Shown: positions 1 to 64,000, counted from the first letter of the stretch. The stretch: 64,000 bases of DNA from Natranaerobius thermophilus JW/NM-WN-LF (GCF_000020005.1 NC_010718.1:2810001-2874000); one strand, 5' to 3'. Notes: a model not told the origin generated them from the letters alone. Made by a program: numbers and translations.

Positions 1-30
1 AAATGTGATTCCTTCTGCCGATAGTTTCAC
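1..30 (-). CDS. partial CDS, probable ABC ATPase of B12 importer (first 10 codons)
   Basis: A GTG codon at 30-28 overlaps the TGA stop of the upstream permease as GTGA, and the frame stays open to the window edge, reading MKLSAEGITF. This is the usual 4-bp coupling inside an operon, and the ATPase is the subunit still missing from this importer. Only ten codons are visible, so the ATPase identity is inferred from position alone. Confidence 0.5.
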   Translation of the reverse strand, partial: MKLSAEGITF

Positions 31-1130
31 TGCCACCAAACCTTTCTCTTTTTTAATAGTAGATATAAAAAGAAGGGAACCCCAAGTAATGAAGTAACTA
101 TTCCCACAGGTATTTCTGACGGAGCAATCATAGTTCTCGCCAGGGTATCGGCTGATAAAAGTAACAAAGCTCCCATGAAACAAGAAGTTGGCAGTAAAAA
201 TCGATAATCAGCTCCTACTATTATCCTGCTGATGTGAGGACCTACCAGACCCACAAAACCAATAATACCGGTAAAAGCTACAGCTACAGCAGCAATCAAA
301 GATGAAAATATCAGACAAATTATCTTCATCCTTTTGACATCAACACCTAAACTTTTGGCTACTTCTTCTCCTCCACCTAAAACATTTAAATCCCAGGAAT
401 AACGTAATAAAATCACTATTGAAATCACCATTGGGATAAAGATAATTATAATATTAGTCCAGTTAGCTCCAATAATACTTCCCATTAACCAGTAAACCAG
501 TTCCGGTAATTCATCGGAATCACTGATATATTTTAAAGCTGAAACCAGGGCTGAAAAGAAATAACCTATGGCTACACCTGCCAAAATCAAGGTTTCGGAA
601 GTAGCCCCTTTCATACTAGAAATGATATAAATAAAAAACATGGTCAACATAGCGAAGACAAAGGCATTAGCAGGTATAAATAATTCATGATAACTGGATA
701 ACCCGCTTCCAAAAATTCCAACCTGCAGTACTATGGCTAAGGCAGCGCCAAAAGCAGCTCCACTGGAAAGCCCCAAGGTATAAGGACTTACCAGTGGATT
801 TCTTAAAATCCCCTGCATCACTACGCCTGCTCCTGCCAAAGAAAATCCCGCCATCACTGCCAAAAGGACCCGAGGTAAACGCAGCTGTAATACTATGATT
901 TTTTCTGTATTTGAAACTTCAGCTACTGCATCTGTACTTCTGATTGGTGAAGTTAAAATATTAAAAGCATCTACCGGGCCAACGGAAGAAGCTCCGTATG
1001 AAAGGGCTAATAGAGATACAATAAATAAAACAGTGATTAAACACAAAATTACCAAGATCTTTTTGTTTGTTGAAGATATGTAGGCCTGTTCAGGGTTTTG
1101 GATCTCTTGTTGCTGAATATTTCTACTCAT
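27..1130 (-). CDS. FecCD/BtuC-family ABC transporter permease
   Basis: This is the membrane permease of a cobalamin or iron-siderophore type importer, 367 residues, the normal length for BtuC/FecCD. One membrane segment lies at residues 25-47 and about nine follow. The family motif LRLPRVLLAVMAGFSLAGAG is at roughly 83-102, and the conserved GFVGLVGPHISR loop, which contacts the ATPase, is near 290. The gene overlaps the binding-protein gene upstream by 8 bp and the probable ATPase gene downstream by 4 bp. The cobalamin riboswitch in front of the operon argues for a corrinoid substrate rather than iron. The ATG at 1130 has only a weak ribosome site, so translation is probably coupled. Confidence 0.92.
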   Translation of the reverse strand: MSRNIQQQEIQNPEQAYISSTNKKILVILCLITVLFIVSLLALSYGASSVGPVDAFNILTSPIRSTDAVAEVSNTEKIIVLQLRLPRVLLAVMAGFSLAGAGVVMQGILRNPLVSPYTLGLSSGAAFGAALAIVLQVGIFGSGLSSYHELFIPANAFVFAMLTMFFIYIISSMKGATSETLILAGVAIGYFFSALVSALKYISDSDELPELVYWLMGSIIGANWTNIIIIFIPMVISIVILLRYSWDLNVLGGGEEVAKSLGVDVKRMKIICLIFSSLIAAVAVAFTGIIGFVGLVGPHISRIIVGADYRFLLPTSCFMGALLLLSADTLARTMIAPSEIPVGIVTSLLGVPFFLYLLLKKRKVWWQ

Positions 1131-2265
1131 GGGGATATACCCACACCCCTTGATATTCTAAACCGTAATATTCTTCTAGTAATTCCCTATGAATCTCTTT
1201 TGGTTCAACATCGTTAAATTGTTCTGGGTAAAACCACTTGGCCAAATAACTTAAACCGACTACACTTCGGGGGGATGTGTACAAATCAGTAGAAATACCA
1301 ACTACCCTATCTTCATTTACAGCAGTCAGCTCATCCCAGCCGGGCCTGTCCACCATGGCGGCAAGTTCTTCAGTAATCTCATCATGGCTATCCTCTTCAT
1401 ATCCAATGGCTACGTTTCGATCTGATAAGTTTTTGACAATTACATCAGGGTCTTGCTCCAAAATCCATTCATCGCTAATAGTGACAGATGAACCAGGTTC
1501 ATTGCCTGCCAAATTTACCCCTCCGGCTTTCAATAATGCCTGATGAGCACCGGAACCACTGGCATAAGCACTGTATTCTGCCTGGGTTTCCGAATAAACA
1601 GATACCTTGTCTTCATCTTCGATCTCGTCAATTCGATCTGTAATCAGTTGCATATGACCTTCAATAAAGTCTATATATTCTTCTGCTTGAGATTCTCGGT
1701 CCATAATCAAACCCATAGTTCTAATATCTTGTGTCAAAGTTTCAATTTTGTATCCATCTAGAAACACTACGGGTATGTCAGCAAGTTCAATCTGTTTTTT
1801 GATATCTTGATCCATGTATTGGCCAAAGCCAAATACTATGTCAGGATCTAGTTCAAGGATTTTTTCCGCATTTGGTGAAAAGACGCTTCCGACTTCGGGA
1901 TACTCTTGGGCTTCAGGTGGAAATGTTATAGAGTCTGCCACACCGACGGTTTTGTCTTCTGATTCTAAAATGTAGAGTAATTCATTGATATTGGAATTAG
2001 CTACTACCACTTTTTCTGGAGGTGATGGTACTTCAACAGATCTACCTTCAGAATCCACTATTGTTATTTGTTCTTGTTGTTTTTCTTGTTCCTGTTGTTC
2101 TTTTTGGTCCTTTTCTTGTTGCTCCTTTTCTTGTTGCTCCTGATTTTCGCTCGCTTTTTCCTGGCTTACTTGATCCTCTTGTTGACCTTGGCAGCCTGTA
2201 ATGCCTAGGGCCATCATCAAAGAAATTAATAAAATAGTAATTATGTAAGACAGTTCTTTTTTCAA
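1123..2265 (-). CDS. periplasmic-binding (BtuF/FepB-like) lipoprotein for corrinoid import
   Basis: The substrate-binding lipoprotein of the importer, about 380 residues. A signal segment ends in a lipobox (ALGITGC), so it is probably anchored to the outer face of the membrane. A low-complexity E/Q/K stretch follows, acting as a charged linker. The binding domain begins at ITIVDSEGRSVEVPSPPEKV, the usual opening of the BtuF/FhuD fold, with GFGQYMDQ and DEWILEQDPDVIV farther on. I place the start at TTG 2265, 8 nt after GGAGG, rather than at TTG 2271, which lies too close to it. The upstream riboswitch indicates a B12-type ligand; the sequence alone does not separate cobalamin from heme or siderophores. 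Confidence 0.88.
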   Translation of the reverse strand: MKKELSYIITILLISLMMALGITGCQGQQEDQVSQEKASENQEQQEKEQQEKDQKEQQEQEKQQEQITIVDSEGRSVEVPSPPEKVVVANSNINELLYILESEDKTVGVADSITFPPEAQEYPEVGSVFSPNAEKILELDPDIVFGFGQYMDQDIKKQIELADIPVVFLDGYKIETLTQDIRTMGLIMDRESQAEEYIDFIEGHMQLITDRIDEIEDEDKVSVYSETQAEYSAYASGSGAHQALLKAGGVNLAGNEPGSSVTISDEWILEQDPDVIVKNLSDRNVAIGYEEDSHDEITEELAAMVDRPGWDELTAVNEDRVVGISTDLYTSPRSVVGLSYLAKWFYPEQFNDVEPKEIHRELLEEYYGLEYQGVWVYPHE

Positions 2266-2343
2266 AATCAACGCCTCCTCAAATTTTATTTTTTCTTAAT
2301 TGGGACTTGAATTCTTTAAGTTAAATTTGTGTCAGGTAAAACA

Positions 2344-2374
2344 TAAAAAAACCTCCTTTGCGTGAAAGGAGGTT
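2344..2374 (-). terminator. rho-independent terminator in the riboswitch leader
   Basis: A 10-bp perfect stem (AACCTCCTTT with AAAGGAGGTT, 2350-2374) is followed on the minus strand by a T run at 2344-2350. It lies between the cobalamin aptamer and the binding-protein gene, so it is the likely expression platform: when the aptamer binds its ligand this hairpin can form and stop transcription. Confidence 0.85.
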
Positions 2375-2479
2375 AGTATTAGCCAGTCAGTTTATACCTA
2401 TTTAGATAAATAATGATCTAAAAAATAATAGGCAAAATTATTAGCTTCCAGGCTTCACCTCCCCATCAACCGTAGTTCA

Positions 2480-2696
2480 AAGGTGAGCGAAGCTAGGCAG
2501 TTCTCCTGGCTTAGGTTCTTCAGCTATTTTCGCCTTCCCAGAACTCATGGAAATGTCGAAGCTCCATTACAGTTCCAGTGGCAGAGTGAAAATAGCCTCC
2601 CCCTTACAGTGGCGGGACCGCGTCGGACTTTCACCGAACTTCTCTTTTAAGCCTTTGATTGCAATTTAGTTACCAATTGGTTACAAAGGCACCTAG
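2480..2696 (-). promoter_or_regulatory. cobalamin riboswitch
   Basis: On the minus strand the leader shows, in order, AGGTGCC (about 2690), GGCTTAAAAGAGAA, GGTGAAAGTCCGACGCGG, TCCCGCCACTGTAAGGGGGA, and the B12 box AGCCAGGAGAACTGCC at 2496-2511. These are the conserved blocks of the adenosylcobalamin aptamer in the correct order and spacing. A terminator lies between the aptamer and the gene, so control is probably by premature termination. The ends given are approximate. Confidence 0.93.
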
Positions 2697-2782
2697 CTAT
2701 TACTCGTATTTTGTTTTTAACTCAGTTAAAGAAAATTTTATCATAAGTAATATATGCTTGCAATGTTGATCTTTGTAGATCT

Positions 2783-5374
2783 TTATTCAACGAATTCGCC
2801 AACATCTTCAGGGACATTTCCACTAAAAGAGTTATCTTCCGTATTGGCTTTAGAATCGGGACTATAAAGAATTCCACTATCTTGATTATCGATAATTTCA
2901 TTACTTAGAATATCCGCTTCAGATTCTCTATCAAGTAAAATACCTGTTTTTTCATGATCTTTGATAATATTATCTGTGATTTCACTAAATGTTTTGTGAA
3001 AAAGAACTAAGCCCGTCTTATTATTACTAATAACATTATCTTCAATTTTCAAGTCGGATTCATTTAAGGCATATATTCCTGTTCTTTTTTGACCTATAAT
3101 ATCGTTGCCTTCAATATTAAGTCCTTTTATATTGTGTACATGAACCCCGACACTATCATTTTCCCTAATTTCATTTTCAGTTACTCCTCCACCTGTAGAT
3201 CTGTTTACGATAGAAATTCCCCCACCAGTTCTGGCATAGTTTCCAATGATTTCGTTTCCATCAATAGTTACCATGGCCCTATCAGCACGGATTGCACCTC
3301 CAGAACATTCGGCTTCATTCTCATTGATAGTGTTACTGTCTATCATGGCTTCTGAACCATCAATTAAAATGCCACCACCTATATCGAGCGATTCATTCTG
3401 ATTGATATCATTATTTACTAAAGTGAGTTGCCGATCACTGTAAGAGGCGATGCCAGCTCCAAAATAACCTTCATTACGTGAAATGTCATTGTTTCTTAAC
3501 TCAACATCATGATTGGAACTACTATAAACTCCACCACCATCACCACCTGAATAATTCTTGGTAATAGTATTATTTATAAGACTAAGCTCTACTTCATCCC
3601 TGGCAAAGACTCCTCCACCACTAGAGTAGGTACTGTTATCAGTAATAGTACTATCAGTAATAGTAAGTTTTGTATTGTCTTTAGCGTAAATTCCTGCCCC
3701 ACCTAGTCTTTCGGTACTGTTGTTACTAATAGAGTTATTCTTGATATCCAGCTGTGATTGAGGACCAGCAAAAATTCCGCCATCAATGTTTCCTGTAATA
3801 ATATTATTCTCTAGTAGGAGAGTGGAGCCGTCTTTAACCAAAATTCCACCACCTACATCATATTCCAAATTACCGATTTCGTAATTTTTCCCACTACCGC
3901 CAGTAATGGTAATACCTTGGATTGTTGCATCTTCTCCATTTGAAGCAGTTACTATGGGCCCAGTTCTTCCTCCATCAATTACAGTCTTTTGGACCTTTTC
4001 TTCGTTATGGGGGTCAAGGCCTGATATCGTAATATCTTTACCTTCAAGGTTGATATTTTCCTGATAGGTACCTGGAGAAATTTCGATTATGTCCCCTGAT
4101 TGTGCCATTTCAATTGCTTTTTGAATAGAATCATACCTTTCCGGGCTTGTTGTACTATCTCCACCATCTTGACTGTATAGTTTTATCTTTGAACTACTAG
4201 AGTCTTGATCTTGGTTACTTTCAGATGTTAGTTCATCTTGATCTTCGTGTGATTCATCTTCATCTGATTGATCTTTATCTGTTTGATCTTTATCTGATTT
4301 TGTTTTCTCCTGTTCTTTCTCCCGTTCATCTTTTTGACTAGAAAAATCTTCAACCATGGGTGCTTCTTCTGCCCCTCCCGGATCAGTAATAATCATTAAT
4401 AAAAACATTAGAACCACAACAACCACAACTGATAAGCTACCCAAGAGAATTTGATTAGTTTTTCTGGAGTTTTTTGACAACCGATAACCAATATATTCTT
4501 TTAGTTCTATTAATTTGCTTTTTAAAGTAGTTCCTAAATCATTAATTGCTGACTCTATAGAAGAGGTCAAGTCATCTATATTGCTACTTTCCTTCTCGTC
4601 TTTTTTGTCTAGATTTTCACTGTCACTGCTTTCAGCTAATCTACTGTGAGTCGCGGTTTCACTTTTGCTCGGCTTTTTATTTTCATTGTTTTCTTTTTCA
4701 ATGTTTTCATGTCTGTGACTTTCATCTTGGTTTTCATGGGTTTCATGTTTAGTATTTGCAGAAGTTATATCAGTTGAGGTTGATTTATCTTTACTTTTAT
4801 TTGTGACAAACTGAAACCAAATTCCAAAAGCTATAGTAATGGGATAGAGTAGTATTTGTAAGGCTATATTCAAACCAAATACTCCTGCTATTACACCTGC
4901 TACTGAAGAACCTCCTGAAATCCCTGTAGAAATGATTATCGAAGGTTTGACAAAATAAACAGCCACTATACCAAGAATTATTCCAAAAATCACGGATAGT
5001 TCAATCATTCCCCTGGTTAAGGCTAGAGCAATGAGCCCTGTTACTAAAGAAACTGACAAAAACACACCTAAAAAATACACTTTTAATGCTATGTAAGCAC
5101 CAAAAATACCAAATAATATACCCACAACTACTGCTATTCCCGCCGCACCAGTAGAAGGTCCAACTGAGGCAAAGGTAATAGATGAACTTAACAAACCGCC
5201 CATCACAAAACCTGTAAAAGCAATCCACAGTTTAAATAATTTGTAACCAAACAGCCATACAGGTATTAACACTATTAGAGATAAAGCGGCAAAAACATTT
5301 TGAATATCAGACATTACATTATCTGTAGTTTCAAGTACATCGAAGAAACTAAACAATAGCTCCATTTCTTCCAC
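2783..5374 (-). CDS. membrane-anchored right-handed beta-helix (PbH1 repeat) protein
   Basis: An 863-residue protein of unknown role. The N-terminal 190 residues hold about six hydrophobic segments. An acidic, Lys/Glu/Ser-rich cytoplasmic-looking stretch follows (about 200-290), then another membrane segment near 308-330 and a second acidic low-complexity linker. From about residue 395 onward come 18 or so short repeats of the type NxIxxNxxxGGGI, typical of parallel beta-helix proteins (NosD and pectate-lyase-like). The lead-in SIQKAIEMAQSGDIIEISPGTY is the usual cap of such domains. No catalytic residues could be assigned. The start is GTG 5374, 8 nt after AAAGGGGG. It may bind surface polysaccharide, but that is a guess. 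Confidence 0.8.
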   Translation of the reverse strand: MEEMELLFSFFDVLETTDNVMSDIQNVFAALSLIVLIPVWLFGYKLFKLWIAFTGFVMGGLLSSSITFASVGPSTGAAGIAVVVGILFGIFGAYIALKVYFLGVFLSVSLVTGLIALALTRGMIELSVIFGIILGIVAVYFVKPSIIISTGISGGSSVAGVIAGVFGLNIALQILLYPITIAFGIWFQFVTNKSKDKSTSTDITSANTKHETHENQDESHRHENIEKENNENKKPSKSETATHSRLAESSDSENLDKKDEKESSNIDDLTSSIESAINDLGTTLKSKLIELKEYIGYRLSKNSRKTNQILLGSLSVVVVVVLMFLLMIITDPGGAEEAPMVEDFSSQKDEREKEQEKTKSDKDQTDKDQSDEDESHEDQDELTSESNQDQDSSSSKIKLYSQDGGDSTTSPERYDSIQKAIEMAQSGDIIEISPGTYQENINLEGKDITISGLDPHNEEKVQKTVIDGGRTGPIVTASNGEDATIQGITITGGSGKNYEIGNLEYDVGGGILVKDGSTLLLENNIITGNIDGGIFAGPQSQLDIKNNSISNNSTERLGGAGIYAKDNTKLTITDSTITDNSTYSSGGGVFARDEVELSLINNTITKNYSGGDGGGVYSSSNHDVELRNNDISRNEGYFGAGIASYSDRQLTLVNNDINQNESLDIGGGILIDGSEAMIDSNTINENEAECSGGAIRADRAMVTIDGNEIIGNYARTGGGISIVNRSTGGGVTENEIRENDSVGVHVHNIKGLNIEGNDIIGQKRTGIYALNESDLKIEDNVISNNKTGLVLFHKTFSEITDNIIKDHEKTGILLDRESEADILSNEIIDNQDSGILYSPDSKANTEDNSFSGNVPEDVGEFVE

Positions 5375-5460
5375 TATAAGAACCCCCTTTAGATAACTCG
5401 CATAATCCGTTCAATTGAAAATTTTACAGTATCAACAACTCTATAAAACAGCACCTAAAT

Positions 5461-5490
5461 AAAAAGCTGCTTCGTGAGAAGCAGCTTTTT
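5461..5490 (-). terminator. rho-independent terminator
   Basis: A perfect 13-bp stem (AAAAAGCTGCTTC with GAAGCAGCTTTTT) around a GTGA loop, with U-rich flanks in both directions. It ends the minus-strand unit carrying the two small membrane protein genes upstream. The rest of the interval 5375-5628 shows nothing recognisable. Confidence 0.88.
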
Positions 5491-5628
5491 ATTATTATCC
5501 TTTATTTGGTTACTACCAAATGTGAGTTATACACAAGTAGTACAATTATCTATATTGGTAAAAATCCCTTGTGACTATAGCCCTATTTTTATAAATTGTT
5601 AGATTCGCCACATTTAGCATGTCTACTT

Positions 5629-6153
5629 TTAACCAAGGTTATCATCTAAAACTTGTTTTACTACCTTGGCATCATGCTTTTCTAAGGACCAGTTGATTTT
5701 TATTGGCTTTTTTGTAATGGGGTTCTTTCTAGTTGTGATTATTTCTAATACCTCGGACGAGCTCAATTCCTTTATTATTTGGTACGAGTTAATATCATCC
5801 CATTTTAATAAGTATGGCTTTAAAAACAGGCCTTTTTCCCTGATTTCACCGCTTCGCCAAATTAAATAGATCAATGCCAAAAAGAGAACAACATATAAAC
5901 CTGTATCCATAACATCGTAAAAAGTAGTTTGAAAAACAGAATACTGGGAACCTTCGATATAAGAAATAAACCTTGTTATTGTTAAATAGCTTGCCAAACC
6001 CAAGGGAAATATAGCTATAAAAACCATACCAATCTTGTCCAGACCTGTTATAATACGCTTTCTTAAATCTCCAAGTTTTTTTATTCCTAAAGTTAAATAG
6101 ATTATGTAGCCAATCACAATTAAATAAAATAATAGTATCATAACTGTGCTCAA
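5629..6153 (-). CDS. small membrane protein, DUF5673-like C-terminus
   Basis: A 174-residue protein with three or four hydrophobic segments in the first 105 residues. A soluble tail follows, containing LKWDDINSYQII and ITTRKNPITKKPIKINW, which resembles the DUF5673 family of small membrane proteins; this match is from memory. The start is TTG 6153, 9 nt after GAGGAG. It lies 75 bp downstream of another small membrane gene with a terminator just behind, so the two probably share a transcript, perhaps continuous with the agr-type regulator gene farther upstream. Function unknown. Confidence 0.65.
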   Translation of the reverse strand: MSTVMILLFYLIVIGYIIYLTLGIKKLGDLRKRIITGLDKIGMVFIAIFPLGLASYLTITRFISYIEGSQYSVFQTTFYDVMDTGLYVVLFLALIYLIWRSGEIREKGLFLKPYLLKWDDINSYQIIKELSSSEVLEIITTRKNPITKKPIKINWSLEKHDAKVVKQVLDDNLG

Positions 6154-6228
6154 ACCATTGCACTCCTCTTCCCGATTAGTACTTACTGACTCGTTTACCG
6201 GATCGACAGTAAAATTGCTTGGACAATA

Positions 6229-6660
6229 TTAATCTAGCTCTACAATATTTTTTAACTCATTAAATTGATCTGATGATATTTTTTTATAATCATCTTTCCT
6301 ATTGATTATTACAGAATCTTCATCAAAGATTAGCTTTAACCTACTTGTCGAATACCCTTCGTGTTGTATCCATAATTCTTTATCGACTTCTTTTGAAGTT
6401 TCATTTGTTGTTTCATCTTTGAATTCTAGCTCCTCATAAAAATTTTTGTAGTCTTTGACCTGCTCTTTAGAACTTATAATTTCATATTCCATCATATCTT
6501 TATCTTCTAAATGAGTACCTACTCTCAGTTGTTTGATCTCTTCCTCTGGAGTAAGTGCTTCGTAAACGTCGGTTATCACTGGATATGCCAATATTAAAAC
6601 TATGATTATCAACCCAAAAACTATGAATTTCTCCAATCCTGTCATTCCTTTGAATTTCAA
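6229..6660 (-). CDS. hypothetical protein with one N-terminal membrane segment
   Basis: A 143-residue protein that I do not recognise. One membrane helix lies at about residues 11-30 (FIVFGLIIIVLILAYPVI), followed by a highly acidic soluble domain with many Glu, Asp and Lys. The topology suggests an anchored extracytoplasmic domain. The start is TTG 6660, 11 nt after AGGAGG; ATG at codon 6, preceded by AAAGGA, is the alternative. The gene begins 64 bp after the end of the response regulator gene and no terminator lies between, so it may be the last part of the first agr-type operon. Confidence 0.6.
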   Translation of the reverse strand: MKFKGMTGLEKFIVFGLIIIVLILAYPVITDVYEALTPEEEIKQLRVGTHLEDKDMMEYEIISSKEQVKDYKNFYEELEFKDETTNETSKEVDKELWIQHEGYSTSRLKLIFDEDSVIINRKDDYKKISSDQFNELKNIVELD

Positions 6661-6724
6661 TTAATTAAGTACCTCCTATACTGTTTTGAGCTCAAAACTT
6701 AGATTTCTGCTTTTGATTATTTTT

Positions 6725-7120
6725 TTATGTTTGATTTTTATTTCTTATTTTTTCTACCAATTCATCAAGAATTATAAATAATTGTTCTTCTTTTATTGGT
6801 TTAACTAAATAATATACAGAATTACTGTCAAGTGACTGCAATGCGATTCCAGAATAAACTGTTATAAAAATAAATTCAATATCAGGTATACTTTTCTTAA
6901 TCCTTTTGGCCGCATCTAAGTATGCATTATTGTTATTTTTATTTGTCAATTCTACATCAATCAAAGCTATATCAATATTACAATCTTTACATATTTCAAT
7001 AGCTTCGCTTTCACTTGAAGTAGAATATACATTGTTAACGTATCTATTTTTCTTGACGAGTTTATGATAATATTTTTGAGTATAATAATCAACTTCTAAA
7101 ATCAAAATATCCACATACAT
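6725..7120 (-). CDS. receiver-only response regulator of agr-type locus 1
   Basis: A 131-residue stand-alone CheY-like receiver domain. The phospho-acceptor is Asp55 (IALIDVEL), the switch Thr lies in FITVYSG near 87, and the conserved Lys is in YLVKPI near 108. No DNA-binding domain follows, whereas AgrA-family regulators normally carry a C-terminal LytTR domain. The first acidic pocket reads ILILEVD, with Val10 where the paralogue at 15701-16099 has Asp, so metal binding may be altered. It lies just behind the agrD-like gene, with a weak terminator between. The partner kinase is presumably the GHKL protein upstream. How it produces an output is unknown. Confidence 0.8.
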   Translation of the reverse strand: MYVDILILEVDYYTQKYYHKLVKKNRYVNNVYSTSSESEAIEICKDCNIDIALIDVELTNKNNNNAYLDAAKRIKKSIPDIEFIFITVYSGIALQSLDSNSVYYLVKPIKEEQLFIILDELVEKIRNKNQT

Positions 7121-7164
7121 TGGGTATCATCCTCACTTGTTCTAATGTGCTGAATTTACTAAGC

Positions 7165-7192
7165 AAAAAACAAGGCGGTAATATAACCGCCC
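7165..7192 (-). terminator. terminator or attenuator between agrD1 and the regulator gene
   Basis: A 6-bp GC stem (GGCGGT 7174-7179 with ACCGCC 7186-7191) is followed on the minus strand by TTGTTTTTTGC. It would stop or reduce transcription between the peptide gene and the response regulator gene, giving more peptide message than regulator message. The short stem suggests partial read-through. Confidence 0.65.
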
Positions 7193-7210
7193 TGTTTACG
7201 TCTCATTTCC

Positions 7211-7342
7211 TCATCTAAAGTATTTTTTCAGTTTGGTAGGGACTTCGGGCTCATGTAAATAGTAAATACTTGCAGTACTAACTCCTAATAGAGCAACTAA
7301 ACTAAGGACTTTAGCAATCACAACAAAGGCCTGTCTTTTCAA
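7211..7342 (-). CDS. agrD: AgrD-like cyclic lactone autoinducer precursor (locus 1)
   Basis: A 43-residue peptide gene starting at TTG 7342, 9 nt after AAAGGAGG, directly behind agrB. The layout is that of AgrD: an amphipathic hydrophobic leader (residues 1-20), a core, and a charged tail. The core and tail read GVSTASIYYLHEPEVPTKL, which lines up with staphylococcal AgrD around the (D/H)EPxVPxxL recognition tail. The residue at the ring position is Ser25, not Cys, predicting a five-residue lactone ring from Ser25 to Leu29 and AgrB cleavage before His30. Serine-type rings are known in some staphylococci (S. intermedius group). The exocyclic tail length cannot be read from sequence. The second locus encodes a paralogue with the same GVSTAS block. 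Confidence 0.85.
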   Translation of the reverse strand: MKRQAFVVIAKVLSLVALLGVSTASIYYLHEPEVPTKLKKYFR

Positions 7343-7344
7343 AA

Positions 7345-7974
7345 TTATGCCTCCTTTCTTTCTTGATTATTTACTAATAATCTCATATCCAAATGACTTA
7401 TTATCTTAAAGCTAGTTGAAGTTATTAAAAGGCTGGCAAAAGTACCGCTTAAAAGGGACAAATATCCATGTAATGGACTTACATAGTAAAACAATCCACC
7501 TGTGATCATTATCCAGGCAATGGAAACTATTTTAGGAAAGATATATGTTTTTTTGTAATCTTGATACCCCTTTTTGTCTTTATTCCAAACTGCCGGGGCA
7601 TATTTTAATATCCAATAAATTGAAGTCGAAAACAATAGAGCAGAAATAAAAGCTATTCCTTTGATTGAAGTTGGGAGAAAATCTGCTACCCAAATAATCA
7701 TAAGTATCATTACCAGGGTTGAGAACAAGCATTTTGTATAACATTGGAAGTGGGTGCCCCCTATCACTGTTCGCATTATCCCAAAAACTGCCATAACCAA
7801 TATAAATTCAGGTAAAATTCCCAGTAATAACCCCACTGTTAAAAAGACTACCCCCTTGATAACTGCACCAATTATCACTTCAAGGGCATAGCTATATACT
7901 TCTATATCTTCTTGGTCTCGATTGAGTTCAGAACCCACTTTGTTTGCCAAAAGATTAGATAATCTTTTTATCAT
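7345..7974 (-). CDS. agrB: AgrB-like peptide-processing membrane protease (locus 1)
   Basis: A 209-residue integral membrane protein that cuts and cyclises the AgrD peptide. The catalytic pair is clear: IGGTHFQCYTKC gives His75 and Cys82, the same spacing as the His77/Cys84 pair of S. aureus AgrB. About five or six hydrophobic segments are present. The reading frame extends to a GTG at 7992, but the ribosome site GAGGAGG lies inside that extension, so ATG 7974, 9 nt behind it, is the true start. The gene overlaps the kinase gene by 20 bp, and agrD follows within 2 bp. Confidence in the family is high because of the motif and the neighbour genes. Confidence 0.93.
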   Translation of the reverse strand: MIKRLSNLLANKVGSELNRDQEDIEVYSYALEVIIGAVIKGVVFLTVGLLLGILPEFILVMAVFGIMRTVIGGTHFQCYTKCLFSTLVMILMIIWVADFLPTSIKGIAFISALLFSTSIYWILKYAPAVWNKDKKGYQDYKKTYIFPKIVSIAWIMITGGLFYYVSPLHGYLSLLSGTFASLLITSTSFKIISHLDMRLLVNNQERKEA

Positions 7975-8827
7975 CACTAGTTTCCTCCTCACATAAAGGA
8001 AGGACTAATTCAAAGACTGTTTTAAATTCATTTGAGGTTATTTTTATTTCACCGTGATATTTATCGACAATTTCTTTAACTATATGTAATCCGTATCCTC
8101 TACCACTTCCCTTTGTTGAGTATCCCTGTTCAAAGATTTTAGATTTTTGCGAATCCGAAAGTTTAGGACCGCTATTTATAATTCTAATTATTTTGGAATC
8201 ACTTTCTTCATCTTTTAAGAACTCAAGTCCTACATAACGCTTTGTTTTCTTTCTATTCATAACAGCTTCAAAAGAATTATTTAATAAATTTCCCACTATG
8301 GCATTTACATCCCATGACCTGATATTCCATGTGGAAATATCGTCTTTAAAGCCAAAATTAAAATTTATATTTTTATTCTTAGCTAATTTTTTCTGGGTGT
8401 TTAGGGTTACATTGAGAGCTGGATCCTCGACATATAAATACATATCAGTAGTCTTTTGATTTTCAGTAATCTCATTAAGATATTCTTCTGCCTCTTCGAT
8501 TTCTCTTAAAGCTATCATAGCTTTAAGAGTTTGTAGATTTCTTTTATGTTCATGTGCCTGAACATTTAAAGCATCTATTAACATTTTAGTCTTTTCAACA
8601 TAGTTTTGCAGATTTTCTATTTCTACTTCTTTTCTCAATTCTTGTCCGCGAATCCTTAAGAACCATAAGATGAGAAATGAAAAAATAATTACTAAAAAAT
8701 TTATTGAAAGCAATAATAAACTATATGAATGAACATCAATTAAGGGGTGTATTTGAACAATGACACTGGTTACAATAGCTGCATTAATCAAAATTAAAAG
8801 AATTACATATGAATCAATTCGTTTCAT
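7955..8827 (-). CDS. AgrC-like GHKL sensor histidine kinase with short sensor (locus 1)
   Basis: A 290-residue kinase with two membrane helices (about 7-27 and 34-58), a coiled linker, and a kinase core. The phospho-acceptor region is AHEHKRNLQTLKAMI, most likely the His before Glu. The N box is NLLNNSFEAV and the G boxes are FEQGYSTKGSGRGYGLHIV, the GHKL ATPase pattern of AgrC and DcuS-type kinases. Typical AgrC proteins are near 430 residues with six or more helices; here the helices are shared with a separate membrane protein encoded just upstream, whose TGA overlaps at 8830. ATG 8827 is chosen over GTG 8833 because AGGGAG lies 8 nt away. It overlaps agrB by 20 bp. Confidence 0.88.
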   Translation of the reverse strand: MKRIDSYVILLILINAAIVTSVIVQIHPLIDVHSYSLLLLSINFLVIIFSFLILWFLRIRGQELRKEVEIENLQNYVEKTKMLIDALNVQAHEHKRNLQTLKAMIALREIEEAEEYLNEITENQKTTDMYLYVEDPALNVTLNTQKKLAKNKNINFNFGFKDDISTWNIRSWDVNAIVGNLLNNSFEAVMNRKKTKRYVGLEFLKDEESDSKIIRIINSGPKLSDSQKSKIFEQGYSTKGSGRGYGLHIVKEIVDKYHGEIKITSNEFKTVFELVLPLCEEETSDDKKII

Positions 8828-8829
8828 AT

Positions 8830-9327
8830 TCACTTCTCCCTAAAAAGTGATAAATCATTAATATTCATAACGTAAAACTTATAATAATCAATGGTAGCAT
8901 ACAGAACCCAAATTAATAAAATTAACAAAATATTCATTGGTATCACAAAATATGTATCAATTATTTCCTCAGAAGTTGAAATATCAAAGATAATAGAAAA
9001 AAGCACTACAATAAAACTTTCCAAGGGAACAATAATTATCTTGGCAGATAGAGTCGCAATAGCCGACTTATAAAAATCATATTTTAACAAAAATACGCTC
9101 AAAATTATTAAATTTATATGGGTTATTAAAGTATGAAATCCAGTAAATGGGGCTAGTATTCTTGCCAAAAGAAAAATCGGAAAATTAATTATTGCTATAA
9201 GTAAGGCTTTTTTAAGCTCTAGTTCTTCATTAAATAATTTGAATCCCAACTTTAAAATACCAACAACCAATGGTATACCCGCGATAATTGACACCATTTC
9301 CCATTGAAAAAACTCCAATTTAACCAC
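8830..9327 (-). CDS. agr-locus membrane protein, probable detached sensor half of AgrC
   Basis: A 165-residue protein, nearly all membrane helix (about five segments). It resembles the N-terminal sensor part of AgrC in size and helix content, and the sum of this protein and the kinase (165+290) equals a full AgrC. Its stop overlaps the kinase gene, so the two are translationally coupled and probably assemble together. A paralogue (169 residues when repaired) occupies the same place in locus 2, sharing a VGFKL-like block near residue 28. The GTG at 9327 follows AGG too closely; TTG 9318, 5 nt behind AGGGTGG, is an alternative start. The sensor role is inferred from position, not from a known domain. 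Confidence 0.75.
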   Translation of the reverse strand: MVKLEFFQWEMVSIIAGIPLVVGILKLGFKLFNEELELKKALLIAIINFPIFLLARILAPFTGFHTLITHINLIILSVFLLKYDFYKSAIATLSAKIIIVPLESFIVVLFSIIFDISTSEEIIDTYFVIPMNILLILLIWVLYATIDYYKFYVMNINDLSLFREK

Positions 9328-9675
9328 CCTAATATTTTAAATTTCTGATTACTATGCCTTTTATATTTGTTACTTAAACATTTTCCCAGTTTCTCCCTCT
9401 TAGATATGCTGAATATCCAAGAATCCCTCTCTGAATAACCAAATCCCTTTAAATCTGTCAAATTCATCGCATTTATATCAATTAACGACACTTTTCCTTA
9501 GTTTTCGAAAAAAGTTTAATATTTTAAAGACCTTCAGTCCAGCAATCAGCAAAAAAGGATTCACTAATCCTCCAAAGAATGATAGGATAATATTGGTAGT
9601 ATCTTTCCTAAAATTCTTCTCAAGAGTTGAATTGTTGCATTATTATTCACTAATTAATTTAGGAGGAGAAAATCA
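9328..9675. other. divergent intergenic region between agr locus 1 and a secreted-protein gene
   Basis: This 348-bp AT-rich stretch must hold the promoters for the agr locus (leftward) and the coiled protein gene (rightward). A short inverted repeat (GGATT/AATCC) lies near 9557-9570. I see no riboswitch, small gene or clear direct repeat of the AgrA-box type. Confidence 0.5.
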
Positions 9676-11175
9676 ATGCAATTTAACATCAATCCGCGAG
9701 TGAAAAAGGTTTTATCAATAGTATTAGCGATTGTATTAGCCCTCGCTTCGAATTATTTCGCTGATTCTATATCGGAAAGAATTGGATACTATCAAAGTTA
9801 CTACGAAAGAATGACAACTGATATGGTTCACGATTTTGATAACTTGGAAAGCGAGCTAGAAAAATTAAACGACAATATTACTAAGATCCTGTTATTTGAA
9901 GATAATAGTGCAGATAAACAGGATGAATATATCAATGATGACTTTACAAACGACTTTTTCACTTTATTTAATAGTATCTGTTTCATAGAAGAAAAAAAGA
10001 TATATTTTGACCACAAAAATGTTTACAGTGATGTCAATTATAATATTAACCAAATTTTAGCAGATGATGAACTTTCACATTCTGACAGAGAATACCTAAA
10101 AAAATTATACAGCTACAATGATAAATTAATTCAGAAGCATCAAGAACTAATGAAAGAACTTTTCCCTAGAGGCAGCCGGGGTACTCACGCAATGTCTGAA
10201 GCCAGAGAAAAAATAGTAGGTAAAATCCATCAGTTTAGCAAAAAAGCTGACGAATTACTTGCAACTGAGGAGTTTAAAAAGCTACAAGATTTTACAGTGG
10301 ACTTTGAGGCCATTGATTATGATAGAGCAAAACAGTTTAGTGAAGAGTTACTGTCCCTGGCAACAAATAAAACCATTAAAGATAGTCAAGAAAGCAAGTA
10401 TTTCTATGAGTTTAAAAGTTTTGAAGGTGATCGGGACCGTCCCATTACAGGAGTTCAGATGGAGCATTCCACAGGGCATTCAAAGGATGATGATGACTAC
10501 GATAACAACCATGCCCTTTACTATGTAAGGTATTATAAAGAAGGGGGAACAGTTAGATTATGGACTAGGCACTATCATTCACCCATTGATGAAGAAGCCG
10601 AAAAAACTGAAGCAGAGCTTGACGAACTTGCACAAAGACTCGTGTCTGATTTTAATGAAAATATTAGCAAATACGATAAAAAAATAGAGTATGATGAACA
10701 GGTAGGAGAAAACGATATAGACAGAATTACCTATTATTATATCGAAGAAAAAAACGGTTTTTATGATGAAAGTAGCAAGGTTGAGTTGACCTTACTATCC
10801 CATGGTCTTGTACGGGAATTGGAAGTGATGGATGCTGGTTACCAAGAGAAAGATGATGAAGGTGAAGAGGCAAATGTTGCTTTACATAATAAAAAGGACT
10901 CCAAAGAAGAGGAAGTTGGAGATCAAGAAATCGAAATTGAAGCAGTTGACAAAGAACTAGTTAAAGAGAGTATCAGTGAAAAATCGCAGACCGACAAGAT
11001 CGACCACCACGTAGAAGTCAAAGATGTAATGGCAATTAAAAATATGGAAGGGGAATTAGAATACGAGGCTCATCTTAAATTTGATGAAAAAAATTATGCA
11101 GCTATTTTTGACGAAGAGTTGGATTTAAAAGAGTTCAAACGTGATTTACGAAAATACAACAATCTGGACAACTAA
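9676..11175 (+). CDS. hypothetical signal-anchored acidic coiled protein
   Basis: A 499-residue protein that I do not recognise. A hydrophobic segment at residues 10-28 (KVLSIVLAIVLALASNYFA) looks like a signal anchor. The remainder is hydrophilic and acidic with long helical, coiled-coil-like runs (LESELEKLNDNITKIL), a Glu/Lys-rich low-complexity tail region (about 390-445) and no cysteine motif. It starts at ATG 9676 behind AGGAGG. It is transcribed divergently from agr locus 1 and ends in a strong terminator, so it stands alone. Being next to a peptide-signalling locus, it could be under its control, but no shared operator was found. Confidence 0.65.
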   Translation: MQFNINPRVKKVLSIVLAIVLALASNYFADSISERIGYYQSYYERMTTDMVHDFDNLESELEKLNDNITKILLFEDNSADKQDEYINDDFTNDFFTLFNSICFIEEKKIYFDHKNVYSDVNYNINQILADDELSHSDREYLKKLYSYNDKLIQKHQELMKELFPRGSRGTHAMSEAREKIVGKIHQFSKKADELLATEEFKKLQDFTVDFEAIDYDRAKQFSEELLSLATNKTIKDSQESKYFYEFKSFEGDRDRPITGVQMEHSTGHSKDDDDYDNNHALYYVRYYKEGGTVRLWTRHYHSPIDEEAEKTEAELDELAQRLVSDFNENISKYDKKIEYDEQVGENDIDRITYYYIEEKNGFYDESSKVELTLLSHGLVRELEVMDAGYQEKDDEGEEANVALHNKKDSKEEEVGDQEIEIEAVDKELVKESISEKSQTDKIDHHVEVKDVMAIKNMEGELEYEAHLKFDEKNYAAIFDEELDLKEFKRDLRKYNNLDN

Positions 11176-11204
11176 CGCCCAATCAAAATATGATAAAGTA
11201 AATA

Positions 11205-11260
11205 AAGCCTAGATCCGGGGACACGTTCAGTTAATAGCATACCCGGGTCTAGGCTTTTTA
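11205..11260. terminator. bidirectional terminator between convergent genes
   Basis: A 15-bp stem with one G-U pair (AAGCCTAGATCCGGG at 11205, CCCGGGTCTAGGCTT ending at 11256) with T-rich flanks on both strands. It closes the coiled protein gene on the plus strand and the permease gene on the minus strand. Confidence 0.85.
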
Positions 11261-11312
11261 TTTCCTACTCTACCAATCTTATTATTTTACTAAATGATAC
11301 AGAAATCCAGCT

Positions 11313-12716
11313 TTATTCATTACGAATTGCCACTATAGGGCTGAGCTTAATGGCTCTCATGGCCGGATAAAGGCCGGAAATCAATCCTATTAATATTGCA
11401 AACCCTAGAGCAAATAAAGCTAACCAGACTGGGATAATGGAGATCTGCACTGATTCAGCAGCCGGGTCGGCAACAGGCATGATTCCCCCTTCAACAAATC
11501 TTCCGGCAAACTGATTTAGCAAATGGGATGCACCGTAACTTACAGCCAGGCCAATCACTCCACCAAAAAAACCTATCAGAGAAGCTTCTGTAAGGAACAT
11601 AGCCCTAATATCAGAAGCAGAAGCCCCAATAACTTTTATTACTCCAATTTCCTTGGTCCGCTCGTAAATTGACATGACCATAGTATTGGTAATACTCAAG
11701 GCTGCAACTAGGAGTGTGATTCCTCCAATTCCTCCCAAAATAGCTTGAATAGTACGTGAGGTGTTTTCCACTCCTTCCAGGGCATCTGAAGCGGAATAAG
11801 CATTGTATCCCATATCCCGCAAATTATCTGATAGTTCCCGGGCACTTTCTATACTGTCGGCTCTAATTTTTATCGAATCATATTCTTTTTCCTGGTCTCG
11901 CTGCTGCCTGCTTTGCTGCTGAGCGGCGCCTTGCCCCCCCATAGCAGCTGTTTCCTGCCGGGCATCCTCAATCCCTTCATAAACAAAGTCTCGAATCCGA
12001 TCTATATCTTCTAAAGAGGCATATACTTGTGAGGATCTCTGCATACTCTCGTCATCTAAAATTCCAACAACAAAAAAGTTGTGCCTTTGCTGCCTTTCAC
12101 GGTCAGCCCGATTGTGGAATGTAACCTGAACACTTTCTTCTAATAGTTCAGTTGGCTCACGTTCTTCATGGCCACCAGTTGAACCAGGGGCTCCAGGTCC
12201 TTGCTCTACCCTGGGATCGCGAAAAGTATTAATTACCTGGGGACCAGCCACGACGGTATAACTTTCCTCCGCTCGAGGAAGCCGACCATCTTGTAAGCTG
12301 AACTCCAGTTCTTCCATGGTTTCAACGTCGACTCCAACCATGCGAAAATGTCCTTCTTCCCTGCCCATCTGAGCTTCACCCCTAACTTCATAGGTGGGTG
12401 AAACTGCACTAACTCCCGGCATGGATTTAAATTTTTCCACAGCTTCTTCGTCAAGCCCCACTTCTTCTTGAGATGTGCTTTCTGCAGCTTCGGGATTTTC
12501 CGGATCATGATGCATACCTGGATTGACCTGAATAATATTAAGATCACCCCAGCGTGCCATACTTTCTTCCATACTGGCTTGAAGACCTATTCCCAGGGAA
12601 ATCATAACCACAATAGATGCAGTCCCAATGACCACCCCCATACAGGTCAATATGGTACGCACTTTACGTCTCCAAAGATTTTTATTGGCTAAAATGAGCA
12701 GATCTGCCTTACGCAT
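11313..12716 (-). CDS. MacB/FtsX-type ABC transporter permease
   Basis: A 467-residue permease of the MacB/LolC exporter class. The first membrane helix follows ANKNLWRRKVRTILTCMGVVIG. A large extracytoplasmic MacB_PCD domain (about 50-320) comes next, rich in Gln and Glu, and the FtsX domain with three helices begins at about 345 (NTMVMSIYERTKEIGVIKVIGAS is the coupling segment). It ends with LYPAMRAIKLSPIVAIRNE, the family's usual end. The start is ATG 12716, 7 nt behind GAGGAG; the longer frame to 12764 contains that ribosome site and overlaps the previous gene more. The gene overlaps the CARDB-protein gene by 8 bp. The ATPase is encoded two genes upstream. Such modules export substrates or act on envelope lipids; the cargo is unknown. 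Confidence 0.9.
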   Translation of the reverse strand: MRKADLLILANKNLWRRKVRTILTCMGVVIGTASIVVMISLGIGLQASMEESMARWGDLNIIQVNPGMHHDPENPEAAESTSQEEVGLDEEAVEKFKSMPGVSAVSPTYEVRGEAQMGREEGHFRMVGVDVETMEELEFSLQDGRLPRAEESYTVVAGPQVINTFRDPRVEQGPGAPGSTGGHEEREPTELLEESVQVTFHNRADRERQQRHNFFVVGILDDESMQRSSQVYASLEDIDRIRDFVYEGIEDARQETAAMGGQGAAQQQSRQQRDQEKEYDSIKIRADSIESARELSDNLRDMGYNAYSASDALEGVENTSRTIQAILGGIGGITLLVAALSITNTMVMSIYERTKEIGVIKVIGASASDIRAMFLTEASLIGFFGGVIGLAVSYGASHLLNQFAGRFVEGGIMPVADPAAESVQISIIPVWLALFALGFAILIGLISGLYPAMRAIKLSPIVAIRNE

Positions 12717-14766
12717 CCAGCATCTCCTCTTCTTCCTTTTTTCTACGTCCTCGGCGATATACAAAAAACGCTACAACACCGATGACCGCTAGTAGTGGTA
12801 TGATTACCATAGGACTCCAGAAAGAGTCCATACTGCCACCTTTTTCGTCGGGTCTTGGGGGTTTTTCTTTCATATCTTCTGGCGGTTCCGGTGGTGGTTC
12901 TACCGCCATCTCAAATTCTTCAGTAATTTCCACCTCTTCATTTCGATGGTCAAGATATGAAAATACAAGCTCACCTTCTAAGATCCCCTCTTCATCGGGT
13001 ATAATAGTTCCTTGGTAAAAGTCACTAGTATCCTGTTCTAAGTTACCTACATAATATGATGCTTGCTCTTTGGGAAAGTCTCCTTCCAGCGTTACTGTGA
13101 AATTACTTAGATCTACTTTACCTGAGTTGACAAATTCTGCATTGATAGTTGCCGGCTCTCCCACGTGGGCAGTTGGAGGCGTTTCTACTGACAATACATC
13201 AAAACGGCTTTCTTGAGTAACAGAAATGTTAACATACTCCGTTTCCGTGTATGACTCGGCGTTTTGGTCCTCATATTCTAGTTCGACAGGTACAGTGTAG
13301 GTACGAGCTTCGGCCCCCGGGTCTACATATAACCCGATTTCTTGCTCAACATGGGATCTACCTTGAATATTACGAATATAAAAGCTATTACTTCCCTGTA
13401 CAGGGGAAAAGACAGTTCCACCGCTTCCGCCTTCTTCCCCAATATCTGGAGGATTAATGGAAGCTTTAATATTTTGTATAGGTCTGTCATGGGTATTTTC
13501 AATTAATAAAGATAATGAAAATTCATTCCCGGCCTGAATTTCTCTAGGATCCAAAGTATATTCACTAATAAGTACTTTTGGTTCACCATCTGTCACTAGG
13601 CCTTCATCCACTTCAGTTTTAGCTATCCCTATTTGCTCCGAGGCTTTTGGACGGTCATTTCCATAAGCGTCCTGGTATTCCATCTCCACTTGTAGATCTA
13701 ATACCTCGTTATCTGAAGGCGGAGTAATACCTAGTTCATATTCAAGCTCTTTTTCCTCTTCTCCCTCTAGTGATAAAATATTTTTTACATTGGATGTTCC
13801 AATAGTTCTAACATGATCTCCTGTTAGAGATATTCTGATGTCCTGGGCTTCTTGTTCTCCCAGGTTTTCTACTGTTACTAATCCTTTATACTCTCCTTCT
13901 TCTGTTCCATCTTCTATTTCAAAAGAATCCACCGTTAAAACTGGGAGAGACTCTGCTTCGGGAGTTTCTAAAGGAAGATTTACTGATAAGGTTTCAGAAC
14001 TTTCTCCTGTTTCGTGTCTTTGATCATAAGCAATGTCTAATTCTATACGATTGCTTTCTCTATCTTCCTTTGGTTTTAATTGAAAAGTGATTTGTTCTTG
14101 GTCACCACTTTCTAACGTTTCAACTAAACGTCTATTGCTTACATCAACAAGGTTAAAGTTCTCCAGTTCATTAAGTTCAATATTCAAGTTATTTGCATCC
14201 ACAGCACCCTTGTTTTTTAGCTTTATAGTTGTCTGAAAATCCTCACCTATTTGTGGTGCATCAGGTTCTATAATCACATCTTCCATATCTATAACTGGTT
14301 TGAGATTTTCATATCCTACATCAATTGTCAAAGTAGCTGAACCACTTGAACTGGATTCAAAAAGGACATTTTGACTTTTTAAGTTAATGGAAAGTTGATA
14401 GCTCTTTGATTCTGCATCTTCACTTACTGCTACTGGAATAGTAAGGCTTCTTGTTTCTCCTGGTCCAATCTCATTCAGATCTGGTTCGTCGTGGTCAGGT
14501 TGAGAGTCACGAGTAAAATAAGTTCTTGTAGTTCCTGGTGAATCAACCTCCGCAAATACGTTTCTTGCTTTATGTTCTCCTTCGTTTTTTATAACTAGCT
14601 TAATATAAAAACTTTCACCTGCTATAGCACTCCCAGGTTCCACGTCTTCGATCATTAAGACTGGACTAGGAATGTCATCATCCCCCTCCTGTGCCCAAAC
14701 TAAGCTAGGTGATACAAAAAGAGTTACTGAAATTAAAAAAGCGCATATTGATACAATCTTTTTCAA
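12709..14766 (-). CDS. CARDB/NEW3-repeat surface protein of the ABC module (COG1361-like)
   Basis: A 685-residue envelope protein. It has a signal peptide ending at about VWAQ (residue 25), then five or six repeated beta-sandwich units of the CARDB or NEW3 type with recurring phrases such as ITIxxxGxxxAxNxxxxL and GEPATINAEFVNSGKVDLSN. A proline-rich linker, one membrane helix (about 658-676) and a basic/acidic cytoplasmic tail follow. Proteins of this kind (COG1361) are frequently encoded next to FtsX-type permeases and LolD-type ATPases in Firmicutes and archaea, probably as the outer accessory of the transporter. The start is TTG 14766 behind GGAAGGGGAG. The exact repeat family should be confirmed with a profile search. 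Confidence 0.8.
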   Translation of the reverse strand: MKKIVSICAFLISVTLFVSPSLVWAQEGDDDIPSPVLMIEDVEPGSAIAGESFYIKLVIKNEGEHKARNVFAEVDSPGTTRTYFTRDSQPDHDEPDLNEIGPGETRSLTIPVAVSEDAESKSYQLSINLKSQNVLFESSSSGSATLTIDVGYENLKPVIDMEDVIIEPDAPQIGEDFQTTIKLKNKGAVDANNLNIELNELENFNLVDVSNRRLVETLESGDQEQITFQLKPKEDRESNRIELDIAYDQRHETGESSETLSVNLPLETPEAESLPVLTVDSFEIEDGTEEGEYKGLVTVENLGEQEAQDIRISLTGDHVRTIGTSNVKNILSLEGEEEKELEYELGITPPSDNEVLDLQVEMEYQDAYGNDRPKASEQIGIAKTEVDEGLVTDGEPKVLISEYTLDPREIQAGNEFSLSLLIENTHDRPIQNIKASINPPDIGEEGGSGGTVFSPVQGSNSFYIRNIQGRSHVEQEIGLYVDPGAEARTYTVPVELEYEDQNAESYTETEYVNISVTQESRFDVLSVETPPTAHVGEPATINAEFVNSGKVDLSNFTVTLEGDFPKEQASYYVGNLEQDTSDFYQGTIIPDEEGILEGELVFSYLDHRNEEVEITEEFEMAVEPPPEPPEDMKEKPPRPDEKGGSMDSFWSPMVIIPLLAVIGVVAFFVYRRGRRKKEEEEMLDA

Positions 14767-14850
14767 GAAAATACTCCCCTTCCCTTTTTTGAGATTAGAT
14801 ATTTAAATTAAATAGATAAATTCTATTAAAATTCCTTCATTTAAAAACCT

Positions 14851-15576
14851 CTAATTACTATAAATATCCGTAATATAGCCATCTACCATTTCCACTACCC
14901 TGTCACCATAGGTTGCCACTTCGGTATCATGGGTTACCATAAGCATGGTCTGGCCATTTTCCCTAATTATATTTAATAATAAAGCTAATATTTCTTTTGT
15001 TGTCCTAGTATCTAAGTTACCTGTTGGTTCATCGGCAAAAATCACCCTTGGATTGTTAATTAAAGCTCTTGCTATAGCTACTCGCTGACGCTGTCCACCA
15101 CTCAACTCTCCAGGGCGATGGAGCAGCCTGTCTCCTAATCCTAGCTGCTTTAAAAAAGTTTTCCCCCTCTTCTCCCTCTCCTTCGGTGAAACTCCCTCAA
15201 AAACTAAGGGCATCACGGCATTTTCCAAGGCAGTTAATGAGGGTACCAAATTATACAACTGAAAGATAAATCCAATATATCGACGACGCAAAAGAGTCAT
15301 TTGTCGTTCTGATAACTGGTTAAGCTTATACTTATCGATAAACAGTTCACCTTTAGTGGGACGCTCTAGTCCAGCGGCAATGTTCAATAAAGTAGTTTTC
15401 CCACTACCAGAAGTACCGAGGACAACCACAATTTCCCCGGGTTCAACCTCCAGGTCGACTCCGCTTAAGGCAGAAACGATTTGATTGCCCATTCTATATT
15501 TCTTAATCACATTTCGAGCAGCTATCATCGTGTTATTATCATTTTGATTATTTATAGTAGCAGTTGCAGAATTCAA
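14851..15576 (-). CDS. LolD/MacB-type ABC transporter ATPase
   Basis: A 241-residue ATPase powering the FtsX-type permease downstream. Walker A is GTSGSGKT (about 52-59), the signature is LSGGQRQRVAIARAL, and Walker B is VIFADEPTGNLDT followed by the switch His in MVTHDTEV. The sequence YIGFIFQLYNLVPSLTALENAVMPL is characteristic of the LolD/MacB subfamily. It starts at TTG 15576, about 12 nt from AAGGGGG. The gene lies 85 bp ahead of the CARDB-protein gene and 124 bp behind the end of agr locus 2, separated from it only by a stem-loop without a good T run, so agr-locus transcripts could read into it. Confidence 0.93.
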   Translation of the reverse strand: MNSATATINNQNDNNTMIAARNVIKKYRMGNQIVSALSGVDLEVEPGEIVVVLGTSGSGKTTLLNIAAGLERPTKGELFIDKYKLNQLSERQMTLLRRRYIGFIFQLYNLVPSLTALENAVMPLVFEGVSPKEREKRGKTFLKQLGLGDRLLHRPGELSGGQRQRVAIARALINNPRVIFADEPTGNLDTRTTKEILALLLNIIRENGQTMLMVTHDTEVATYGDRVVEMVDGYITDIYSN

Positions 15577-15642
15577 ATCAGCTCATCCCCCTTATCAAAC
15601 ACTTACAATATATTCTAACACAAGTTTTATTTACCAGAAATA

Positions 15643-15674
15643 TACCCCTTGGCTAGAATTTTAGCCAAGGGGTA
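15643..15674 (-). terminator. perfect stem-loop behind agr locus 2 (terminator-like)
   Basis: A perfect 13-bp hairpin (TACCCCTTGGCTA with TAGCCAAGGGGTA) between the regulator gene and the ABC ATPase gene. On the minus strand it is followed by TATTTCTGG, not a strong T run, so termination may be partial. It may alternatively be an mRNA stabilising or processing element. Confidence 0.55.
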
Positions 15675-15700
15675 CTCTTGATTCCCTGTCCTTATCATAA

Positions 15701-16099
15701 TTAGTCTCCAGTATTGTTTTGACTTTGACTATTGAAATGAGCGATTTCCGTAATGATTTCTAAAAGTTTGTGTTCATCAATAGGCTTGATTAAATACTCA
15801 TAGGGCTTAACAGTACTTGATTCTGTAAAATATGTATTATGAGCTGTCACAAAAATAAATTCAATCTCTGGCACAGCTTGTTTCACCAATTCGGCTGCCT
15901 CTAATCCGCTGTTAACCTTGCCATATAACTCCACATCTACAATTGCAATATGAAATTCATTAGATTTTGCATATTTTACTGCATATTCTGGGGCAGTAGT
16001 TACCACTACTTGCCCGACATATTCGCTCCTAGATATCAATACTTTTAGAAATTTCTGTGTATACGGTTCATCTTCTAGGATCAAAATATTCATCAACAA
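15701..16099 (-). CDS. receiver-only response regulator of agr-type locus 2
   Basis: A 132-residue single receiver domain, the paralogue of the one at 6725-7120. The acidic pocket is intact (ILILEDEP, Glu9/Asp10), the phospho-acceptor is Asp55 (IAIVDVEL), the switch Thr lies in FIFVTAHN and the Lys in YLIKPI near 108. There is no LytTR or other output domain. Its gene begins 23 bp after agrD2. The frame opens with TTG TTG ATG; the start could be TTG 16099 or ATG 16093, and the ribosome site is weak, so translation may be coupled. Output must come from protein contacts or from an unlinked partner. Confidence 0.82.
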   Translation of the reverse strand: MLMNILILEDEPYTQKFLKVLISRSEYVGQVVVTTAPEYAVKYAKSNEFHIAIVDVELYGKVNSGLEAAELVKQAVPEIEFIFVTAHNTYFTESSTVKPYEYLIKPIDEHKLLEIITEIAHFNSQSQNNTGD

Positions 16100-16122
16100 A
16101 GCTCACACATCCTTGTTTGAAT

Positions 16123-16248
16123 TTAGTTAGTAAATTTGGATGGTGTTTTGGGTTCGTGCATTAGACCAAGGCTAGCTGTGCTAACTCCTAATAGAGCAAC
16201 TAATTTTAATAAGATTGCCACATTTGTTAAAATTTTAGATTTAAGCAT
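16123..16248 (-). CDS. agrD: AgrD-like cyclic lactone autoinducer precursor (locus 2)
   Basis: A 41-residue peptide gene starting at ATG 16248 and overlapping the end of agrB2 by 8 bp, with GGAGGG 7 nt ahead. The leader is hydrophobic (AILLKLVALL), and the core and tail read GVSTASLGLMHEPKTPSKF. By alignment with its paralogue, Ser26 occupies the ring position and the predicted macrocycle is Ser26 to Met30, with cleavage before His31. Both peptides in the window share GVSTAS and HEP but differ in the four ring residues that normally set receptor specificity, so the two loci probably use separate signals. Confidence 0.85.
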   Translation of the reverse strand: MLKSKILTNVAILLKLVALLGVSTASLGLMHEPKTPSKFTN

Positions 16249-16852
16249 TTTTTACCCTCCTTTTATTTAATAAATTTTTAAAATACCTTATAATTTTATA
16301 AGGCCAAGACATGATAAGTATATAAGCACTGCCACAAGATAGCAGACTTAGCCAGCCATAAATATACTCCCGTTGAAAAAGTTGAATAGATATGCCAGTC
16401 CAAACAATTAATAATATAAAAGCAAATCGCTTTTTGTTTTGTTCATTAATCAATTTATGATTAACCGTGACAGGAACTATCTTATAATTTAAGTATAATC
16501 CTAAGCTGATTAATATTAGCAATCCAAGGGTAAATAGTATTTGGGACGAGGGCATAAACTTGGAGAAAGTAGCTAGCCCTAAAAAGAGCAAAAGGCTTAT
16601 CAAAAGACATACCCAGAAATTTTCAGAGTGATGCCCTCCTATAACTAACCTAAAGCATCCAAACGCAAGAAAAAATATCAAGAGTTCTATGATCATGTGG
16701 AAAACAAAGGCAGCTGAAAAGAAAACCAAACCCTTAATTATAAAGCCCAGTATCAGCTGAAAAGCATAGGAGTAAACTTCTGCTTCCTGTTCATTTTGAT
16801 TTAGATTGGATGCTAATAACTCCGCTAATTTATCAGAAATCTGTTCAAGCAG
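16241..16852 (-). CDS. agrB: AgrB-like peptide-processing protease (locus 2), probable CTG start
   Basis: A membrane cysteine protease that processes AgrD2. IGGHHSENFWVC provides His75 and Cys82, matching AgrB1 position for position. The first ATG-type start in frame (16729) would remove about 41 residues that align well with AgrB1 (QISDKLAELLASNLNQNEQ...EVYSYAF). The frame is open upstream to a stop at 16858-16856, and the only codon near a ribosome site (AAAGGGGAG, 7 nt) is CTG 16852, which aligns exactly with the first Met of AgrB1. I therefore propose a CTG start and 203 residues. It overlaps the kinase gene by 8 bp. Confidence 0.85.
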   Translation of the reverse strand: MLEQISDKLAELLASNLNQNEQEAEVYSYAFQLILGFIIKGLVFFSAAFVFHMIIELLIFFLAFGCFRLVIGGHHSENFWVCLLISLLLFLGLATFSKFMPSSQILFTLGLLILISLGLYLNYKIVPVTVNHKLINEQNKKRFAFILLIVWTGISIQLFQREYIYGWLSLLSCGSAYILIMSWPYKIIRYFKNLLNKRRVKNA

Positions 16853-17720
16853 TTTTCAACTCCCCTTTCCCAGGGAATTTGATAGAAAAGACGGTTTTTG
16901 AAGAGTCAGATTTAATTTCAATTGTTCCTCGGTTATTTTTGACCACCCTATTGACTATGTAAAGTCCGTAGCCGCTACTGACAGTTTTTTTAGAAGTATA
17001 GCCCGGTTCAAATATTTTTTCCTGTTTTGGTTTGGAAATTTTAGGACCATTATTGATTGCATTAATTAAGTATAAACCATTATCCGGATCTTCTAATAGT
17101 TCAATAGCAACGTACTTTTTCTCATTATCATTATTTCTAGATACGGCCTCGAAAGAATTATCTATTAGATTACATATAATAGAATTCAAGTCCCAAGGAT
17201 TAATACCCCATTTTGTAATATCACTTTTTATGCCAATATTAAAATTAATGTCTTTTTCTTCTGCTACTTTTTTCTGGGCATTCAAACTCAAGTTTAATAC
17301 TGGTTCCTTTACATATAAATAACTGCCACCTTCGCTTTTTTTGGAGTTATTTTTGGCTATCTCGTTAATATATTTTTTGGCATCGGTAATTTCATCTAAA
17401 TTCAGCATAGATTGAATAACTTGTAAATGCCTCTTATGCTCATGGGTTTTTGAGTTAAGGGTATTAATGATTTTCTTTGTTTTATCCACATAGTGTTTCA
17501 AGCTCTCATTTTCTACTTCTTTTTTGGCTAACTCGGTATACGACTTCAAAAATAACAGGATTAAAAAAGTAAAAATGATGACAAACACACTAGCCGCCAA
17601 TAACAAAAGGTTATATTCTGTGGAAGGTGACAAATAATAAAGATAGTTCAAGAAAAAAATTACAATATATGTATTTATCAATATCAGGGTTACCAAAATG
17701 ATATTTCTTGTTTTTAACAA
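16845..17720 (-). CDS. AgrC-like GHKL sensor histidine kinase with short sensor (locus 2)
   Basis: A 291-residue paralogue of the locus 1 kinase: two N-terminal membrane helices, an acceptor region KTHEHKRHLQVIQSML, N box NLIDNSFEAV, and G boxes FEPGYTSKKTVSSGYGLYIV. The same LNxxxKxxxEKxINFNxGxKxDI block links the helices and the ATPase domain in both kinases. TTG 17720, 7 nt behind GGAGAG, is the better start; TTG 17735 has a poorer ribosome site. The membrane protein expected upstream is broken by an insertion element, so this kinase may now lack its partner and its native promoter. Confidence 0.87.
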   Translation of the reverse strand: MLKTRNIILVTLILINTYIVIFFLNYLYYLSPSTEYNLLLLAASVFVIIFTFLILLFLKSYTELAKKEVENESLKHYVDKTKKIINTLNSKTHEHKRHLQVIQSMLNLDEITDAKKYINEIAKNNSKKSEGGSYLYVKEPVLNLSLNAQKKVAEEKDINFNIGIKSDITKWGINPWDLNSIICNLIDNSFEAVSRNNDNEKKYVAIELLEDPDNGLYLINAINNGPKISKPKQEKIFEPGYTSKKTVSSGYGLYIVNRVVKNNRGTIEIKSDSSKTVFSIKFPGKGELKTA

Positions 17721-18107
17721 GATTACTCTCTCCAATCTTTCCGATGTGAAGTTTTATTTGAAATGGCATATTAATCTAACTAGATTACACCGAACTAGTC
17801 TTGATTTGCCTCTTTTGAAAGGTCAATTACATATAATTGCTTTTGTGAAATAAACTTGTAGATGAAATATAATATCGATAATATTAAAATTAGGTAAATT
17901 AAATAAAATTGAATACCCAAAATTTCTGAATGATCTATTAATTCAGTGATACTAACCCCCCACATAATACTTAAAATAGTGATTAAAAAGGGCTCTAAAA
18001 CATTAAAAATCAAAACCCCAATAAAAAAACCTAAAAAGCTTACGTTATTGTAAAATTACTGTAGGATTTTTTGGAGAAAGCAGGAAGGAAAGGAAGCAAA
18101 AAAGAAG

Positions 18108-18170
18108 AGGAACCTCACATTCTCCGCACGAGAATGAAGTATACCCAAAAAAGTAAGGAGTGAGGTTCCT
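18108..18170 (+). promoter_or_regulatory. hairpin covering the transposase ribosome site
   Basis: AGGAACCTCAC (18108-18118) pairs perfectly with GTGAGGTTCCT (18160-18170), with a nested ATTCTC/GAGAAT pair at 18119-18135. The second arm ends one base before the transposase start codon and overlaps the end of its ribosome site TAAGGAG. It would hide the site in read-through transcripts from outside the element, a known way of limiting transposase. Confidence 0.7.
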
Positions 18171-18171
18171 C

Positions 18172-19560
18172 ATGGAAATAATTCAACTTGTAGAAGAAAA
18201 AATCCTTCAAGTTTCAGAAAAAGTGTTAAATGTTTTAGACGGAGAAATAGAGTACGATACATTCACAAAGCTACTAAAAGAAGAGCTAGACGGTTTAGGT
18301 AGTGATATTCTTAAAGAAGTACTAGAAGCATTGGATGCCCAAATAAAAGAAAATAGAAGAGATCGTAAAGGTTGGGTCGTAGAAAGGAAAGCTGACCCCA
18401 AGAGTATCTTAACCCCATTTGGTGATATGGTATACAACCGAACATATTATAAAAATAAAGAAACAGGTGAATATAAATATCTAGCTGATGAAAAAGCTGG
18501 CATAACCTCACATATGCGAGTAGATTCTACTTTAAAATCAGATATAGCTGATGCAGCCACTAAGGTGTCGTATGAGAAAGCGACAGAAGAAGTGAGTAGG
18601 TTTAACCAAGACCTAAAATTAAGTAAACAGACAGTAGCCAATACAGTGAAAGAATTTGAATTAGAACCTCTAGAGCAACCAGAAGAAAAGAAAAAAGTAT
18701 CAAACCTTTACATAGAGGCAGATGAAGATCATTTGTCTATGCAAACTTCGAAGAGATCTGAAACAAAGCTAATTTATGTCCATGAAGGAATAAAAGGTAA
18801 AAAACGTAGATCTCTTAAAAATTGTCAACATTTCACAACAATAACTGAATCCCCGGATAAATTTTGGTTAACAGTATGTGACTATATCGAATCACATTAT
18901 GACACAAAGGACACAAATATTTTCATATCAGGAGATGGGGCTAAATGGATCCGAGTAGGTGAAGAATATATCCCAAATGCGACATATATATTGGATAAAT
19001 TTCATCTATCCAAATACATAATAGCAGCTACCGGTCATGCCCCAAAGCTAAGGAGACAGATATATAAGAACATTAAAAACCTAGATCAAGAAGCAGTATT
19101 TGAAAATTTACAAGAAGCACTTACAAAGGCAGATACAGAAGCTAGACAGAAACGCATAATGGCAACAATTAAATATATTAAAAACAACTGGGATGGCATA
19201 GAGGCATCAGTAAACCACCCTGAAGTAGGTTGTAGTGCTGAAGGCCATGTAAGCCATATTTTAGCATCAAGAATGAGTAGTCGACCAATGGCCTGGAGTG
19301 AAAAAGGCGCAACTAAAATGGCCGAGATGTTGGCTACAAAAGCTAATGGAAAATCAGTAAAAGAAGCTTACTTATCCACAAAAGGTCGTCAAGAAGCTGA
19401 AATAGTTAACCTACAGAACCAAATAAAACAAGAACTAAAAAAACTTACAACTAAAAAGAAACTAGGAAAAGCCAACAATGGCAATGTACCTTTGATGAAT
19501 GGAAAGTACAACTTAACAAGAACGGCTATAAAAGGGTTGAACAGGAAACAGATTATCTAG
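18172..19560 (+). CDS. ISLre2-family (UPF0236) transposase
   Basis: A 462-residue transposase of the UPF0236/ISLre2 group. Recognisable blocks are GWVVERKADPKSILTPFGDMVYNRTYYKNKETGEYKYLADE, the acidic block LYIEADEDHLSMQ, the region ISGDGAKWI, and the YILDKFHLSKY segment, which supply the conserved acidic residues of this family. A late GCSAEGHVSHILASRMSSRPMAW block is also typical. I start it at ATG 18172 (MEIIQLVEEKI) behind AAGGAG, not at GTG 18160, which lies in the hairpin arm. Length and ends look complete. Confidence 0.92.
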   Translation: MEIIQLVEEKILQVSEKVLNVLDGEIEYDTFTKLLKEELDGLGSDILKEVLEALDAQIKENRRDRKGWVVERKADPKSILTPFGDMVYNRTYYKNKETGEYKYLADEKAGITSHMRVDSTLKSDIADAATKVSYEKATEEVSRFNQDLKLSKQTVANTVKEFELEPLEQPEEKKKVSNLYIEADEDHLSMQTSKRSETKLIYVHEGIKGKKRRSLKNCQHFTTITESPDKFWLTVCDYIESHYDTKDTNIFISGDGAKWIRVGEEYIPNATYILDKFHLSKYIIAATGHAPKLRRQIYKNIKNLDQEAVFENLQEALTKADTEARQKRIMATIKYIKNNWDGIEASVNHPEVGCSAEGHVSHILASRMSSRPMAWSEKGATKMAEMLATKANGKSVKEAYLSTKGRQEAEIVNLQNQIKQELKKLTTKKKLGKANNGNVPLMNGKYNLTRTAIKGLNRKQII

Positions 19561-19928
19561 GAGAATTAAGGTTTCTTTTTAACCTACAGTGGCTTGACAC
19601 GATCAAAGCTTACATATGGCTTGAAGTTAAAAATCAAATATGTTATTAGAGTAATTGCTATCACAAATATCAGGGAGTGCAGTGCATGAAAGATATCCAA
19701 GGATCGGACCAAGACTAAAATTGGTGCACCTATTAGTGCAATAATAACTGCTCTTTTTTTAGAAATATCTACATTAATCAATTTAAAACCAACCTGAGTC
19801 ATAGCAAAAATTTCAAATAAACCAATAAAAAGAGGTATTAAAATCTCAGATATTCCTATGTCTAAATTCATCATTTTTTATCACCTATTTTTGAAATTAT
19901 TTTAAACTTGTCAGTTTAAGCCCTCCTG

Positions 19929-19972
19929 TAATAATTTGACAAAAGTTGCTAAATTCCTTTAATTATTTGACA
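19929..19972 (-). repeat. direct repeat upstream of agr locus 2
   Basis: TAATAATTTGACA (19929-19941) and TAATTATTTGACA (19960-19972) are 12 of 13 identical and lie 31 bp apart, about three helical turns. They sit just ahead of the first gene of agr locus 2 and could bind a regulator. The same pair is not visible in front of locus 1. Confidence 0.45.
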
Positions 19973-19991
19973 TTCTTTGAAATTTTAATAT

Positions 19992-20025
19992 AAAAAGCCG
20001 CCAGATCAAAATCTGACGGCTTTTT
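19992..20025 (-). terminator. rho-independent terminator
   Basis: A 15-bp stem with one mismatch (AAAAAGCCGCCAGAT with ATCTGACGGCTTTTT) and a CAAA loop, T-rich on both sides. It closes the betaine-binding protein gene on the minus strand and isolates it from agr locus 2. Confidence 0.88.
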
Positions 20026-20093
20026 AAAATTTGAATTGTTTATACTAGCTTATACTAATTAACCGAATTGGGGATATAGGATTAAGATATAAG

Positions 20094-21026
20094 TTACTGA
20101 ACCCATTCGTCAACTATATCTTGATTGTCTTCAATCCATTCAATAGATGACCCCATTTCGTCCCCTGAATCGTCGATCATGCCCATAAGCTCTCCAAGTT
20201 CTTCATCACCTACATAGAAGTTTTCCAGAAATTCTACAACTTCAGGTGCATCGTCTTCGAAGCCTGCTCTTGAAAGTGCTTCGATATATTCGGCTTCACC
20301 ATACACACCTTCAGGATCCTCTAAGAATTCTAGTTCCCAATCCCCGAATTTCCAGTGGGGTGTCCATCCCGTAACAACTACCCATTCTTCATCTTCTATG
20401 GCGCTTCTCAATTCAGTTACCATGGAAGCTTCACTACTAGCCATTAAATCAAAATCAGCCAAGCTGTCGTAAACTTCTAAAGCCTCATCTGTTGTTTGCA
20501 TAATTCCAGCACCTGAATCAATACCTACAATTTGACCATCAAATTTTTCATGGTGTTCACCCATTTCATCAATGCTGTCAATGTCAACATATTCTGGTAC
20601 TACTAAACCAATTCTAGCTCCTTCATACACTGTACTAATTTTGTCTATTTCATCACCGTATTCTTCATAGTATTCTGCGTGAGTAACAGGAAACCAACCT
20701 GCTATGTTTAAGTCTTGATTGCCATTTGCCATGTCTGTGTATATCATACCGAGCTCGGCCTGAGTAAGTTCCACATCATAGCCCATTTCTTGTTCTAGGA
20801 TCGCTGCAACTAAATATGACTTAGCTGTAGCACATGCCCAGTCTCCATGGGCAATTTTAATCTCTTCTTGTCCTTGTGGTTCTTCTTGTTCTTCCGCTGC
20901 TTCGTTTTCCTCCTCAGTTTCACCATTTTCCCCTGCTGGTTCTTCTACTCCTTCTTCACAACCAGAAATCAAAGCAGTACTGAAAACTAAGGTTAAAGCT
21001 AAAATGATAACCATGAACCTTTTCAT
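20094..21026 (-). CDS. glycine betaine/proline-type ABC substrate-binding lipoprotein (OpuAC family)
   Basis: A 310-residue lipoprotein binding a quaternary amine such as glycine betaine or choline. The lipobox is ALISGC (Cys near 23), followed by an acidic Glu-rich linker and the OpuAC domain: IKIAHGDWACATAKSYLVAAILEQEMGY, NIAGWFPVTHAEYYEEY, and VVVTGWTPHWKFGDWELEFLEDP, whose Trp residues form the aromatic cage. It starts at ATG 21026 behind AGGAGGG. No OpuAA or OpuAB genes adjoin it, so the permease and ATPase must be elsewhere. Compatible-solute uptake fits a salt-loving cell. Confidence 0.9.
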   Translation of the reverse strand: MKRFMVIILALTLVFSTALISGCEEGVEEPAGENGETEEENEAAEEQEEPQGQEEIKIAHGDWACATAKSYLVAAILEQEMGYDVELTQAELGMIYTDMANGNQDLNIAGWFPVTHAEYYEEYGDEIDKISTVYEGARIGLVVPEYVDIDSIDEMGEHHEKFDGQIVGIDSGAGIMQTTDEALEVYDSLADFDLMASSEASMVTELRSAIEDEEWVVVTGWTPHWKFGDWELEFLEDPEGVYGEAEYIEALSRAGFEDDAPEVVEFLENFYVGDEELGELMGMIDDSGDEMGSSIEWIEDNQDIVDEWVQ

Positions 21027-21293
21027 GTTAACTAGACCCTCCTGTTTGTTATGTTTTTTTACCAGGTGTTATTATAATTGTTAATACCTGGCCTTTTTCT
21101 TTAACAATTATTAATTGTATAGGTGTTTTCCATTAATTGCAAACGTTATTAATTGTGATTATTTCACCTGAGTAAATCTATATAGTCCTGAGTTGCAATG
21201 ATATAGTCAAATATCAAATAAGCTATGTTTTAAAGCGAATGGCTGGTAAATTCACGAAGGGCAAACTAATTAAATCTTAAATCACGCCAAAAT
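21027..21293. other. upstream region of the betaine-binding gene
   Basis: About 270 bp between the start of the binding-protein gene and the terminator of the NhaC gene. It is AT-rich and must hold the promoter of the minus-strand binding-protein gene. I see no riboswitch or small gene. Confidence 0.4.
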
Positions 21294-21332
21294 AAAGGAT
21301 TGAGCTCTGTAAATAACAGAGCTCAATCCTTT
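21294..21332 (-). terminator. rho-independent terminator of nhaC
   Basis: A perfect 17-bp stem (21294-21310 with 21316-21332, AAAGGATTGAGCTCTGT) around AAATA, T-rich on both outer sides. It ends the NhaC gene transcribed from the right. Confidence 0.9.
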
Positions 21333-21424
21333 ATTTTTACTACTTAATATATTCAACTTTTTAATTCAGTTTAAAATATCTAACTTTTAATCTAGTTTTC
21401 AATCTATTGCTCAAAAAACCCTTC

Positions 21425-22873
21425 TTAATCACCAGCTATTCCGGCAGCATCTTCATCATCTAATTTATGCATTGAGAACCCGGTAAGTCCATAGATAAAT
21501 GAAAGAGCCATGGCTATTAAAATGAAAAACGCGAAGGGTAGATAGTCAAATGGATAAACCCCTAAAGTCCCATAAACAAAGGCTCCACATGGACCCCAAG
21601 GTATCAATGATGAAGGTAGGGTTCCCCACGCTTCAGAAATTCTAGAAACATTTTTAGGGTGCAAACCTTTTTCTTCAAAAGCGTGTTTATAAGATCTACA
21701 TGTCAATACATGGGTCAAATAGTGAGAGTTTACAGTTAAAATGAAAATCAGTGTAGAAACGTGAGCTGCAATTGATAGTCTCTTGTGAGTAGTTGCTACT
21801 GTTAAAATCTTTTCAAGCATTACTTCCATCATTCGGGTGTGCTCTACAATCCCTCCATAGGCTAGAGCTACTAGAATCAACGAAATAGTCCACATCATAC
21901 TTTGGAGTCCGCCAGCAGTGAACAATTCATCAACAATTTCTATGCCAGTATCCATAACATACCCGTAGTTCATAGCAGAAAACACATCTGCTAGACCAGA
22001 ACCCTGAAATACTAGAGCCCATATTAGTCCAAGAATACAACCACCTGTTAAGGCAGGAATTGGTGGTACTCTAAATAAAATCATGATCAGAACTGCCACT
22101 ATCGGTAAAAACATTAATGGACCTACATTAAAGTGTTCAGCAATAGTGCCTGTAAGTTCACCTATCTGATCATAATCCATCTCTTCTTCTGCAAAGCGAA
22201 GTCCTAAAATACCAAACAAAATTCCAGATATCACAAAAGCTGGTACCGATACGTACAGCATGTGTTTTATGTGATCATAAATATTAACTCCGGCTGTACT
22301 TGAGGCTACAACTGTGGTATCGGATAAGGGAGATAGCTTGTCCCCAAAGTAAGCACCGGAAACAATGGCACCAACGGTCATGGCAGGTGGCATTCCCATC
22401 CCGTGACCGATTCCTGATAGAGCCAGCCCAATAGTAGCAATTGATGACCAAGAACTACCAGTAAAGACTGAAACTACTGCAGATATAACCAGGGTTGCCA
22501 CTAAGAAAATTTGTGGGGATAAAAGCTGAAGTCCGTAGTAAACAATTGTGGGAACAACTCCACCTTCTATCCAACTTCCAATTAAAATACCTACTATAGC
22601 TAAAATTATTACAGCACCTAAAGCAAAGTTAATTCCCTTAAGAATACCTTCTTGAACAGTTTCCCAATCATGACCCATCCAAGCAACTGCCACAACAGCT
22701 GCTATGATAGTGGAGATAAATAATGGAATATGAATATCAACTTCCAATATTATAGCACTAAAGAAGATTAGTACAATCAGTGCAATCATAGGTGTAAACG
22801 CTTGAGCTGGTGTCGGTTTAATTTTAACTTGTTGTTCTTCTTGTTCTTGTACATTTTCCTTATTGTCAGACAA
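21425..22873 (-). CDS. nhaC: NhaC-family Na+/H+ antiporter
   Basis: A 482-residue secondary transporter with about 11-12 membrane helices. NhaC landmarks include FTGSSWSSIATIGLALSGIG (about 148-167), SGAYFGDKLSPLSDTTVVASS (about 180-200) and the loop NSHYLTHVLTCRSYKHAFEEKGLHPKN near the end. It would exchange cytoplasmic Na+ for external H+, important for pH and salt balance in alkaline brine. The start is TTG 22873 behind AGGAGGG. It stands alone with its own terminator. Two more family members lie at 39290 and 42071; this one is closer to the latter. Related proteins can move other cation or metabolite pairs. Confidence 0.9.
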   Translation of the reverse strand: MSDNKENVQEQEEQQVKIKPTPAQAFTPMIALIVLIFFSAIILEVDIHIPLFISTIIAAVVAVAWMGHDWETVQEGILKGINFALGAVIILAIVGILIGSWIEGGVVPTIVYYGLQLLSPQIFLVATLVISAVVSVFTGSSWSSIATIGLALSGIGHGMGMPPAMTVGAIVSGAYFGDKLSPLSDTTVVASSTAGVNIYDHIKHMLYVSVPAFVISGILFGILGLRFAEEEMDYDQIGELTGTIAEHFNVGPLMFLPIVAVLIMILFRVPPIPALTGGCILGLIWALVFQGSGLADVFSAMNYGYVMDTGIEIVDELFTAGGLQSMMWTISLILVALAYGGIVEHTRMMEVMLEKILTVATTHKRLSIAAHVSTLIFILTVNSHYLTHVLTCRSYKHAFEEKGLHPKNVSRISEAWGTLPSSLIPWGPCGAFVYGTLGVYPFDYLPFAFFILIAMALSFIYGLTGFSMHKLDDEDAAGIAGD

Positions 22874-23015
22874 TAAGAGATCCCTCCTATGAAATATTAA
22901 TTAGATTCAATAATCAATAAAAACTAATTATTTTGTTTTGTTACTGGTCATGATTGGACAATAAAGTAAGCACCCCCTTTATTAGGTTAATCAAAGTTAA
23001 AAAGTCAAGGTTTTT

Positions 23016-24617
23016 TTATCTTTGATAAACCAGACGTCCACCAACAAAAGTCATGTCAATTTTTATATCTAATAGCTGATCCGGAGCTAATTCCATGGGG
23101 TTTTGTGACAGTACAACTAAGTCAGCAAATTTATTTGGTTCAATGCTTCCTAGAGAATCTTCATCAAAGTATTGATAAGCACCGTTAATGGTGTACATAT
23201 CAATGGCGTCTTCTAAAGTTACTCTTTCTTTCGAGTTAAATCCATCGGCAGGACGATTTTCTAGGTTTTTTCTCGTTGTGGCAGCTCTAATACCGTAAAA
23301 AGGATTAACAGGTTCTACAGGACAATCCGAGCTAGCCGCTAAATTGATCCCTTCATTTTTCATAGTATTCCAGGTATACACATCTTCAGTTCTATTTCCA
23401 AGGGCTGTCTCTAACCAATCCACTTCACTTGCTACAAAGTTTGGTTGAATATCCACAGAAACATTTAGCTCTTTAATGCGATCAATAAGATCCTTAGGTG
23501 CTAATCCGGCATGGACTATTCTATGTCTTAAAGGATTGTGCCCTTTTTCTATCAAACTTTCCAATACATCCAAGGCATTCGATAGGGCTTTATCCCCCAA
23601 TGCATGAATGGCACATTGATACCCATGTTCATGAGCCTTCTTTGCGTATTTATATAATCTGTCCTTTGAGGTTGCTTCTATTCCGCAGTTATCAGGTTCA
23701 TCTTCGTACGGATTATTGAGTAATGCAGTTCGGCTTCCATAAGATCCATCGGTAAAAAACTTAATGTATCCTTGCTGTAAGAACTCATTTCCATCCAAGT
23801 AATTCATATCTTCAGATATTAAATGGTCTAACAATTCATGCTCGGCACCAAGCTTAACGCGAACAGGATAACCCTCTTCCTCCATGGCTTCTCTGTAAGC
23901 CTGTAATATATTAAAGTAATGCTGGTGTTTTTTCACTCCAATAGCCATTGAATGAGCTGTAGTAATGCCATTTTCTTTTAGATAGTTAAGAGAAGCTTTA
24001 ATGGCCTTTTTAATCATAGAATTATTTGAATATATAATGTTATAGACTAAATCCCCTGCATTTCTCCTTAAAATTCCATTAGGTTCTCCACTTTCATCAC
24101 GATCAATCCCACCACCCTGTGGTGCTTCCTTATTTTTGTCTATCCTAGCGAGATCTAAAGCTTTGCTGTTAGCTATCATCAAGTGTGTACAGATTCTAAT
24201 GATAAAAACAGGATTATCAGGTGCTACTTCATCTAAATCCTCTTTAGTGGGAAATCTATCATCTTTAAATTTGTTATCGTCAAAGGAAGATCCGATGATC
24301 CATTCACCCGGTTGTTTACGCTTTGCTTCAGCCCTTATCAGTTCTTTTAATTCATCTACAGAGCTCGCCTGAGATAAATCCTGGTGTACTTGTAAAAAAC
24401 CTGTTTGGACTAAGTGAATATGACTGTCAATAAATCCAGGAAATACAGTTTTACCTTCTAGATTGATGATTTTATCAGCTGTATATTTGTTGAAAATTTC
24501 TTCAGAAGTCGCCAATTCTTCTATCTTGCCCTGTCTAATTACTAAGTTTCCAGAGATAAACTCTCCCCCAGTATAAAAGTTCCCATTTTTTAAAATTAGA
24601 GTTTGTGATTCGGTCAA
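23016..24617 (-). CDS. YtcJ-type amidohydrolase
   Basis: A 533-residue metal-dependent hydrolase of the amidohydrolase superfamily. The metal motif is PGFIDSHIHL (about 59-68), the carboxylated-Lys region is QQGYIKFFTDGSYGSRTALL, the later His residues lie in CAIHALGDKALS and RHRIVHAGL, and the last metal Asp is in AASSDCPVEP. Length and motif order match YtcJ and N-substituted formamide deformylases. It probably hydrolyses an amide or related C-N bond; the substrate cannot be read. The start is TTG 24617 behind GAGGGGG. It stands alone between the NhaC gene and a long non-coding stretch. Confidence 0.87.
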   Translation of the reverse strand: MTESQTLILKNGNFYTGGEFISGNLVIRQGKIEELATSEEIFNKYTADKIINLEGKTVFPGFIDSHIHLVQTGFLQVHQDLSQASSVDELKELIRAEAKRKQPGEWIIGSSFDDNKFKDDRFPTKEDLDEVAPDNPVFIIRICTHLMIANSKALDLARIDKNKEAPQGGGIDRDESGEPNGILRRNAGDLVYNIIYSNNSMIKKAIKASLNYLKENGITTAHSMAIGVKKHQHYFNILQAYREAMEEEGYPVRVKLGAEHELLDHLISEDMNYLDGNEFLQQGYIKFFTDGSYGSRTALLNNPYEDEPDNCGIEATSKDRLYKYAKKAHEHGYQCAIHALGDKALSNALDVLESLIEKGHNPLRHRIVHAGLAPKDLIDRIKELNVSVDIQPNFVASEVDWLETALGNRTEDVYTWNTMKNEGINLAASSDCPVEPVNPFYGIRAATTRKNLENRPADGFNSKERVTLEDAIDMYTINGAYQYFDEDSLGSIEPNKFADLVVLSQNPMELAPDQLLDIKIDMTFVGGRLVYQR

Positions 24618-25144
24618 AACATTACCCCCTCAACTTTACATTTTTTGAAAATTTTGATAAGACTTTTTTAATTTCATATCATCTAAACTTTAGTAGAGCA
24701 AATTACTATAATCATAAAAATGCAAATTTTATACCATCTTTTGATATAGTCAGAATTTTCCCTATATAAAGGCCATTACAATGGAGTTGTTCGTTTTTAA
24801 AGATTATTAACTGTGTGACAATTAACTAAATTATTGATTAAGATTCGCATCGAAAATAGTTGAATATTGTCAAAAATGATAAAAGATGAATTTAATTTTG
24901 TAAAGTTTTAACGGAAATAAATTGGAAATGATGCAATATTGGGTCGATTGATGCCTCGCGAATCATTTGATTTATAACTAATGTAATATAATCGAAAACT
25001 TCTAAATTATTAGAACATTTTTAATAAACAGGAATCTTGGTTATTTTTATTGAATACAAATGAATGAAGTTAATGAGTGATAAAGTGATGGTAGATATGA
25101 AAATGGACTCAAGAAAGATTTTACTTGGAACGGGGTGTTTTCCA
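24618..25144. other. non-coding AT-rich region
   Basis: About 530 bp with no convincing gene. It must hold the leftward promoter of the amidohydrolase gene and probably a rightward promoter for the Spo0E-like remnant. No RNA motif is recognised. Confidence 0.4.
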
Positions 25145-25347
25145 ATGAAAAACTCAAGTAGCAAAACTAATAGTAAATTGTTTATTGACTTGATGAAATT
25201 AAGGAATTAAAAAATCAAATTGAAAAACTTTCCCAAGAAAAGAAAAATTTAAATGACCCTGAGATATTAACTAAACTTAGCGAATTAGAAGAAAAGTTGA
25301 ATAATTATTCTTCTTATTTTCTTAACCAGTATAGAAAAGACTCCTAA
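25145..25347 (+). pseudogene. Spo0E-like aspartyl-phosphate phosphatase, frameshifted
   Basis: ATG 25145 opens MKNSSSKTNSKLFID, then the frame runs into a stop 22 codons in. One base missing near 25189-25192 would join it to a frame reading LDEIKELKNQIEKLSQ, then LNDPEILTKLSELEEKL and ending QYRKDS. This second part matches the short helical hairpin of the Spo0E family (leucine heptads and an SxLD-like SELEEKLNNY). Spo0E proteins remove phosphate from Spo0A in sporulation control. It may be a real decayed gene, a sequencing error, or a gene using an undetected start in the second frame. Confidence 0.55.
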
Positions 25348-25402
25348 CTAATGAAATCGGAAAATTTAATTATAACAATTCTTACTAAGGGAGATGTTTG
25401 AA

Positions 25403-26566
25403 TTGTTTGTAAAATTAGTAATCGCTACGCTTTTATTTTTTACTGCTTATATAAGTATAGGTTGTGAAGGTGAAAACGAAGAGATCCAAACAGAAAGTCT
25501 TCACGAAGAAAGGCCATTCTCTGATATTAAAACTCCATGGGACATATCAACCCCTGAACATCACGGATTCAAGTCTGAAGATTTCGATAAATTCATTAAT
25601 AAAATAAAGAAAGATACATATGTGAGCGGATTAGTCATTGTAAAAGATGGAACTAAAATAAAAGAATATTATTTGAACCATAATAGATACAAACATGAGC
25701 AATATTCTGTTACAAAATCTATCATCGGATTATTGGTTGGTATAGCAATAGATGAAGGATATATAGACTCAGTTAATCAAAAATTAAAAGAGTTTTTCCC
25801 TGAAATCAATGAGTATAATTCAAGCATCGCTAATATTACTATTGAAGATTTATTATTAATGAGAAGTGGAGTAGAATGGAACGAGTGGGAGGTTGAACTA
25901 GACAAGAGAGATGAACAAGGTCAGTATAAAAATGATTGGTTTAGAATGGTAGAAAAAAAAGATTCATTAAAATTTTATTCTGACAGACCACTAATCCACG
26001 AGCCAGGAGAAAAATGGGTTTATAATTCCGGCGATAGCCATGTATTAATGAAGATACTTAAACAAGAGACCGGAAAAAAACCACTAGTTTTTGCAAAAGA
26101 AAATTTATTTGAACCCTTGAATATTGATTCTTCTAATGTAGAATGGGACACAGCAGAAGATGGCATCAATATGGGAGGATCTGGCATTCGAATGCATACT
26201 AAGGATTTAGCTAAAATTGGTTATTTAATATTAAATAATGGAGAATATCGTGAAAAACAGGTTGTTTCAAATAATTGGATAGAAAAAACAATTAACTCTA
26301 AATTGAAAATAGAAAACAAAGACAGATACAGGTTTAATAAACCCTTTCAAAATGTAAGCTTTGGTTACCATTGGTGGATTTTTAATATTCCCGAGAAAGA
26401 TTTAGAGTTCATAGCAGCCAATGGTTCTTACGGGCAAGGTATATTTATCTTTCCCGATTATAATTTAATAATGGCAGTAAATTCAACACCAATGAATTTA
26501 GAACACTCTGATGTTGTGTTGAGGTTATGTTTAGAAATCGTTCAAATTTTAAATAACGAGGTATGA
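25403..26566 (+). CDS. serine beta-lactamase-fold hydrolase, lipoprotein
   Basis: A 387-residue protein of the class C beta-lactamase/esterase/DD-peptidase fold. The nucleophile motif is SVTK (Ser102-Lys105), the Tyr motif is YNSGDSH (near 210), and the ending region NGSYGQGIFIFPDYNLIMAVN supplies the third motif. The signal segment ends in ISIGC (Cys21), suggesting a membrane lipoprotein. TTG 25403, 9 nt after AAGGGAG, is preferred over ATG 25394, which touches the ribosome site. The role may be cell-wall remodelling or ester/peptide hydrolysis; beta-lactam resistance should not be assumed. Confidence 0.87.
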   Translation: MFVKLVIATLLFFTAYISIGCEGENEEIQTESLHEERPFSDIKTPWDISTPEHHGFKSEDFDKFINKIKKDTYVSGLVIVKDGTKIKEYYLNHNRYKHEQYSVTKSIIGLLVGIAIDEGYIDSVNQKLKEFFPEINEYNSSIANITIEDLLLMRSGVEWNEWEVELDKRDEQGQYKNDWFRMVEKKDSLKFYSDRPLIHEPGEKWVYNSGDSHVLMKILKQETGKKPLVFAKENLFEPLNIDSSNVEWDTAEDGINMGGSGIRMHTKDLAKIGYLILNNGEYREKQVVSNNWIEKTINSKLKIENKDRYRFNKPFQNVSFGYHWWIFNIPEKDLEFIAANGSYGQGIFIFPDYNLIMAVNSTPMNLEHSDVVLRLCLEIVQILNNEV

Positions 26567-26569
26567 CAA

Positions 26570-26829
26570 ATGACCTATATCAAACAATCGAATTTGAACG
26601 CATCCGTCTTAACCTTTTAGGTTATTCAGCTTTTGGGCTTTCCCATAATTTGTAAGGGTACCCACCTAAAAGGCCAACTTCGGTTCGCTCTCGCTATGTT
26701 CCAAATTCCCCCTTCAGCTTCCTTCAGACTCCACCGTCACCGGTGACGCCCTTGCCTTATGGTTGTCTTCCTGCTGGTTAAGTGACAAGGTTTCTTTCAA
26801 CCCATCGGCTCAGCAGACATACCGGGCAA
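26570..26829 (-). mobile_element. 5' fragment of a group II intron (likely class C)
   Basis: The minus strand from 26829 holds a run resembling the 5' domain of the complete intron at 43555-45469: TCTGAAGGAAGCT (26716-26728) lies 101 bases from the proposed 5' end, against 102 in the complete one, and CAAGGGxGxC precedes it in both. It begins just after a terminator hairpin, the preferred target of class C introns. No reverse transcriptase remains, and the 3' limit is uncertain. It fills the interval between the hydrolase gene and the small gene at 26869. Confidence 0.6.
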
Positions 26830-26835
26830 ACAATT

Positions 26836-26861
26836 TAGGAGGCCCAATTTTGGGCCTCCTA
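26836..26861 (-). terminator. rho-independent terminator of the small minus-strand gene
   Basis: An 11-bp stem (TAGGAGGCCCA with TGGGCCTCCTA) with a short ATTT loop, 7 bp behind the stop codon of the 51-residue gene. The intron fragment begins immediately downstream. Confidence 0.75.
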
Positions 26862-26868
26862 TTTTAGT

Positions 26869-27024
26869 TTAACTTCCTGGGATATATGGATTTGGGTCAG
26901 TTGGTGTGCTAGGGCCTGGATCACCTATATCATGGCTGGGCCCTGACTCCTGTGTTCCTACTTCTTCAGTAATAAAAAATTCTTCTTCATCGCCTGTAAA
27001 AAATAAACTTACAAACCCAGTCAT
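26869..27024 (-). CDS. small 51-residue hypothetical protein
   Basis: ATG 27024, 4 nt behind GGAGGTGG, opens a 51-codon frame followed by a clear terminator, so it looks like a real gene. The peptide starts MTGFVSLFFTGDEEEFF and ends in a Pro/Gly/Ser/Asp-rich tail (DPGPSTPTDPNPYIPGS). There is no membrane helix and no cysteine. I do not recognise it. An IS6-like element is inserted only about 25 bp upstream of its start codon, so its original promoter is probably displaced. Confidence 0.6.
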   Translation of the reverse strand: MTGFVSLFFTGDEEEFFITEEVGTQESGPSHDIGDPGPSTPTDPNPYIPGS

Positions 27025-27074
27025 AAAACCACCTCCTTAGACTTTCTGGAGTTCTGTTAAGTTATATGATATTT

Positions 27075-27149
27075 GAATCAGTCTCCGTCCCGGAGTTAAG
27101 ATAGTTTTAGACAGAAATCAAAACCCTCCGGGAGAAAGGAGACTGATTC
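27075..27149 (+). promoter_or_regulatory. hairpin sequestering the transposase ribosome site
   Basis: GAATCAGTCTCC (27075-27086) pairs perfectly with GGAGACTGATTC (27138-27149), and CCCGGAG (27089-27095) with CTCCGGG (27126-27132). The second arm contains the ribosome site and ends at the ATG. Read-through transcripts would fold and block translation; transcripts starting inside the hairpin would not. Confidence 0.75.
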
Positions 27150-28211
27150 ATGACTAAAGTTGTATGCCCTAGATGCAATAACAACTGCTCTGACAAGTTT
27201 TATAAGTTTGGTTTTGATAATCATGGTCATCAAAAGTATCAATGTCAAGAATGTTTTAGTCAGTTTGCACCTAAGACACTTTCTAAAGGCGGGGATAAAA
27301 GAGGCCCTAATATGCCTCGCAAATATCCCTCTTGCCCTAAATGCGGGAAAGCTACATTTTTACATCACGACTATGAATTTTATTCTAATTTGAGGTGTTG
27401 TGACAAAAGCTGTAATCATTCTTTCTATGTCCCTAAACCTCAAAGTATTCCTGAACCTTCGCAACTTGATATTAACGGCAAAGTAGACTTCTCTAACATG
27501 AGACATCCTCTTCATACTATTATTCGAGCTCTTTACCTGTACTTCATTAATGGCAGCTCTACTAGAGGTGTCTCTCAATTCCTTCTTGATTGTGAAGGAA
27601 TTAAAGTGTCTCATGTTACTATTGCTGACTGGACTAAAAAGTTTGCACCTCTTTTTCTTTATATCTCTAGATATCTTAAACCTATTGATCTAGACTCTTC
27701 TGATGAGTGGCATGTTGACGAAACTGTAATTAAAATTAAAGGCCAAAGATTCTACGCCTGGACTGTTATTGATGCTGAAACTAGATTTGTACTTGCATTT
27801 CATCTATCTCCTTACAGAGATAGCCAGGCTGCTTTTAAAGTGCTGAACTATGCTAAGAAACATTTTGGACGACCTCATAGTATCGTCACAGATAGATATT
27901 GGGCTTACAATGCTCCAATTAAAGTTCTGTTTCCAAACTCTAATCACATCAGAGTCAAGTCTTTTCAAGATGATATCTCTAATAACTTAATTGAATCTTT
28001 TTTTCAGATTTTCAAAAGCTGGGTTAAGCAACGCAGAGGATTTGCTTCTTTCCAGTCAGCCAACAAGTTGATTGCGGTATTTGTGTTTGCTTTTAACTTT
28101 GTTAGGACAAGCAATGTTTTGAATCAGTCTACTCCTGCTCAAGTTGCTGGGATTAATTACTCTAATCGTAATAGGACTTTTTGGCTTTTACATAGTAATA
28201 ATGCCGCTTGA
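27150..28211 (+). CDS. IS6-like DDE transposase with N-terminal zinc ribbons
   Basis: A 353-residue transposase. Two Cys-rich zinc-ribbon units open it (VVCPRCNNNC with QCQECF, then PSCPKCGKA with CCDKSC), and a DDE_Tnp_IS240-type core follows: DEWHVDETVIKIKGQ, SIVTDRYWAYNA, NNLIESFFQIFKSW provide the Asp, Asp and Glu. The zinc ribbons make it longer than classic IS26-type enzymes, so it belongs to a divergent branch. It starts at ATG 27150 behind AAAGGAG, which lies in a hairpin arm. Confidence 0.88.
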   Translation: MTKVVCPRCNNNCSDKFYKFGFDNHGHQKYQCQECFSQFAPKTLSKGGDKRGPNMPRKYPSCPKCGKATFLHHDYEFYSNLRCCDKSCNHSFYVPKPQSIPEPSQLDINGKVDFSNMRHPLHTIIRALYLYFINGSSTRGVSQFLLDCEGIKVSHVTIADWTKKFAPLFLYISRYLKPIDLDSSDEWHVDETVIKIKGQRFYAWTVIDAETRFVLAFHLSPYRDSQAAFKVLNYAKKHFGRPHSIVTDRYWAYNAPIKVLFPNSNHIRVKSFQDDISNNLIESFFQIFKSWVKQRRGFASFQSANKLIAVFVFAFNFVRTSNVLNQSTPAQVAGINYSNRNRTFWLLHSNNAA

Positions 28212-28283
28212 CTGCCAAATCTTTTGAAATCTTGCGAGCAAGTGAGCTTATTTTTCATAACAACTTAACAGACTCCTTTCTGG

Positions 28284-28742
28284 TTTTTTTTACTTATTCA
28301 ATAAAAACTACTAGCAACCTTTAAAGATTTGTGAGTAGTATATATCTATCCCTGAATAGTCCCACCTAATACTCGACTAGCATTGATTAATCCTGATGTC
28401 TCAACACAGTCTTGCAATCAAATTTTCGGTCTGATCCATTAGTATGTTCGGCAGATCTTATTGAAAGCTAGTGATTTATCTTAATAATTAACGATAATCA
28501 ACAATAATGTAACGATATGCTCTCTTAGGGACGCATATCGTTATTGCAAATCCCCTGTTTTTAACATAAAATTATTATGTATCTCAAATTTTGTCTAAAT
28601 CTGTCGTTGAGTTATAGCCACTAACATATTTACTTGGTCTGCCTAAGGATTTTGGGAAGGTTATTGGGAAAAAGTTTGTACCAACTCAATGTTGTGCAAA
28701 CTTTTTCATTTTAAATTGTAGAATAAAGGAGGATTCATTGAA
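28284..28742 (+). promoter_or_regulatory. leader of the dipeptide-transporter operon with two inverted repeats
   Basis: About 460 bp without a gene. It holds an 11-bp perfect inverted repeat (TAACGATATGC 28510-28520 with GCATATCGTTA 28533-28543) and a longer one just ahead of the ribosome site (GAAAAAGTTTGTAC 28668-28681 with GTGCAAACTTTTTC 28694-28707, 13 of 14 paired). The second could be an operator or an mRNA stem-loop. Neither has a terminator T run directly behind. Confidence 0.5.
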
Positions 28743-29741
28743 TTGTATGCTCTTAAAAGATTATTAGTAGCAATACCAACAGTAATTGGAGTATCCATCC
28801 TAGTATTTTTAATGATTCATCTTATTCCTGGTGATCCTGCTCAGATGATGCTTTTTCCCAGAGGAACAGAAGCAGAAATCGAGCAATTGAGACAAGAATT
28901 AGGACTCAACTTACCTATACATGTACAGTACTGGAATTGGGTCACTGATGCAATTCAGCTTGACCTGGGGACTTCAGTTCAGAGAGGAGTTTCTGTAACA
29001 TCTGAAGTATTTGGACGTTTTCCTGCGACTTTTGAGCTAGCTATTGCAGCTATCTTGATAGCAGTCATTGTAGGTGTACCTTTAGGTGTAATTGCAGCTC
29101 AAAAAAGGAATTCTTGGATTGATTATACCTGCATTACAATATCTTTAATGGGTGTATCAATCCCAGTTTTTTGGCTAGGCCTAATGTTAATATTCATTTT
29201 CGCGGCCACTTTAGGAGTTTTACCTGTATCGGGAAGGATGCCCACAGGGGCCTCAATTGAATCTGTTACCGGTTTATACTTAATTGATACCCTGATAAGA
29301 GGGGATTTGGGTTTATTCTGGCAAACTATTCGTCATCTATTTTTACCTGCCCTTTCACTAGCTTCTGTGCCGCTAGCATTAGTAGTTAGGGTGACTCGTT
29401 CTAGCATGATTGAGGTCTTATCTGAAGATTATGTCCGAACAGCCAAGGCAAAGGGAACACCTTATAGACTGGTGGTATTCAAACACGCTTTGAGAAATGC
29501 TTTGATCCCTGTAATTACAGTAGTCGGCTTACAGGTAGGCAGGTTAATGGGAGGAGCGATTCTAACAGAAACTGTTTTTTCCTGGCCGGGAATGGGTAGA
29601 TTATTAGTCAGTTCAATCCATGCCAGGGATTATCCCTTGATACAAGGAACCGTTCTTATTTTTGCCATATTGTTTATCATTACAAATATAGTTGTCGACC
29701 TGCTTTATGCCTATATTGACCCTAGAGTAAAGTACGAATAA
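28743..29741 (+). CDS. DppB/OppB-type peptide ABC permease
   Basis: A 332-residue inner-membrane permease of the dipeptide/oligopeptide importer family, with about six helices. The opening ALKRLLVAIPTVIGVSILVFLMIHLIPGDPA is diagnostic, as is the EAA loop EDYVRTAKAKGTPYRLVVFKHALRNALIPVIT near 230-262. The start is TTG 28743, 10 nt behind AAGGAGG. First gene of an operon with oppC, oppD, oppF and the binding protein. Substrate could be peptides, or nickel or opine-type ligands; not resolved from sequence. Confidence 0.92.
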   Translation: MYALKRLLVAIPTVIGVSILVFLMIHLIPGDPAQMMLFPRGTEAEIEQLRQELGLNLPIHVQYWNWVTDAIQLDLGTSVQRGVSVTSEVFGRFPATFELAIAAILIAVIVGVPLGVIAAQKRNSWIDYTCITISLMGVSIPVFWLGLMLIFIFAATLGVLPVSGRMPTGASIESVTGLYLIDTLIRGDLGLFWQTIRHLFLPALSLASVPLALVVRVTRSSMIEVLSEDYVRTAKAKGTPYRLVVFKHALRNALIPVITVVGLQVGRLMGGAILTETVFSWPGMGRLLVSSIHARDYPLIQGTVLIFAILFIITNIVVDLLYAYIDPRVKYE

Positions 29742-29798
29742 CTAACAACATAATTTCAACTCAACTGTAGATTTGACTATAGAAAGGATGGTTAATTA

Positions 29799-30731
29799 AT
29801 GGAGGAACCAAAACAAGTCCAAAAACAGGGACAAACCCAAAACCAAGACCAAACTGCTGTTGACAAGCCATCCAGCATTTTGGGTGATGGCATCCGTCAA
29901 TTCGCAAAAAATAAATTGGCTGTTATCAGCTTTGGAGTCGTTATTTTATTTATTCTTATGGGTATATTTGCACCACATATTGCACCTTCTAATGAGGATC
30001 CTATAGAACCTGTTTTACAGAGACGTCTTCAACCTGGAATTTGGGAGGGTAATTCCGAGACCCCCCTAGGGACCGATTCTTTGGGTAGAGATATCTTGAC
30101 CCGCTTAATATACGGTGCCCAAATTTCTTTAAGAGTAGGTTATGTAGTAATTGGTATTACTGCCGTTTTCGGAATTACTATTGGCTTAATCGCCGGTTAT
30201 TTTGGAGGAAAAATAGATATGATATTTATGCGATTCATCGATATCATGTTATCTTTTCCACCTCTACTACTCGCCTTAGTAGTTGTAGCGATTCTGGGGG
30301 CAGGTTTGGAAAATGCCATGCTGGCAATAGCCCTGGTTTATATTCCTCAGGTCGCCCGAGTTGTCAGAAGTTCTGTATTAAAAGTAAGAGAAATGCCATA
30401 CATTGAAGCTTGTAGAGCTATGGGGGGTTCAAATTTTTGGATTATAATTTCCCATGTTTTACCCAATATACTGGCTTCTGCCGTGGTTTATTTAACTCTG
30501 TTACTGGGTGATGCAATCCTTTACACGGCTGCTTTAGGATTTCTCGGAATTGGAATAGATCCGGCAACTCCCGAATGGGGGGCTATGTTAAGTGATGGCA
30601 GAGATTACTTACTGGTAGGTGGTTGGTGGGTAACTCTTTTCCCTGGAGTTATGATCGCCCTTACTGTATTGTCATTCAACCTTTTTGGAGACGGCTTACG
30701 GGAAGCTTTTGACCCCAAAATGGACCTGTAA
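29799..30731 (+). CDS. DppC/OppC-type peptide ABC permease
   Basis: A 310-residue second permease of the importer. An N-terminal Gln-rich cytoplasmic stretch precedes the first helix (LAVISFGVVILFILMGIFAPHIAP). The GTDSLGRDILTRLIYGAQISLRVG block and the EAA loop EMPYIEACRAMGGSNFWIIISHVLPNI are family hallmarks. It starts at ATG 29799 behind GAAAGGA, 57 bp after oppB. Confidence 0.92.
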   Translation: MEEPKQVQKQGQTQNQDQTAVDKPSSILGDGIRQFAKNKLAVISFGVVILFILMGIFAPHIAPSNEDPIEPVLQRRLQPGIWEGNSETPLGTDSLGRDILTRLIYGAQISLRVGYVVIGITAVFGITIGLIAGYFGGKIDMIFMRFIDIMLSFPPLLLALVVVAILGAGLENAMLAIALVYIPQVARVVRSSVLKVREMPYIEACRAMGGSNFWIIISHVLPNILASAVVYLTLLLGDAILYTAALGFLGIGIDPATPEWGAMLSDGRDYLLVGGWWVTLFPGVMIALTVLSFNLFGDGLREAFDPKMDL

Positions 30732-30771
30732 TAGCAATAGTTTATGACTAGATTGGGAGGGGAATATTTAC

Positions 30772-31755
30772 ATGGAAACTCTATTGGATATTCAAGATTT
30801 AAAAATACATTTTTCCACTGAAAGAGGGTTAGTACGTGCAGTAGAAGGAGTTGACCTATCATTAAATAAAGGTCAAGTTCTAGGGGTTGTGGGAGAATCT
30901 GGTTCAGGTAAGACTGTCACTTCTTTATCTATTTTAAATTTATTACCCCGAACTGCCAAAATTAGTGGGAAGATCATGTTTCAAGGTAAAAACTTGTTGG
31001 AAAAAACGGAAAAACAAATGGAAAAGATTCGTGGAAATAATATATCTATGATTTTTCAGGAACCCATGACCTCATTAAATCCAGTTTACACAATTGGAGA
31101 ACAAATTAAAGAGGTCTATCGGTATCACACCAATTTAAAGGATAACGATATGGATAAAAAAGTGCTTGAAATGCTGGAATTAGTAAAAATTCCAGATGCT
31201 AAACAACGTATGAAGGAATATCCGCATCAGATGAGCGGTGGAATAAGACAAAGAGTGATGATCGCCATGTCTCTCGCTTGCGATCCGGAAGTACTTATTG
31301 CAGACGAACCTACCACAGCTCTGGATGTTACTGTGCAAGGTCAGATTTTAGCTTTAATCAGAGAATTACAAGAAAAATTAAATACTGCTGTTTTGTTAAT
31401 CACCCATGATTTGGGAGTTGTAGCCCAAGTAACTGATCAGGTAGCAGTTATGTACGCAGGTCAAGTTGTCGAATATAACGATACAGTAGAACTATTTAAA
31501 CAACCTAAACATCCTTATACCAAAGGTCTAATAAGTACTATACCTCGGTTAGATGAAGACCAGGAAGAATTGCAAGAAATAGAAGGAATGGTTCCTGATA
31601 TGAAGACCGAGCTTCATGGCTGTCATTTCTATTCTAGATGTCAAGAGGCCATGGACAAATGTGCAGATAATAAACCTGAACTGACGAACCAAAACGGTTC
31701 TCTTGTAAGATGTTTCTTGTATGAAGGGAGTGAACAAAGTTGTCCCAATCATTAA
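30772..31755 (+). CDS. OppD/DppD-type ABC ATPase
   Basis: A 327-residue ATPase of the importer. Walker A GESGSGKT (about 43-50), signature MSGGIRQRVMIAMSLACD, Walker B VLIADEPTTALD, and switch His in LLITHDLGVV. The C-terminal oligopeptide extension with Cys residues (GCHFYSRCQEAMDKC and RCFLY) is present and may hold an iron-sulfur cluster as in other OppD proteins. It overlaps oppF by 16 bp. Confidence 0.93.
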   Translation: METLLDIQDLKIHFSTERGLVRAVEGVDLSLNKGQVLGVVGESGSGKTVTSLSILNLLPRTAKISGKIMFQGKNLLEKTEKQMEKIRGNNISMIFQEPMTSLNPVYTIGEQIKEVYRYHTNLKDNDMDKKVLEMLELVKIPDAKQRMKEYPHQMSGGIRQRVMIAMSLACDPEVLIADEPTTALDVTVQGQILALIRELQEKLNTAVLLITHDLGVVAQVTDQVAVMYAGQVVEYNDTVELFKQPKHPYTKGLISTIPRLDEDQEELQEIEGMVPDMKTELHGCHFYSRCQEAMDKCADNKPELTNQNGSLVRCFLYEGSEQSCPNH

Positions 31756-32708
31756 TTGAAGTCAGTAATCTTCACAAGGCCTTTCCTGTCAACAAACAAC
31801 TATTAAAAAAACCTGATTGGTTAAAAGCCGTTAGAGGTGTTGATTTTTCGGTAACAACAGGTGAAACTTACGGGCTGGTAGGTGAAAGTGGCTGTGGAAA
31901 ATCAACCGTCAGTAAATTACTTTTGAGACTTTTAGAACCGGATACAGGTGAGGTTAGCTTTCAGGGACAAAATATCCTTTCTTTATCAAAAGCGAAAATG
32001 AAACAGATTAGGAGACAAATGCAGATAGTCTTCCAGGACCCCTACGCCTCTTTAGATCCTAAGTGGAAAATTGGCAGTATTATCGGTGAACCTCTAAAAA
32101 TTCACGGGATCGGCACTAAAGAAGAGCGAAGAAAGAAAGTGAAAGAACTTATGGAATTAACTGACCTAAGACCGGAATTCATGGAAAGGTATGCTCATGA
32201 GTTTAGTGGCGGCCAACGTCAAAGGATAGGGATCGCAAGAGCTCTAGCTTTAGATCCTAAAATTATCATTGCAGATGAACCCGTGTCTGCTCTAGATGTT
32301 TCCATACAAGCTCAAATCATCAATTTATTTAAACGTCTACAAAGGGAATTAGGCCTTGGATATATCTTTATAGCTCACGATCTAAGTGTAGTTAGGCATA
32401 TTAGCGATAGAGTGGGAGTTATGTATCTGGGACAAATCGTGGAAGAAGCTCCCACCCAAAAGCTCTTTAAAGATGCAAAACACCCTTATACCAGTGGGTT
32501 GATTTCTACAATACCATTACCAGATCCTACTAAAAGAAAAGAACTAGAACTTGTTGAGGGAGAAGTACCTAGTCCTATAAATCCCCCTGCTGGTTGCGGG
32601 TTTCATCCAAGATGTCCTTATACAAAATCTGAGTGTAAAGAAAATCCGCCTCCGAAAGTTCAAATTGATAATAACCATATGGTCAGATGTCATTTATACG
32701 CAGAATAA
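31740..32708 (+). CDS. OppF/DppF-type ABC ATPase
   Basis: A 322-residue partner ATPase. Walker A GESGCGKS, signature FSGGQRQRIGIARALALDP, Walker B IIIADEPVSALDVS, and the extension GCGFHPRCPYTKSEC followed by RCHLY. The insertion after the first strand (AFPVNKQLLKKPDWLKAVRGVDF) is typical of OppF. The start is TTG 31740 behind AAGGGAG, inside the end of oppD, giving coupled translation. Confidence 0.93.
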   Translation: MSQSLIEVSNLHKAFPVNKQLLKKPDWLKAVRGVDFSVTTGETYGLVGESGCGKSTVSKLLLRLLEPDTGEVSFQGQNILSLSKAKMKQIRRQMQIVFQDPYASLDPKWKIGSIIGEPLKIHGIGTKEERRKKVKELMELTDLRPEFMERYAHEFSGGQRQRIGIARALALDPKIIIADEPVSALDVSIQAQIINLFKRLQRELGLGYIFIAHDLSVVRHISDRVGVMYLGQIVEEAPTQKLFKDAKHPYTSGLISTIPLPDPTKRKELELVEGEVPSPINPPAGCGFHPRCPYTKSECKENPPPKVQIDNNHMVRCHLYAE

Positions 32709-32823
32709 TGGAGGCATCACTACGGGAGGGGGGTTAAAAAAAGACTGAGTACGTGTTATTAATTTGATTTAGTAAGATTAGTGAGAGATATAAAATTCAA
32801 ATTGTATTAGAGGAGGTTTGACA

Positions 32824-34422
32824 ATGAAAAATTTAATTAGAGTATCATTGATTGGAATATTGGTTCTAACAGTTGGTTTAATGTTTACCGCCTGTGGAGG
32901 AGATGACAATGGTGATCCAGATAAAGACTCTAATGGAGAGAAAGCGTCAGATCAAGATCCTTTTATCATTGCAAGGGCTGGTGATTCTGACATCTTAGAC
33001 CCTAATTATGCTACTTCTGAAGAGGATATGGATGTAGTTTTCCAGATTTTTGAAGGTTTATTAAGGTTTGAAGATGACGATTTAAATGTTGGCCCAGGAC
33101 TTGCTAATGAATGGGAAAGTTCCGAAGATGGTAAAACATGGACTTTTTACCTTCGCGATGATGTCACTTTTCACGACGGAAGTGAGTTTAATGCTGAAGC
33201 TGTAGAATTCAGTTTTATGAGAGTTCTTGATGAAGATCACGAGTATCATGGTGTAATTGATGCTGGTTGGTCGTATTTAGACTATCTAATGGGAGACGTA
33301 ATCAATGACGTAAGAGCCGTTGATGATTATGTTGTTGAGTTTGAACTAGAGCAAAAGTTTGCACCTTTCGAAACATATATGGCTTATTACTCTCAATTCA
33401 TTGTCAGCCCTGAAGCTGTCAAAGAACATGGAGAAAACTTTGTAAATCATCCTACAGGTACTGGTCCTTTCAAAATGGTCGAGTGGGATCGTGGCGATTA
33501 TATTAGATTAGAAACTTACGATGATTACTGGGGTGAACTTCCCGAAATTGACACCTTAATTTTTAAAGATATCCCAGAAGCTTCTACCAGGTTAATGGAA
33601 CTGGAAACCGGATCTGTAGACGTGGCTAAAAATGTTCCACCAGAACAAAGGGAAACCCTTGAAATGCTAGAAGAAGCTGAACTTGTGGAAATTCCCGGAG
33701 CTAACTTGTTTTACATGGCATTAAATCATGATGTAGAACCACTAAATGATGTTAAGGTAAGAAGAGCTATCAACCATGCCATTGACGTAGATCAAATTAT
33801 TGATGAAATTTATCAAGGTATGGCAACTAGAGCCATCAATGCATTACCTCCGACTGTATTCTCCTTTGATGATACAGCTGGTCCTTATGAATACGATCCA
33901 GACAAAGCGGAAGAACTACTGGCAGAAGCTGGCTATGAAGATGGCTTTGAAATCGAATTAAATACTTTCGTCTACTCAAGGACTTATGTAGACAACCCTG
34001 TACAAGTTGCTGAAGTAATAGCGTCTGATTTGAGAGCTGTCGGAATAGATGCGCAAATAATCACTAATGAATGGGCACAACACTCAGACCTAACAGTTAA
34101 TATGGAACACGACCTTGCATTAACAGGATGGTTTGACATCCCTTATCCCAGTAACTTTTTACGCACCTTGGTTCTAGAAGCCGGATATAATGCTTATCAA
34201 CCGGAAGAGCTAATGGATATGTCAAATGAAGCTTGGGCCACTTACGATGAAGAAGAACAAGAAGAAATCTACCGAGAAATTCAGCAACGATTCCATGAAG
34301 ATGTACCTTTAATTCCTATTGCTCACAGTAATTATACTGCAGCAGTTAGAAACGATGTTGAAGGATTCGTACTTGATACAATCGGTATTATCAGTGCCCA
34401 CGAAATTTCCAGAACTGAATAA
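32824..34422 (+). CDS. family 5 extracellular solute-binding lipoprotein (DppA/OppA type)
   Basis: A 532-residue lipoprotein delivering substrate to the importer. The lipobox is MFTACG (Cys near 24), followed by an Asp/Gly/Ser linker. Family 5 landmarks are LANEWESSEDGKTWTFYLRDDVTFHDGSEF (about 95-124), PTGTGPFKMVEWDRGDYI and LNHDVEPLNDVKVRRAINHAIDVDQI. ATG 32824 is chosen over TTG 32818 because GAGGAGG lies 7 nt away. A strong terminator follows, yet two hydrolase genes continue on the same strand. Confidence 0.93.
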   Translation: MKNLIRVSLIGILVLTVGLMFTACGGDDNGDPDKDSNGEKASDQDPFIIARAGDSDILDPNYATSEEDMDVVFQIFEGLLRFEDDDLNVGPGLANEWESSEDGKTWTFYLRDDVTFHDGSEFNAEAVEFSFMRVLDEDHEYHGVIDAGWSYLDYLMGDVINDVRAVDDYVVEFELEQKFAPFETYMAYYSQFIVSPEAVKEHGENFVNHPTGTGPFKMVEWDRGDYIRLETYDDYWGELPEIDTLIFKDIPEASTRLMELETGSVDVAKNVPPEQRETLEMLEEAELVEIPGANLFYMALNHDVEPLNDVKVRRAINHAIDVDQIIDEIYQGMATRAINALPPTVFSFDDTAGPYEYDPDKAEELLAEAGYEDGFEIELNTFVYSRTYVDNPVQVAEVIASDLRAVGIDAQIITNEWAQHSDLTVNMEHDLALTGWFDIPYPSNFLRTLVLEAGYNAYQPEELMDMSNEAWATYDEEEQEEIYREIQQRFHEDVPLIPIAHSNYTAAVRNDVEGFVLDTIGIISAHEISRTE

Positions 34423-34427
34423 CTGAT

Positions 34428-34460
34428 TTGATGGGGAGTGGCGACTCCCCATCAATTTTT
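34428..34460 (+). terminator. rho-independent terminator behind the binding-protein gene
   Basis: A perfect 12-bp stem (TTGATGGGGAGT with ACTCCCCATCAA) around GGCG, followed by TTTTT. It closes the transporter operon; the hydrolase genes downstream need read-through or their own promoter. Confidence 0.92.
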
Positions 34461-34535
34461 AATTATTGAAGTTAATTTCTAACCTAAACAATCAAGAACT
34501 AATGACAACTTACTAAGGACAAAGGAGGTAATAAA

Positions 34536-35759
34536 TTGTCTCGTTATCTATTTAAAAACGCTAGAATTTACGATGGTGAACAACTATGGGAAAACGCCAG
34601 TCTTTTAGTTCAAGATGGCATAATTGAAGATATTTCCGAAAGAGAGCTAGTTGATTCGGAAAATGAACAAGACTTTGAAGGCGAAGTTTATGATTTAGAA
34701 GGTCGAACTATTTTACCAGGACTAATTGATTGCCATATCCACTTGGACCTGCATGGTATGGCAGATACTTTTGAAGAAAATTTCCCAGAAGACAAAGTTA
34801 GAACTGTCAGAGCCGCTAAAGAAATGGAAAATACTCTTATGTCAGGGTTTACTACTGTTAGAAACGTGGGATCTGTCAATTGGATTGATTTAAGTGTTAA
34901 AGAGGCGGTCAACAAAGGTTATGTGAATGGGCCCCGAATCTTGACAAGTGGCAAAATATTATCCATTACCTGTTCTGGATCCGAGTATTTCGATGGATTA
35001 TACGAAGAAGTTGACGGAGTTGACGGTTTTAGAAAAGGTACCCGAAATCAATTAAAGCTAGGAGCTGACCTGATTAAAATTATGGCAACCGGAGCTGTCA
35101 TGAATCCCGGCGGCGTACCCGGAGCCCCTCAACCAGACGCAGAAGAAATGCGAGCTGCAGTTGTTGAAGCAAGAAAGTTGAACAAAAAAGTAGCCGCTCA
35201 TGCTCATGGTGCTGATGGTATCAAAAATTCTGTTATAGCAGGAGTTGATACTATAGAACACGGTACTTTTGCCGATGACGAGGCAATTGAAATGATGCAA
35301 GCCAACGGAGTGTTTCTTGTTCCTACTTTAGCACCTGATTATTATATGGAGAAAAAAGGTGAAGAAAGCGGCATTGCTTCTTTCATGGTAGAAAAGTTGA
35401 GAAATAAAAAAAGGGACAGACAAATAGCCCTGCAAAAGGCAATTGATAAAGGTGTAAAAATAGCTAATGGTTCCGATGCGGGAACTCCTTATAATTATCA
35501 GGGGAATAATGCCAGGGAATTGACTGAGATGGTTGATAAAGGTTTTATGAGCCCTAAAAAGGCCATCACAAGCGCTACTAAGGTTGCCTCTGAAGCATGT
35601 GGGCTAGAAGACACTATTGGCAGTATTGAAAAAGGTAAAGCGGCCGATTTAATTGTGATTGCAAATGATCCACTTACAGATATCAAGGTATTACTTGATC
35701 AACAAAATATTACCATGGTCATGAAAGATGGCAAGATAGTAAAGAATTTATTGTCTTGA
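34536..35759 (+). CDS. amidohydrolase-family metal-dependent hydrolase (prolidase/imidazolonepropionase-like)
   Basis: A 407-residue hydrolase. Metal motif PGLIDCHIHLDLHG (about 64-77), a carboxylated Lys region LGADLIKIMATGAVMNPGG, KVAAHAHGADGIKNSVIAGVDTIEHGTF with two metal His, and the last Asp in IANGSDAGTPYN. This arrangement fits the branch containing Xaa-Pro and Xaa-Arg dipeptidases and imidazolonepropionase-like enzymes. The start is TTG 34536 behind AAAGGAGG. Lying behind a dipeptide-type importer, it probably hydrolyses an imported peptide-like compound; this link is inferred from position. Confidence 0.87.
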   Translation: MSRYLFKNARIYDGEQLWENASLLVQDGIIEDISERELVDSENEQDFEGEVYDLEGRTILPGLIDCHIHLDLHGMADTFEENFPEDKVRTVRAAKEMENTLMSGFTTVRNVGSVNWIDLSVKEAVNKGYVNGPRILTSGKILSITCSGSEYFDGLYEEVDGVDGFRKGTRNQLKLGADLIKIMATGAVMNPGGVPGAPQPDAEEMRAAVVEARKLNKKVAAHAHGADGIKNSVIAGVDTIEHGTFADDEAIEMMQANGVFLVPTLAPDYYMEKKGEESGIASFMVEKLRNKKRDRQIALQKAIDKGVKIANGSDAGTPYNYQGNNARELTEMVDKGFMSPKKAITSATKVASEACGLEDTIGSIEKGKAADLIVIANDPLTDIKVLLDQQNITMVMKDGKIVKNLLS

Positions 35760-35778
35760 ATAAAAGGGGTTGATGAAA

Positions 35779-36858
35779 TTGAGTACTAACAATAAAGGGC
35801 TATCCATTTATAAATATACCGGTAGCCACGAGGAAATCGGCTATGCCTACGGAAAAGCTGAAAGTGAAGCAATTCATCATTATATCAATTTTCTCTACGA
35901 AATATTTGAAAAAGGTGGGACAACACGAGAAGTATCTTTACAACATGCGAGAAAGTATATTCCATATATAGAAAATTATTCACCAAGTATAGCTATGGAA
36001 ATGAAAAGTATTGCCAAAGGGGCAGGCTGTAAATATGAAGAAATTGTAATGATCCATTTACACGAGGAACGCCAGAGCTTTATGACCGATGGATGTACTG
36101 CCTTTGCCGCTACAAGCAATGTAACTCGGGATAAAGAAGTGTTATCCGGTCAAACCTGGGATATTTCATACAGTTTATGTAAAAATGCCCAATCAATCAT
36201 TTTGAATTTAAATAGAGAAAATGAACCCGAAGTTATCTGCTATACCTATGCAGGGATGATTTCAGGAGCCGGAATCAACTCCCATGGAATCACTTTAAAC
36301 TGGAATTCCGTACCCCGTTTGGAACTACAAGTAGGTGTACCAACTTATATCATCATAGCAGAAGTATTACGACAAGAAACGATTGGCCAGGCAATCAAAG
36401 CTGTACTAGATGCTGACAGAGCAGGATGTTTTAATTTTGTCATAACTGACGAGACGGAGATCTACAATATTGAAGCTACACCGGAAGATGTTGATGTACA
36501 GTCTTCTGAAAAAATGGTCTATCACGCCAATCACTTTGTATCGGATAAATTTGCAGAATCACAAGACTTAAATCATGCCGGAAGTAGATATAATGGTTCT
36601 TCCATTGTAAGACACAATAGAATGAAGCGATTATTAAAGGAAAGTTGGGGAAAGATTACAGTTCCTTCTTGTCAGGAGATTCTAAGTGATCATATTAATT
36701 ATCCTGATTCTATTTGTCGTCACCCCCTTTCCAGAGATGATGATTTAGAACCTATCGTTACCTGCGCTTCATGGGTGATGGCTCCCTCACAAAGGAAGAT
36801 GTGGGTTAGTAATGGTCCGGCCTGTGAAAATGGATTTGTTGAGTACGGATTGAATTAA
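35779..36858 (+). CDS. C45-family autoproteolytic acyltransferase/hydrolase
   Basis: A 359-residue Ntn-type hydrolase of the isopenicillin N acyltransferase (C45) family. The precursor is cut before Cys106 in TDGCTAFAATSN, freeing the nucleophile; SGQTWDISY and ITLNWNSVPRLELQVGVPTYII are conserved in the family. Members hydrolyse or transfer N-acyl groups on amino acids or small peptides. TTG 35779, 9 nt after AAAGGGG, is the best start; ATG 35773 is too near the site. It follows the amidohydrolase gene by 19 bp, so the two form a small catabolic unit. Confidence 0.85.
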   Translation: MSTNNKGLSIYKYTGSHEEIGYAYGKAESEAIHHYINFLYEIFEKGGTTREVSLQHARKYIPYIENYSPSIAMEMKSIAKGAGCKYEEIVMIHLHEERQSFMTDGCTAFAATSNVTRDKEVLSGQTWDISYSLCKNAQSIILNLNRENEPEVICYTYAGMISGAGINSHGITLNWNSVPRLELQVGVPTYIIIAEVLRQETIGQAIKAVLDADRAGCFNFVITDETEIYNIEATPEDVDVQSSEKMVYHANHFVSDKFAESQDLNHAGSRYNGSSIVRHNRMKRLLKESWGKITVPSCQEILSDHINYPDSICRHPLSRDDDLEPIVTCASWVMAPSQRKMWVSNGPACENGFVEYGLN

Positions 36859-37238
36859 GATCGGAGTCTATTTCGGCCTTCTAGGATTTTCTGTTCCTGT
36901 TAATATTGGAATATAATTGGAAAATTTGACGATGAAGACTCCCGAATCAGCTGAATCGGGAGTCTTTTCATTTCCTCGCGCTATTTTATCCTCGTGTACA
37001 AGTTTACTAGCTTCTGTTTCTAATAAATCATCTAAATACTGCCTTGTTCAAGTAGATTTAAATTTTAGTTAGCAGCTGCTAATTTTTTAATAGTACTATA
37101 TACTCTATCGGTGTGAATAAGTCTTAGTAATATCGGTTCATTTTCTAATAAAAGTATTGTCTCCTAAGTTTAATAAATTTAAAATAGTAACAAGTTTACT
37201 TTGGTAAAATATACAATTTTAGACTGAGGTGATTTATT
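36859..37238 (+). other. intergenic region with terminator and promoter space
   Basis: The first 110 bp carry the terminator of the hydrolase unit. The remaining 270 bp are AT-rich and must contain the promoter of the stalk-domain protein. I see no gene or RNA motif. Confidence 0.4.
36935..36970 (+). terminator. rho-independent terminator of the hydrolase unit
   Basis: A 16-bp stem with one mismatch (AAGACTCCCGAATCAG with CTGAATCGGGAGTCTT), followed by TTCATTT. Confidence 0.85.
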
Positions 37239-39101
37239 TTGAAAAATTTCGTACTGTCAATTACCGTAATTGTTACGTTGATTGTTGCATTAACCGGCAC
37301 TGCATTTGCTGGAGAAGAAGAAATTGAAATTTATATCGACGGCGAACCGGTAGAGCCAGAACAATCCCCTTATCTTGATGAAAATAATCGTACTCTTGTT
37401 CCTTTGAGGTTCATAAGTGAACAGTTGGGAGCCAAAGTAGATTGGAACAGTACTACAGAAACGATAACTGTGAACCAAGATTTTGTAGTTAGAGAAGAAA
37501 TAGACGATGAAGAAACCGATGGTATGACAGAAGGCGAACGTCAATTTGTAGAATATATAACATTTTTTGAAGGATTTATTATAACAGAGGATTTTAATGT
37601 GATTTCAAATTTTGATACTGAATTAATAATGACTGTTGACGAAAAGGAAATTGAAAGCCAAGCAGGGATTGTTCCTTTTTATCAAAAATTTAATGAGGAA
37701 TTTATGGATAAACTAGATGATGACCATCCTGAAGAGTTTATTAAAGAAATAATTGAACAAGAACCCAGACGAGAAGCCAATATCCCCAGTGAATTGGATA
37801 CTGAACCGGTTATCAAAAATGGCCGAACTATGGTGCCTTTAAGAATTATTGGAGAAGCTTTTGATGCTCAAGTAGCATGGGATGACAACACGATATATAT
37901 TGATAGACACTACGATTTAATAGATGAACAAGAATATGAACAATATGTGATGGATTATCTAGATAGAGTAGAAATAAATGAGATGATAACAGAAATCTAT
38001 GAAGACCATCATGTCGATGAAAATCTCGAAGATGAGGATAAATATCAAGAACAAGAACAGGAAAATAAAAATCAGGAAGAGTCGGTAGAAGACATTACTG
38101 ACTTATCAGCCATGGAAATTGCCGTAAGAGCAGAGGAATACATGGAAGAACAAAATACTTATCAGAGTAATCTAGAAGGTTTAATTAAACTAGATATATC
38201 TTTTTCAAACCTCTCTGAATCTGAAGCAAGTTTTGATGAAAAAATACCCGAGATAGAAATACCGGTTACTGCAGAAAGTAATTTTAGACATGATCCAATG
38301 GCTCTATATGCTATCCAGGAATATGATCTTAAAACGGAAGAATTACCTAGCATAGCTAATATGGGTTTAGGATTGGATTCCAATGATAAGAGGCAGGAAC
38401 TATATATCACAGAGGATAAAATCTATCAAAAGATGGAAGCCGAACAGTGGGTTAAACCATCATTGCTAGAAAAAAATGTTGTGAATAACATGCATTCTTT
38501 TGCATCTATTGAACCTACAAAATTTTTAGAAATGGTAGAAAAATTTGGGATCAGTTATGATTTAGCAGGTGTAGAAGAAATAGAAGGAGATGAGCATTTT
38601 GTCTTAAATCTCCATATAAACGAAGAAGATGTAAAAGCAATAATGGAGAAATTTATGGATGAGGATTTTCAGGATATTATGACGGTGGAGCAACAAATGA
38701 AATTTCTAGAAGATGAAACAAAAGATGAAGAACTAGGACAGATGAAACAGGAAGTAACTGAGATCAAAGATGTAATCAATAATTTATCACTTGATTTGGA
38801 TCATAGTATGTATATCAATAAAGAGAGCTTTGAGACTAAAGCTGTTACAACAGATTTGAACTTTGAAATTAATCTTTCAGAAGAACAAAATAATCAAGAG
38901 ATAGAAGTAGATATTGATATGTCAATGGAAACAGATATGGAATTGTTTAATTACGGCGAAGACTTGGACTTTCCAGAAACTGATGATGCGATAACAATGG
39001 AAGAATATAGGGAAAAGATGATGGAAAATGAATTTGATGAAGAATTAGAAGAGAATATAGAGGGGCAAGAAGTAGACGAGGAAACAGCTAACGAACTATA
39101 A
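37239..39101 (+). CDS. secreted protein with two copper amine oxidase-type stalk domains
   Basis: A 620-residue exported protein. The signal peptide ends near TAFAGEEE (residue 25). A first stalk domain (Cu_amine_oxidN1) reads IEIYIDGEPVEP...RTLVPLRFISEQLGAKVDWN (about 28-85), and a second, separated copy reads IKNGRTMVPLRIIGEAFDAQVAWDDNTIYI (about 190-225). The rest (about 285-600) is an acidic domain of unknown function with LppX/DUF6612-like features (KIYQKMEAEQWVKPSL). Despite the name, stalk domains are non-catalytic surface modules. The start is TTG 37239 behind GAGGTG. A smaller stalk protein is encoded at 47663. Confidence 0.8.
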   Translation: MKNFVLSITVIVTLIVALTGTAFAGEEEIEIYIDGEPVEPEQSPYLDENNRTLVPLRFISEQLGAKVDWNSTTETITVNQDFVVREEIDDEETDGMTEGERQFVEYITFFEGFIITEDFNVISNFDTELIMTVDEKEIESQAGIVPFYQKFNEEFMDKLDDDHPEEFIKEIIEQEPRREANIPSELDTEPVIKNGRTMVPLRIIGEAFDAQVAWDDNTIYIDRHYDLIDEQEYEQYVMDYLDRVEINEMITEIYEDHHVDENLEDEDKYQEQEQENKNQEESVEDITDLSAMEIAVRAEEYMEEQNTYQSNLEGLIKLDISFSNLSESEASFDEKIPEIEIPVTAESNFRHDPMALYAIQEYDLKTEELPSIANMGLGLDSNDKRQELYITEDKIYQKMEAEQWVKPSLLEKNVVNNMHSFASIEPTKFLEMVEKFGISYDLAGVEEIEGDEHFVLNLHINEEDVKAIMEKFMDEDFQDIMTVEQQMKFLEDETKDEELGQMKQEVTEIKDVINNLSLDLDHSMYINKESFETKAVTTDLNFEINLSEEQNNQEIEVDIDMSMETDMELFNYGEDLDFPETDDAITMEEYREKMMENEFDEELEENIEGQEVDEETANEL

Positions 39102-39131
39102 AGTGTGATAAGATTTAAGAAGTGCAAAAGG

Positions 39132-39181
39132 AAGGTACCAACCTTTATTTTATTTATTGTTAAGGTTGGTACCTTTTTTAA
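39132..39181 (+). terminator. rho-independent terminator
   Basis: A perfect 14-bp stem (AAGGTACCAACCTT 39132-39145 with AAGGTTGGTACCTT 39162-39175) with a 16-nt AT loop and a T run behind, closing the stalk-domain protein gene. Confidence 0.9.
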
Positions 39182-39289
39182 TGAACTATTAAAATATAGA
39201 AATGCTCCCCTTTTAGTAGCAGAGTTTTATTTTATCTATCTACAACAAAGGGGAGCAGATCAGCATATCAATATATCAGATCATCAGAT

Positions 39290-40822
39290 TTATAGCCGGG
39301 AGTAACCCCATAGATTTGTGGCCAGTCTACCGCCTAGATATAGTACAACAATCATTAGAGGGATGATAATAAATATCGGGATATTTAACCCTACAAGTAA
39401 GAAACCTATAGCTGCGCATATAGCAGCCAGCAAGGCATAGGGCATTTGGGTTTTTGTGTGATCCACATGGTCACAACTTGAGCCTGTGGATGACAGGACT
39501 GTAGTGTCAGAAATAGGAGAGCAGTGATCTCCAAAAATTCCACCACCTAGAACAGCAGCTATCGCCGCTTCTAAGGGAAAGTTCACGGCTACGGCTACGG
39601 GTATGGCAATGGGTACCGTAATGGCAAATGTTCCATAGGATGTGCCGGTAGTAAAAGCGATAATACCAGCTGCTATAAACAACACAGGTCCTATTAACCA
39701 AATTGGCAGAGCAGTTTCCGCTAGTCCTGCTACATATTCACCTGTGCCTAATTCAGTAGCAATATCTCCTATTCCCCATGCAAGAATAAGAATGATATAG
39801 GTCAAAACCATTCCCTTCATACCAGAAACATAGGTTTCAACGGCTTCGCTGATTTTGAATATACCCTGGGAAATACCTAAAACTATCCCTACTACTCCAG
39901 CGGCAAAAGCAGATAAAGCTATGGAAATTGCACCATCTGATTCTCCAATGGCTGTAATAAAATCGTTTTCCGGATAATTGCCTGTCCAAAGAAATAAGGG
40001 AAAAATCAGGCCTACCAAGACTACAATGGGTAGTATTAGATTTATCATTCTCGGTTCAGTATCCTCTTTCGGTTGCATCTCTGTAATTTCCTTTGAAGAT
40101 GGTGGGGAAGCATCTTCTTCATACAACATTCCTGTAGTGGCGGTTCGGTGTTCTGCTTTTACCATGGGACCAAATTCAATTTTGGTTACTATGATAAATA
40201 ACACCAGTATAAAGGCTAAAATGGCGTATAAGTTATAGGGAATGGTACTCAAATAAACAAGATAGGGAGTTCCATCCAAATTTAAACGCTCGTATTCAGT
40301 ACCAATTAAACCCATAACGTAAACAACCCATGTTGAAACAGGTACCAATAAACAAATTGGTGCAGCAGTTGAATCTACTATGTAAGCAAGTTTTTCCCGG
40401 GGTACCTTCATTTTGTCATTCACAGGTCTCATAACATTGCCGACAGTCAGAGCATTAAAATAATCTTCAAAGAAAATCACTACTCCAAATAACCATGTGG
40501 CTATTTGGGTCTGTTTCACGCTGCTTACTTTTCTTGAAACTGCCGTTCCTAGTGCTTCCGCACCTCCAGTACGCTGAAGAATAGCGACTAGACCACCAAA
40601 AAGGGCACCATAAGTCAGCACTGTAGCATTCCACCTGGAAGCAATATTAGGTATTAAATATGTATTAAAAGATTCAAATACACCAAGCAGAGGATTAAAT
40701 CCGTGCAGCATTGTTGCTCCAACGAAAATTCCTATAAACAACGACAAAACTACATTCTTAGTAGCCAGGGTCAATGCAATAGCAAGTACTGGGGGCAGTA
40801 ATGAAAAAATTCCAAATTCCAT
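39290..40822 (-). CDS. NhaC-family Na+/H+ antiporter (large variant)
   Basis: A 510-residue transporter with about 12-13 helices. NhaC-superfamily landmarks include VIFFEDYFNALTVGNVMRPVNDK, YIVDSTAAPICLLVPVSTW, TGTSYGTFAITVPIAIPVA and GGGIFGDHCSPISDTTVLSS. It belongs to a larger subfamily than the other two copies here and may exchange Na+ or organic substrates for H+. ATG 40822, 7 nt behind AAAGGAGGTG, is the true start; the longer frame to 40849 contains this site. It converges with the stalk-protein gene and is separated from the asparaginase gene by a terminator. Confidence 0.87.
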   Translation of the reverse strand: MEFGIFSLLPPVLAIALTLATKNVVLSLFIGIFVGATMLHGFNPLLGVFESFNTYLIPNIASRWNATVLTYGALFGGLVAILQRTGGAEALGTAVSRKVSSVKQTQIATWLFGVVIFFEDYFNALTVGNVMRPVNDKMKVPREKLAYIVDSTAAPICLLVPVSTWVVYVMGLIGTEYERLNLDGTPYLVYLSTIPYNLYAILAFILVLFIIVTKIEFGPMVKAEHRTATTGMLYEEDASPPSSKEITEMQPKEDTEPRMINLILPIVVLVGLIFPLFLWTGNYPENDFITAIGESDGAISIALSAFAAGVVGIVLGISQGIFKISEAVETYVSGMKGMVLTYIILILAWGIGDIATELGTGEYVAGLAETALPIWLIGPVLFIAAGIIAFTTGTSYGTFAITVPIAIPVAVAVNFPLEAAIAAVLGGGIFGDHCSPISDTTVLSSTGSSCDHVDHTKTQMPYALLAAICAAIGFLLVGLNIPIFIIIPLMIVVLYLGGRLATNLWGYSRL

Positions 40823-40913
40823 TAGTTTCACCTCCTTTTCCTTCCTCAATTATACCAAAAAAATTTAAATATTGTAGGTTTTGTTTATCTCGGAAAAAAT
40901 TAACTTTAGATTT

Positions 40914-40947
40914 AAAAAACCGGTACTCCATTAAATGAAGTACCGGT
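40914..40947 (-). terminator. rho-independent terminator of the asparaginase gene
   Basis: ACCGGTACT (40919-40927) pairs with AGTACCGGT (40939-40947), extended by a further inner CATT/AATG pair, and is followed on the minus strand by TTTTTTAAA. Confidence 0.88.
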
Positions 40948-40996
40948 ACATTTTCTTTTCTATAACATTTAGAGCCAACTTTTGTACAGCCAACTC

Positions 40997-42004
40997 TTAA
41001 TAAATATCCTTTTGAATGGGAGTATGAATCACTTTTTTTAATTCCTCAAAGTTTTGGTTCTTAGCCAAAGCCCACATCATTTTGACCACCAAGGCACTGG
41101 GAGTCATGTCTTTACCTGAAATAACCTTTAGATTAGTGACTTTGTCTCCCAATGCATAAGTCCCCAGCTCAATCCCTTCCCGTAAAACTTGAGTGGTTAT
41201 GGCAATGTAGATACCTCTATTGAGAGCATTTTCTAGAGCATCGAACATGTTTCTTTTGCGATCGGACAAGCCCCCTAGTCCAAAGCTTTCAATCACCATT
41301 CCCCTGCAATGTTTGGATATCTCCTTAATCAGCCCAGGATCTAATCCAGGTACTAATTTTAGTAAATTCACATCTGGGACTATCTGATCTTCACAATATA
41401 CTTGACCATTATAACTAGATAAACTTGGCTCAAAATCCTGGCAGGCTCTTTCATGATAACAGACATAATTTTCTTTAACTGACGCCACTACAGGATAATT
41501 TATACTGTCAAAGGCATCATAACTTTTACTGTTAATCTTTTTAGCTCTGGGGCCATTGATGATTTTTCCGCAAAAGGCTACAAAAACCCCGGAAATATCT
41601 TCGCAAGCGAATCTAACAGCATCTATCAAATTTCTATTGGCATCTCCCAAAGGTTCTTCTATGGATTTCTGGGAACCTGTTAAAACTACAGGTTTAGAAA
41701 GATTTTTCAATAAATAAGTCAGGGCACTTGATGTGTATTCCATGGTATCAGTTCCGTGAGTGATGACAAATCCATCATAATCATTATAATTTCGGACTAT
41801 TTCTTTAGCGATTTCAAGCCAATCTTCAGGTTGCATATTGGAGCTGTCAATATTCAGCAAATCTTTGGCAGTCACTTCTGCAAAGTACTTAACTTGCGGA
41901 ATATACTCGAGCAGTTCACGGGAAAAACGACCCGGTGTTAGCCCTTTTTCCGTTTTTATAGAAGCAATAGTACCTCCTGTTGATAACAGCAATACCTTTT
42001 TCAT
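40997..42004 (-). CDS. ansA: type I L-asparaginase
   Basis: A 335-residue cytoplasmic enzyme that converts asparagine to aspartate and ammonia. The first active-site motif is STGGTIAS (Thr12 nucleophile) and the second is HGTDTMEYTSSAL (about 84-96), followed by the catalytic Lys in VLTGSQKSI. There is no signal peptide, which supports the cytoplasmic type I class. ATG 42004 lies behind AAAGGAG. The gene sits between two Na+/H+ antiporter genes. The product, aspartate, is the substrate of the aspartase encoded at 62332-63771, so it may feed that pathway. Confidence 0.93.
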   Translation of the reverse strand: MKKVLLLSTGGTIASIKTEKGLTPGRFSRELLEYIPQVKYFAEVTAKDLLNIDSSNMQPEDWLEIAKEIVRNYNDYDGFVITHGTDTMEYTSSALTYLLKNLSKPVVLTGSQKSIEEPLGDANRNLIDAVRFACEDISGVFVAFCGKIINGPRAKKINSKSYDAFDSINYPVVASVKENYVCYHERACQDFEPSLSSYNGQVYCEDQIVPDVNLLKLVPGLDPGLIKEISKHCRGMVIESFGLGGLSDRKRNMFDALENALNRGIYIAITTQVLREGIELGTYALGDKVTNLKVISGKDMTPSALVVKMMWALAKNQNFEELKKVIHTPIQKDIY

Positions 42005-42070
42005 AGCATCCGCTCCTTTACAATTTACTGTAGCTAAACCATTGCTTCAACTGTAGGCGGAGTACGTCAA

Positions 42071-43465
42071 TTAATTGTCAGCTTCTTCAGTCTTCCACAT
42101 AAACATACCGGTGTAGCCGTAAATTATTGAAAGGAGAATTGAGATTAAGGCCAACCACATAAATGGAATATACTCAAAAACGGACACACCCAGCAATGTA
42201 GCCATGAAGATACCATTGTCGGACCATGGGACCATGGCTGAAGTTAAAGTACCTCCCACTTCTGAGTTGCGGGATAATACTGTTCGTTTTAGTTTCAATT
42301 CGTCATAACTTCCTTGCATGATTTTAGGAGGTACTATTAGAGATACATACATGGCAGAACCAAACATGTTACCCATAACACCGACGATGATTGAACCTAT
42401 AGAAGCTCTTCCCTGATTGGAGAACAAGAAAGCAACTTTTTCCACTATGACCCTCAAAGCTCCTATCTTTTCTAAAAGGCCTCCAAAACCAAGTCCAAAC
42501 ATAATCACTGCAATGGAAGATAACATTTCATATATTCCACCACGACTTAACAGATCATCAATGAATTCAACTCCTGTATCAATGGCGAATCCATCATAGG
42601 CAGTTCCCAAGGCTTCAAAAAAGTTCATCCCTTGAAATAAAGTTGCCCAAATTACTCCTAATAATGAACCAAAAGCTATACTGGCAACTGGTGGTTTACG
42701 AAGTATTAATAAAGCAATTACAACTACAGCTGGAATCAACATAGCAGGATTAACAACGAAATATTCCTGCATCACTTGCATATATTCCTCTACCCTGGCG
42801 ATTTCCTCTGGTGCCGTTCCTACATCCATAGTGAAACCAACTACAGTATACAAAATTCCTGAAATTACCCAGGCAGGAACTATCAAGTAAATCATTGAAC
42901 GAACGTGTTCAATCACATCAATTTTACACATAGAAGCAGTCAGATTAGTACTATCAGATAGAGGGGAAAGTTTGTCACCAAAATATACACCAGATAACAC
43001 TGCACCAGCTACTAGGGGTAATGGATAGCCAAAACCTGCCCCAATACCCATCATTGCAATCCCTGAAGTTCCTGCTGAACCCCAGGATGTCCCTGTTGCC
43101 AGGGAAGTCAAGGAAGTGATTATCAAGGTTGCCAGTAAGAAAATACTGGGATGGATAATGGCCAAACCATAATAGATCAATGTACCAATAATACCACCGG
43201 ATATCCAGGTACCGATTAAAGCTCCTACAGCAATTAAAATGAAAATTGCTCCCAAGCCCTCACGAATTCCATCTTTGATGCCATCTTCCAAATCCGCATA
43301 ACTGTAACCTAAACGCAATCCCAGGGCGATAACTATGAACCATGAAATAAATAAAGCCAGTTGAATTGGTAAATCATAAATTGCCACAAAAGAAAATACT
43401 ACAACTAAAAACGCTATCAGGACGACTAAAACCTCACCAATACTTGGTTTTCTAACTTCACCCAT
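42071..43465 (-). CDS. nhaC: NhaC-family Na+/H+ antiporter
   Basis: A 464-residue antiporter with about 11-12 helices. NhaC blocks: LATGTSWGSAGTSGIAMMGIG (about 121-141), SGVYFGDKLSPLSDSTNLTASMC, and a late region VGGTLTSAMVPWSDNGIFMATLLGVSVFEYIPF. It starts at ATG 43465 behind AAAGGGGGG. The gene lies 66 bp ahead of ansA on the same strand without an obvious terminator, so the two are probably co-transcribed; the antiporter may support the ammonia and proton balance of asparagine use, though that is inference. Confidence 0.9.
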   Translation of the reverse strand: MGEVRKPSIGEVLVVLIAFLVVVFSFVAIYDLPIQLALFISWFIVIALGLRLGYSYADLEDGIKDGIREGLGAIFILIAVGALIGTWISGGIIGTLIYYGLAIIHPSIFLLATLIITSLTSLATGTSWGSAGTSGIAMMGIGAGFGYPLPLVAGAVLSGVYFGDKLSPLSDSTNLTASMCKIDVIEHVRSMIYLIVPAWVISGILYTVVGFTMDVGTAPEEIARVEEYMQVMQEYFVVNPAMLIPAVVVIALLILRKPPVASIAFGSLLGVIWATLFQGMNFFEALGTAYDGFAIDTGVEFIDDLLSRGGIYEMLSSIAVIMFGLGFGGLLEKIGALRVIVEKVAFLFSNQGRASIGSIIVGVMGNMFGSAMYVSLIVPPKIMQGSYDELKLKRTVLSRNSEVGGTLTSAMVPWSDNGIFMATLLGVSVFEYIPFMWLALISILLSIIYGYTGMFMWKTEEADN

Positions 43466-43554
43466 TAAAATCCCCCCTTTATGGTGTATTAGATGTATAT
43501 TAATTATCTATTGAATCCATTCATTAAGTTTTAAGATTCATTAAGTTTTAAACA

Positions 43555-45469
43555 ATCGAGTAGGAGGTAGATAATTATTTTATCTACCGACCTCTCACAC
43601 CACCGAGCAAACCGTTCGGTACACGGCGGTTCCTAGTTTACGCTTTAACTTGTCGATAATATTCCGAAAAGAATAGGAAACCAAATCCTTTGATTACATC
43701 ATTTCCAAGGGATTTGGATAAGACGGGGCTATTGGAAATTCTCCAGTAGCCCTTTCTTGTGTTTGCATATTCCCATGCTTTGTATTTATTGGCTCCAAAG
43801 AACTTGAGCATTTTAAATTTTGTTCTCACTTTCTTCCATTGTTTCCAGTAAATCATGCGAATACGCCTTCTCATCCAACTGTCAGTATTTATTAACAGAT
43901 TCTTCATATCAGCTGGTTTAAAGTAGTTAACCCAACCCATAATGTATCGGCTAAGTTTCTTTGCTCTGGCTTCGTTGCTTATTCCATAACTTCTAGATGT
44001 GAGTTCTTTTATTCTCGTTCTCATCTTTGTAACTGATTTAAGATGAACTCTTAATCTGGCTTTTCCTTTATGTCTGTAAAAGCCAAACCCAAGAAATCTT
44101 ACCTTTCCTACATAGGCAACTACAGTTTTATCTTTATTTACTTTGAGAAATAGTTTATTTTCGATGAAGGGTAGTATGTTCTTCAAGGTGCGTCCGGCAC
44201 TTCTTCTGCTTTTACAAAAGATTAGCAGGTCGTCCGCATAGCGGACGAATTCGTGCCCCCTTTTCTCAAGTTCTTTATCCAATTCGTGGAGCATTATGTT
44301 ACTGAGGATAGGGCTAAGAGGCCCGCCCTGGGGCACGCCAACTTCTGTATCCTTATAGGTGTGTTTGATCATTACTCCTGCTCTTAGATATTTGTTGATA
44401 AGAGATATTACTCGACCGTCTTTTATTGTCTTAGATAGCACTTCTATCAATTTGCTCTGGTTTACTGTGTCAAAGTATTTCTCCAAGTCCATATCTACTA
44501 CATATTTGTATCCTTCATTTATGTTTTGTTGACTTTTCTTAATTGCATCATGAGTACTGCGTCCAGGGCGAAAACCATAGCTGTTATCTGAGAATTGCTC
44601 CTCATATATTGGAGATAGTACTTGGGCTATTGCTTGTTGGATTACCCTGTCTACCACTGTAGGTATGCCTAATTTTCTTTTCTTCCCATCTTCTTTAGGT
44701 ATCTCTACCCTTCTGACGGGATTAGGGCGGTATTTACCGTCCAGGACTCTTTGCCTGAGGTGGTCCCCGTTTTCTTTGAGATATTGTAGAAGTTCATCTA
44801 CTCCCATCCCATCAATCCCGTGAGAGCCTTTGTTGGATTTTATTTTCTTGAATGCTTTATTCATGTTGTCTCTATCCAAAATTTCCTCTAGCAAATTCCC
44901 CTTCGACAAGTTTGCATTGGAGATGTTGTTTTCAGTTATCCTTAAAGAACTGTGCACTCCCGCATATCCTTCGTGTTCCGCACTATTCTTCTGCGGTGAG
45001 CCTTCTTTGCAGCTTTCGCCTGTCAGAAGTTGGCGGCACTTCATTCCTTTATTGGTAACAGTCATTTACTGATCTCCTCCTAGGTTCATCCCTTCCTTAA
45101 TGATGTCGACCTCATCAAGTACTATGGAATCTGCTGACTTCTCATGACAAATCTTATTTCAACCGTGGTTCGAAGTTCATCTTGCCACGTCCATGAGACC
45201 TCCCACGGTAAGACGATTAACTTTCATTCCATGTACCCACATCATTTACACTGGTATGTCCGTGTAGTTGATTGGACTTCGTTTTGTATTGCAAACTCAT
45301 CCCATACCTTATGCCTGATGATGTTCGTGTGCCTTGGGTCGGAATTTTGCCTTAAGCTTCCTTCAGATCCCACCTCACGATGGGCACCCTTGCTCTTGGC
45401 TAATGGTTGGTAACTACAAACCCCCATAGTGGACTTACACCACCTAGCTAATCGTCATGCATGGCGCAC
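43555..45469 (-). mobile_element. complete group II intron (likely class C) with reverse transcriptase
   Basis: The intron RNA runs on the minus strand from GTGCGCC at 45469 to about 43555. Domain V is visible behind the protein gene (AACCGCCGTGTACCGAACGG, then CGGTGGTGTGAGAGG), and domain VI follows as a GTAGATAA/TTATCTAC stem ending CTCCTACTCGATT. The 5' end lies 5 bp behind a perfect terminator stem, the known preferred target of class C introns. The 3' end is placed to within a few bases. Confidence 0.88.
43638..45065 (-). CDS. ltrA: group II intron reverse transcriptase/maturase
   Basis: A 475-residue intron-encoded protein. RT blocks: YRPNPVRRVEIPKEDGKKRKLGIPTV, SYGFRPGRSTHDAI, VVDMDLEKYFDTVNQ (first catalytic Asp), GVPQGGPLSPILSNIMLHELD, and RYADDLLIF (YADD active site). 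The maturase domain X begins near residue 330 (RTRIKELTSRSYGISNEARAKKLSRYIMGWVNYF). The protein ends soon afterwards without an HNH endonuclease, matching class C introns that insert at terminators. It starts at ATG 45065 behind GAGGAG. The frame is intact, so the intron may still be mobile. Confidence 0.95.
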   Translation of the reverse strand: MTVTNKGMKCRQLLTGESCKEGSPQKNSAEHEGYAGVHSSLRITENNISNANLSKGNLLEEILDRDNMNKAFKKIKSNKGSHGIDGMGVDELLQYLKENGDHLRQRVLDGKYRPNPVRRVEIPKEDGKKRKLGIPTVVDRVIQQAIAQVLSPIYEEQFSDNSYGFRPGRSTHDAIKKSQQNINEGYKYVVDMDLEKYFDTVNQSKLIEVLSKTIKDGRVISLINKYLRAGVMIKHTYKDTEVGVPQGGPLSPILSNIMLHELDKELEKRGHEFVRYADDLLIFCKSRRSAGRTLKNILPFIENKLFLKVNKDKTVVAYVGKVRFLGFGFYRHKGKARLRVHLKSVTKMRTRIKELTSRSYGISNEARAKKLSRYIMGWVNYFKPADMKNLLINTDSWMRRRIRMIYWKQWKKVRTKFKMLKFFGANKYKAWEYANTRKGYWRISNSPVLSKSLGNDVIKGFGFLFFSEYYRQVKA

Positions 45470-45473
45470 AATA

Positions 45474-45505
45474 AAACGCTCGGAACAGTACTGTTCCGAG
45501 CGTTT
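45474..45505 (-). terminator. terminator of the chemotaxis receptor gene and intron target
   Basis: A perfect 15-bp stem (AAACGCTCGGAACAG with CTGTTCCGAGCGTTT) around TA, followed by TTATT on the minus strand and then directly by the intron 5' end. The intron therefore inserted without harming the host gene. Confidence 0.92.
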
Positions 45506-45552
45506 GACTTCATCTTTAGGTTTAAATGCCAAATTTTAAACTATTAGATCTA

Positions 45553-47304
45553 TTAAATTTTAAACTGTGAGACACTTTCTTTCATTTCTTCAGCAAGTTT
45601 GGCCAGGTCATTACCTGCTTTAGCAATTTGTTCTAGGGAAGAAGATTGTTCTTCCATGGAAGCAGATGATTCTTCGGTATTGGCAGAGTTTTCTTCGGCA
45701 ATAGCTGCTAGATTTTGTACTTTTTCTTGAATCTTAGATTCTTGCTGGGCCATTTTCTCACTGGCTTTGTTAAGATCCTGGCTGACTTTATCTACTGTAT
45801 CAATAGCTTCGGCTAGTTCCTGAAACTTTTCACTAGTATTTGAAACACACTGGTTCTGCTGAGGTATTGTCTCATTTCTTACTGTATCAACAGTTTCTAC
45901 AGTATTTTTAACCTTATCTGTAAGTTGAGTAACTATTTGGTTAATATTTTCCGAATACTCATTACTATCTTCTGCAAGTTTTCTGATTTCATCGGCAACC
46001 ACACTAAAACCGCGGCCATATTCTCCAGCCCTGGCAGCTTCTATTGCCGCGTTTAGTGCTAGTAAGTTAGTTTGTTCTGCTATTTCTCTCACGGCTTCAC
46101 TGGCTTTTTGAATTTCTTCAGCACTATCATTTGTTTCCCGGATGACTTGATAAACTTTCTCTGTTGATTCTTGACTTTCTTTATTAGCAGTTGTCAGCTT
46201 ATCAACAATTCCGGCTCCTTCATTTTTGGTTTGTTCTATTTTGTTCACAGTATCATTTAATGTTTCTACTATCTCCTGATTACTTTGAATCTGATTACCC
46301 ATTTCTTCTATCATTGATGAAGTATCATCGGTATCCTGGGCTTGATTGGTGGCTGCAGAGGAAATTTCCTCGATAGCTTTTGAAACTTCATTGGCCGTAT
46401 TTTTATTTTCTTGGATTGTAGCAGAAAGCTCCTGGGCAAGGGAAGTTACTTGATCGGCTTTTTCATCAACACTTTGTATATAATCCGCCAAGGATTTGCG
46501 CATATTTGCCAGATTTCGTGTGATGTCACCGATCTCATCTTTTCTTTCTAGGTATCGATCAGCCTCTTCCGCTTTTTCCTCCAGGTCGCGATTTGAAAAT
46601 CTAGTTATCATTTTCTGGATACTTTCAACTGGCTGACGAACTGATTTCTTGCTTATATAAAATATTAAACCAATAGTTATCAAAGTTGTTATGCCAAATA
46701 AAATTATTAAATTCATTCCAACTCCATAGGCTGGTTCTAGGATCTCACTGCGTGACATGGCTCCTATAATATATATGTTTTCCCAAGGTTTGAAGACAGT
46801 AATGTATTCTTCACCCTCAAATTCGAAATTGCTTGAACCAAAAAAATCCTCATGGCTATACCCTTCACTCTCGGCAATTACTTGCTCAGACAATTCCTGA
46901 TACTGATCTGGAATTGTATCTCCTACTTTTTCCGGATACAGGGAATGAAAACGAAGAGTTTTATTGTCATTAATGGCAAATATGTAGCCTGATTCTCCTA
47001 AGTCGAAGTTTATGGCTGCTTGCTGGGCCTCATTCATAATGAAGTTTTCTATATCCTGATCTTCGTTAGAATCACTTCTACCTTGAGCTATTCTGTTTAC
47101 CCTGGTAGCAGTTGACAATGTATCAATAGTTCCGTCTACACCAGCTTCCAAGGATTCGTATCCCTGATCCATTACAAGGTCTCTAGTGTGTTGAAAAATA
47201 CCATAACCGACAACACTGAATAGAATGATAAAAGTTATTATTATAGGAGCTATGATCTTCCATTGAAAATTTAATTTGTCCGTTAAAAACTTAAAAAAGC
47301 CCAT
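45553..47304 (-). CDS. methyl-accepting chemotaxis protein with Cache sensor
   Basis: A 583-residue transmembrane receptor. One helix near 13-36, an extracytoplasmic single-Cache domain (about 40-180) with the hallmark [27 protein letters not shown], a second helix near 188-208 and a HAMP domain follow. The signalling domain contains the hairpin tip [41 protein letters not shown]. Cache domains of this kind often bind small organic acids or amino acids. ATG 47304 is preferred because AAAGGAG lies ahead at a normal distance. No cheA or cheW gene is near. Confidence 0.93.
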
Positions 47305-47495
47305 ATTTATTGTCACTCCTTTAAATTAGGTTACAGTTAAGATGCATGTATTAGTATTTTGTGTACTCTCTATGCAATTTCGCAATTTGTAATAATTATT
47401 TATTACATGTATTTATCACAAATATATAATTTATCCATTTTACTATAATTTTCCTGCCATTTATATAAAGTTTTAATTTTTTGACAATTCACATA

Positions 47496-47534
47496 ACAAA
47501 AAATCCCAGGAAGGAATGAAAACATCCTGGGATA
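47496..47534 (-). terminator. rho-independent terminator (distal of two)
   Basis: ATCCCAGGA (47504-47512) pairs with TCCTGGGAT (47526-47534) and is followed on the minus strand by a T-rich run at 47496-47503. It is the second barrier behind the stalk/NPCBM protein gene. Confidence 0.8.
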
Positions 47535-47562
47535 ATATCAAAAAGATTCAATAAAATTAAAT

Positions 47563-47586
47563 TGGCCTCTGTCATAACAGAGGCCA
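47563..47586 (-). terminator. stem-loop, probable terminator (proximal of two)
   Basis: A perfect 9-bp stem (TGGCCTCTG with CAGAGGCCA) around TCATAA, followed on the minus strand by ATTTAATTTTATTG. It comes first behind the stalk/NPCBM protein gene. Confidence 0.7.
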
Positions 47587-47662
47587 CCTGAAATTCTCGA
47601 GTCATAGTGAAATATAGTGAAATAAAACAAATAGAAAATAAAATACTACCTATACAATTTTA

Positions 47663-48367
47663 CTATTTTTTTATAAACTGGGGCTCTATAAACCCAAGCT
47701 GTCTGCCTTCGCCTTCTATTTTAAGTCTAAGTACTCCTGTGAGATCTAGTTTTACTTCCTTGGGTTCAGTTAGATCTGATGAAATTGGACCTGTATCGTA
47801 AATCTTTTCGCCATCGGCATAAAATTGGAATGAACCAATATTATCTTCTTTTTCCCGGTCCTGCCACTTTTCTGATGGAGCAATTAAAACTTTGAATTGT
47901 GCGTACTCACTGTCGAGTAAGTATTCGTATTCCATGTTCATAAAGCGTAGTCCATATTCTCTTTCAAAGTAATAACCATTGGAAAATTTCTCGCCTGTGT
48001 TGGTAGTAAATGAGTGAAAACCTTCAAAATATCTGTCAGTAGCAGTGTGAGTATCCATATCTTCCATAGCGATTACATTTTTACCAGGTTTAGAACCAAT
48101 GTAAATATTCTTTTCTTTGCCATCCCAGGACACATCTTCCCCTAAAGCGTCCGACACGAATCCAAGGGGAACGAAGGTAGTGCCTTCATAAATAAAGGGT
48201 TCCTGTTCAGGTTCCCGTTCAAAACCATTAACAAAAATTGTAATGTCATCGTAAAGCACTTCAATTTGTTCTCGGACGTTTTCAGCAAATACTGTTGATA
48301 CTAGCATAATACAGAGAACAAAAACCATTCCCATTACAAAACCCTTTGCTTTTTCTTTGGAAAACAC
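47663..48367 (-). CDS. secreted stalk-domain plus NPCBM-like protein
   Basis: A 234-residue exported protein. The signal peptide ends near TVFAENV. A stalk domain (Cu_amine_oxidN1-like) reads ITIFVNGFEREPEQEPFIYEGTTFVPLGFVSDALGEDVSWDGKEKNIYI (about 43-92). The C-terminal half resembles the NPCBM carbohydrate-binding fold: FKVLIAPSEKWQDREKEDNIGSFQFYADGEKIYDTGPIS and a final LRLKIEGEGRQLGFIEPQF. It may bind cell-wall or external glycans. The start is GTG 48367 behind AGGAGG. It shares the stalk module with the protein at 37239. Confidence 0.78.
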   Translation of the reverse strand: MFSKEKAKGFVMGMVFVLCIMLVSTVFAENVREQIEVLYDDITIFVNGFEREPEQEPFIYEGTTFVPLGFVSDALGEDVSWDGKEKNIYIGSKPGKNVIAMEDMDTHTATDRYFEGFHSFTTNTGEKFSNGYYFEREYGLRFMNMEYEYLLDSEYAQFKVLIAPSEKWQDREKEDNIGSFQFYADGEKIYDTGPISSDLTEPKEVKLDLTGVLRLKIEGEGRQLGFIEPQFIKK

Positions 48368-48540
48368 TCTGACCGCCTCCTAACTGAAGTTTCAAGATTT
48401 TATCTCTTATACTATAATATACCATTATTATTCTTTTATTTCCACTATAAACAATTCATTTCACTATAAACAATTAGTCGTAACAGAAAAAGTCCACTGC
48501 TTCAGCTGTGTTAGTAGTTAGATCATATATTTCCCAGTTA

Positions 48541-49938
48541 TTACTCAGTGGCTGCTTCCCATTCTGGTGGATCAAAAACAACCATGGTATGTTCGTCGGC
48601 TTCTGTATCCCAGATACCATATAAATATCCATCCCGGCAGGGGCCAACAATTCCCAAGGTTAACTGTTCACCGTATTCCAGGTGATGATTTGGGTATGTG
48701 CCCAAAAGGTGAAAACTGCGCCCATGATCGCCTGATCCTACCACAAATGCCCGTTTTTCGTCATCGTAGGCAGAAGGTAAAACTATATATATCTCGGAAT
48801 CCTCCTGGGCGTAAGGGGCCGTTCCATATTGCTTATAAGTAGGTTGCTGATCCCACACACCGATGGCTCTCTCCAAAACAAAGTTTTCCTGATTGCCTTC
48901 AAAGTCGTGGTCCCGGGGGATTTCTAACAAACCGGCATGAGTCCCTCCACTGTCTCCTCCAAATATAATGGTATGCATTGTAGGGGCTAGCAGGGTTGGT
49001 TGAAATTGATTATGTGGCAAGTCAGTTTCTATTTCCCCGGAAATATTTCTCCAGGATTTTCCTAGGTCATCACTAATATAAAGGGCTGCATTGGCCCCAT
49101 CGCCCTGGGAATTCCATATTCTGCCTTGATATGGGTCATACACGGCCGTATGATGATGTAGCTGCTGGTCTTCATCAAATCTTTCGGCTGTTCTGATATT
49201 CTCCCAAGACTTTCCTCCATCAAATGTAGCCCATAGTTTACCTTTACCATCACCACGTTCTGCTAATAATACTATTTGTTCAGGTTCGTATTCCCCATGA
49301 TACCAAGTATTACCGAACATAATAGGATGATGATCATAAGTGAATTCTTCTTTTAGTTCATATCCTTGGGTAAAGTTTTCTGAGAAAAAGATTGCCCCTC
49401 TGTTTTCTTCACTTTCTCCGTCGGTAACCACTATGTATCCCGAGGCAGTTCTGGTGACAAAATATGGGGTCCCGTATCCATGGGATTGGAAGTCAAAAAC
49501 ATCTTCTCCTGTGAAAATTTCCATGTCTTCAAAGGCATCACTTCCACGCCAGAGGGTATTTCCTTCCCCCGTTCCGTAAATCCTGTCATCTATACCTACG
49601 CTTCTAGGTTCTAGAGCAGGTTGATGATTTTCAACTGAAACTATTTCTAATTTACTCATGGGATTAGCCCTAACTCCCTCAACTAATTGCTCACTGTCTT
49701 TATCTTTCAGTGAAATCGGCTCATCTATATCAGAGTGTTTTTCAGATACAGAGTATTGTTGTTCACTTTCCTCTTTATCAGGACTGTCAGTTTCTTGATC
49801 ACAAGCTGTGGCTACAAGAGGTAAAATTAATATCATTATTACTAAAACGAATCTCAACACACTCAACCTATTCAGCCCATCAGGAAAAACATTTTTCTTT
49901 CCAAACTGCATTAAATCTAAATTTTTATAGTGAATCAT
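48541..49938 (-). CDS. BNR/sialidase-like beta-propeller lipoprotein
   Basis: A 465-residue exported protein. A hydrophobic segment ends in LVATAC (lipobox Cys), then comes an acidic Glu/Ser/Asp linker, and from about residue 95 a propeller with Asp-box-like motifs: GDGKGKLWATFDGGKSWEN, ALYISDDLGKSWRNI and VVGSGDHGRSFHLLG. Such folds occur in sialidases and in photosystem-assembly or glycan-binding proteins; the catalytic Arg triad of sialidases could not be identified, so enzyme activity is doubtful. The start is probably ATG 49938 behind GAGGTGG rather than TTG 49968. Confidence 0.72.
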   Translation of the reverse strand: MIHYKNLDLMQFGKKNVFPDGLNRLSVLRFVLVIMILILPLVATACDQETDSPDKEESEQQYSVSEKHSDIDEPISLKDKDSEQLVEGVRANPMSKLEIVSVENHQPALEPRSVGIDDRIYGTGEGNTLWRGSDAFEDMEIFTGEDVFDFQSHGYGTPYFVTRTASGYIVVTDGESEENRGAIFFSENFTQGYELKEEFTYDHHPIMFGNTWYHGEYEPEQIVLLAERGDGKGKLWATFDGGKSWENIRTAERFDEDQQLHHHTAVYDPYQGRIWNSQGDGANAALYISDDLGKSWRNISGEIETDLPHNQFQPTLLAPTMHTIIFGGDSGGTHAGLLEIPRDHDFEGNQENFVLERAIGVWDQQPTYKQYGTAPYAQEDSEIYIVLPSAYDDEKRAFVVGSGDHGRSFHLLGTYPNHHLEYGEQLTLGIVGPCRDGYLYGIWDTEADEHTMVVFDPPEWEAATE

Positions 49939-50021
49939 ACTACCACCTCTAAATACAAATTTTAACAATTATAATCCATAAAATCTATTATATCTATTAT
50001 ATTATATCGTAGATAAATAAA

Positions 50022-50056
50022 AAATCCAGCCTGACTCTTAGTAAAGGAAAGGCTGG
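50022..50056 (-). terminator. probable terminator of the SLC13-type permease gene
   Basis: CCAGCC (50026-50031) pairs with GGCTGG (50051-50056), extended by a T-A pair, over a 17-nt loop, with a T run on the minus strand. The long loop lowers the strength. Confidence 0.65.
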
Positions 50057-50095
50057 TATATTCTACTCCTCAAAACTATTAGAATGGAAAGAAAT

Positions 50096-51340
50096 TTAAA
50101 ATGGGAAGAAAATCGGTATTATTATCATTGCAACAATAAAAGTGATCACTTGTAAGGGCCAACCTGCAATAAAGTAATCCTTAAAACGATAACCAGCAGG
50201 CCCTAAAACGATGGTATTTGGTGGAGTAGCAATAGGTGTTAAAAAACAACAAGAAGCTGAAATTGCTATTGCCATCATAAAGGGGTATGGGCTCACACTC
50301 ATGGATTCTGCTATGTTTATGGCTATAGGTGCAAAGATTGCTGCAGTAGCAGTATTAGACATGAAATTTGTTAAGAGTGCTGTGGTAATAAATAATATCC
50401 CAAGAACAATATAAGGAGAAACTGAAACATTAACAATTTGATTTGCTATCAGATCTGCAGCACCTGAATCCTCTATTGCCTGACTCATGGATAACATACC
50501 AGCGAAGAGGAATATGGTTGTCCAATTAACACTATTGAAAGCTTCGTTCATTGTTAAACAGCCGGTTATAATTGTCAGCATAGCTCCTAACATTGCTGCT
50601 ACCTGAAGATCAATAATCCCCGTTGCCATTGAAATAATCACAAAAATGAAAATCAACAATGCAAACCACATTTTCTCTGTTCTTAAGTTTTGTGAAAAAT
50701 CCTCAAAAGCTTCCTTTTCATCTGTTGATTCCTTGGGTAGTAGCTTGTATCCGAAAAAAACCATATATAAAATGCCAATAATAAAGATAAATATTCCAAC
50801 TTTACTGAATTCAAAAAAACCAAGTTCACTATATTTAGCTGACTCATTAAGAACACTATTAACAATACCATTAGGAGGAGTCCCGATAACAGTTAAAGTT
50901 CCCCCTAAACTAGAAGCAAAAGCCATAGGCATAAGCATTTTTTTAGAATTAATTCCTGAACGCAAACAAACCGCTACAACCACAGGTACAAATACTGCTG
51001 TAGCACCTGTGTTACTTAAAAATGCAGACATTACCCCTAATACCAACATTACTAAAAAAAGAAGCATAAATCCATTATTACCAGCAATTTTTACCGTAAG
51101 ATCTCCTATTCTATTGGCAAAACCCGTCTTAAACATTGCTCCACTTATGATAAACATCCCCAAGAAAACAATCACCCATCTATCCCCAAAGTATGAAAAA
51201 GCATCTTGAGGTTCTAAAATTCCAGTCAAACTTAGAGAAATTGGTACAAGCATTGCTGTGACTGGCAGTGGAAGGATCTCTAAAAAAAATAAAATAATTG
51301 CTATGATAAGAATTAAGAATGTAATCAATTCATGTGACAT
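50096..51340 (-). CDS. SLC13/DASS-family anion transporter
   Basis: A 414-residue permease with about 11 helices. Family motifs occur in two halves: FLSNTGATAVFVPVVVAVC near 110-128 and TNFMSNTATAAIFAPIAINIAESM near 330-353, each followed by a loop of the type GTPPNGIVNSV and ATPPNTIVLGPAGYRF. Members move dicarboxylates, sulfate or similar anions with Na+. The start is ATG 51340 behind AGGAGG. It is transcribed with the same polarity as the Dcu exchanger gene, but separated from it by a terminator. A C4-dicarboxylate substrate would suit the neighbouring fumarate pathway; this is inferred. Confidence 0.85.
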   Translation of the reverse strand: MSHELITFLILIIAIILFFLEILPLPVTAMLVPISLSLTGILEPQDAFSYFGDRWVIVFLGMFIISGAMFKTGFANRIGDLTVKIAGNNGFMLLFLVMLVLGVMSAFLSNTGATAVFVPVVVAVCLRSGINSKKMLMPMAFASSLGGTLTVIGTPPNGIVNSVLNESAKYSELGFFEFSKVGIFIFIIGILYMVFFGYKLLPKESTDEKEAFEDFSQNLRTEKMWFALLIFIFVIISMATGIIDLQVAAMLGAMLTIITGCLTMNEAFNSVNWTTIFLFAGMLSMSQAIEDSGAADLIANQIVNVSVSPYIVLGILFITTALLTNFMSNTATAAIFAPIAINIAESMSVSPYPFMMAIAISASCCFLTPIATPPNTIVLGPAGYRFKDYFIAGWPLQVITFIVAMIIIPIFFPF

Positions 51341-51518
51341 ATTTAGTCCTCCTAAAATTCATTCACTGACGTTTAATGATGCTATAATCATAGCCTATTT
51401 TGCTAGTAAAAGCAATAACAAGTACAATCTGAACAACTAAATGTATCTTGGGGGTTCAACCAATCATCTTTAAGCCACTTATAATATAAACTTTTATACT
51501 TAGATAAATGGTTATATA

Positions 51519-51553
51519 TAGAGAGAGGACCCCATCATCAGGGTCCCTCTCTA
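51519..51553 (-). terminator. rho-independent terminator of the Dcu gene
   Basis: A stem of AGAGAGG-ACCC with GGGTCCCTCTCT (one bulged base) around ATCATCA, with TATATATAACC on the minus strand. It closes the Dcu exchanger gene. Confidence 0.78.
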
Positions 51554-51578
51554 TTTATATTCTTTAAGTTTTAAATCC

Positions 51579-52880
51579 TTACAAGATAATGGATGATAAT
51601 AGGAAACCTAGAACTAATGATCCCACAATAGTTAACAATCCTGGAATCATAAAGCTGTGGTTAAAGACAAATTTGCCAATTTTAGTAGTACCAGTGCGGT
51701 CAAAACCAATAGCTGCAATAATTGGGCCGTAATTTGGTAGGAAGAAATATCCATTGACTGCTGGGAACATAGCAATTAAGAATGCTGGATTAATACCCAA
51801 GGCTAGTCCAAGGGGCATTAAAGTAGTTGTAGTAGCTGCCTGACTGTTCAGTAAAATTGACATAATAAATAGTGCAAAGGCAAAGACCCATGGTGCTGTA
51901 GTTACCATTCCTTCCACAGCGGGTTCAATTACATCCATGTGAGCTTCAAAAAATGTATCGCCTAACCAGGCGATTCCAAAGATAGCAACCACGGCAACGA
52001 AACCTGCCCTAAACACACTGCCATTTGCAGCAACATCAACTTCAGCTTTACAGACAAGCAAGTGTAAAGCGGCAACTGTCAACATGATAATTTGAATGGT
52101 ATGTGGCATTGACATTGGTTCACCATCAAAAGCTGGTCTTAGTCCCTCAAATGTTCCGAAAAATACTACTGCTACAGCTGCCAATAGGAAAAGTCCTACT
52201 GATAATTTAGCTGAACTGGTAATTTCTGTTTCGGTGTCATCTTTGCTTAATGGTTTGATACCTTCCTGTAATCGTTTCTGATATTCTGGATCATCTTCTA
52301 ATTCAGGACCTTTCTTTCGGATCATAAAGGCCGTGAATAAAATAGCTATTAAAGTTGCAGGAATTGTAACACTTAAAATATTAGGCAAAGTAAATCCATG
52401 AGGTGAAAGTATCCCTACCAGAGCAACTGTTGCCGCTGAGATAGGACTGGCTACAATAGCTTGTTGTGAAGCAATAACTGCTATTGATAAAGGCCTTTCA
52501 GGCCGTACCTTCTGCTCATGAGAGACCTCGGAAATAACAGGTAGCAAGGAATAAGCAACGTGTCCTGTTCCTGCGAAGAATGTGAATGTATACGTGATTA
52601 CTGGAGCCATAAAAGTAATTAAATCAGGTTTTTTGCGTAATGCGCGTTCTGCTAATTTTACTAAATAGTCCATACCTCCAGCTGCTTGAAGAGTTGAAGC
52701 AGCAGTTACAACAGCTACTATCATCAACATTACATTAATCGGTGGTGATGTAGGTTCTAAATTGAATATAAAAGTCATAATGGCTAGACCTACGCCACCC
52801 ATAGCACCTAGACCTATTCCACCAATTCGTGCACCAACCAAAATCGCCAACAGTACGATAGCAAATTGTACGAATAACAC
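51579..52880 (-). CDS. anaerobic C4-dicarboxylate exchanger (DcuA/DcuB family)
   Basis: A 433-residue membrane protein with about 10-12 helices. Dcu features: GARIGGIGLGAMGGVGLAIM (about 16-35), AAGGMDYLVKLAERALRKKP, FAGTGHVAYSLLPVISEVS and ASQQAIVASPISAATVALVGIL. Dcu carriers swap succinate for fumarate, malate or aspartate in anaerobic fumarate respiration. The gene lies 175 bp behind the flavin oxidoreductase gene of the redox cluster and before the aspartase route ends, fitting aspartate-in, succinate-out exchange. The start is GTG 52880 behind GGAAGG. DcuA versus DcuB is not decided. Confidence 0.92.
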   Translation of the reverse strand: MLFVQFAIVLLAILVGARIGGIGLGAMGGVGLAIMTFIFNLEPTSPPINVMLMIVAVVTAASTLQAAGGMDYLVKLAERALRKKPDLITFMAPVITYTFTFFAGTGHVAYSLLPVISEVSHEQKVRPERPLSIAVIASQQAIVASPISAATVALVGILSPHGFTLPNILSVTIPATLIAILFTAFMIRKKGPELEDDPEYQKRLQEGIKPLSKDDTETEITSSAKLSVGLFLLAAVAVVFFGTFEGLRPAFDGEPMSMPHTIQIIMLTVAALHLLVCKAEVDVAANGSVFRAGFVAVVAIFGIAWLGDTFFEAHMDVIEPAVEGMVTTAPWVFAFALFIMSILLNSQAATTTTLMPLGLALGINPAFLIAMFPAVNGYFFLPNYGPIIAAIGFDRTGTTKIGKFVFNHSFMIPGLLTIVGSLVLGFLLSSIIL

Positions 52881-53055
52881 TGTAACACCTTCCTTTTATT
52901 ATTCATAATCGTTTTTGTTATCCCTTTCACATCTTGATGAAAAAAATTACCTAGAAAAACTTGTAAATACGCTTAACTTAAAAATTATGAATGAAATTTA
53001 TCACCCCCCAATTAGTTAAAAATTTTAGACATAAAGTGCTTATTTTGATAGGCCT

Positions 53056-53874
53056 TTAAAATTCAGCTTTTAATTGATTCAATTCTTTCAGATAGAAAAC
53101 AGGACCATCTTTGCATACATACTGATCGTCTATATTACAGCGACCGCACTTACCAACACCGCATTTCATTTTGTACTCCAAGGTTGTTACGATCTGATCA
53201 TCTTTAAAGCCTAGTCTTTCTAATGTCTGAAGTACGAATTTGATCATAATAGGTGGACCGCAAGTAATTGCTACTGTATTTTCAGGGCTAGGAACTAGCT
53301 CCTCCAGGTATTGAGGAACAAAGCCTACAAAGCCATCCCAACCAGGACTCTCAACATCTACTGATAGATTGACCTGGAAATTATCTTCTTGAGGCCAATT
53401 CTCGTAGATATCTCTTTCAAAGATTAGATCTTCAGGAGTTCTGGCCCCGTAGATCAACTGTAAATCACCATAATCCTCTTTGTGATCCAGACTATATTTG
53501 ATTAATGATCTCAAGGGGGCGAGTCCAATGCCCCCACCAATAAACAATAAGTTCTTACCTTTGAGATCGTTTACTGGAAAGTGATTCCCGTAGGGGCCAC
53601 GAATCCCAAGTTCTTGCCCCTCTTCAATATTGTGCAAAGCCTCAGTAACTTGACCAACCCGTTTTATACTAAAATCTAAATATTCTCTTTCAGGTGGTGA
53701 ACTAATGGAGAAAAGAGCTTCTCCGACTCCAAAGAGGGAGAGCATGGCACATTGTCCTGGCATATGCTCTATTTTTTCTTCAGGTTCAACACGAAAAGTT
53801 TTAACATCATTACTTTCTGTAATAATTTCTTTTACTTTAGCTGAAACTGGAATTAATGGGTTATTATTACACAA
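53056..53874 (-). CDS. FAD/NAD-binding oxidoreductase subunit (FlxA-like)
   Basis: A 272-residue flavoprotein of the ferredoxin-NAD(P) reductase fold. FAD-binding PGQCAMLSLFGVGEALFSISS, NAD-binding LLFIGGGIGLAPLRSLI and TCGPPIMIKFVLQ, and a C-terminal [2Fe-2S] motif CGVGKCGRCNIDDQYVC. It resembles FlxA, sulfhydrogenase gamma and AsrB proteins, and would take electrons from NADH into the Flx-Hdr complex. TTG 53874, 6 nt behind GGAGGGG, is preferred over TTG 53889, which lies before that site. It overlaps the flxB-like gene by 8 bp. Confidence 0.87.
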   Translation of the reverse strand: MCNNNPLIPVSAKVKEIITESNDVKTFRVEPEEKIEHMPGQCAMLSLFGVGEALFSISSPPEREYLDFSIKRVGQVTEALHNIEEGQELGIRGPYGNHFPVNDLKGKNLLFIGGGIGLAPLRSLIKYSLDHKEDYGDLQLIYGARTPEDLIFERDIYENWPQEDNFQVNLSVDVESPGWDGFVGFVPQYLEELVPSPENTVAITCGPPIMIKFVLQTLERLGFKDDQIVTTLEYKMKCGVGKCGRCNIDDQYVCKDGPVFYLKELNQLKAEF

Positions 53875-54946
53875 ACTTCTCCCCTCCAATCCTTTTCAAA
53901 ACAGTATTTATGGATATACCAACAGGACAGTTTTGTGCACAGCGTCCGCAACCAACACAAGCTATTGGCCCTTGTTTTTTTACGAAGTAATTTAATTTAT
54001 GGAAAAATCGGTTCTTGATTCTATCTGCTTTCTGGGGTCTGGGATTGTGTCCTCCAGCCATATTTGTGTAATCTGAAAACATGCATGAATCCCAGGTGCG
54101 ATATCTCACGCCTTGATTTTGACGATAAAAATCCTGGATATCATAACAGTGACAAGTTGGACAATAATAGGTGCAAATACCGCATCCCATACAGCGTAAG
54201 GCCAGTTCATCCCAAATGTTGTCATCAAATAAATCTTCCATTACATCCTTCACTTCTTCGGGGGATAGTTCTTCAACTTGTTCCCTCTCTTGATTGGATA
54301 GTTCCTTTGAAGCACTTTCCGGTAGATCATTTAATTGTTCAACAAGTTCACTTTGTGCTAACTTTTCTAGGAGTTTTCTCCCCTTATCACTATTAGATTT
54401 TAAAAAGACTTGATTACCCTGGGTAGTTTCTTCACCTTTTATTAAATATATATCAGCAAGTTCCGGTGCGGTTCTGTTTATGCCAAACTCGTCACACATG
54501 CAGTTTGGACCCTTTTGGGCACAAACCGTGGATATCAATATGGTTTTTTCCCTGTTCTCTTGATAGAAGGTATCTACTGGTTCCTCTAAAAAGACCTTGT
54601 CAATCATACCAATGCTTTCTATATCACAGGGTTTTCCACCCAATACTACTCGGGTTGTATTATCACCTTCAATGGTGGAAAACTCTACTCGATCCTGTTC
54701 ACGGCTAAATTTCAAGTAAGCCTCTGAATCATGAAATACAAAGGATTTCACCGGATACAAAGTAGGTTGATTTTGAAAGAGAATATCAGTGACAGAATCG
54801 ACCTCTTCTTCTGTTATTTGATTTAGAGGCAAAAAGGTTTCGGTGTCATCTTGAGTAACTGGGCAATATACTTGATAATCTTGTTCTAATTCTTTGAATG
54901 CCTCCAAAAGTTGTGCCGTGGAATTCAACTTTATTATTTGGCTCAT
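53867..54946 (-). CDS. 4Fe-4S dicluster redox subunit (FlxB/AsrA-like)
   Basis: A 359-residue iron-sulfur protein. The C-terminal part holds two cluster motifs: CMGCGICTYYCPTCHCYDI (about 252-270) and CVGCGRCAQNCPVGI (about 335-349). Upstream Cys residues in CAQKGPNCMCDEFG also look like ligands. The fold matches AsrA and sulfhydrogenase beta subunits, which carry electrons between an FAD/NAD subunit and the rest of the complex. ATG 54946 shares one base with the preceding stop (TAATG), behind AAGGAGG. Part of a gapless run of four flx-type genes. Confidence 0.86.
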   Translation of the reverse strand: MSQIIKLNSTAQLLEAFKELEQDYQVYCPVTQDDTETFLPLNQITEEEVDSVTDILFQNQPTLYPVKSFVFHDSEAYLKFSREQDRVEFSTIEGDNTTRVVLGGKPCDIESIGMIDKVFLEEPVDTFYQENREKTILISTVCAQKGPNCMCDEFGINRTAPELADIYLIKGEETTQGNQVFLKSNSDKGRKLLEKLAQSELVEQLNDLPESASKELSNQEREQVEELSPEEVKDVMEDLFDDNIWDELALRCMGCGICTYYCPTCHCYDIQDFYRQNQGVRYRTWDSCMFSDYTNMAGGHNPRPQKADRIKNRFFHKLNYFVKKQGPIACVGCGRCAQNCPVGISINTVLKRIGGEKFV

Positions 54947-55965
54947 TATTTCTCCTCCTTTTCGAAGGGATCCGGATCATCAGCATTAGCTTGAGACAAC
55001 GGTGCTGGTAACTCGTCTATACCTGGCGTATATTCACCGTAGTAGTTTTCTAATTCTTTAACTAGTTTTTGATTTAGTAAGTGCAATGGAATATTTTCAG
55101 GACAAACCCTTGAACACTCACCACAGCCAACACAGCGATCGGATACATGAAATGCCCTGATAACATGATAAAATTGATGCTGGGCAAGTTGATCCGTAGC
55201 TTTATCTAAATAATCAGGGTTTTCTCTATCAAATAAACAAACTCTACAGGTACAAACAGGACATGCATTACGACAACTGTAACATCGTTTACATCTATTC
55301 AACTGTTTTTTCCAGAATTCGAACCGCTCTTCTTCCGACAATTTTTCTAGTTCCCCAATATTAGTAAAACTTTCTTCATGACTGTAAGTTTGATTGTCTA
55401 AAAAAGCCTTGGGTTCTCCTTCTTCAATTAATGTATCCACTTGGTCCTTGGAAGGAGTAGGATGTTCACAGGTTAAACAAAATGGTGAAACTACTTGCTG
55501 ATATGAAACTTCTTGGGAACTTGTAGCACAATTTGAACCATTAGTTGTGTTGATGGTAATTTTATCTTCCTGTAGTACAACATCTACCTGGCTTAAATCG
55601 CATCCGGCCTGTTTAGCCAAAGCATCTCTTCGAATGATTCCTGGACAGTTAACACCAATTAGATATAGATTATCTCTGTTAACCCGACTTTCTTCTAGCA
55701 TTAGCTTAAGTGCTCGAGAGTCACAACCTTTCAAAACTAGAGCAATTTTTTTACTTTGGAAGTTATCTTCCAAGAGGTACTTGGATAAGGCCTTGTCACT
55801 AAAACCGTCAAAGACCAGGTTTTCTACATCTTCTTCAGAACTAGCCACAAAGGGAACTGTTTGATATGGCAGTTCCCCTTGAGTATATCCTAAGACCATA
55901 TCTACTTGGCCTGAACTCAATAGATTTTTGGCTATTTTTCTCAATTCTGCTGTTATTTTTTGCAT
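54946..55965 (-). CDS. 4Fe-4S redox subunit (FlxC-like, FrhB-type N-terminus)
   Basis: A 339-residue iron-sulfur protein. The N-terminal part resembles the F420-hydrogenase beta/FrhB fold (KIALVLKGCDSRALKLML, NLYLIGVNCPGIIRRDAL). The C-terminal part carries CKRCYSCRNACPVCTCRVC (about 228-246) and CVGCGECSRVCPENI (about 282-296). FlxC proteins link NADH oxidation to HdrA. It overlaps the flxD-like gene by 13 bp. The number of clusters, two or more, follows from the Cys count. Confidence 0.85.
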   Translation of the reverse strand: MQKITAELRKIAKNLLSSGQVDMVLGYTQGELPYQTVPFVASSEEDVENLVFDGFSDKALSKYLLEDNFQSKKIALVLKGCDSRALKLMLEESRVNRDNLYLIGVNCPGIIRRDALAKQAGCDLSQVDVVLQEDKITINTTNGSNCATSSQEVSYQQVVSPFCLTCEHPTPSKDQVDTLIEEGEPKAFLDNQTYSHEESFTNIGELEKLSEEERFEFWKKQLNRCKRCYSCRNACPVCTCRVCLFDRENPDYLDKATDQLAQHQFYHVIRAFHVSDRCVGCGECSRVCPENIPLHLLNQKLVKELENYYGEYTPGIDELPAPLSQANADDPDPFEKEEK

Positions 55966-56387
55966 CTCATATCCCTCACTTTGTCCGCAGCACCAAGTTT
56001 TTTAAGTCTTTCATTAAAGTTTTCGACAGTGTCTTTAAATTTGGCTGCTTCGTTACCGGATATCCATTTAACTAGCAATCTATCTGATGAGATTCCCATA
56101 AAGTCTAGAACTTTTTGCATTAAAATCATACGTCTTCGGGTATGATAGTTACCCGTATTGTAATGACAGTCTCCCGGATGACATCCTGCTACCATCACCC
56201 CATCAGCGCCGTTTTGAAATGCACGCATGACCAGGGGAACTTCCACTCTACTAGAGCACGGTACGCGGATTATGCGGATGTTTTCAGGATATTTGAGCCT
56301 TCCTGTACCCGCCAGGTCAGCTCCGGCATAACTACACCAGTTACAACAAAAAGCTACAATTTTTGGCTCGAAATTTTGCTGTGTCAC
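55953..56387 (-). CDS. MvhD/FlxD-type [2Fe-2S] electron-transfer subunit
   Basis: A 144-residue protein passing electrons to HdrA. Conserved Cys sites: FCCNWCSYAGADLAG, VPCSSRVEVPLVMRAFQNGADGVMVAGCHPGDCHY. This is the MvhD fold (hydrogenase iron-sulfur subunit delta). The true start is GTG 56387, about 8 nt behind GGAGGTGG and overlapping the hdrA stop as GTGA; the longer frame to 56486 overlaps hdrA by about 100 bp. The tight overlap suggests a fixed ratio with HdrA. Confidence 0.92.
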   Translation of the reverse strand: MTQQNFEPKIVAFCCNWCSYAGADLAGTGRLKYPENIRIIRVPCSSRVEVPLVMRAFQNGADGVMVAGCHPGDCHYNTGNYHTRRRMILMQKVLDFMGISSDRLLVKWISGNEAAKFKDTVENFNERLKKLGAADKVRDMRCKK

Positions 56388-58360
56388 AGGGTATCCACCT
56401 CCGCCATAAGTTGTTTGCTGGTAAATCCACCTAGATCCATAGCTCCACTTCTGCAAAGCCCGGCACAAGCACCGCATCCTTGACAAAGGGCTCTGTTTAC
56501 GGAAGCGACGGGTCGCTGTCTAACTTCTCCAGCCACTTTTTCTTCCACATGATCTTGGCTGATAGCTTCATAAGGACAAACTGTTTTACATTGCATACAG
56601 CCGCTGCAAATATCTGTATTAACTATGGCAGTGGTCGGTACACTCTTGACCTGGCCTTTATTAAAGAGAGTGATGACTTTGGCAGAGGCTCCACTGGCCT
56701 GAGCGACTGTTTCTGGAATATCCTTTGGTCCCTGACACACGCCGGCCAGGTATACCCCCTGGGCTTGAGTCTCGACGGGCCGCAATTTGGGATGGGCTTC
56801 TGAAAAGAAACCATTTTGGTCTACGGATATCCCCAGTACTGTAGCCACATCTTGAGAATCAGGTTTTGGTTCTATGCTAGAAGCCAAGACCACTAAATCG
56901 GCTTCAATCTCTACCTGTTCTCCCAGGGAACTGTCATAACCACGGACTAGTAATCGATTGTTATCATCTTCTAAAGGTTCAACTTTAGAAACTTGTCCTC
57001 TTAGATAATTAGCACCTTGCTGTCTAGCTCTTTCGTAAAACTCTTCGTAATCCTTACCAGCAGTTCTAACATCTATATTGAACACGAAATTTTCAGTTTC
57101 TGGGAACTTTTCACTCATGAGCAGTGTATGCTTGGCTGTGTACAGGCAACAAACCTTAGAACAGTAAGGGTTACCTTCATTTCTATCCCGGGAGCCTACA
57201 CACTGGATAAAGGCTATCCTCTTGGGTGTTTCACCGTTTGACGGTCTAACTACCTTTCCACCCGTTGGCCCTGAGGCATTTAACATTCTTTCTAATTCCA
57301 GGCTGGTAATCACATCGGAATGATCACCGTAGCAGTACTCTCCAAGCTCCACTGGCTTTTTCAAGTCAAATCCTGTAGCGGCAACTATAGCTCCATATTC
57401 ATTTTCGATAATTTCATCCTGTTCTTCATAGTCGATAGCCCCGGTAGGACAAATCTTCTGGCAGACACCGCATTTACCTGTTTGGAAATAAATACAGTTT
57501 TCTCTATCCAGAACAGGTTTGTTAGGCACGGCCTGGGGGAATAAAGTATAGATTGCTTTACGCTTGCTGTTTCCTTCATCGAATTCATTGTCAACCTTTT
57601 TAGGACATTTTGCCATACAGTCACCGCATCCGTTACATTTATCGGGTTTGACGCTTTTAGCCTTTTGCTTAATACGAACTTTAAAGTTTCCAACATATCC
57701 AGATAAATCTTCTATCTCAGAATAGGTATAGAGATTGATATTCTCGTGGGAAGCTGCTTCAACCATTTTCGGTGTCAATATACAAGCCGAGCAATCCAAT
57801 GTTGGAAAGGTTTTATCGAATTGGGCCATTCTACCGCCAATTGATGGTTCTTTTTCAACCAGATCGACTGGATACCCCGCTTCCGCTATATCTAAAGCAG
57901 CTTGAATACCTGCTATACCACCACCGACTACTAAGGCTCGTTTATTAACATCTAAGAGATCAGATGTTAAAGGTATTGAATGATAAGACTTGGCAACAGC
58001 TTTTTGTACTAGCTCGGTAGCTTTTTCCGTAGCCTTGTCTTTATCAGAATGTACCCATGAACACTGTTCTCTAATATTTGCTATCTCAACATAAAAAGGA
58101 TTTAAACCCTGTTCTTCTAAAAGCTTCTGGAATGTCGGTTCGTGCATACGTGGGGAACAGGCACCAATAACTACTCGGTCCAAGTTATGCTCGGCAATTG
58201 CGTCTCTAATATCGGCCTGTCCTACTTCAGAGCAAAGATACTGCACATCCTGGGAATAAACAACCCTAGGCATTCTTTTAGCTTCTTGAGCTACACGTTC
58301 AACATCCACCATATTTTTAATATTACTGCCACACCAGCAGATGAATACTCCTATTCTCAT
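56384..58360 (-). CDS. hdrA: heterodisulfide reductase subunit A-like flavoprotein
   Basis: A 658-residue FAD/iron-sulfur protein and the likely bifurcation centre. The N-terminal domain starts GVFICWCGSNIKNMVDVERV. The FAD site is RALVVGGGIAGIQAALDIA with the following GGRMAQFDKTFPTLDCSACILTPKM. Cluster motifs are CNGCGDCMAKCP, CGVCQKICP, CSGCMQCKTVCP and CQGCGACAGLC. This order is that of HdrA of methanogens and of sulfate reducers with FlxABCD. It starts at ATG 58360 behind GAGGG, 40 bp after hdrC. Confidence 0.94.
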   Translation of the reverse strand: MRIGVFICWCGSNIKNMVDVERVAQEAKRMPRVVYSQDVQYLCSEVGQADIRDAIAEHNLDRVVIGACSPRMHEPTFQKLLEEQGLNPFYVEIANIREQCSWVHSDKDKATEKATELVQKAVAKSYHSIPLTSDLLDVNKRALVVGGGIAGIQAALDIAEAGYPVDLVEKEPSIGGRMAQFDKTFPTLDCSACILTPKMVEAASHENINLYTYSEIEDLSGYVGNFKVRIKQKAKSVKPDKCNGCGDCMAKCPKKVDNEFDEGNSKRKAIYTLFPQAVPNKPVLDRENCIYFQTGKCGVCQKICPTGAIDYEEQDEIIENEYGAIVAATGFDLKKPVELGEYCYGDHSDVITSLELERMLNASGPTGGKVVRPSNGETPKRIAFIQCVGSRDRNEGNPYCSKVCCLYTAKHTLLMSEKFPETENFVFNIDVRTAGKDYEEFYERARQQGANYLRGQVSKVEPLEDDNNRLLVRGYDSSLGEQVEIEADLVVLASSIEPKPDSQDVATVLGISVDQNGFFSEAHPKLRPVETQAQGVYLAGVCQGPKDIPETVAQASGASAKVITLFNKGQVKSVPTTAIVNTDICSGCMQCKTVCPYEAISQDHVEEKVAGEVRQRPVASVNRALCQGCGACAGLCRSGAMDLGGFTSKQLMAEVDTL

Positions 58361-58400
58361 TGTTTCCCTCCTCTACTCGCAGCTTGATAGCAGCTTGTCT

Positions 58401-58790
58401 TTATCGTCTAAATTTCCTCATGGAAGCAATTAAAGCTTGTCTTGGAACTCCTTTAGTGTCTAAAATTTCTACTTTGCCCTGATCACGCTCGCGCAGCAAC
58501 ATGGCTCGGAACCCTTCCATGATTTTAGCAGGTTCTAAATCCCGAGGACACCGGCTTGAACAAGCCATACATGAAGCACAGACCCATAAAGTCTTACTGT
58601 TAAAAACTTGATCATACAAACCCATTTTGGCACGCAACATTATTTGATGTGGATAATAATCCATATATTCGGTTAACGGGCAACCCGCACTACATTTCAT
58701 GCACTGATAACAATCTTTAACATTTTTTTGAGTAATGTCCATTAACTCTTCATGTTCACGGTTGTTTGCTGTCTTTGTGGGAAATCGCAC
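58401..58790 (-). CDS. hdrC: heterodisulfide reductase subunit C-like iron-sulfur protein
   Basis: A 129-residue small protein with two [4Fe-4S] motifs: CYQCMKCSAGCP (about 27-38) and CASCMACSSRCP (about 71-82). It ferries electrons between HdrA and HdrB. The start is GTG 58790, 9 nt after GGGAGG; an internal ATG at codon 17 is possible. The 94-bp gap to hdrB contains short ATCCAG repeats. Confidence 0.92.
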   Translation of the reverse strand: MRFPTKTANNREHEELMDITQKNVKDCYQCMKCSAGCPLTEYMDYYPHQIMLRAKMGLYDQVFNSKTLWVCASCMACSSRCPRDLEPAKIMEGFRAMLLRERDQGKVEILDTKGVPRQALIASMRKFRR

Positions 58791-58884
58791 CCTTGTAAGC
58801 CTCCCTTCATTATCAAATCATTATCCAGTTATCCAGATATCCAGACATCTAGAAGTGGCCGTTCAAATTTAGTAATTAGCTTTA

Positions 58885-59715
58885 TTAATTGGCTGCCAAG
58901 TTAATTTTTTGATTTTCAATATATTCTAAACCGCCAAAAGCGCGCAATATTGGGGCTGTTATATAACTAACCGGAAGCTTGTCTTCTTCATCCAAGTCTT
59001 TTTGACAGTATTCCAAGTTGTGTTTACATAGAGGACAGGCTGTTACCATTTCTGTCGCCCCAGCTTCCTTGGCCGATTGGATAATTTTGAGACTAGCGCT
59101 GTTACTGACATTTTCCTGTTGGGCTACATGATAGGAACCACAACAATCTGTGCGATAAGGATATTTAATGGCCTGTGCACCAAGGGATTCAAGAATTTCA
59201 TCCATGAGCCGGGGGTTTTCTGCATCTAAAAGCCCCAGCTCAGATTCTGGGCGCAACAGCAGGCACCCGTAATAACAAGCTATCTTTTCCCCTTCCAGGG
59301 GTTTTTCCACCTGTTTTTTCAAGGCATCATAACCGGCGTAATCTCTTAGAACTTCTATCAAGTGATACACTTTTGTTGAACCGTCGTATTCATCTTCCAA
59401 ATAATTTTCGACTCGTTTTTTGGCTTCCTGATCTTGATTCATTCTATTATTAACACGTTTTAATACGTGGTAACAGGCACTGCAAAGAGTTAACAGCCCT
59501 TCTCTGTCTTCTTCCTGTGTTCTTTTCAGAGCTCTCACTGAAGACAGTAATGGCATGTATTCGTCACTTGTTAAGGGATAAATTGCTCCACAACATTCCC
59601 ATTCGGCTAATTCCTCCACTTTTACCCCTAATGCTGTTAGAATAGCCAAGGACTCTCGTTCAAAACCGTCATCCTGTTGAGCTCTGACAGTACAACCCGG
59701 ATAGTATCCTAACAT
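58885..59715 (-). CDS. hdrB: heterodisulfide reductase subunit B-like CCG-domain protein
   Basis: A 276-residue catalytic subunit candidate. Two CCG motifs are present: WECCGAIY (about 41-48), with upstream PGCTV and CSACYHVL, and RTDCCGSYHVA (about 190-200), with VTACPLCKHNL behind. In methanogen HdrB these bind the noncubane clusters that split a disulfide. What it reduces here is unknown: no CoM or CoB synthesis is expected, so it may act on DsrC-like proteins or pass electrons to the fumarate reductase next door. ATG 59715 lies behind GGGAG. Confidence 0.92.
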   Translation of the reverse strand: MLGYYPGCTVRAQQDDGFERESLAILTALGVKVEELAEWECCGAIYPLTSDEYMPLLSSVRALKRTQEEDREGLLTLCSACYHVLKRVNNRMNQDQEAKKRVENYLEDEYDGSTKVYHLIEVLRDYAGYDALKKQVEKPLEGEKIACYYGCLLLRPESELGLLDAENPRLMDEILESLGAQAIKYPYRTDCCGSYHVAQQENVSNSASLKIIQSAKEAGATEMVTACPLCKHNLEYCQKDLDEEDKLPVSYITAPILRAFGGLEYIENQKINLAAN

Positions 59716-59850
59716 ATTACCAACTCCCTGTTTTCATAGTTTAGATATCCAAAGGATTTTCCTTATTATTAGCTTTTGCTACGCAAAAGCTATTCCGTTA
59801 CTGTACCGTTACTATTAATATTAATGTTAATGTCAATGTTACTGTTGATG
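59716..59850 (-). repeat. short intergenic stretch with simple repeats
   Basis: Between frdA and hdrB lie a hairpin (AGCTTTTG/CAAAAGCT near 59769-59789) and, at 59806-59850, a run of near-repeats of the type GTTAATGT and GTTACTGTTGAT. The hairpin has no good T run. These may be slippage-derived and affect spacing only. Confidence 0.5.
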
Positions 59851-61467
59851 TTACTGTTGATCAGTGCTCTTTTGAGTGTAATCCGGGATCAAAATGGGCG
59901 ATGTTCTTAGCTGTTCAATTCCCTCATTTTCAAGTTCGTTCACGTAGTTTTTGACATGTTCTAGGTTTAATTCGGCGTTTGTATTGTCAATTTCTTTTGC
60001 CCTGGATGCTGCGTTCTTACCAGCTCTTCTTCCCAAGACCAAGATATCCAATAGGGAGTTACCCATTAATCTATTTCTACCGTGTACTCCACCGGAAGCT
60101 TCACCGGCCACATACAAGTTTTCCACGGAACTTTCACCGCGGTCATTGATTAGAATTCCGCCATTTTGATAGTGAAGGGTTGGATATACTAAAATAGGTT
60201 CTTTTGTAATATCCACTCCAAAGCGAGCAAACTGCCTAACCATTGCTGGTAGTTCTTTTTCAATAGTTCCTTCACCGTGAATTTGTTCAATCATAGGTGA
60301 GTCTAGCCAAACACCCTGCATTCCAGAAGGTGTGGTAATTCCTTTCCCTTTGGCGCACTCTCGAATTATAGCTGAAGCTTCTACGTCTCGAGTTTCAAGG
60401 TGATATACGAACTGCTCACCGTCTATATTTAGGGGAGTTGCGCCTAAACCTCGTACTTTCTCCGTGATTAGGAAACCTTCAATTTGTTCCGGATATGAAG
60501 CACCTGTGGGGTGATACTGAACGGTATCCATAAATGCCAGATCAGCACCCGCTCTATAAGCCATAATCAATCCATCGGCAGTTGCACCGTAATGGTTTGA
60601 TGTTGGGAAGTTTTGAGTATGAAGTCGCCCAAGTCCGCCTGTAGTGATGATAACTGTTTTTGCTTTAACGACTTGATACTCTTTTGTTTCCATGTTGTAA
60701 AGTATGGCTCCTGATGCTCTCCCCTGTTTGTCAAGCAATAATTCAACAGCTGGGCTGAATTCCACTACATTAATATCGCGGCAATGTACTTCGTCTCTTA
60801 GTACCCTCATAATTTCAGCCCCGGTGTAGTCTCTAGCCGAATGCATTCGTTTTCTGGATGTACCGCCACCGTGTTTGGTTTGCATTGTACCTTCATCATC
60901 TTTATCAAACATAACGCCCAAGTCCTCGAGCCAGCTAATTACATCCGGAGCATCAGAGACTAGAGCTCTAACCAGTTCTGGAACATTGTAATAATGTCCT
61001 CCACCTATTACATCTAAGTAATGAGTTGATGGAGAATCATTTGATTTATCTGCAGCTTGAATGCCTCCTTGAGCCATCACCGTATTGGCATCACCAAAAC
61101 GAAGTTTAGTTGCCATGAGTACGTCAGCTCCGGCTTCATGAGCTAGTAGAGAAGCTGATGCGCCTGCTCCTCCACCTCCGATAACTAAAACATCAACATC
61201 ATAATCTATTTGATCAGTTGTAAACTGATTCCAATCTATAGAAGGATAGGCCTCAATCAGGTCACACAGCTCGTGAGGAAATTTATCACCTTTATTTGGG
61301 CCAATTTTAGCATCTCTAAATTGGTCCTGCTTATAGTCGGGATGATTATTATTCAAAACCTCTTCCCGCTCCTCCGGGGTCATCCTGGGGAAGTAATTTC
61401 CTATCCTCTGATCTCTAGTCTCTTCAACTTTTTTTATCAATTCTCTCATTTCAGGTGTATAACTCAT
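59851..61467 (-). CDS. frdA: fumarate reductase/succinate dehydrogenase flavoprotein subunit
   Basis: A 538-residue flavoprotein reducing fumarate to succinate. The FAD site is DVDVLVIGGGGAGASASLLAHEAG (about 91-114), then VMAQGGIQAADKSND. The active-site region is YHPTGASYPEQIEGFLITEKVRGLGATPLN, and the C-terminal FAD contact is HGRNRLMGNSLLDILVLGRRAG. An N-terminal extension of about 85 residues, rich in charged residues, precedes the FAD domain; the usual family protein starts near it. ATG 61467 lies behind AAGGAGGG. No membrane anchor gene (frdC or frdD) is present nearby, so the enzyme is probably soluble, as in thiol:fumarate reductase. Confidence 0.9.
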   Translation of the reverse strand: MSYTPEMRELIKKVEETRDQRIGNYFPRMTPEEREEVLNNNHPDYKQDQFRDAKIGPNKGDKFPHELCDLIEAYPSIDWNQFTTDQIDYDVDVLVIGGGGAGASASLLAHEAGADVLMATKLRFGDANTVMAQGGIQAADKSNDSPSTHYLDVIGGGHYYNVPELVRALVSDAPDVISWLEDLGVMFDKDDEGTMQTKHGGGTSRKRMHSARDYTGAEIMRVLRDEVHCRDINVVEFSPAVELLLDKQGRASGAILYNMETKEYQVVKAKTVIITTGGLGRLHTQNFPTSNHYGATADGLIMAYRAGADLAFMDTVQYHPTGASYPEQIEGFLITEKVRGLGATPLNIDGEQFVYHLETRDVEASAIIRECAKGKGITTPSGMQGVWLDSPMIEQIHGEGTIEKELPAMVRQFARFGVDITKEPILVYPTLHYQNGGILINDRGESSVENLYVAGEASGGVHGRNRLMGNSLLDILVLGRRAGKNAASRAKEIDNTNAELNLEHVKNYVNELENEGIEQLRTSPILIPDYTQKSTDQQ

Positions 61468-61482
61468 TTTAAACTGCCCTCC

Positions 61483-62202
61483 TTATTTTTCTATTTCTCG
61501 ATTGTTGTATCGTTCTGCCAGCTCTTCTTTGCTAGCATTGGCAAGCTCGTTTAACTCCTGATCGAATTTACCTGATTCTATCTCAGAAATCCTTTCTTTA
61601 ACGTGCTGGGCCTTGGGAGCCAAGTACTTACCGTATAACCTCCTGGACAGTAATCCCACTTTATATTGAACAATGTTGGCAGGACATTTAGAAGCACACA
61701 ACCCACACATTAAGCAATCAAAGGATTCATCAGCAGCTTTCGATATCTCACCTCTAATGGCATGAGACACGTACTTCATAACTTTTATATCCTGTGGACA
61801 AACATTGGAACAGGAATTACAACCTAAACATTTCACGATTTCAGGGTATATTTCCACAATCTGATTTCCATCAGCTTGTAAAGTATCTAAATCGTAAGTT
61901 ACCTTATGATAAGGATAAAAAGGAATTTGAGTCAGATACATGTCATCTTCAACTTTGGTTTGACATGCCAAACCTACTTTTAATTCATGATCTCCTCCCA
62001 ATCGATATACAGTTGAGCAAGCACCGCAAAAGCCTGCCCTACAACCACAACCTCTTAACAAGGTATAACCTGCATATTCGAATGCTTTCATAATGGTTAA
62101 TGAACTTGGTACAGTGTACTTTTTACCCATAATGTAAATATCTACAAATTCTTGATCCTGACTATACTCTTGAAGATTATTGTTTGTTTTACTTTGTGCC
62201 AC
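61483..62202 (-). CDS. frdB: fumarate reductase iron-sulfur subunit
   Basis: A 239-residue protein with an N-terminal [2Fe-2S] domain (RGCGCRAGFCGACSTVY and a later CQTKV) and two C-terminal cluster motifs CLGCNSCSNVCP (about 130-141) and CLMCGLCASKCP (about 164-175). It lacks the HdrB-like CCG domain that is fused to the TfrB subunit of methanogen thiol:fumarate reductase; here HdrB is a separate gene just downstream. GTG 62202, 7 nt behind AAAGGAGGT, is the proper start; the longer frame to 62271 contains no ribosome site. It ends 15 bp before frdA. Confidence 0.88.
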   Translation of the reverse strand: MAQSKTNNNLQEYSQDQEFVDIYIMGKKYTVPSSLTIMKAFEYAGYTLLRGCGCRAGFCGACSTVYRLGGDHELKVGLACQTKVEDDMYLTQIPFYPYHKVTYDLDTLQADGNQIVEIYPEIVKCLGCNSCSNVCPQDIKVMKYVSHAIRGEISKAADESFDCLMCGLCASKCPANIVQYKVGLLSRRLYGKYLAPKAQHVKERISEIESGKFDQELNELANASKEELAERYNNREIEK

Positions 62203-62331
62203 CTTATTTACCTCCTTTAATTTAAGCTGTATTAAAGCTGAATGTTGATAACTGTAAAATTTCAACTTCACAGTATCAACAGCTAAATATAACAGCGCCT
62301 CAGTTTATAACATGGCTTGTCCTCTTAAGTT

Positions 62332-63771
62332 TTAAGCAGTAACGTCATTTTTCTTTTTTCCAGCAATACCTGGTTCAGTCATTTCCTTGGGATCTAGAAT
62401 GTCTTCAATTTCTTCCTCTGTTAGGATTTCTCGTTCTAGAATGACATCTCGTACACTACGACCGGTTTCTAAAACTTCCTTGGCAATTTCGGAAGCCGTT
62501 TCATATCCTATATGAGGATTTAAGGCTGTAATAATTCCAATACTATTTTCAACTAACTCATTACATCTATCATGATTGGGCTCAATGCCTTTAATACATT
62601 TTTCAGACAGTATATGAGCTCCATTGGCTATTATCTCCATGGATTCAAACATATTCCTAAATAAAACCGGGCCCATCACATTAAGTTCCAATTGACCTGC
62701 TTCTGAAGCCATTGAAATAGTATGGTCATTTCCTGCTACCTGGAAGCAGATTTGATTGATAACTTCTGGAATTACGGGATTCACCTTACCAGGCATAATT
62801 GAAGAACCTGGCTGAACAGCTGGCAGCTTAATCTCCTTAAAGCCACATCTCGGACCTGAAGACATCAAGCGCAAATCATTGGCCATTTTGGACATGTTAA
62901 GAGCTGCTGTTTTTAAAGCACCGGATACATGAACATAGGCATCTGTATTTTGTGTTGCATCAACTAGATGATCACTGATTTCTAGATCTATACCAGTGAT
63001 TTCCCTTAATTCTTCTATAGCAGTATTAATGTATTTAGAGTCGGCATTTAAACCAGTACCAACAGCTGTAGCACCTAAATTTACTGTTTTGAGAGCTTCT
63101 ATTGAATTAGAAATCCGTTCAATATCGCGTTTTACAAACCTGGCATAAGCTCCGAACTCTTGTCCAAGTCGGATGGGAACTGCATCCTGAAGATGGGTTC
63201 TACCCGTCTTGATAACTTTATCAAATTCTTGTTCTTTCTTGGACAATGTTTGATATAAATTTTCTAGCTTACTGATAAGATCTTCACGCATAGTAATAAC
63301 AGCCAATTTAAATGATGTAGGTACTACATCATTGGTGGATTGGGACATATTTACATGAGTGTTAGGTGAAACTACGTCGTAATCACCCTTTTCATGGCCT
63401 AATATTTCAATAGCGCGATTAGCGAGAATTTCGTTTACGTTCATATTTATTGATGTGCCAGCACCACCTTGAATTGCCTCAACCACAATAGCATCGAAAA
63501 ATTTACCTGAACTCATTTCTTCACAAGCCTGTTTAATAGCCTCTCCTGATTTGTTGGGCATTTTTCCTGTTTTCATATTGGCTACAACAGATGCATACTT
63601 CACTTTACCCATTGCTTTAATCAGTTCTGGATGTACTCTATATCCAGATAACGGAAAATTTTCTTGGGCTCTTTTTGACTGAATCCCATAGTAGGCATCT
63701 TTAGGTATTTCTTTTGACCCTAAAGAATCGCACTCTACTCTTGTTATTTCTTTCACATCTTCGCTATTCAT
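62332..63771 (-). CDS. aspA: aspartate ammonia-lyase (aspartase)
   Basis: A 479-residue enzyme converting aspartate to fumarate and ammonia. The opening RVECDSLGSKEIPKDAYYGIQSKRAQENFPLSG is aspartase-like, SQSTNDVVPT and TGRTHLQDAVP are family blocks, and the signature GSSIMPGKVNPV (about 326-337) marks the fumarase/aspartase superfamily. Class II fumarase is the alternative, but the N-terminus and the link to asparaginase favour aspartase. ATG 63771 lies behind AGGAGGG. It is the first gene of the redox cluster and supplies fumarate to FrdAB. Confidence 0.93.
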   Translation of the reverse strand: MNSEDVKEITRVECDSLGSKEIPKDAYYGIQSKRAQENFPLSGYRVHPELIKAMGKVKYASVVANMKTGKMPNKSGEAIKQACEEMSSGKFFDAIVVEAIQGGAGTSINMNVNEILANRAIEILGHEKGDYDVVSPNTHVNMSQSTNDVVPTSFKLAVITMREDLISKLENLYQTLSKKEQEFDKVIKTGRTHLQDAVPIRLGQEFGAYARFVKRDIERISNSIEALKTVNLGATAVGTGLNADSKYINTAIEELREITGIDLEISDHLVDATQNTDAYVHVSGALKTAALNMSKMANDLRLMSSGPRCGFKEIKLPAVQPGSSIMPGKVNPVIPEVINQICFQVAGNDHTISMASEAGQLELNVMGPVLFRNMFESMEIIANGAHILSEKCIKGIEPNHDRCNELVENSIGIITALNPHIGYETASEIAKEVLETGRSVRDVILEREILTEEEIEDILDPKEMTEPGIAGKKKNDVTA

Positions 63772-64000
63772 TAAGGAACCCCCTCCTAAATTATATGTTA
63801 TAGCAATTACCTTTCAGGCGCTGCAAAAACAGTGTATTACGCCCTTCGTGCAAAATTTTGAGACATAGTTTTAACCTCTAAATAAGTTTTATTGATATTT
63901 GTTTTTATTACGAAAATAGTTATATTTTTCACATTTTCAATAGGATTATATCATCACTTACTGAATTGTACAAGGGTGTTTTTCGACAAAATAAAAAAAA
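63772..64000 (-). promoter_or_regulatory. upstream region of the aspartase-fumarate reductase cluster
   Basis: About 230 AT-rich bases that must hold the main promoter of the cluster or the end of another gene. A weak inverted repeat (GGGCG/CGCCT near 63815-63850) is visible. I recognise no riboswitch or small gene. Confidence 0.4.

Follow-up and report, generated by a model that had tools for sequence, protein, structure and literature searches.

Canonical agr quorum-sensing systems, such as that of Staphylococcus aureus, comprise an AgrB peptidase with a His/Cys pair, an AgrD precursor with a five-residue ring before an acidic-Pro tail, a one-piece AgrC sensor with a GHKL kinase, and an AgrA regulator with a LytTR domain. 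In the fsr system of Enterococcus faecalis and the agr system of S. intermedius, serine is the ring-forming residue; unlike in the locus described below, both pair an undivided sensor with a LytTR regulator. Clostridioides difficile agr3 and the agrBDC genes of phage phiCDHM1 have no regulator gene, and an unlinked response regulator has been proposed for them (PMC3901668). Unlinked wiring is also found elsewhere in C. difficile, where agrB1D1 is driven by RgaR, an orphan regulator whose partner is an orphan kinase (PMC11210211). Receivers without an output domain have been described for MrrA and the CckA inhibitor, which tune kinases or serve as a hub (PMC5964349, PMC9430884).

Here we analysed a stretch of 64,000 nucleotides (the window) from the genome of Natranaerobius thermophilus JW/NM-WN-LF (3,191,453 bp, three contigs), which carries an agr-type locus at positions 6725-9327. 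Like S. aureus agr, this locus encodes an AgrB with the His/Cys pair, an AgrD with a five-residue ring before an acidic-Pro tail and a GHKL kinase (KIN) that aligns to AgrC residues 145-396. Unlike S. aureus agr, it distributes AgrC over two proteins, a membrane protein (MEM) and KIN, has Ser in place of Cys and a linked regulator without LytTR, and is one of two paralogous loci accompanied by a decayed third. It resembles agr3 and phiCDHM1 in that its agr genes have no DNA-binding AgrA beside them (PMC3901668), but these lack a receiver gene altogether and their sensor is given as one AgrC. With MrrA and the CckA inhibitor, which are alphaproteobacterial and lie outside agr, it has in common a receiver without an output domain. 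The closest AgrBs and receivers belong to split-sensor loci in other families of the phylum, for example L174 (genome G115) and L175 (genome G112), which have the same MEM-KIN-AgrB-AgrD order; the kinase motif HEHxR[HN] is common to the locus of G115. Their regulators, in contrast, are full LytTR proteins of 240-241 aa.

Results

An agr-type locus and its diverged copies

The five genes that an earlier note had read from the window were all found as open reading frames on the minus strand, in the order reported there (Table 1), and their families were confirmed by profile searches. AgrB1 matched PF04647 (E=7e-31), KIN1 matched SPOB_a (PF14689) and HATPase_c_5 (PF14501; E=2e-15), and AgrD1 matched TIGR04223 (E=5e-11), while Pfam assigned REC1 to Response_reg (PF00072; E=2.6e-9) alone, with LytTR absent. 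The catalytic pair of AgrB1 given in the earlier note was confirmed as part of a GGxH...C motif, which AgrB2 of the second copy (below) has as well. MEM1 and KIN1 lie in separate frames, and their genes overlap by four bases (GTGA). The hairpin that separates agrD1 from the receiver gene has a stem of 12 pairs and then a T-rich tail; such a scan is expected to yield about one per region by chance. The product of AgrD1 would be a lactone.

A second, diverged agr operon, absent from the earlier note, is located 9 kb from the first at 15701-19874 and has the same gene order. HEHKR, the N-box and GYGL are present in both KIN1 and KIN2, AgrD2 shows the same ring and tail pattern as AgrD1, and REC2 keeps all of LEDE, D, T and K. 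MEM2 is interrupted by an insertion sequence with imperfect 22-bp inverted repeats (15/22); joining the flanks restores an empty site with a single 169-aa ORF. The only in-frame start for a full-length AgrB2 is a CTG at 16852, the first ATG, GTG or TTG being at 16729. The interrupted sensor gene and the non-standard agrB start raise the possibility that copy 2 is inactive. REC2 is followed directly by an ABC exporter operon in the same orientation. The recurrence of the five-gene arrangement in this paralogous copy and in other families places it far beyond chance.

A third, decayed copy (L122; C2:2771-2773 kb) was found outside the window, about 37 kb before it. It contains a MEM fragment, a frameshifted KIN and a frameshifted LytTR regulator; the body of its agrB is lost, leaving a remnant of the first ~20 codons with 77% identity to AgrB1 over 22 residues. 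G001, a genome from the same family, holds two further KIN relics, one of them followed by an agrB start.

Table 1. Features of the two agr-type operons, in window coordinates.
Feature	Position	Strand	Description
MEM1	8830..9327	-	165 aa, 5 TM; without a Pfam match on its own
KIN1	7955..8833	-	292-aa kinase, 2 TM and SPOB_a/GHKL; phospho-His within HEHKRN
AgrB1	7345..7992	-	AgrD-processing peptidase; His75/Cys82, numbering from MIKR
AgrD1	7211..7342	-	43-aa precursor ...GVSTA-SIYYL-HEPEVP...; predicted 5-residue Ser lactone SIYYL
Terminator-like hairpin	7168..7197	-	between agrD1 and the receiver gene
REC1	6725..7120	-	receiver-only regulator, 131 aa; D55/T87/K107 kept
MEM2 N-terminal piece	19584..19874	-	34% identity to MEM1 over 77 residues, E=1e-10
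Insertion sequence	18044..19604	.	1561 bp, inside MEM2; 9-bp target duplication AAAGCTTAC
UPF0236 transposase of the MEM2 insertion sequence	18160-19560	+	
MEM2 C-terminal piece	17795..18043	-	coordinates include the target-site copy
KIN2	16845..17735	-	296-aa kinase paralog, 45% identity to KIN1
AgrB2	16241..16852	-	33% identity to AgrB1; catalytic His/Cys kept
AgrD2	16123..16248	-	41-aa precursor ...GVSTA-SLGLM-HEPKTP...; predicted ring SLGLM
REC2	15701..16099	-	receiver-only, 38% identity to REC1; likely ATG start at 16093

MEM corresponds to the sensor half of AgrC

The sensor arrangement was compared across 82 agrB loci, namely the two of the window and 80 from a sample of 149 genomes, 63 of which carry agrB. 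The sample was drawn from part of a single phylum, and most families in it are represented by one genome. Loci were classified with profiles grown from the window genes, and those on truncated contigs were kept in. The sensor was split in ~37 loci (38 were called, of which L079 was probably miscalled) and fused in 15, the rest being paired with GGDEF/HD-GYP proteins or mixed. A profile built from stand-alone MEMs only matched the N-terminus of every fused AgrC-like kinase (16/16, E<=1e-23), and, apart from a weak match to one membrane ORF (E=7e-4), all its other matches were to MEM pieces. In a search with the NCBIfam AgrC model (NF046015), KIN1 aligned from AgrC residue 145 on, up to 396, compared with residues 6-395 for a fused relative. 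These two results identify MEM as the sensor half of AgrC (approximately residues 6-145); KIN is, on this alignment, the part that supplies its last two helices and the kinase. The polytopic sensor joined to a GHKL kinase that characterises agr is here present as two proteins, MEM and KIN.

The earlier note had proposed a two-protein sensor, regarded it as unusual, and named as the alternative a frameshift, with one polypeptide in close relatives. The two proteins stand; their rarity does not, as the split arrangement is widespread in the survey and is shared by the closest AgrB relatives. In the AgrB tree, AgrB1 and AgrB2 are sisters (100/93) and sit beside the AgrBs of G112 and G115 (99/89), whose sensors are split too, which speaks against the frameshift alternative. 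Across the tree, the arrangement changed several times. A frameshift or sequencing error splitting AgrC was likewise rejected, given the split loci in many families and the separate frames seen here. The profile search for the same gene order in other genomes, which the note had suggested, recovered MEM-KIN-AgrB-AgrD in other families, with a LytTR protein as the regulator there.

The predicted rings SIYYL and SLGLM each have five residues and immediately follow STA, and the position of SIYYL is aligned with the rings of other AgrDs. Beside the surveyed agrB genes, a regular-expression search, which gave two evident false matches, returned ~40 AgrDs with a Ser and ~33 with a Cys as the ring residue. 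The serine ring described in the earlier note is present, but it is not the oddity it was taken for: with Ser about as frequent as Cys, we rejected it as a peculiarity of this locus.

About a quarter of the surveyed loci (~18-19) pair MEM, AgrB and AgrD with a membrane GGDEF/HD-GYP protein, to which the sensor half is apparently wired. A literature search, with most subscription journals outside its range, returned no agr system with GGDEF/HD-GYP proteins, no split AgrC, no receiver-only agr regulator and no agr in Natranaerobius.

Receivers descended from LytTR regulators

The linked regulator carries a LytTR domain in 22 of the 24 surveyed loci that have one, and the only two receiver-only cases are those of this genome. 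Among the best-matching receivers from a search of 398 genomes, these two were again the only ones without an output domain, all others being encoded in frames of at least 199 aa. Another class, represented by 63 genomes, yielded one receiver frame of 146 aa, located away from agrB in genome G406 (L173, 141 aa); it retains the LytTR-type α4-β5 output motif and is probably a recent truncation, judging from this motif. An additional survey around G115 (three genomes) returned no further receiver-only relatives. The receiver without an output domain is borne out, as a feature that these searches found nowhere else beside agr. It is also the distinctive part of a combination that the earlier note had believed undescribed, the split sensor and the serine ring being common in the survey. 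The single-domain regulators MrrA and the CckA inhibitor are not known to derive from a LytTR regulator.

In the receiver tree, REC1 and REC2 form a pair (93/63) within a supported clade (97/89), which also holds the LytTR pseudogene of the third copy and two orphan LytTR regulators, L119 and L120. Since they are grouped with LytTR regulators of the same family, REC1 and REC2 are AgrA-type regulators that have lost LytTR. A sensitive profile search found no LytTR fossil downstream of REC1 or REC2; the same profile detects the domain in the decayed third copy with E=2e-24. Truncation of an AgrA, which the earlier note had considered as a refutation, is thus correct as to descent, but a local error was rejected as its cause, because both paralogs are affected, a downstream fossil is absent and the output face shows long-term erosion. 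Most likely, LytTR was lost before the two copies diverged, although two separate losses may also explain the data, given the support of 93/63 for the pair. An AgrA with LytTR is found at neither copy. As LytTR is absent from both receivers, we refer to the locus as an agr-type system without a linked AgrA and not as canonical agr.

A residue comparison with 17 LytTR-bearing relatives showed the phosphorylation core to be retained in both REC1 and REC2: β3 with D55 (7/7), T87 and the K107 region (4/4). The stretch YALxSFxVHPYDY at α4-β5 is among the most conserved in the LytTR-bearing members, which keep on average 96% of its conserved columns (minimum 92%, leave-one-out); REC1 keeps 6/13 and REC2 8/13. 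In response regulators, the α4-β5 face normally serves dimerisation and output. This pattern suggests that REC1 and REC2 have retained phospho-acceptance and released output. The residue set of single-domain response regulators (Asp, Thr/Ser, Lys and an acidic pair) is complete in REC2. In REC1, the acidic pocket reads LEVD for LEDE, with V as the second acidic residue, and the loss of this residue could weaken its phosphorylation. The predicted structure of REC1 has a normal receiver fold (pLDDT 82, least certain at α4) and matches many receivers in the PDB about equally, Spo0F among them.

Kinases without a regulator and regulators without a kinase

The genome encodes four LytTR proteins: L121, which lies beside its own GHKL kinase, the dead regulator of the third copy, and L119 and L120, both full-length and each with no kinase within the surrounding 11 kb. 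Among its kinases, those close to the GHKL/AgrC type are KIN1, KIN2, the one beside L121 and the pseudogene, other matches to the GHKL profile being weak; a profile search of the genome contigs with the kinase alignment added one irrelevant match. Two kinases without a DNA-binding partner thus face two LytTR regulators without a kinase, and the receivers all belong to one clade. This tally suggests that KIN1 and KIN2 drive L119 and L120, which are concrete candidates for the unlinked partner that the earlier note had supposed as an alternative to read-out by protein contact. An orphan LytTR regulator of G001 groups with L120 (98/88), and the KIN genes of G001 are decayed; because an L120-like regulator has been kept there all the same, L120 may be driven by something else. 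A search for LytTR-type direct repeats in front of the three copies and the orphan regulators gave no signal exceeding that of shuffled sequences.

Discussion

In the pathway that we propose, AgrB would cleave AgrD and close the serine lactone, a ring of five residues that reads SIYYL in copy 1 and SLGLM in copy 2. The lactone would be sensed by a two-protein AgrC, in which the MEM sensor half forms a complex with the GHKL kinase KIN. KIN would then autophosphorylate on the His of HEHKR and hand the phosphate to the linked receiver-only protein, an AgrA descendant without LytTR, which has kept the acceptor chemistry and lost the α4-β5 output and dimer face. This receiver would most likely be a phosphate sink, brake or carrier that tunes the same kinase, with REC1 and REC2 competing for or carrying phosphate. 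Output at the level of genes would most likely run through the kinase-less, full-length LytTR regulators L119 and L120 elsewhere on the chromosome. We estimate a probability of about 0.5 for this reading of two diverged agr operons with phospho-acceptor receivers and an unlinked DNA output. Its direct support, all drawn from the genome sequence, consists of gene content, homology, paralogy, the loss of LytTR, the residue pattern and the tally of kinases and regulators.

Phosphorylated REC1 and REC2 could instead bypass LytTR regulators altogether and act by direct contact with a target protein. There are precedents for single-domain regulators that act on proteins (PMC5964349, PMC9430884, PMC12802240), the loss of the α4-β5 face could reflect a new binding surface, and the ABC exporter operon immediately follows REC2 on the same strand. 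However, a shared new interface would predict a common replacement within the eroded face, and none is obvious between REC1 and REC2, nor does any partner gene travel with the receivers. We consider direct contact unlikely.

Decay would offer a simpler account, in which the receivers are leftovers of dying agr operons and do little. It would accord with the pseudogenes of the third copy, the KIN relics in the same-family genome G001, the interrupted MEM2 and the long REC branches in the receiver tree. Against this, all five genes of copy 1 are intact, as is the 4-base translational overlap, and both receivers retain open frames and D/T/K across ~60% divergence. Moreover, the recent-looking truncation L173 still has the α4-β5 motif, so that REC1 and REC2 seem to be receiver-only forms of long standing, and decay appears distinctly improbable. 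Very improbable is a Spo0F-like role, in which phosphate would pass via a Spo0B-type protein to Spo0A and agr would feed a sporulation-type relay: the genome has Spo0A, a SPOB_a domain is part of KIN, the structural matches include Spo0F and a true phosphorelay exists in some Clostridia (PMC11210211), but kinases of this family usually dimerise through SPOB_a, the structural matches cover many receivers about equally, and REC1 and REC2 best match LytTR-type receivers, with which they also group in a tree made without Spo0F or Spo0B sequences.

If the reading of the receivers as phosphate sinks, brakes or carriers is true, agr signalling need not pass through a single AgrC and a single AgrA. 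The AgrC sensor half would be a separable module, common in nature and without a description in the literature searched. A regulator could be stripped of its DNA-binding domain yet survive as a phospho-acceptor, providing a natural case of a transcription factor that becomes a signalling brake or relay, and the paired orphan kinases and orphan LytTR regulators would offer a test of re-wiring. Tentatively, and with chances that we would place a little short of even, agr sensing may be modular in this phylum: a stand-alone AgrC sensor half would be wired to either a GHKL kinase or a membrane GGDEF/HD-GYP protein, and in this lineage a bare receiver would brake or divert the signal while the DNA output is unlinked. 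Many systems would then escape searches for agr that require AgrC to be one piece or a LytTR regulator to be linked.

A GGDEF/HD-GYP protein in place of the kinase

In about 19 of the 82 agr loci surveyed, a GGDEF and HD-GYP membrane protein takes the kinase's place, its gene following, on the same strand, those for AgrB, AgrD and MEM, the membrane protein homologous to the sensor half of AgrC. These proteins have 512–627 residues and mostly 4–6 transmembrane helices; the HD-GYP signatures are intact in all of them and the GGDEF motif in most. This gene content, lacking a kinase, suggests that c-di-GMP is coupled to agr sensing in these loci. No description of such an agr locus was found in the literature searched, with most subscription journals out of reach.

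Decay of agr operons and neighbouring genes

Within the family of the window organism and G001, agr operons have decayed repeatedly: G001 carries two relics of the operon's GHKL kinase, one accompanied by a remnant agrB start. A third, decayed agr copy lies in the window's own genome. In the second window copy, an insertion sequence within MEM2 is flanked by a 9-bp target duplication (AAAGCTTAC). The sole start for full-length AgrB2 (window 16241–16852) is a CTG at 16852; no ATG, GTG or TTG could begin a protein of that length.

An ABC exporter operon (window 11313–15576) lies between both agr copies, and is possibly their target or partner. An ABC transporter also adjoins the intact kinase–regulator pair at L121, elsewhere in the genome.

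Coordinates of agr-related features (L, surveyed loci; C2, N. thermophilus contig)
Feature	Location	Remarks
MEM-AgrB-AgrD-GGDEF/HD-GYP locus	L039:3487-6479	G001, same family as window organism
Same arrangement	L041, L047, L048, L052, L055, L069, L070, L072, L076-L079, L084, L091, L092, L097, L098, L106	
Kinase relics	L167:4955-5394; L168:4771-5191	G001
Third agr copy	L122:4040-5908 (C2:2771-2773 kb)	Outside window; MEM fragment, frameshifted GHKL kinase, agrB start, frameshifted LytTR regulator
Insertion sequence in MEM2	window 18044-19604	UPF0236 transposase; imperfect 22-bp ends (15/22 matched)
MacB/FtsX permease, exporter operon	window 11313-12764	Strand of agr copies
Exported repeat-domain protein, exporter operon	window 12709-14766	Strand of agr copies
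ABC exporter ATPase	window 14851-15576	Strand of agr copies
GHKL kinase and LytTR regulator	L121:5072-6663 (C2:1650-1652 kb)	Intact pair; agrBD absent
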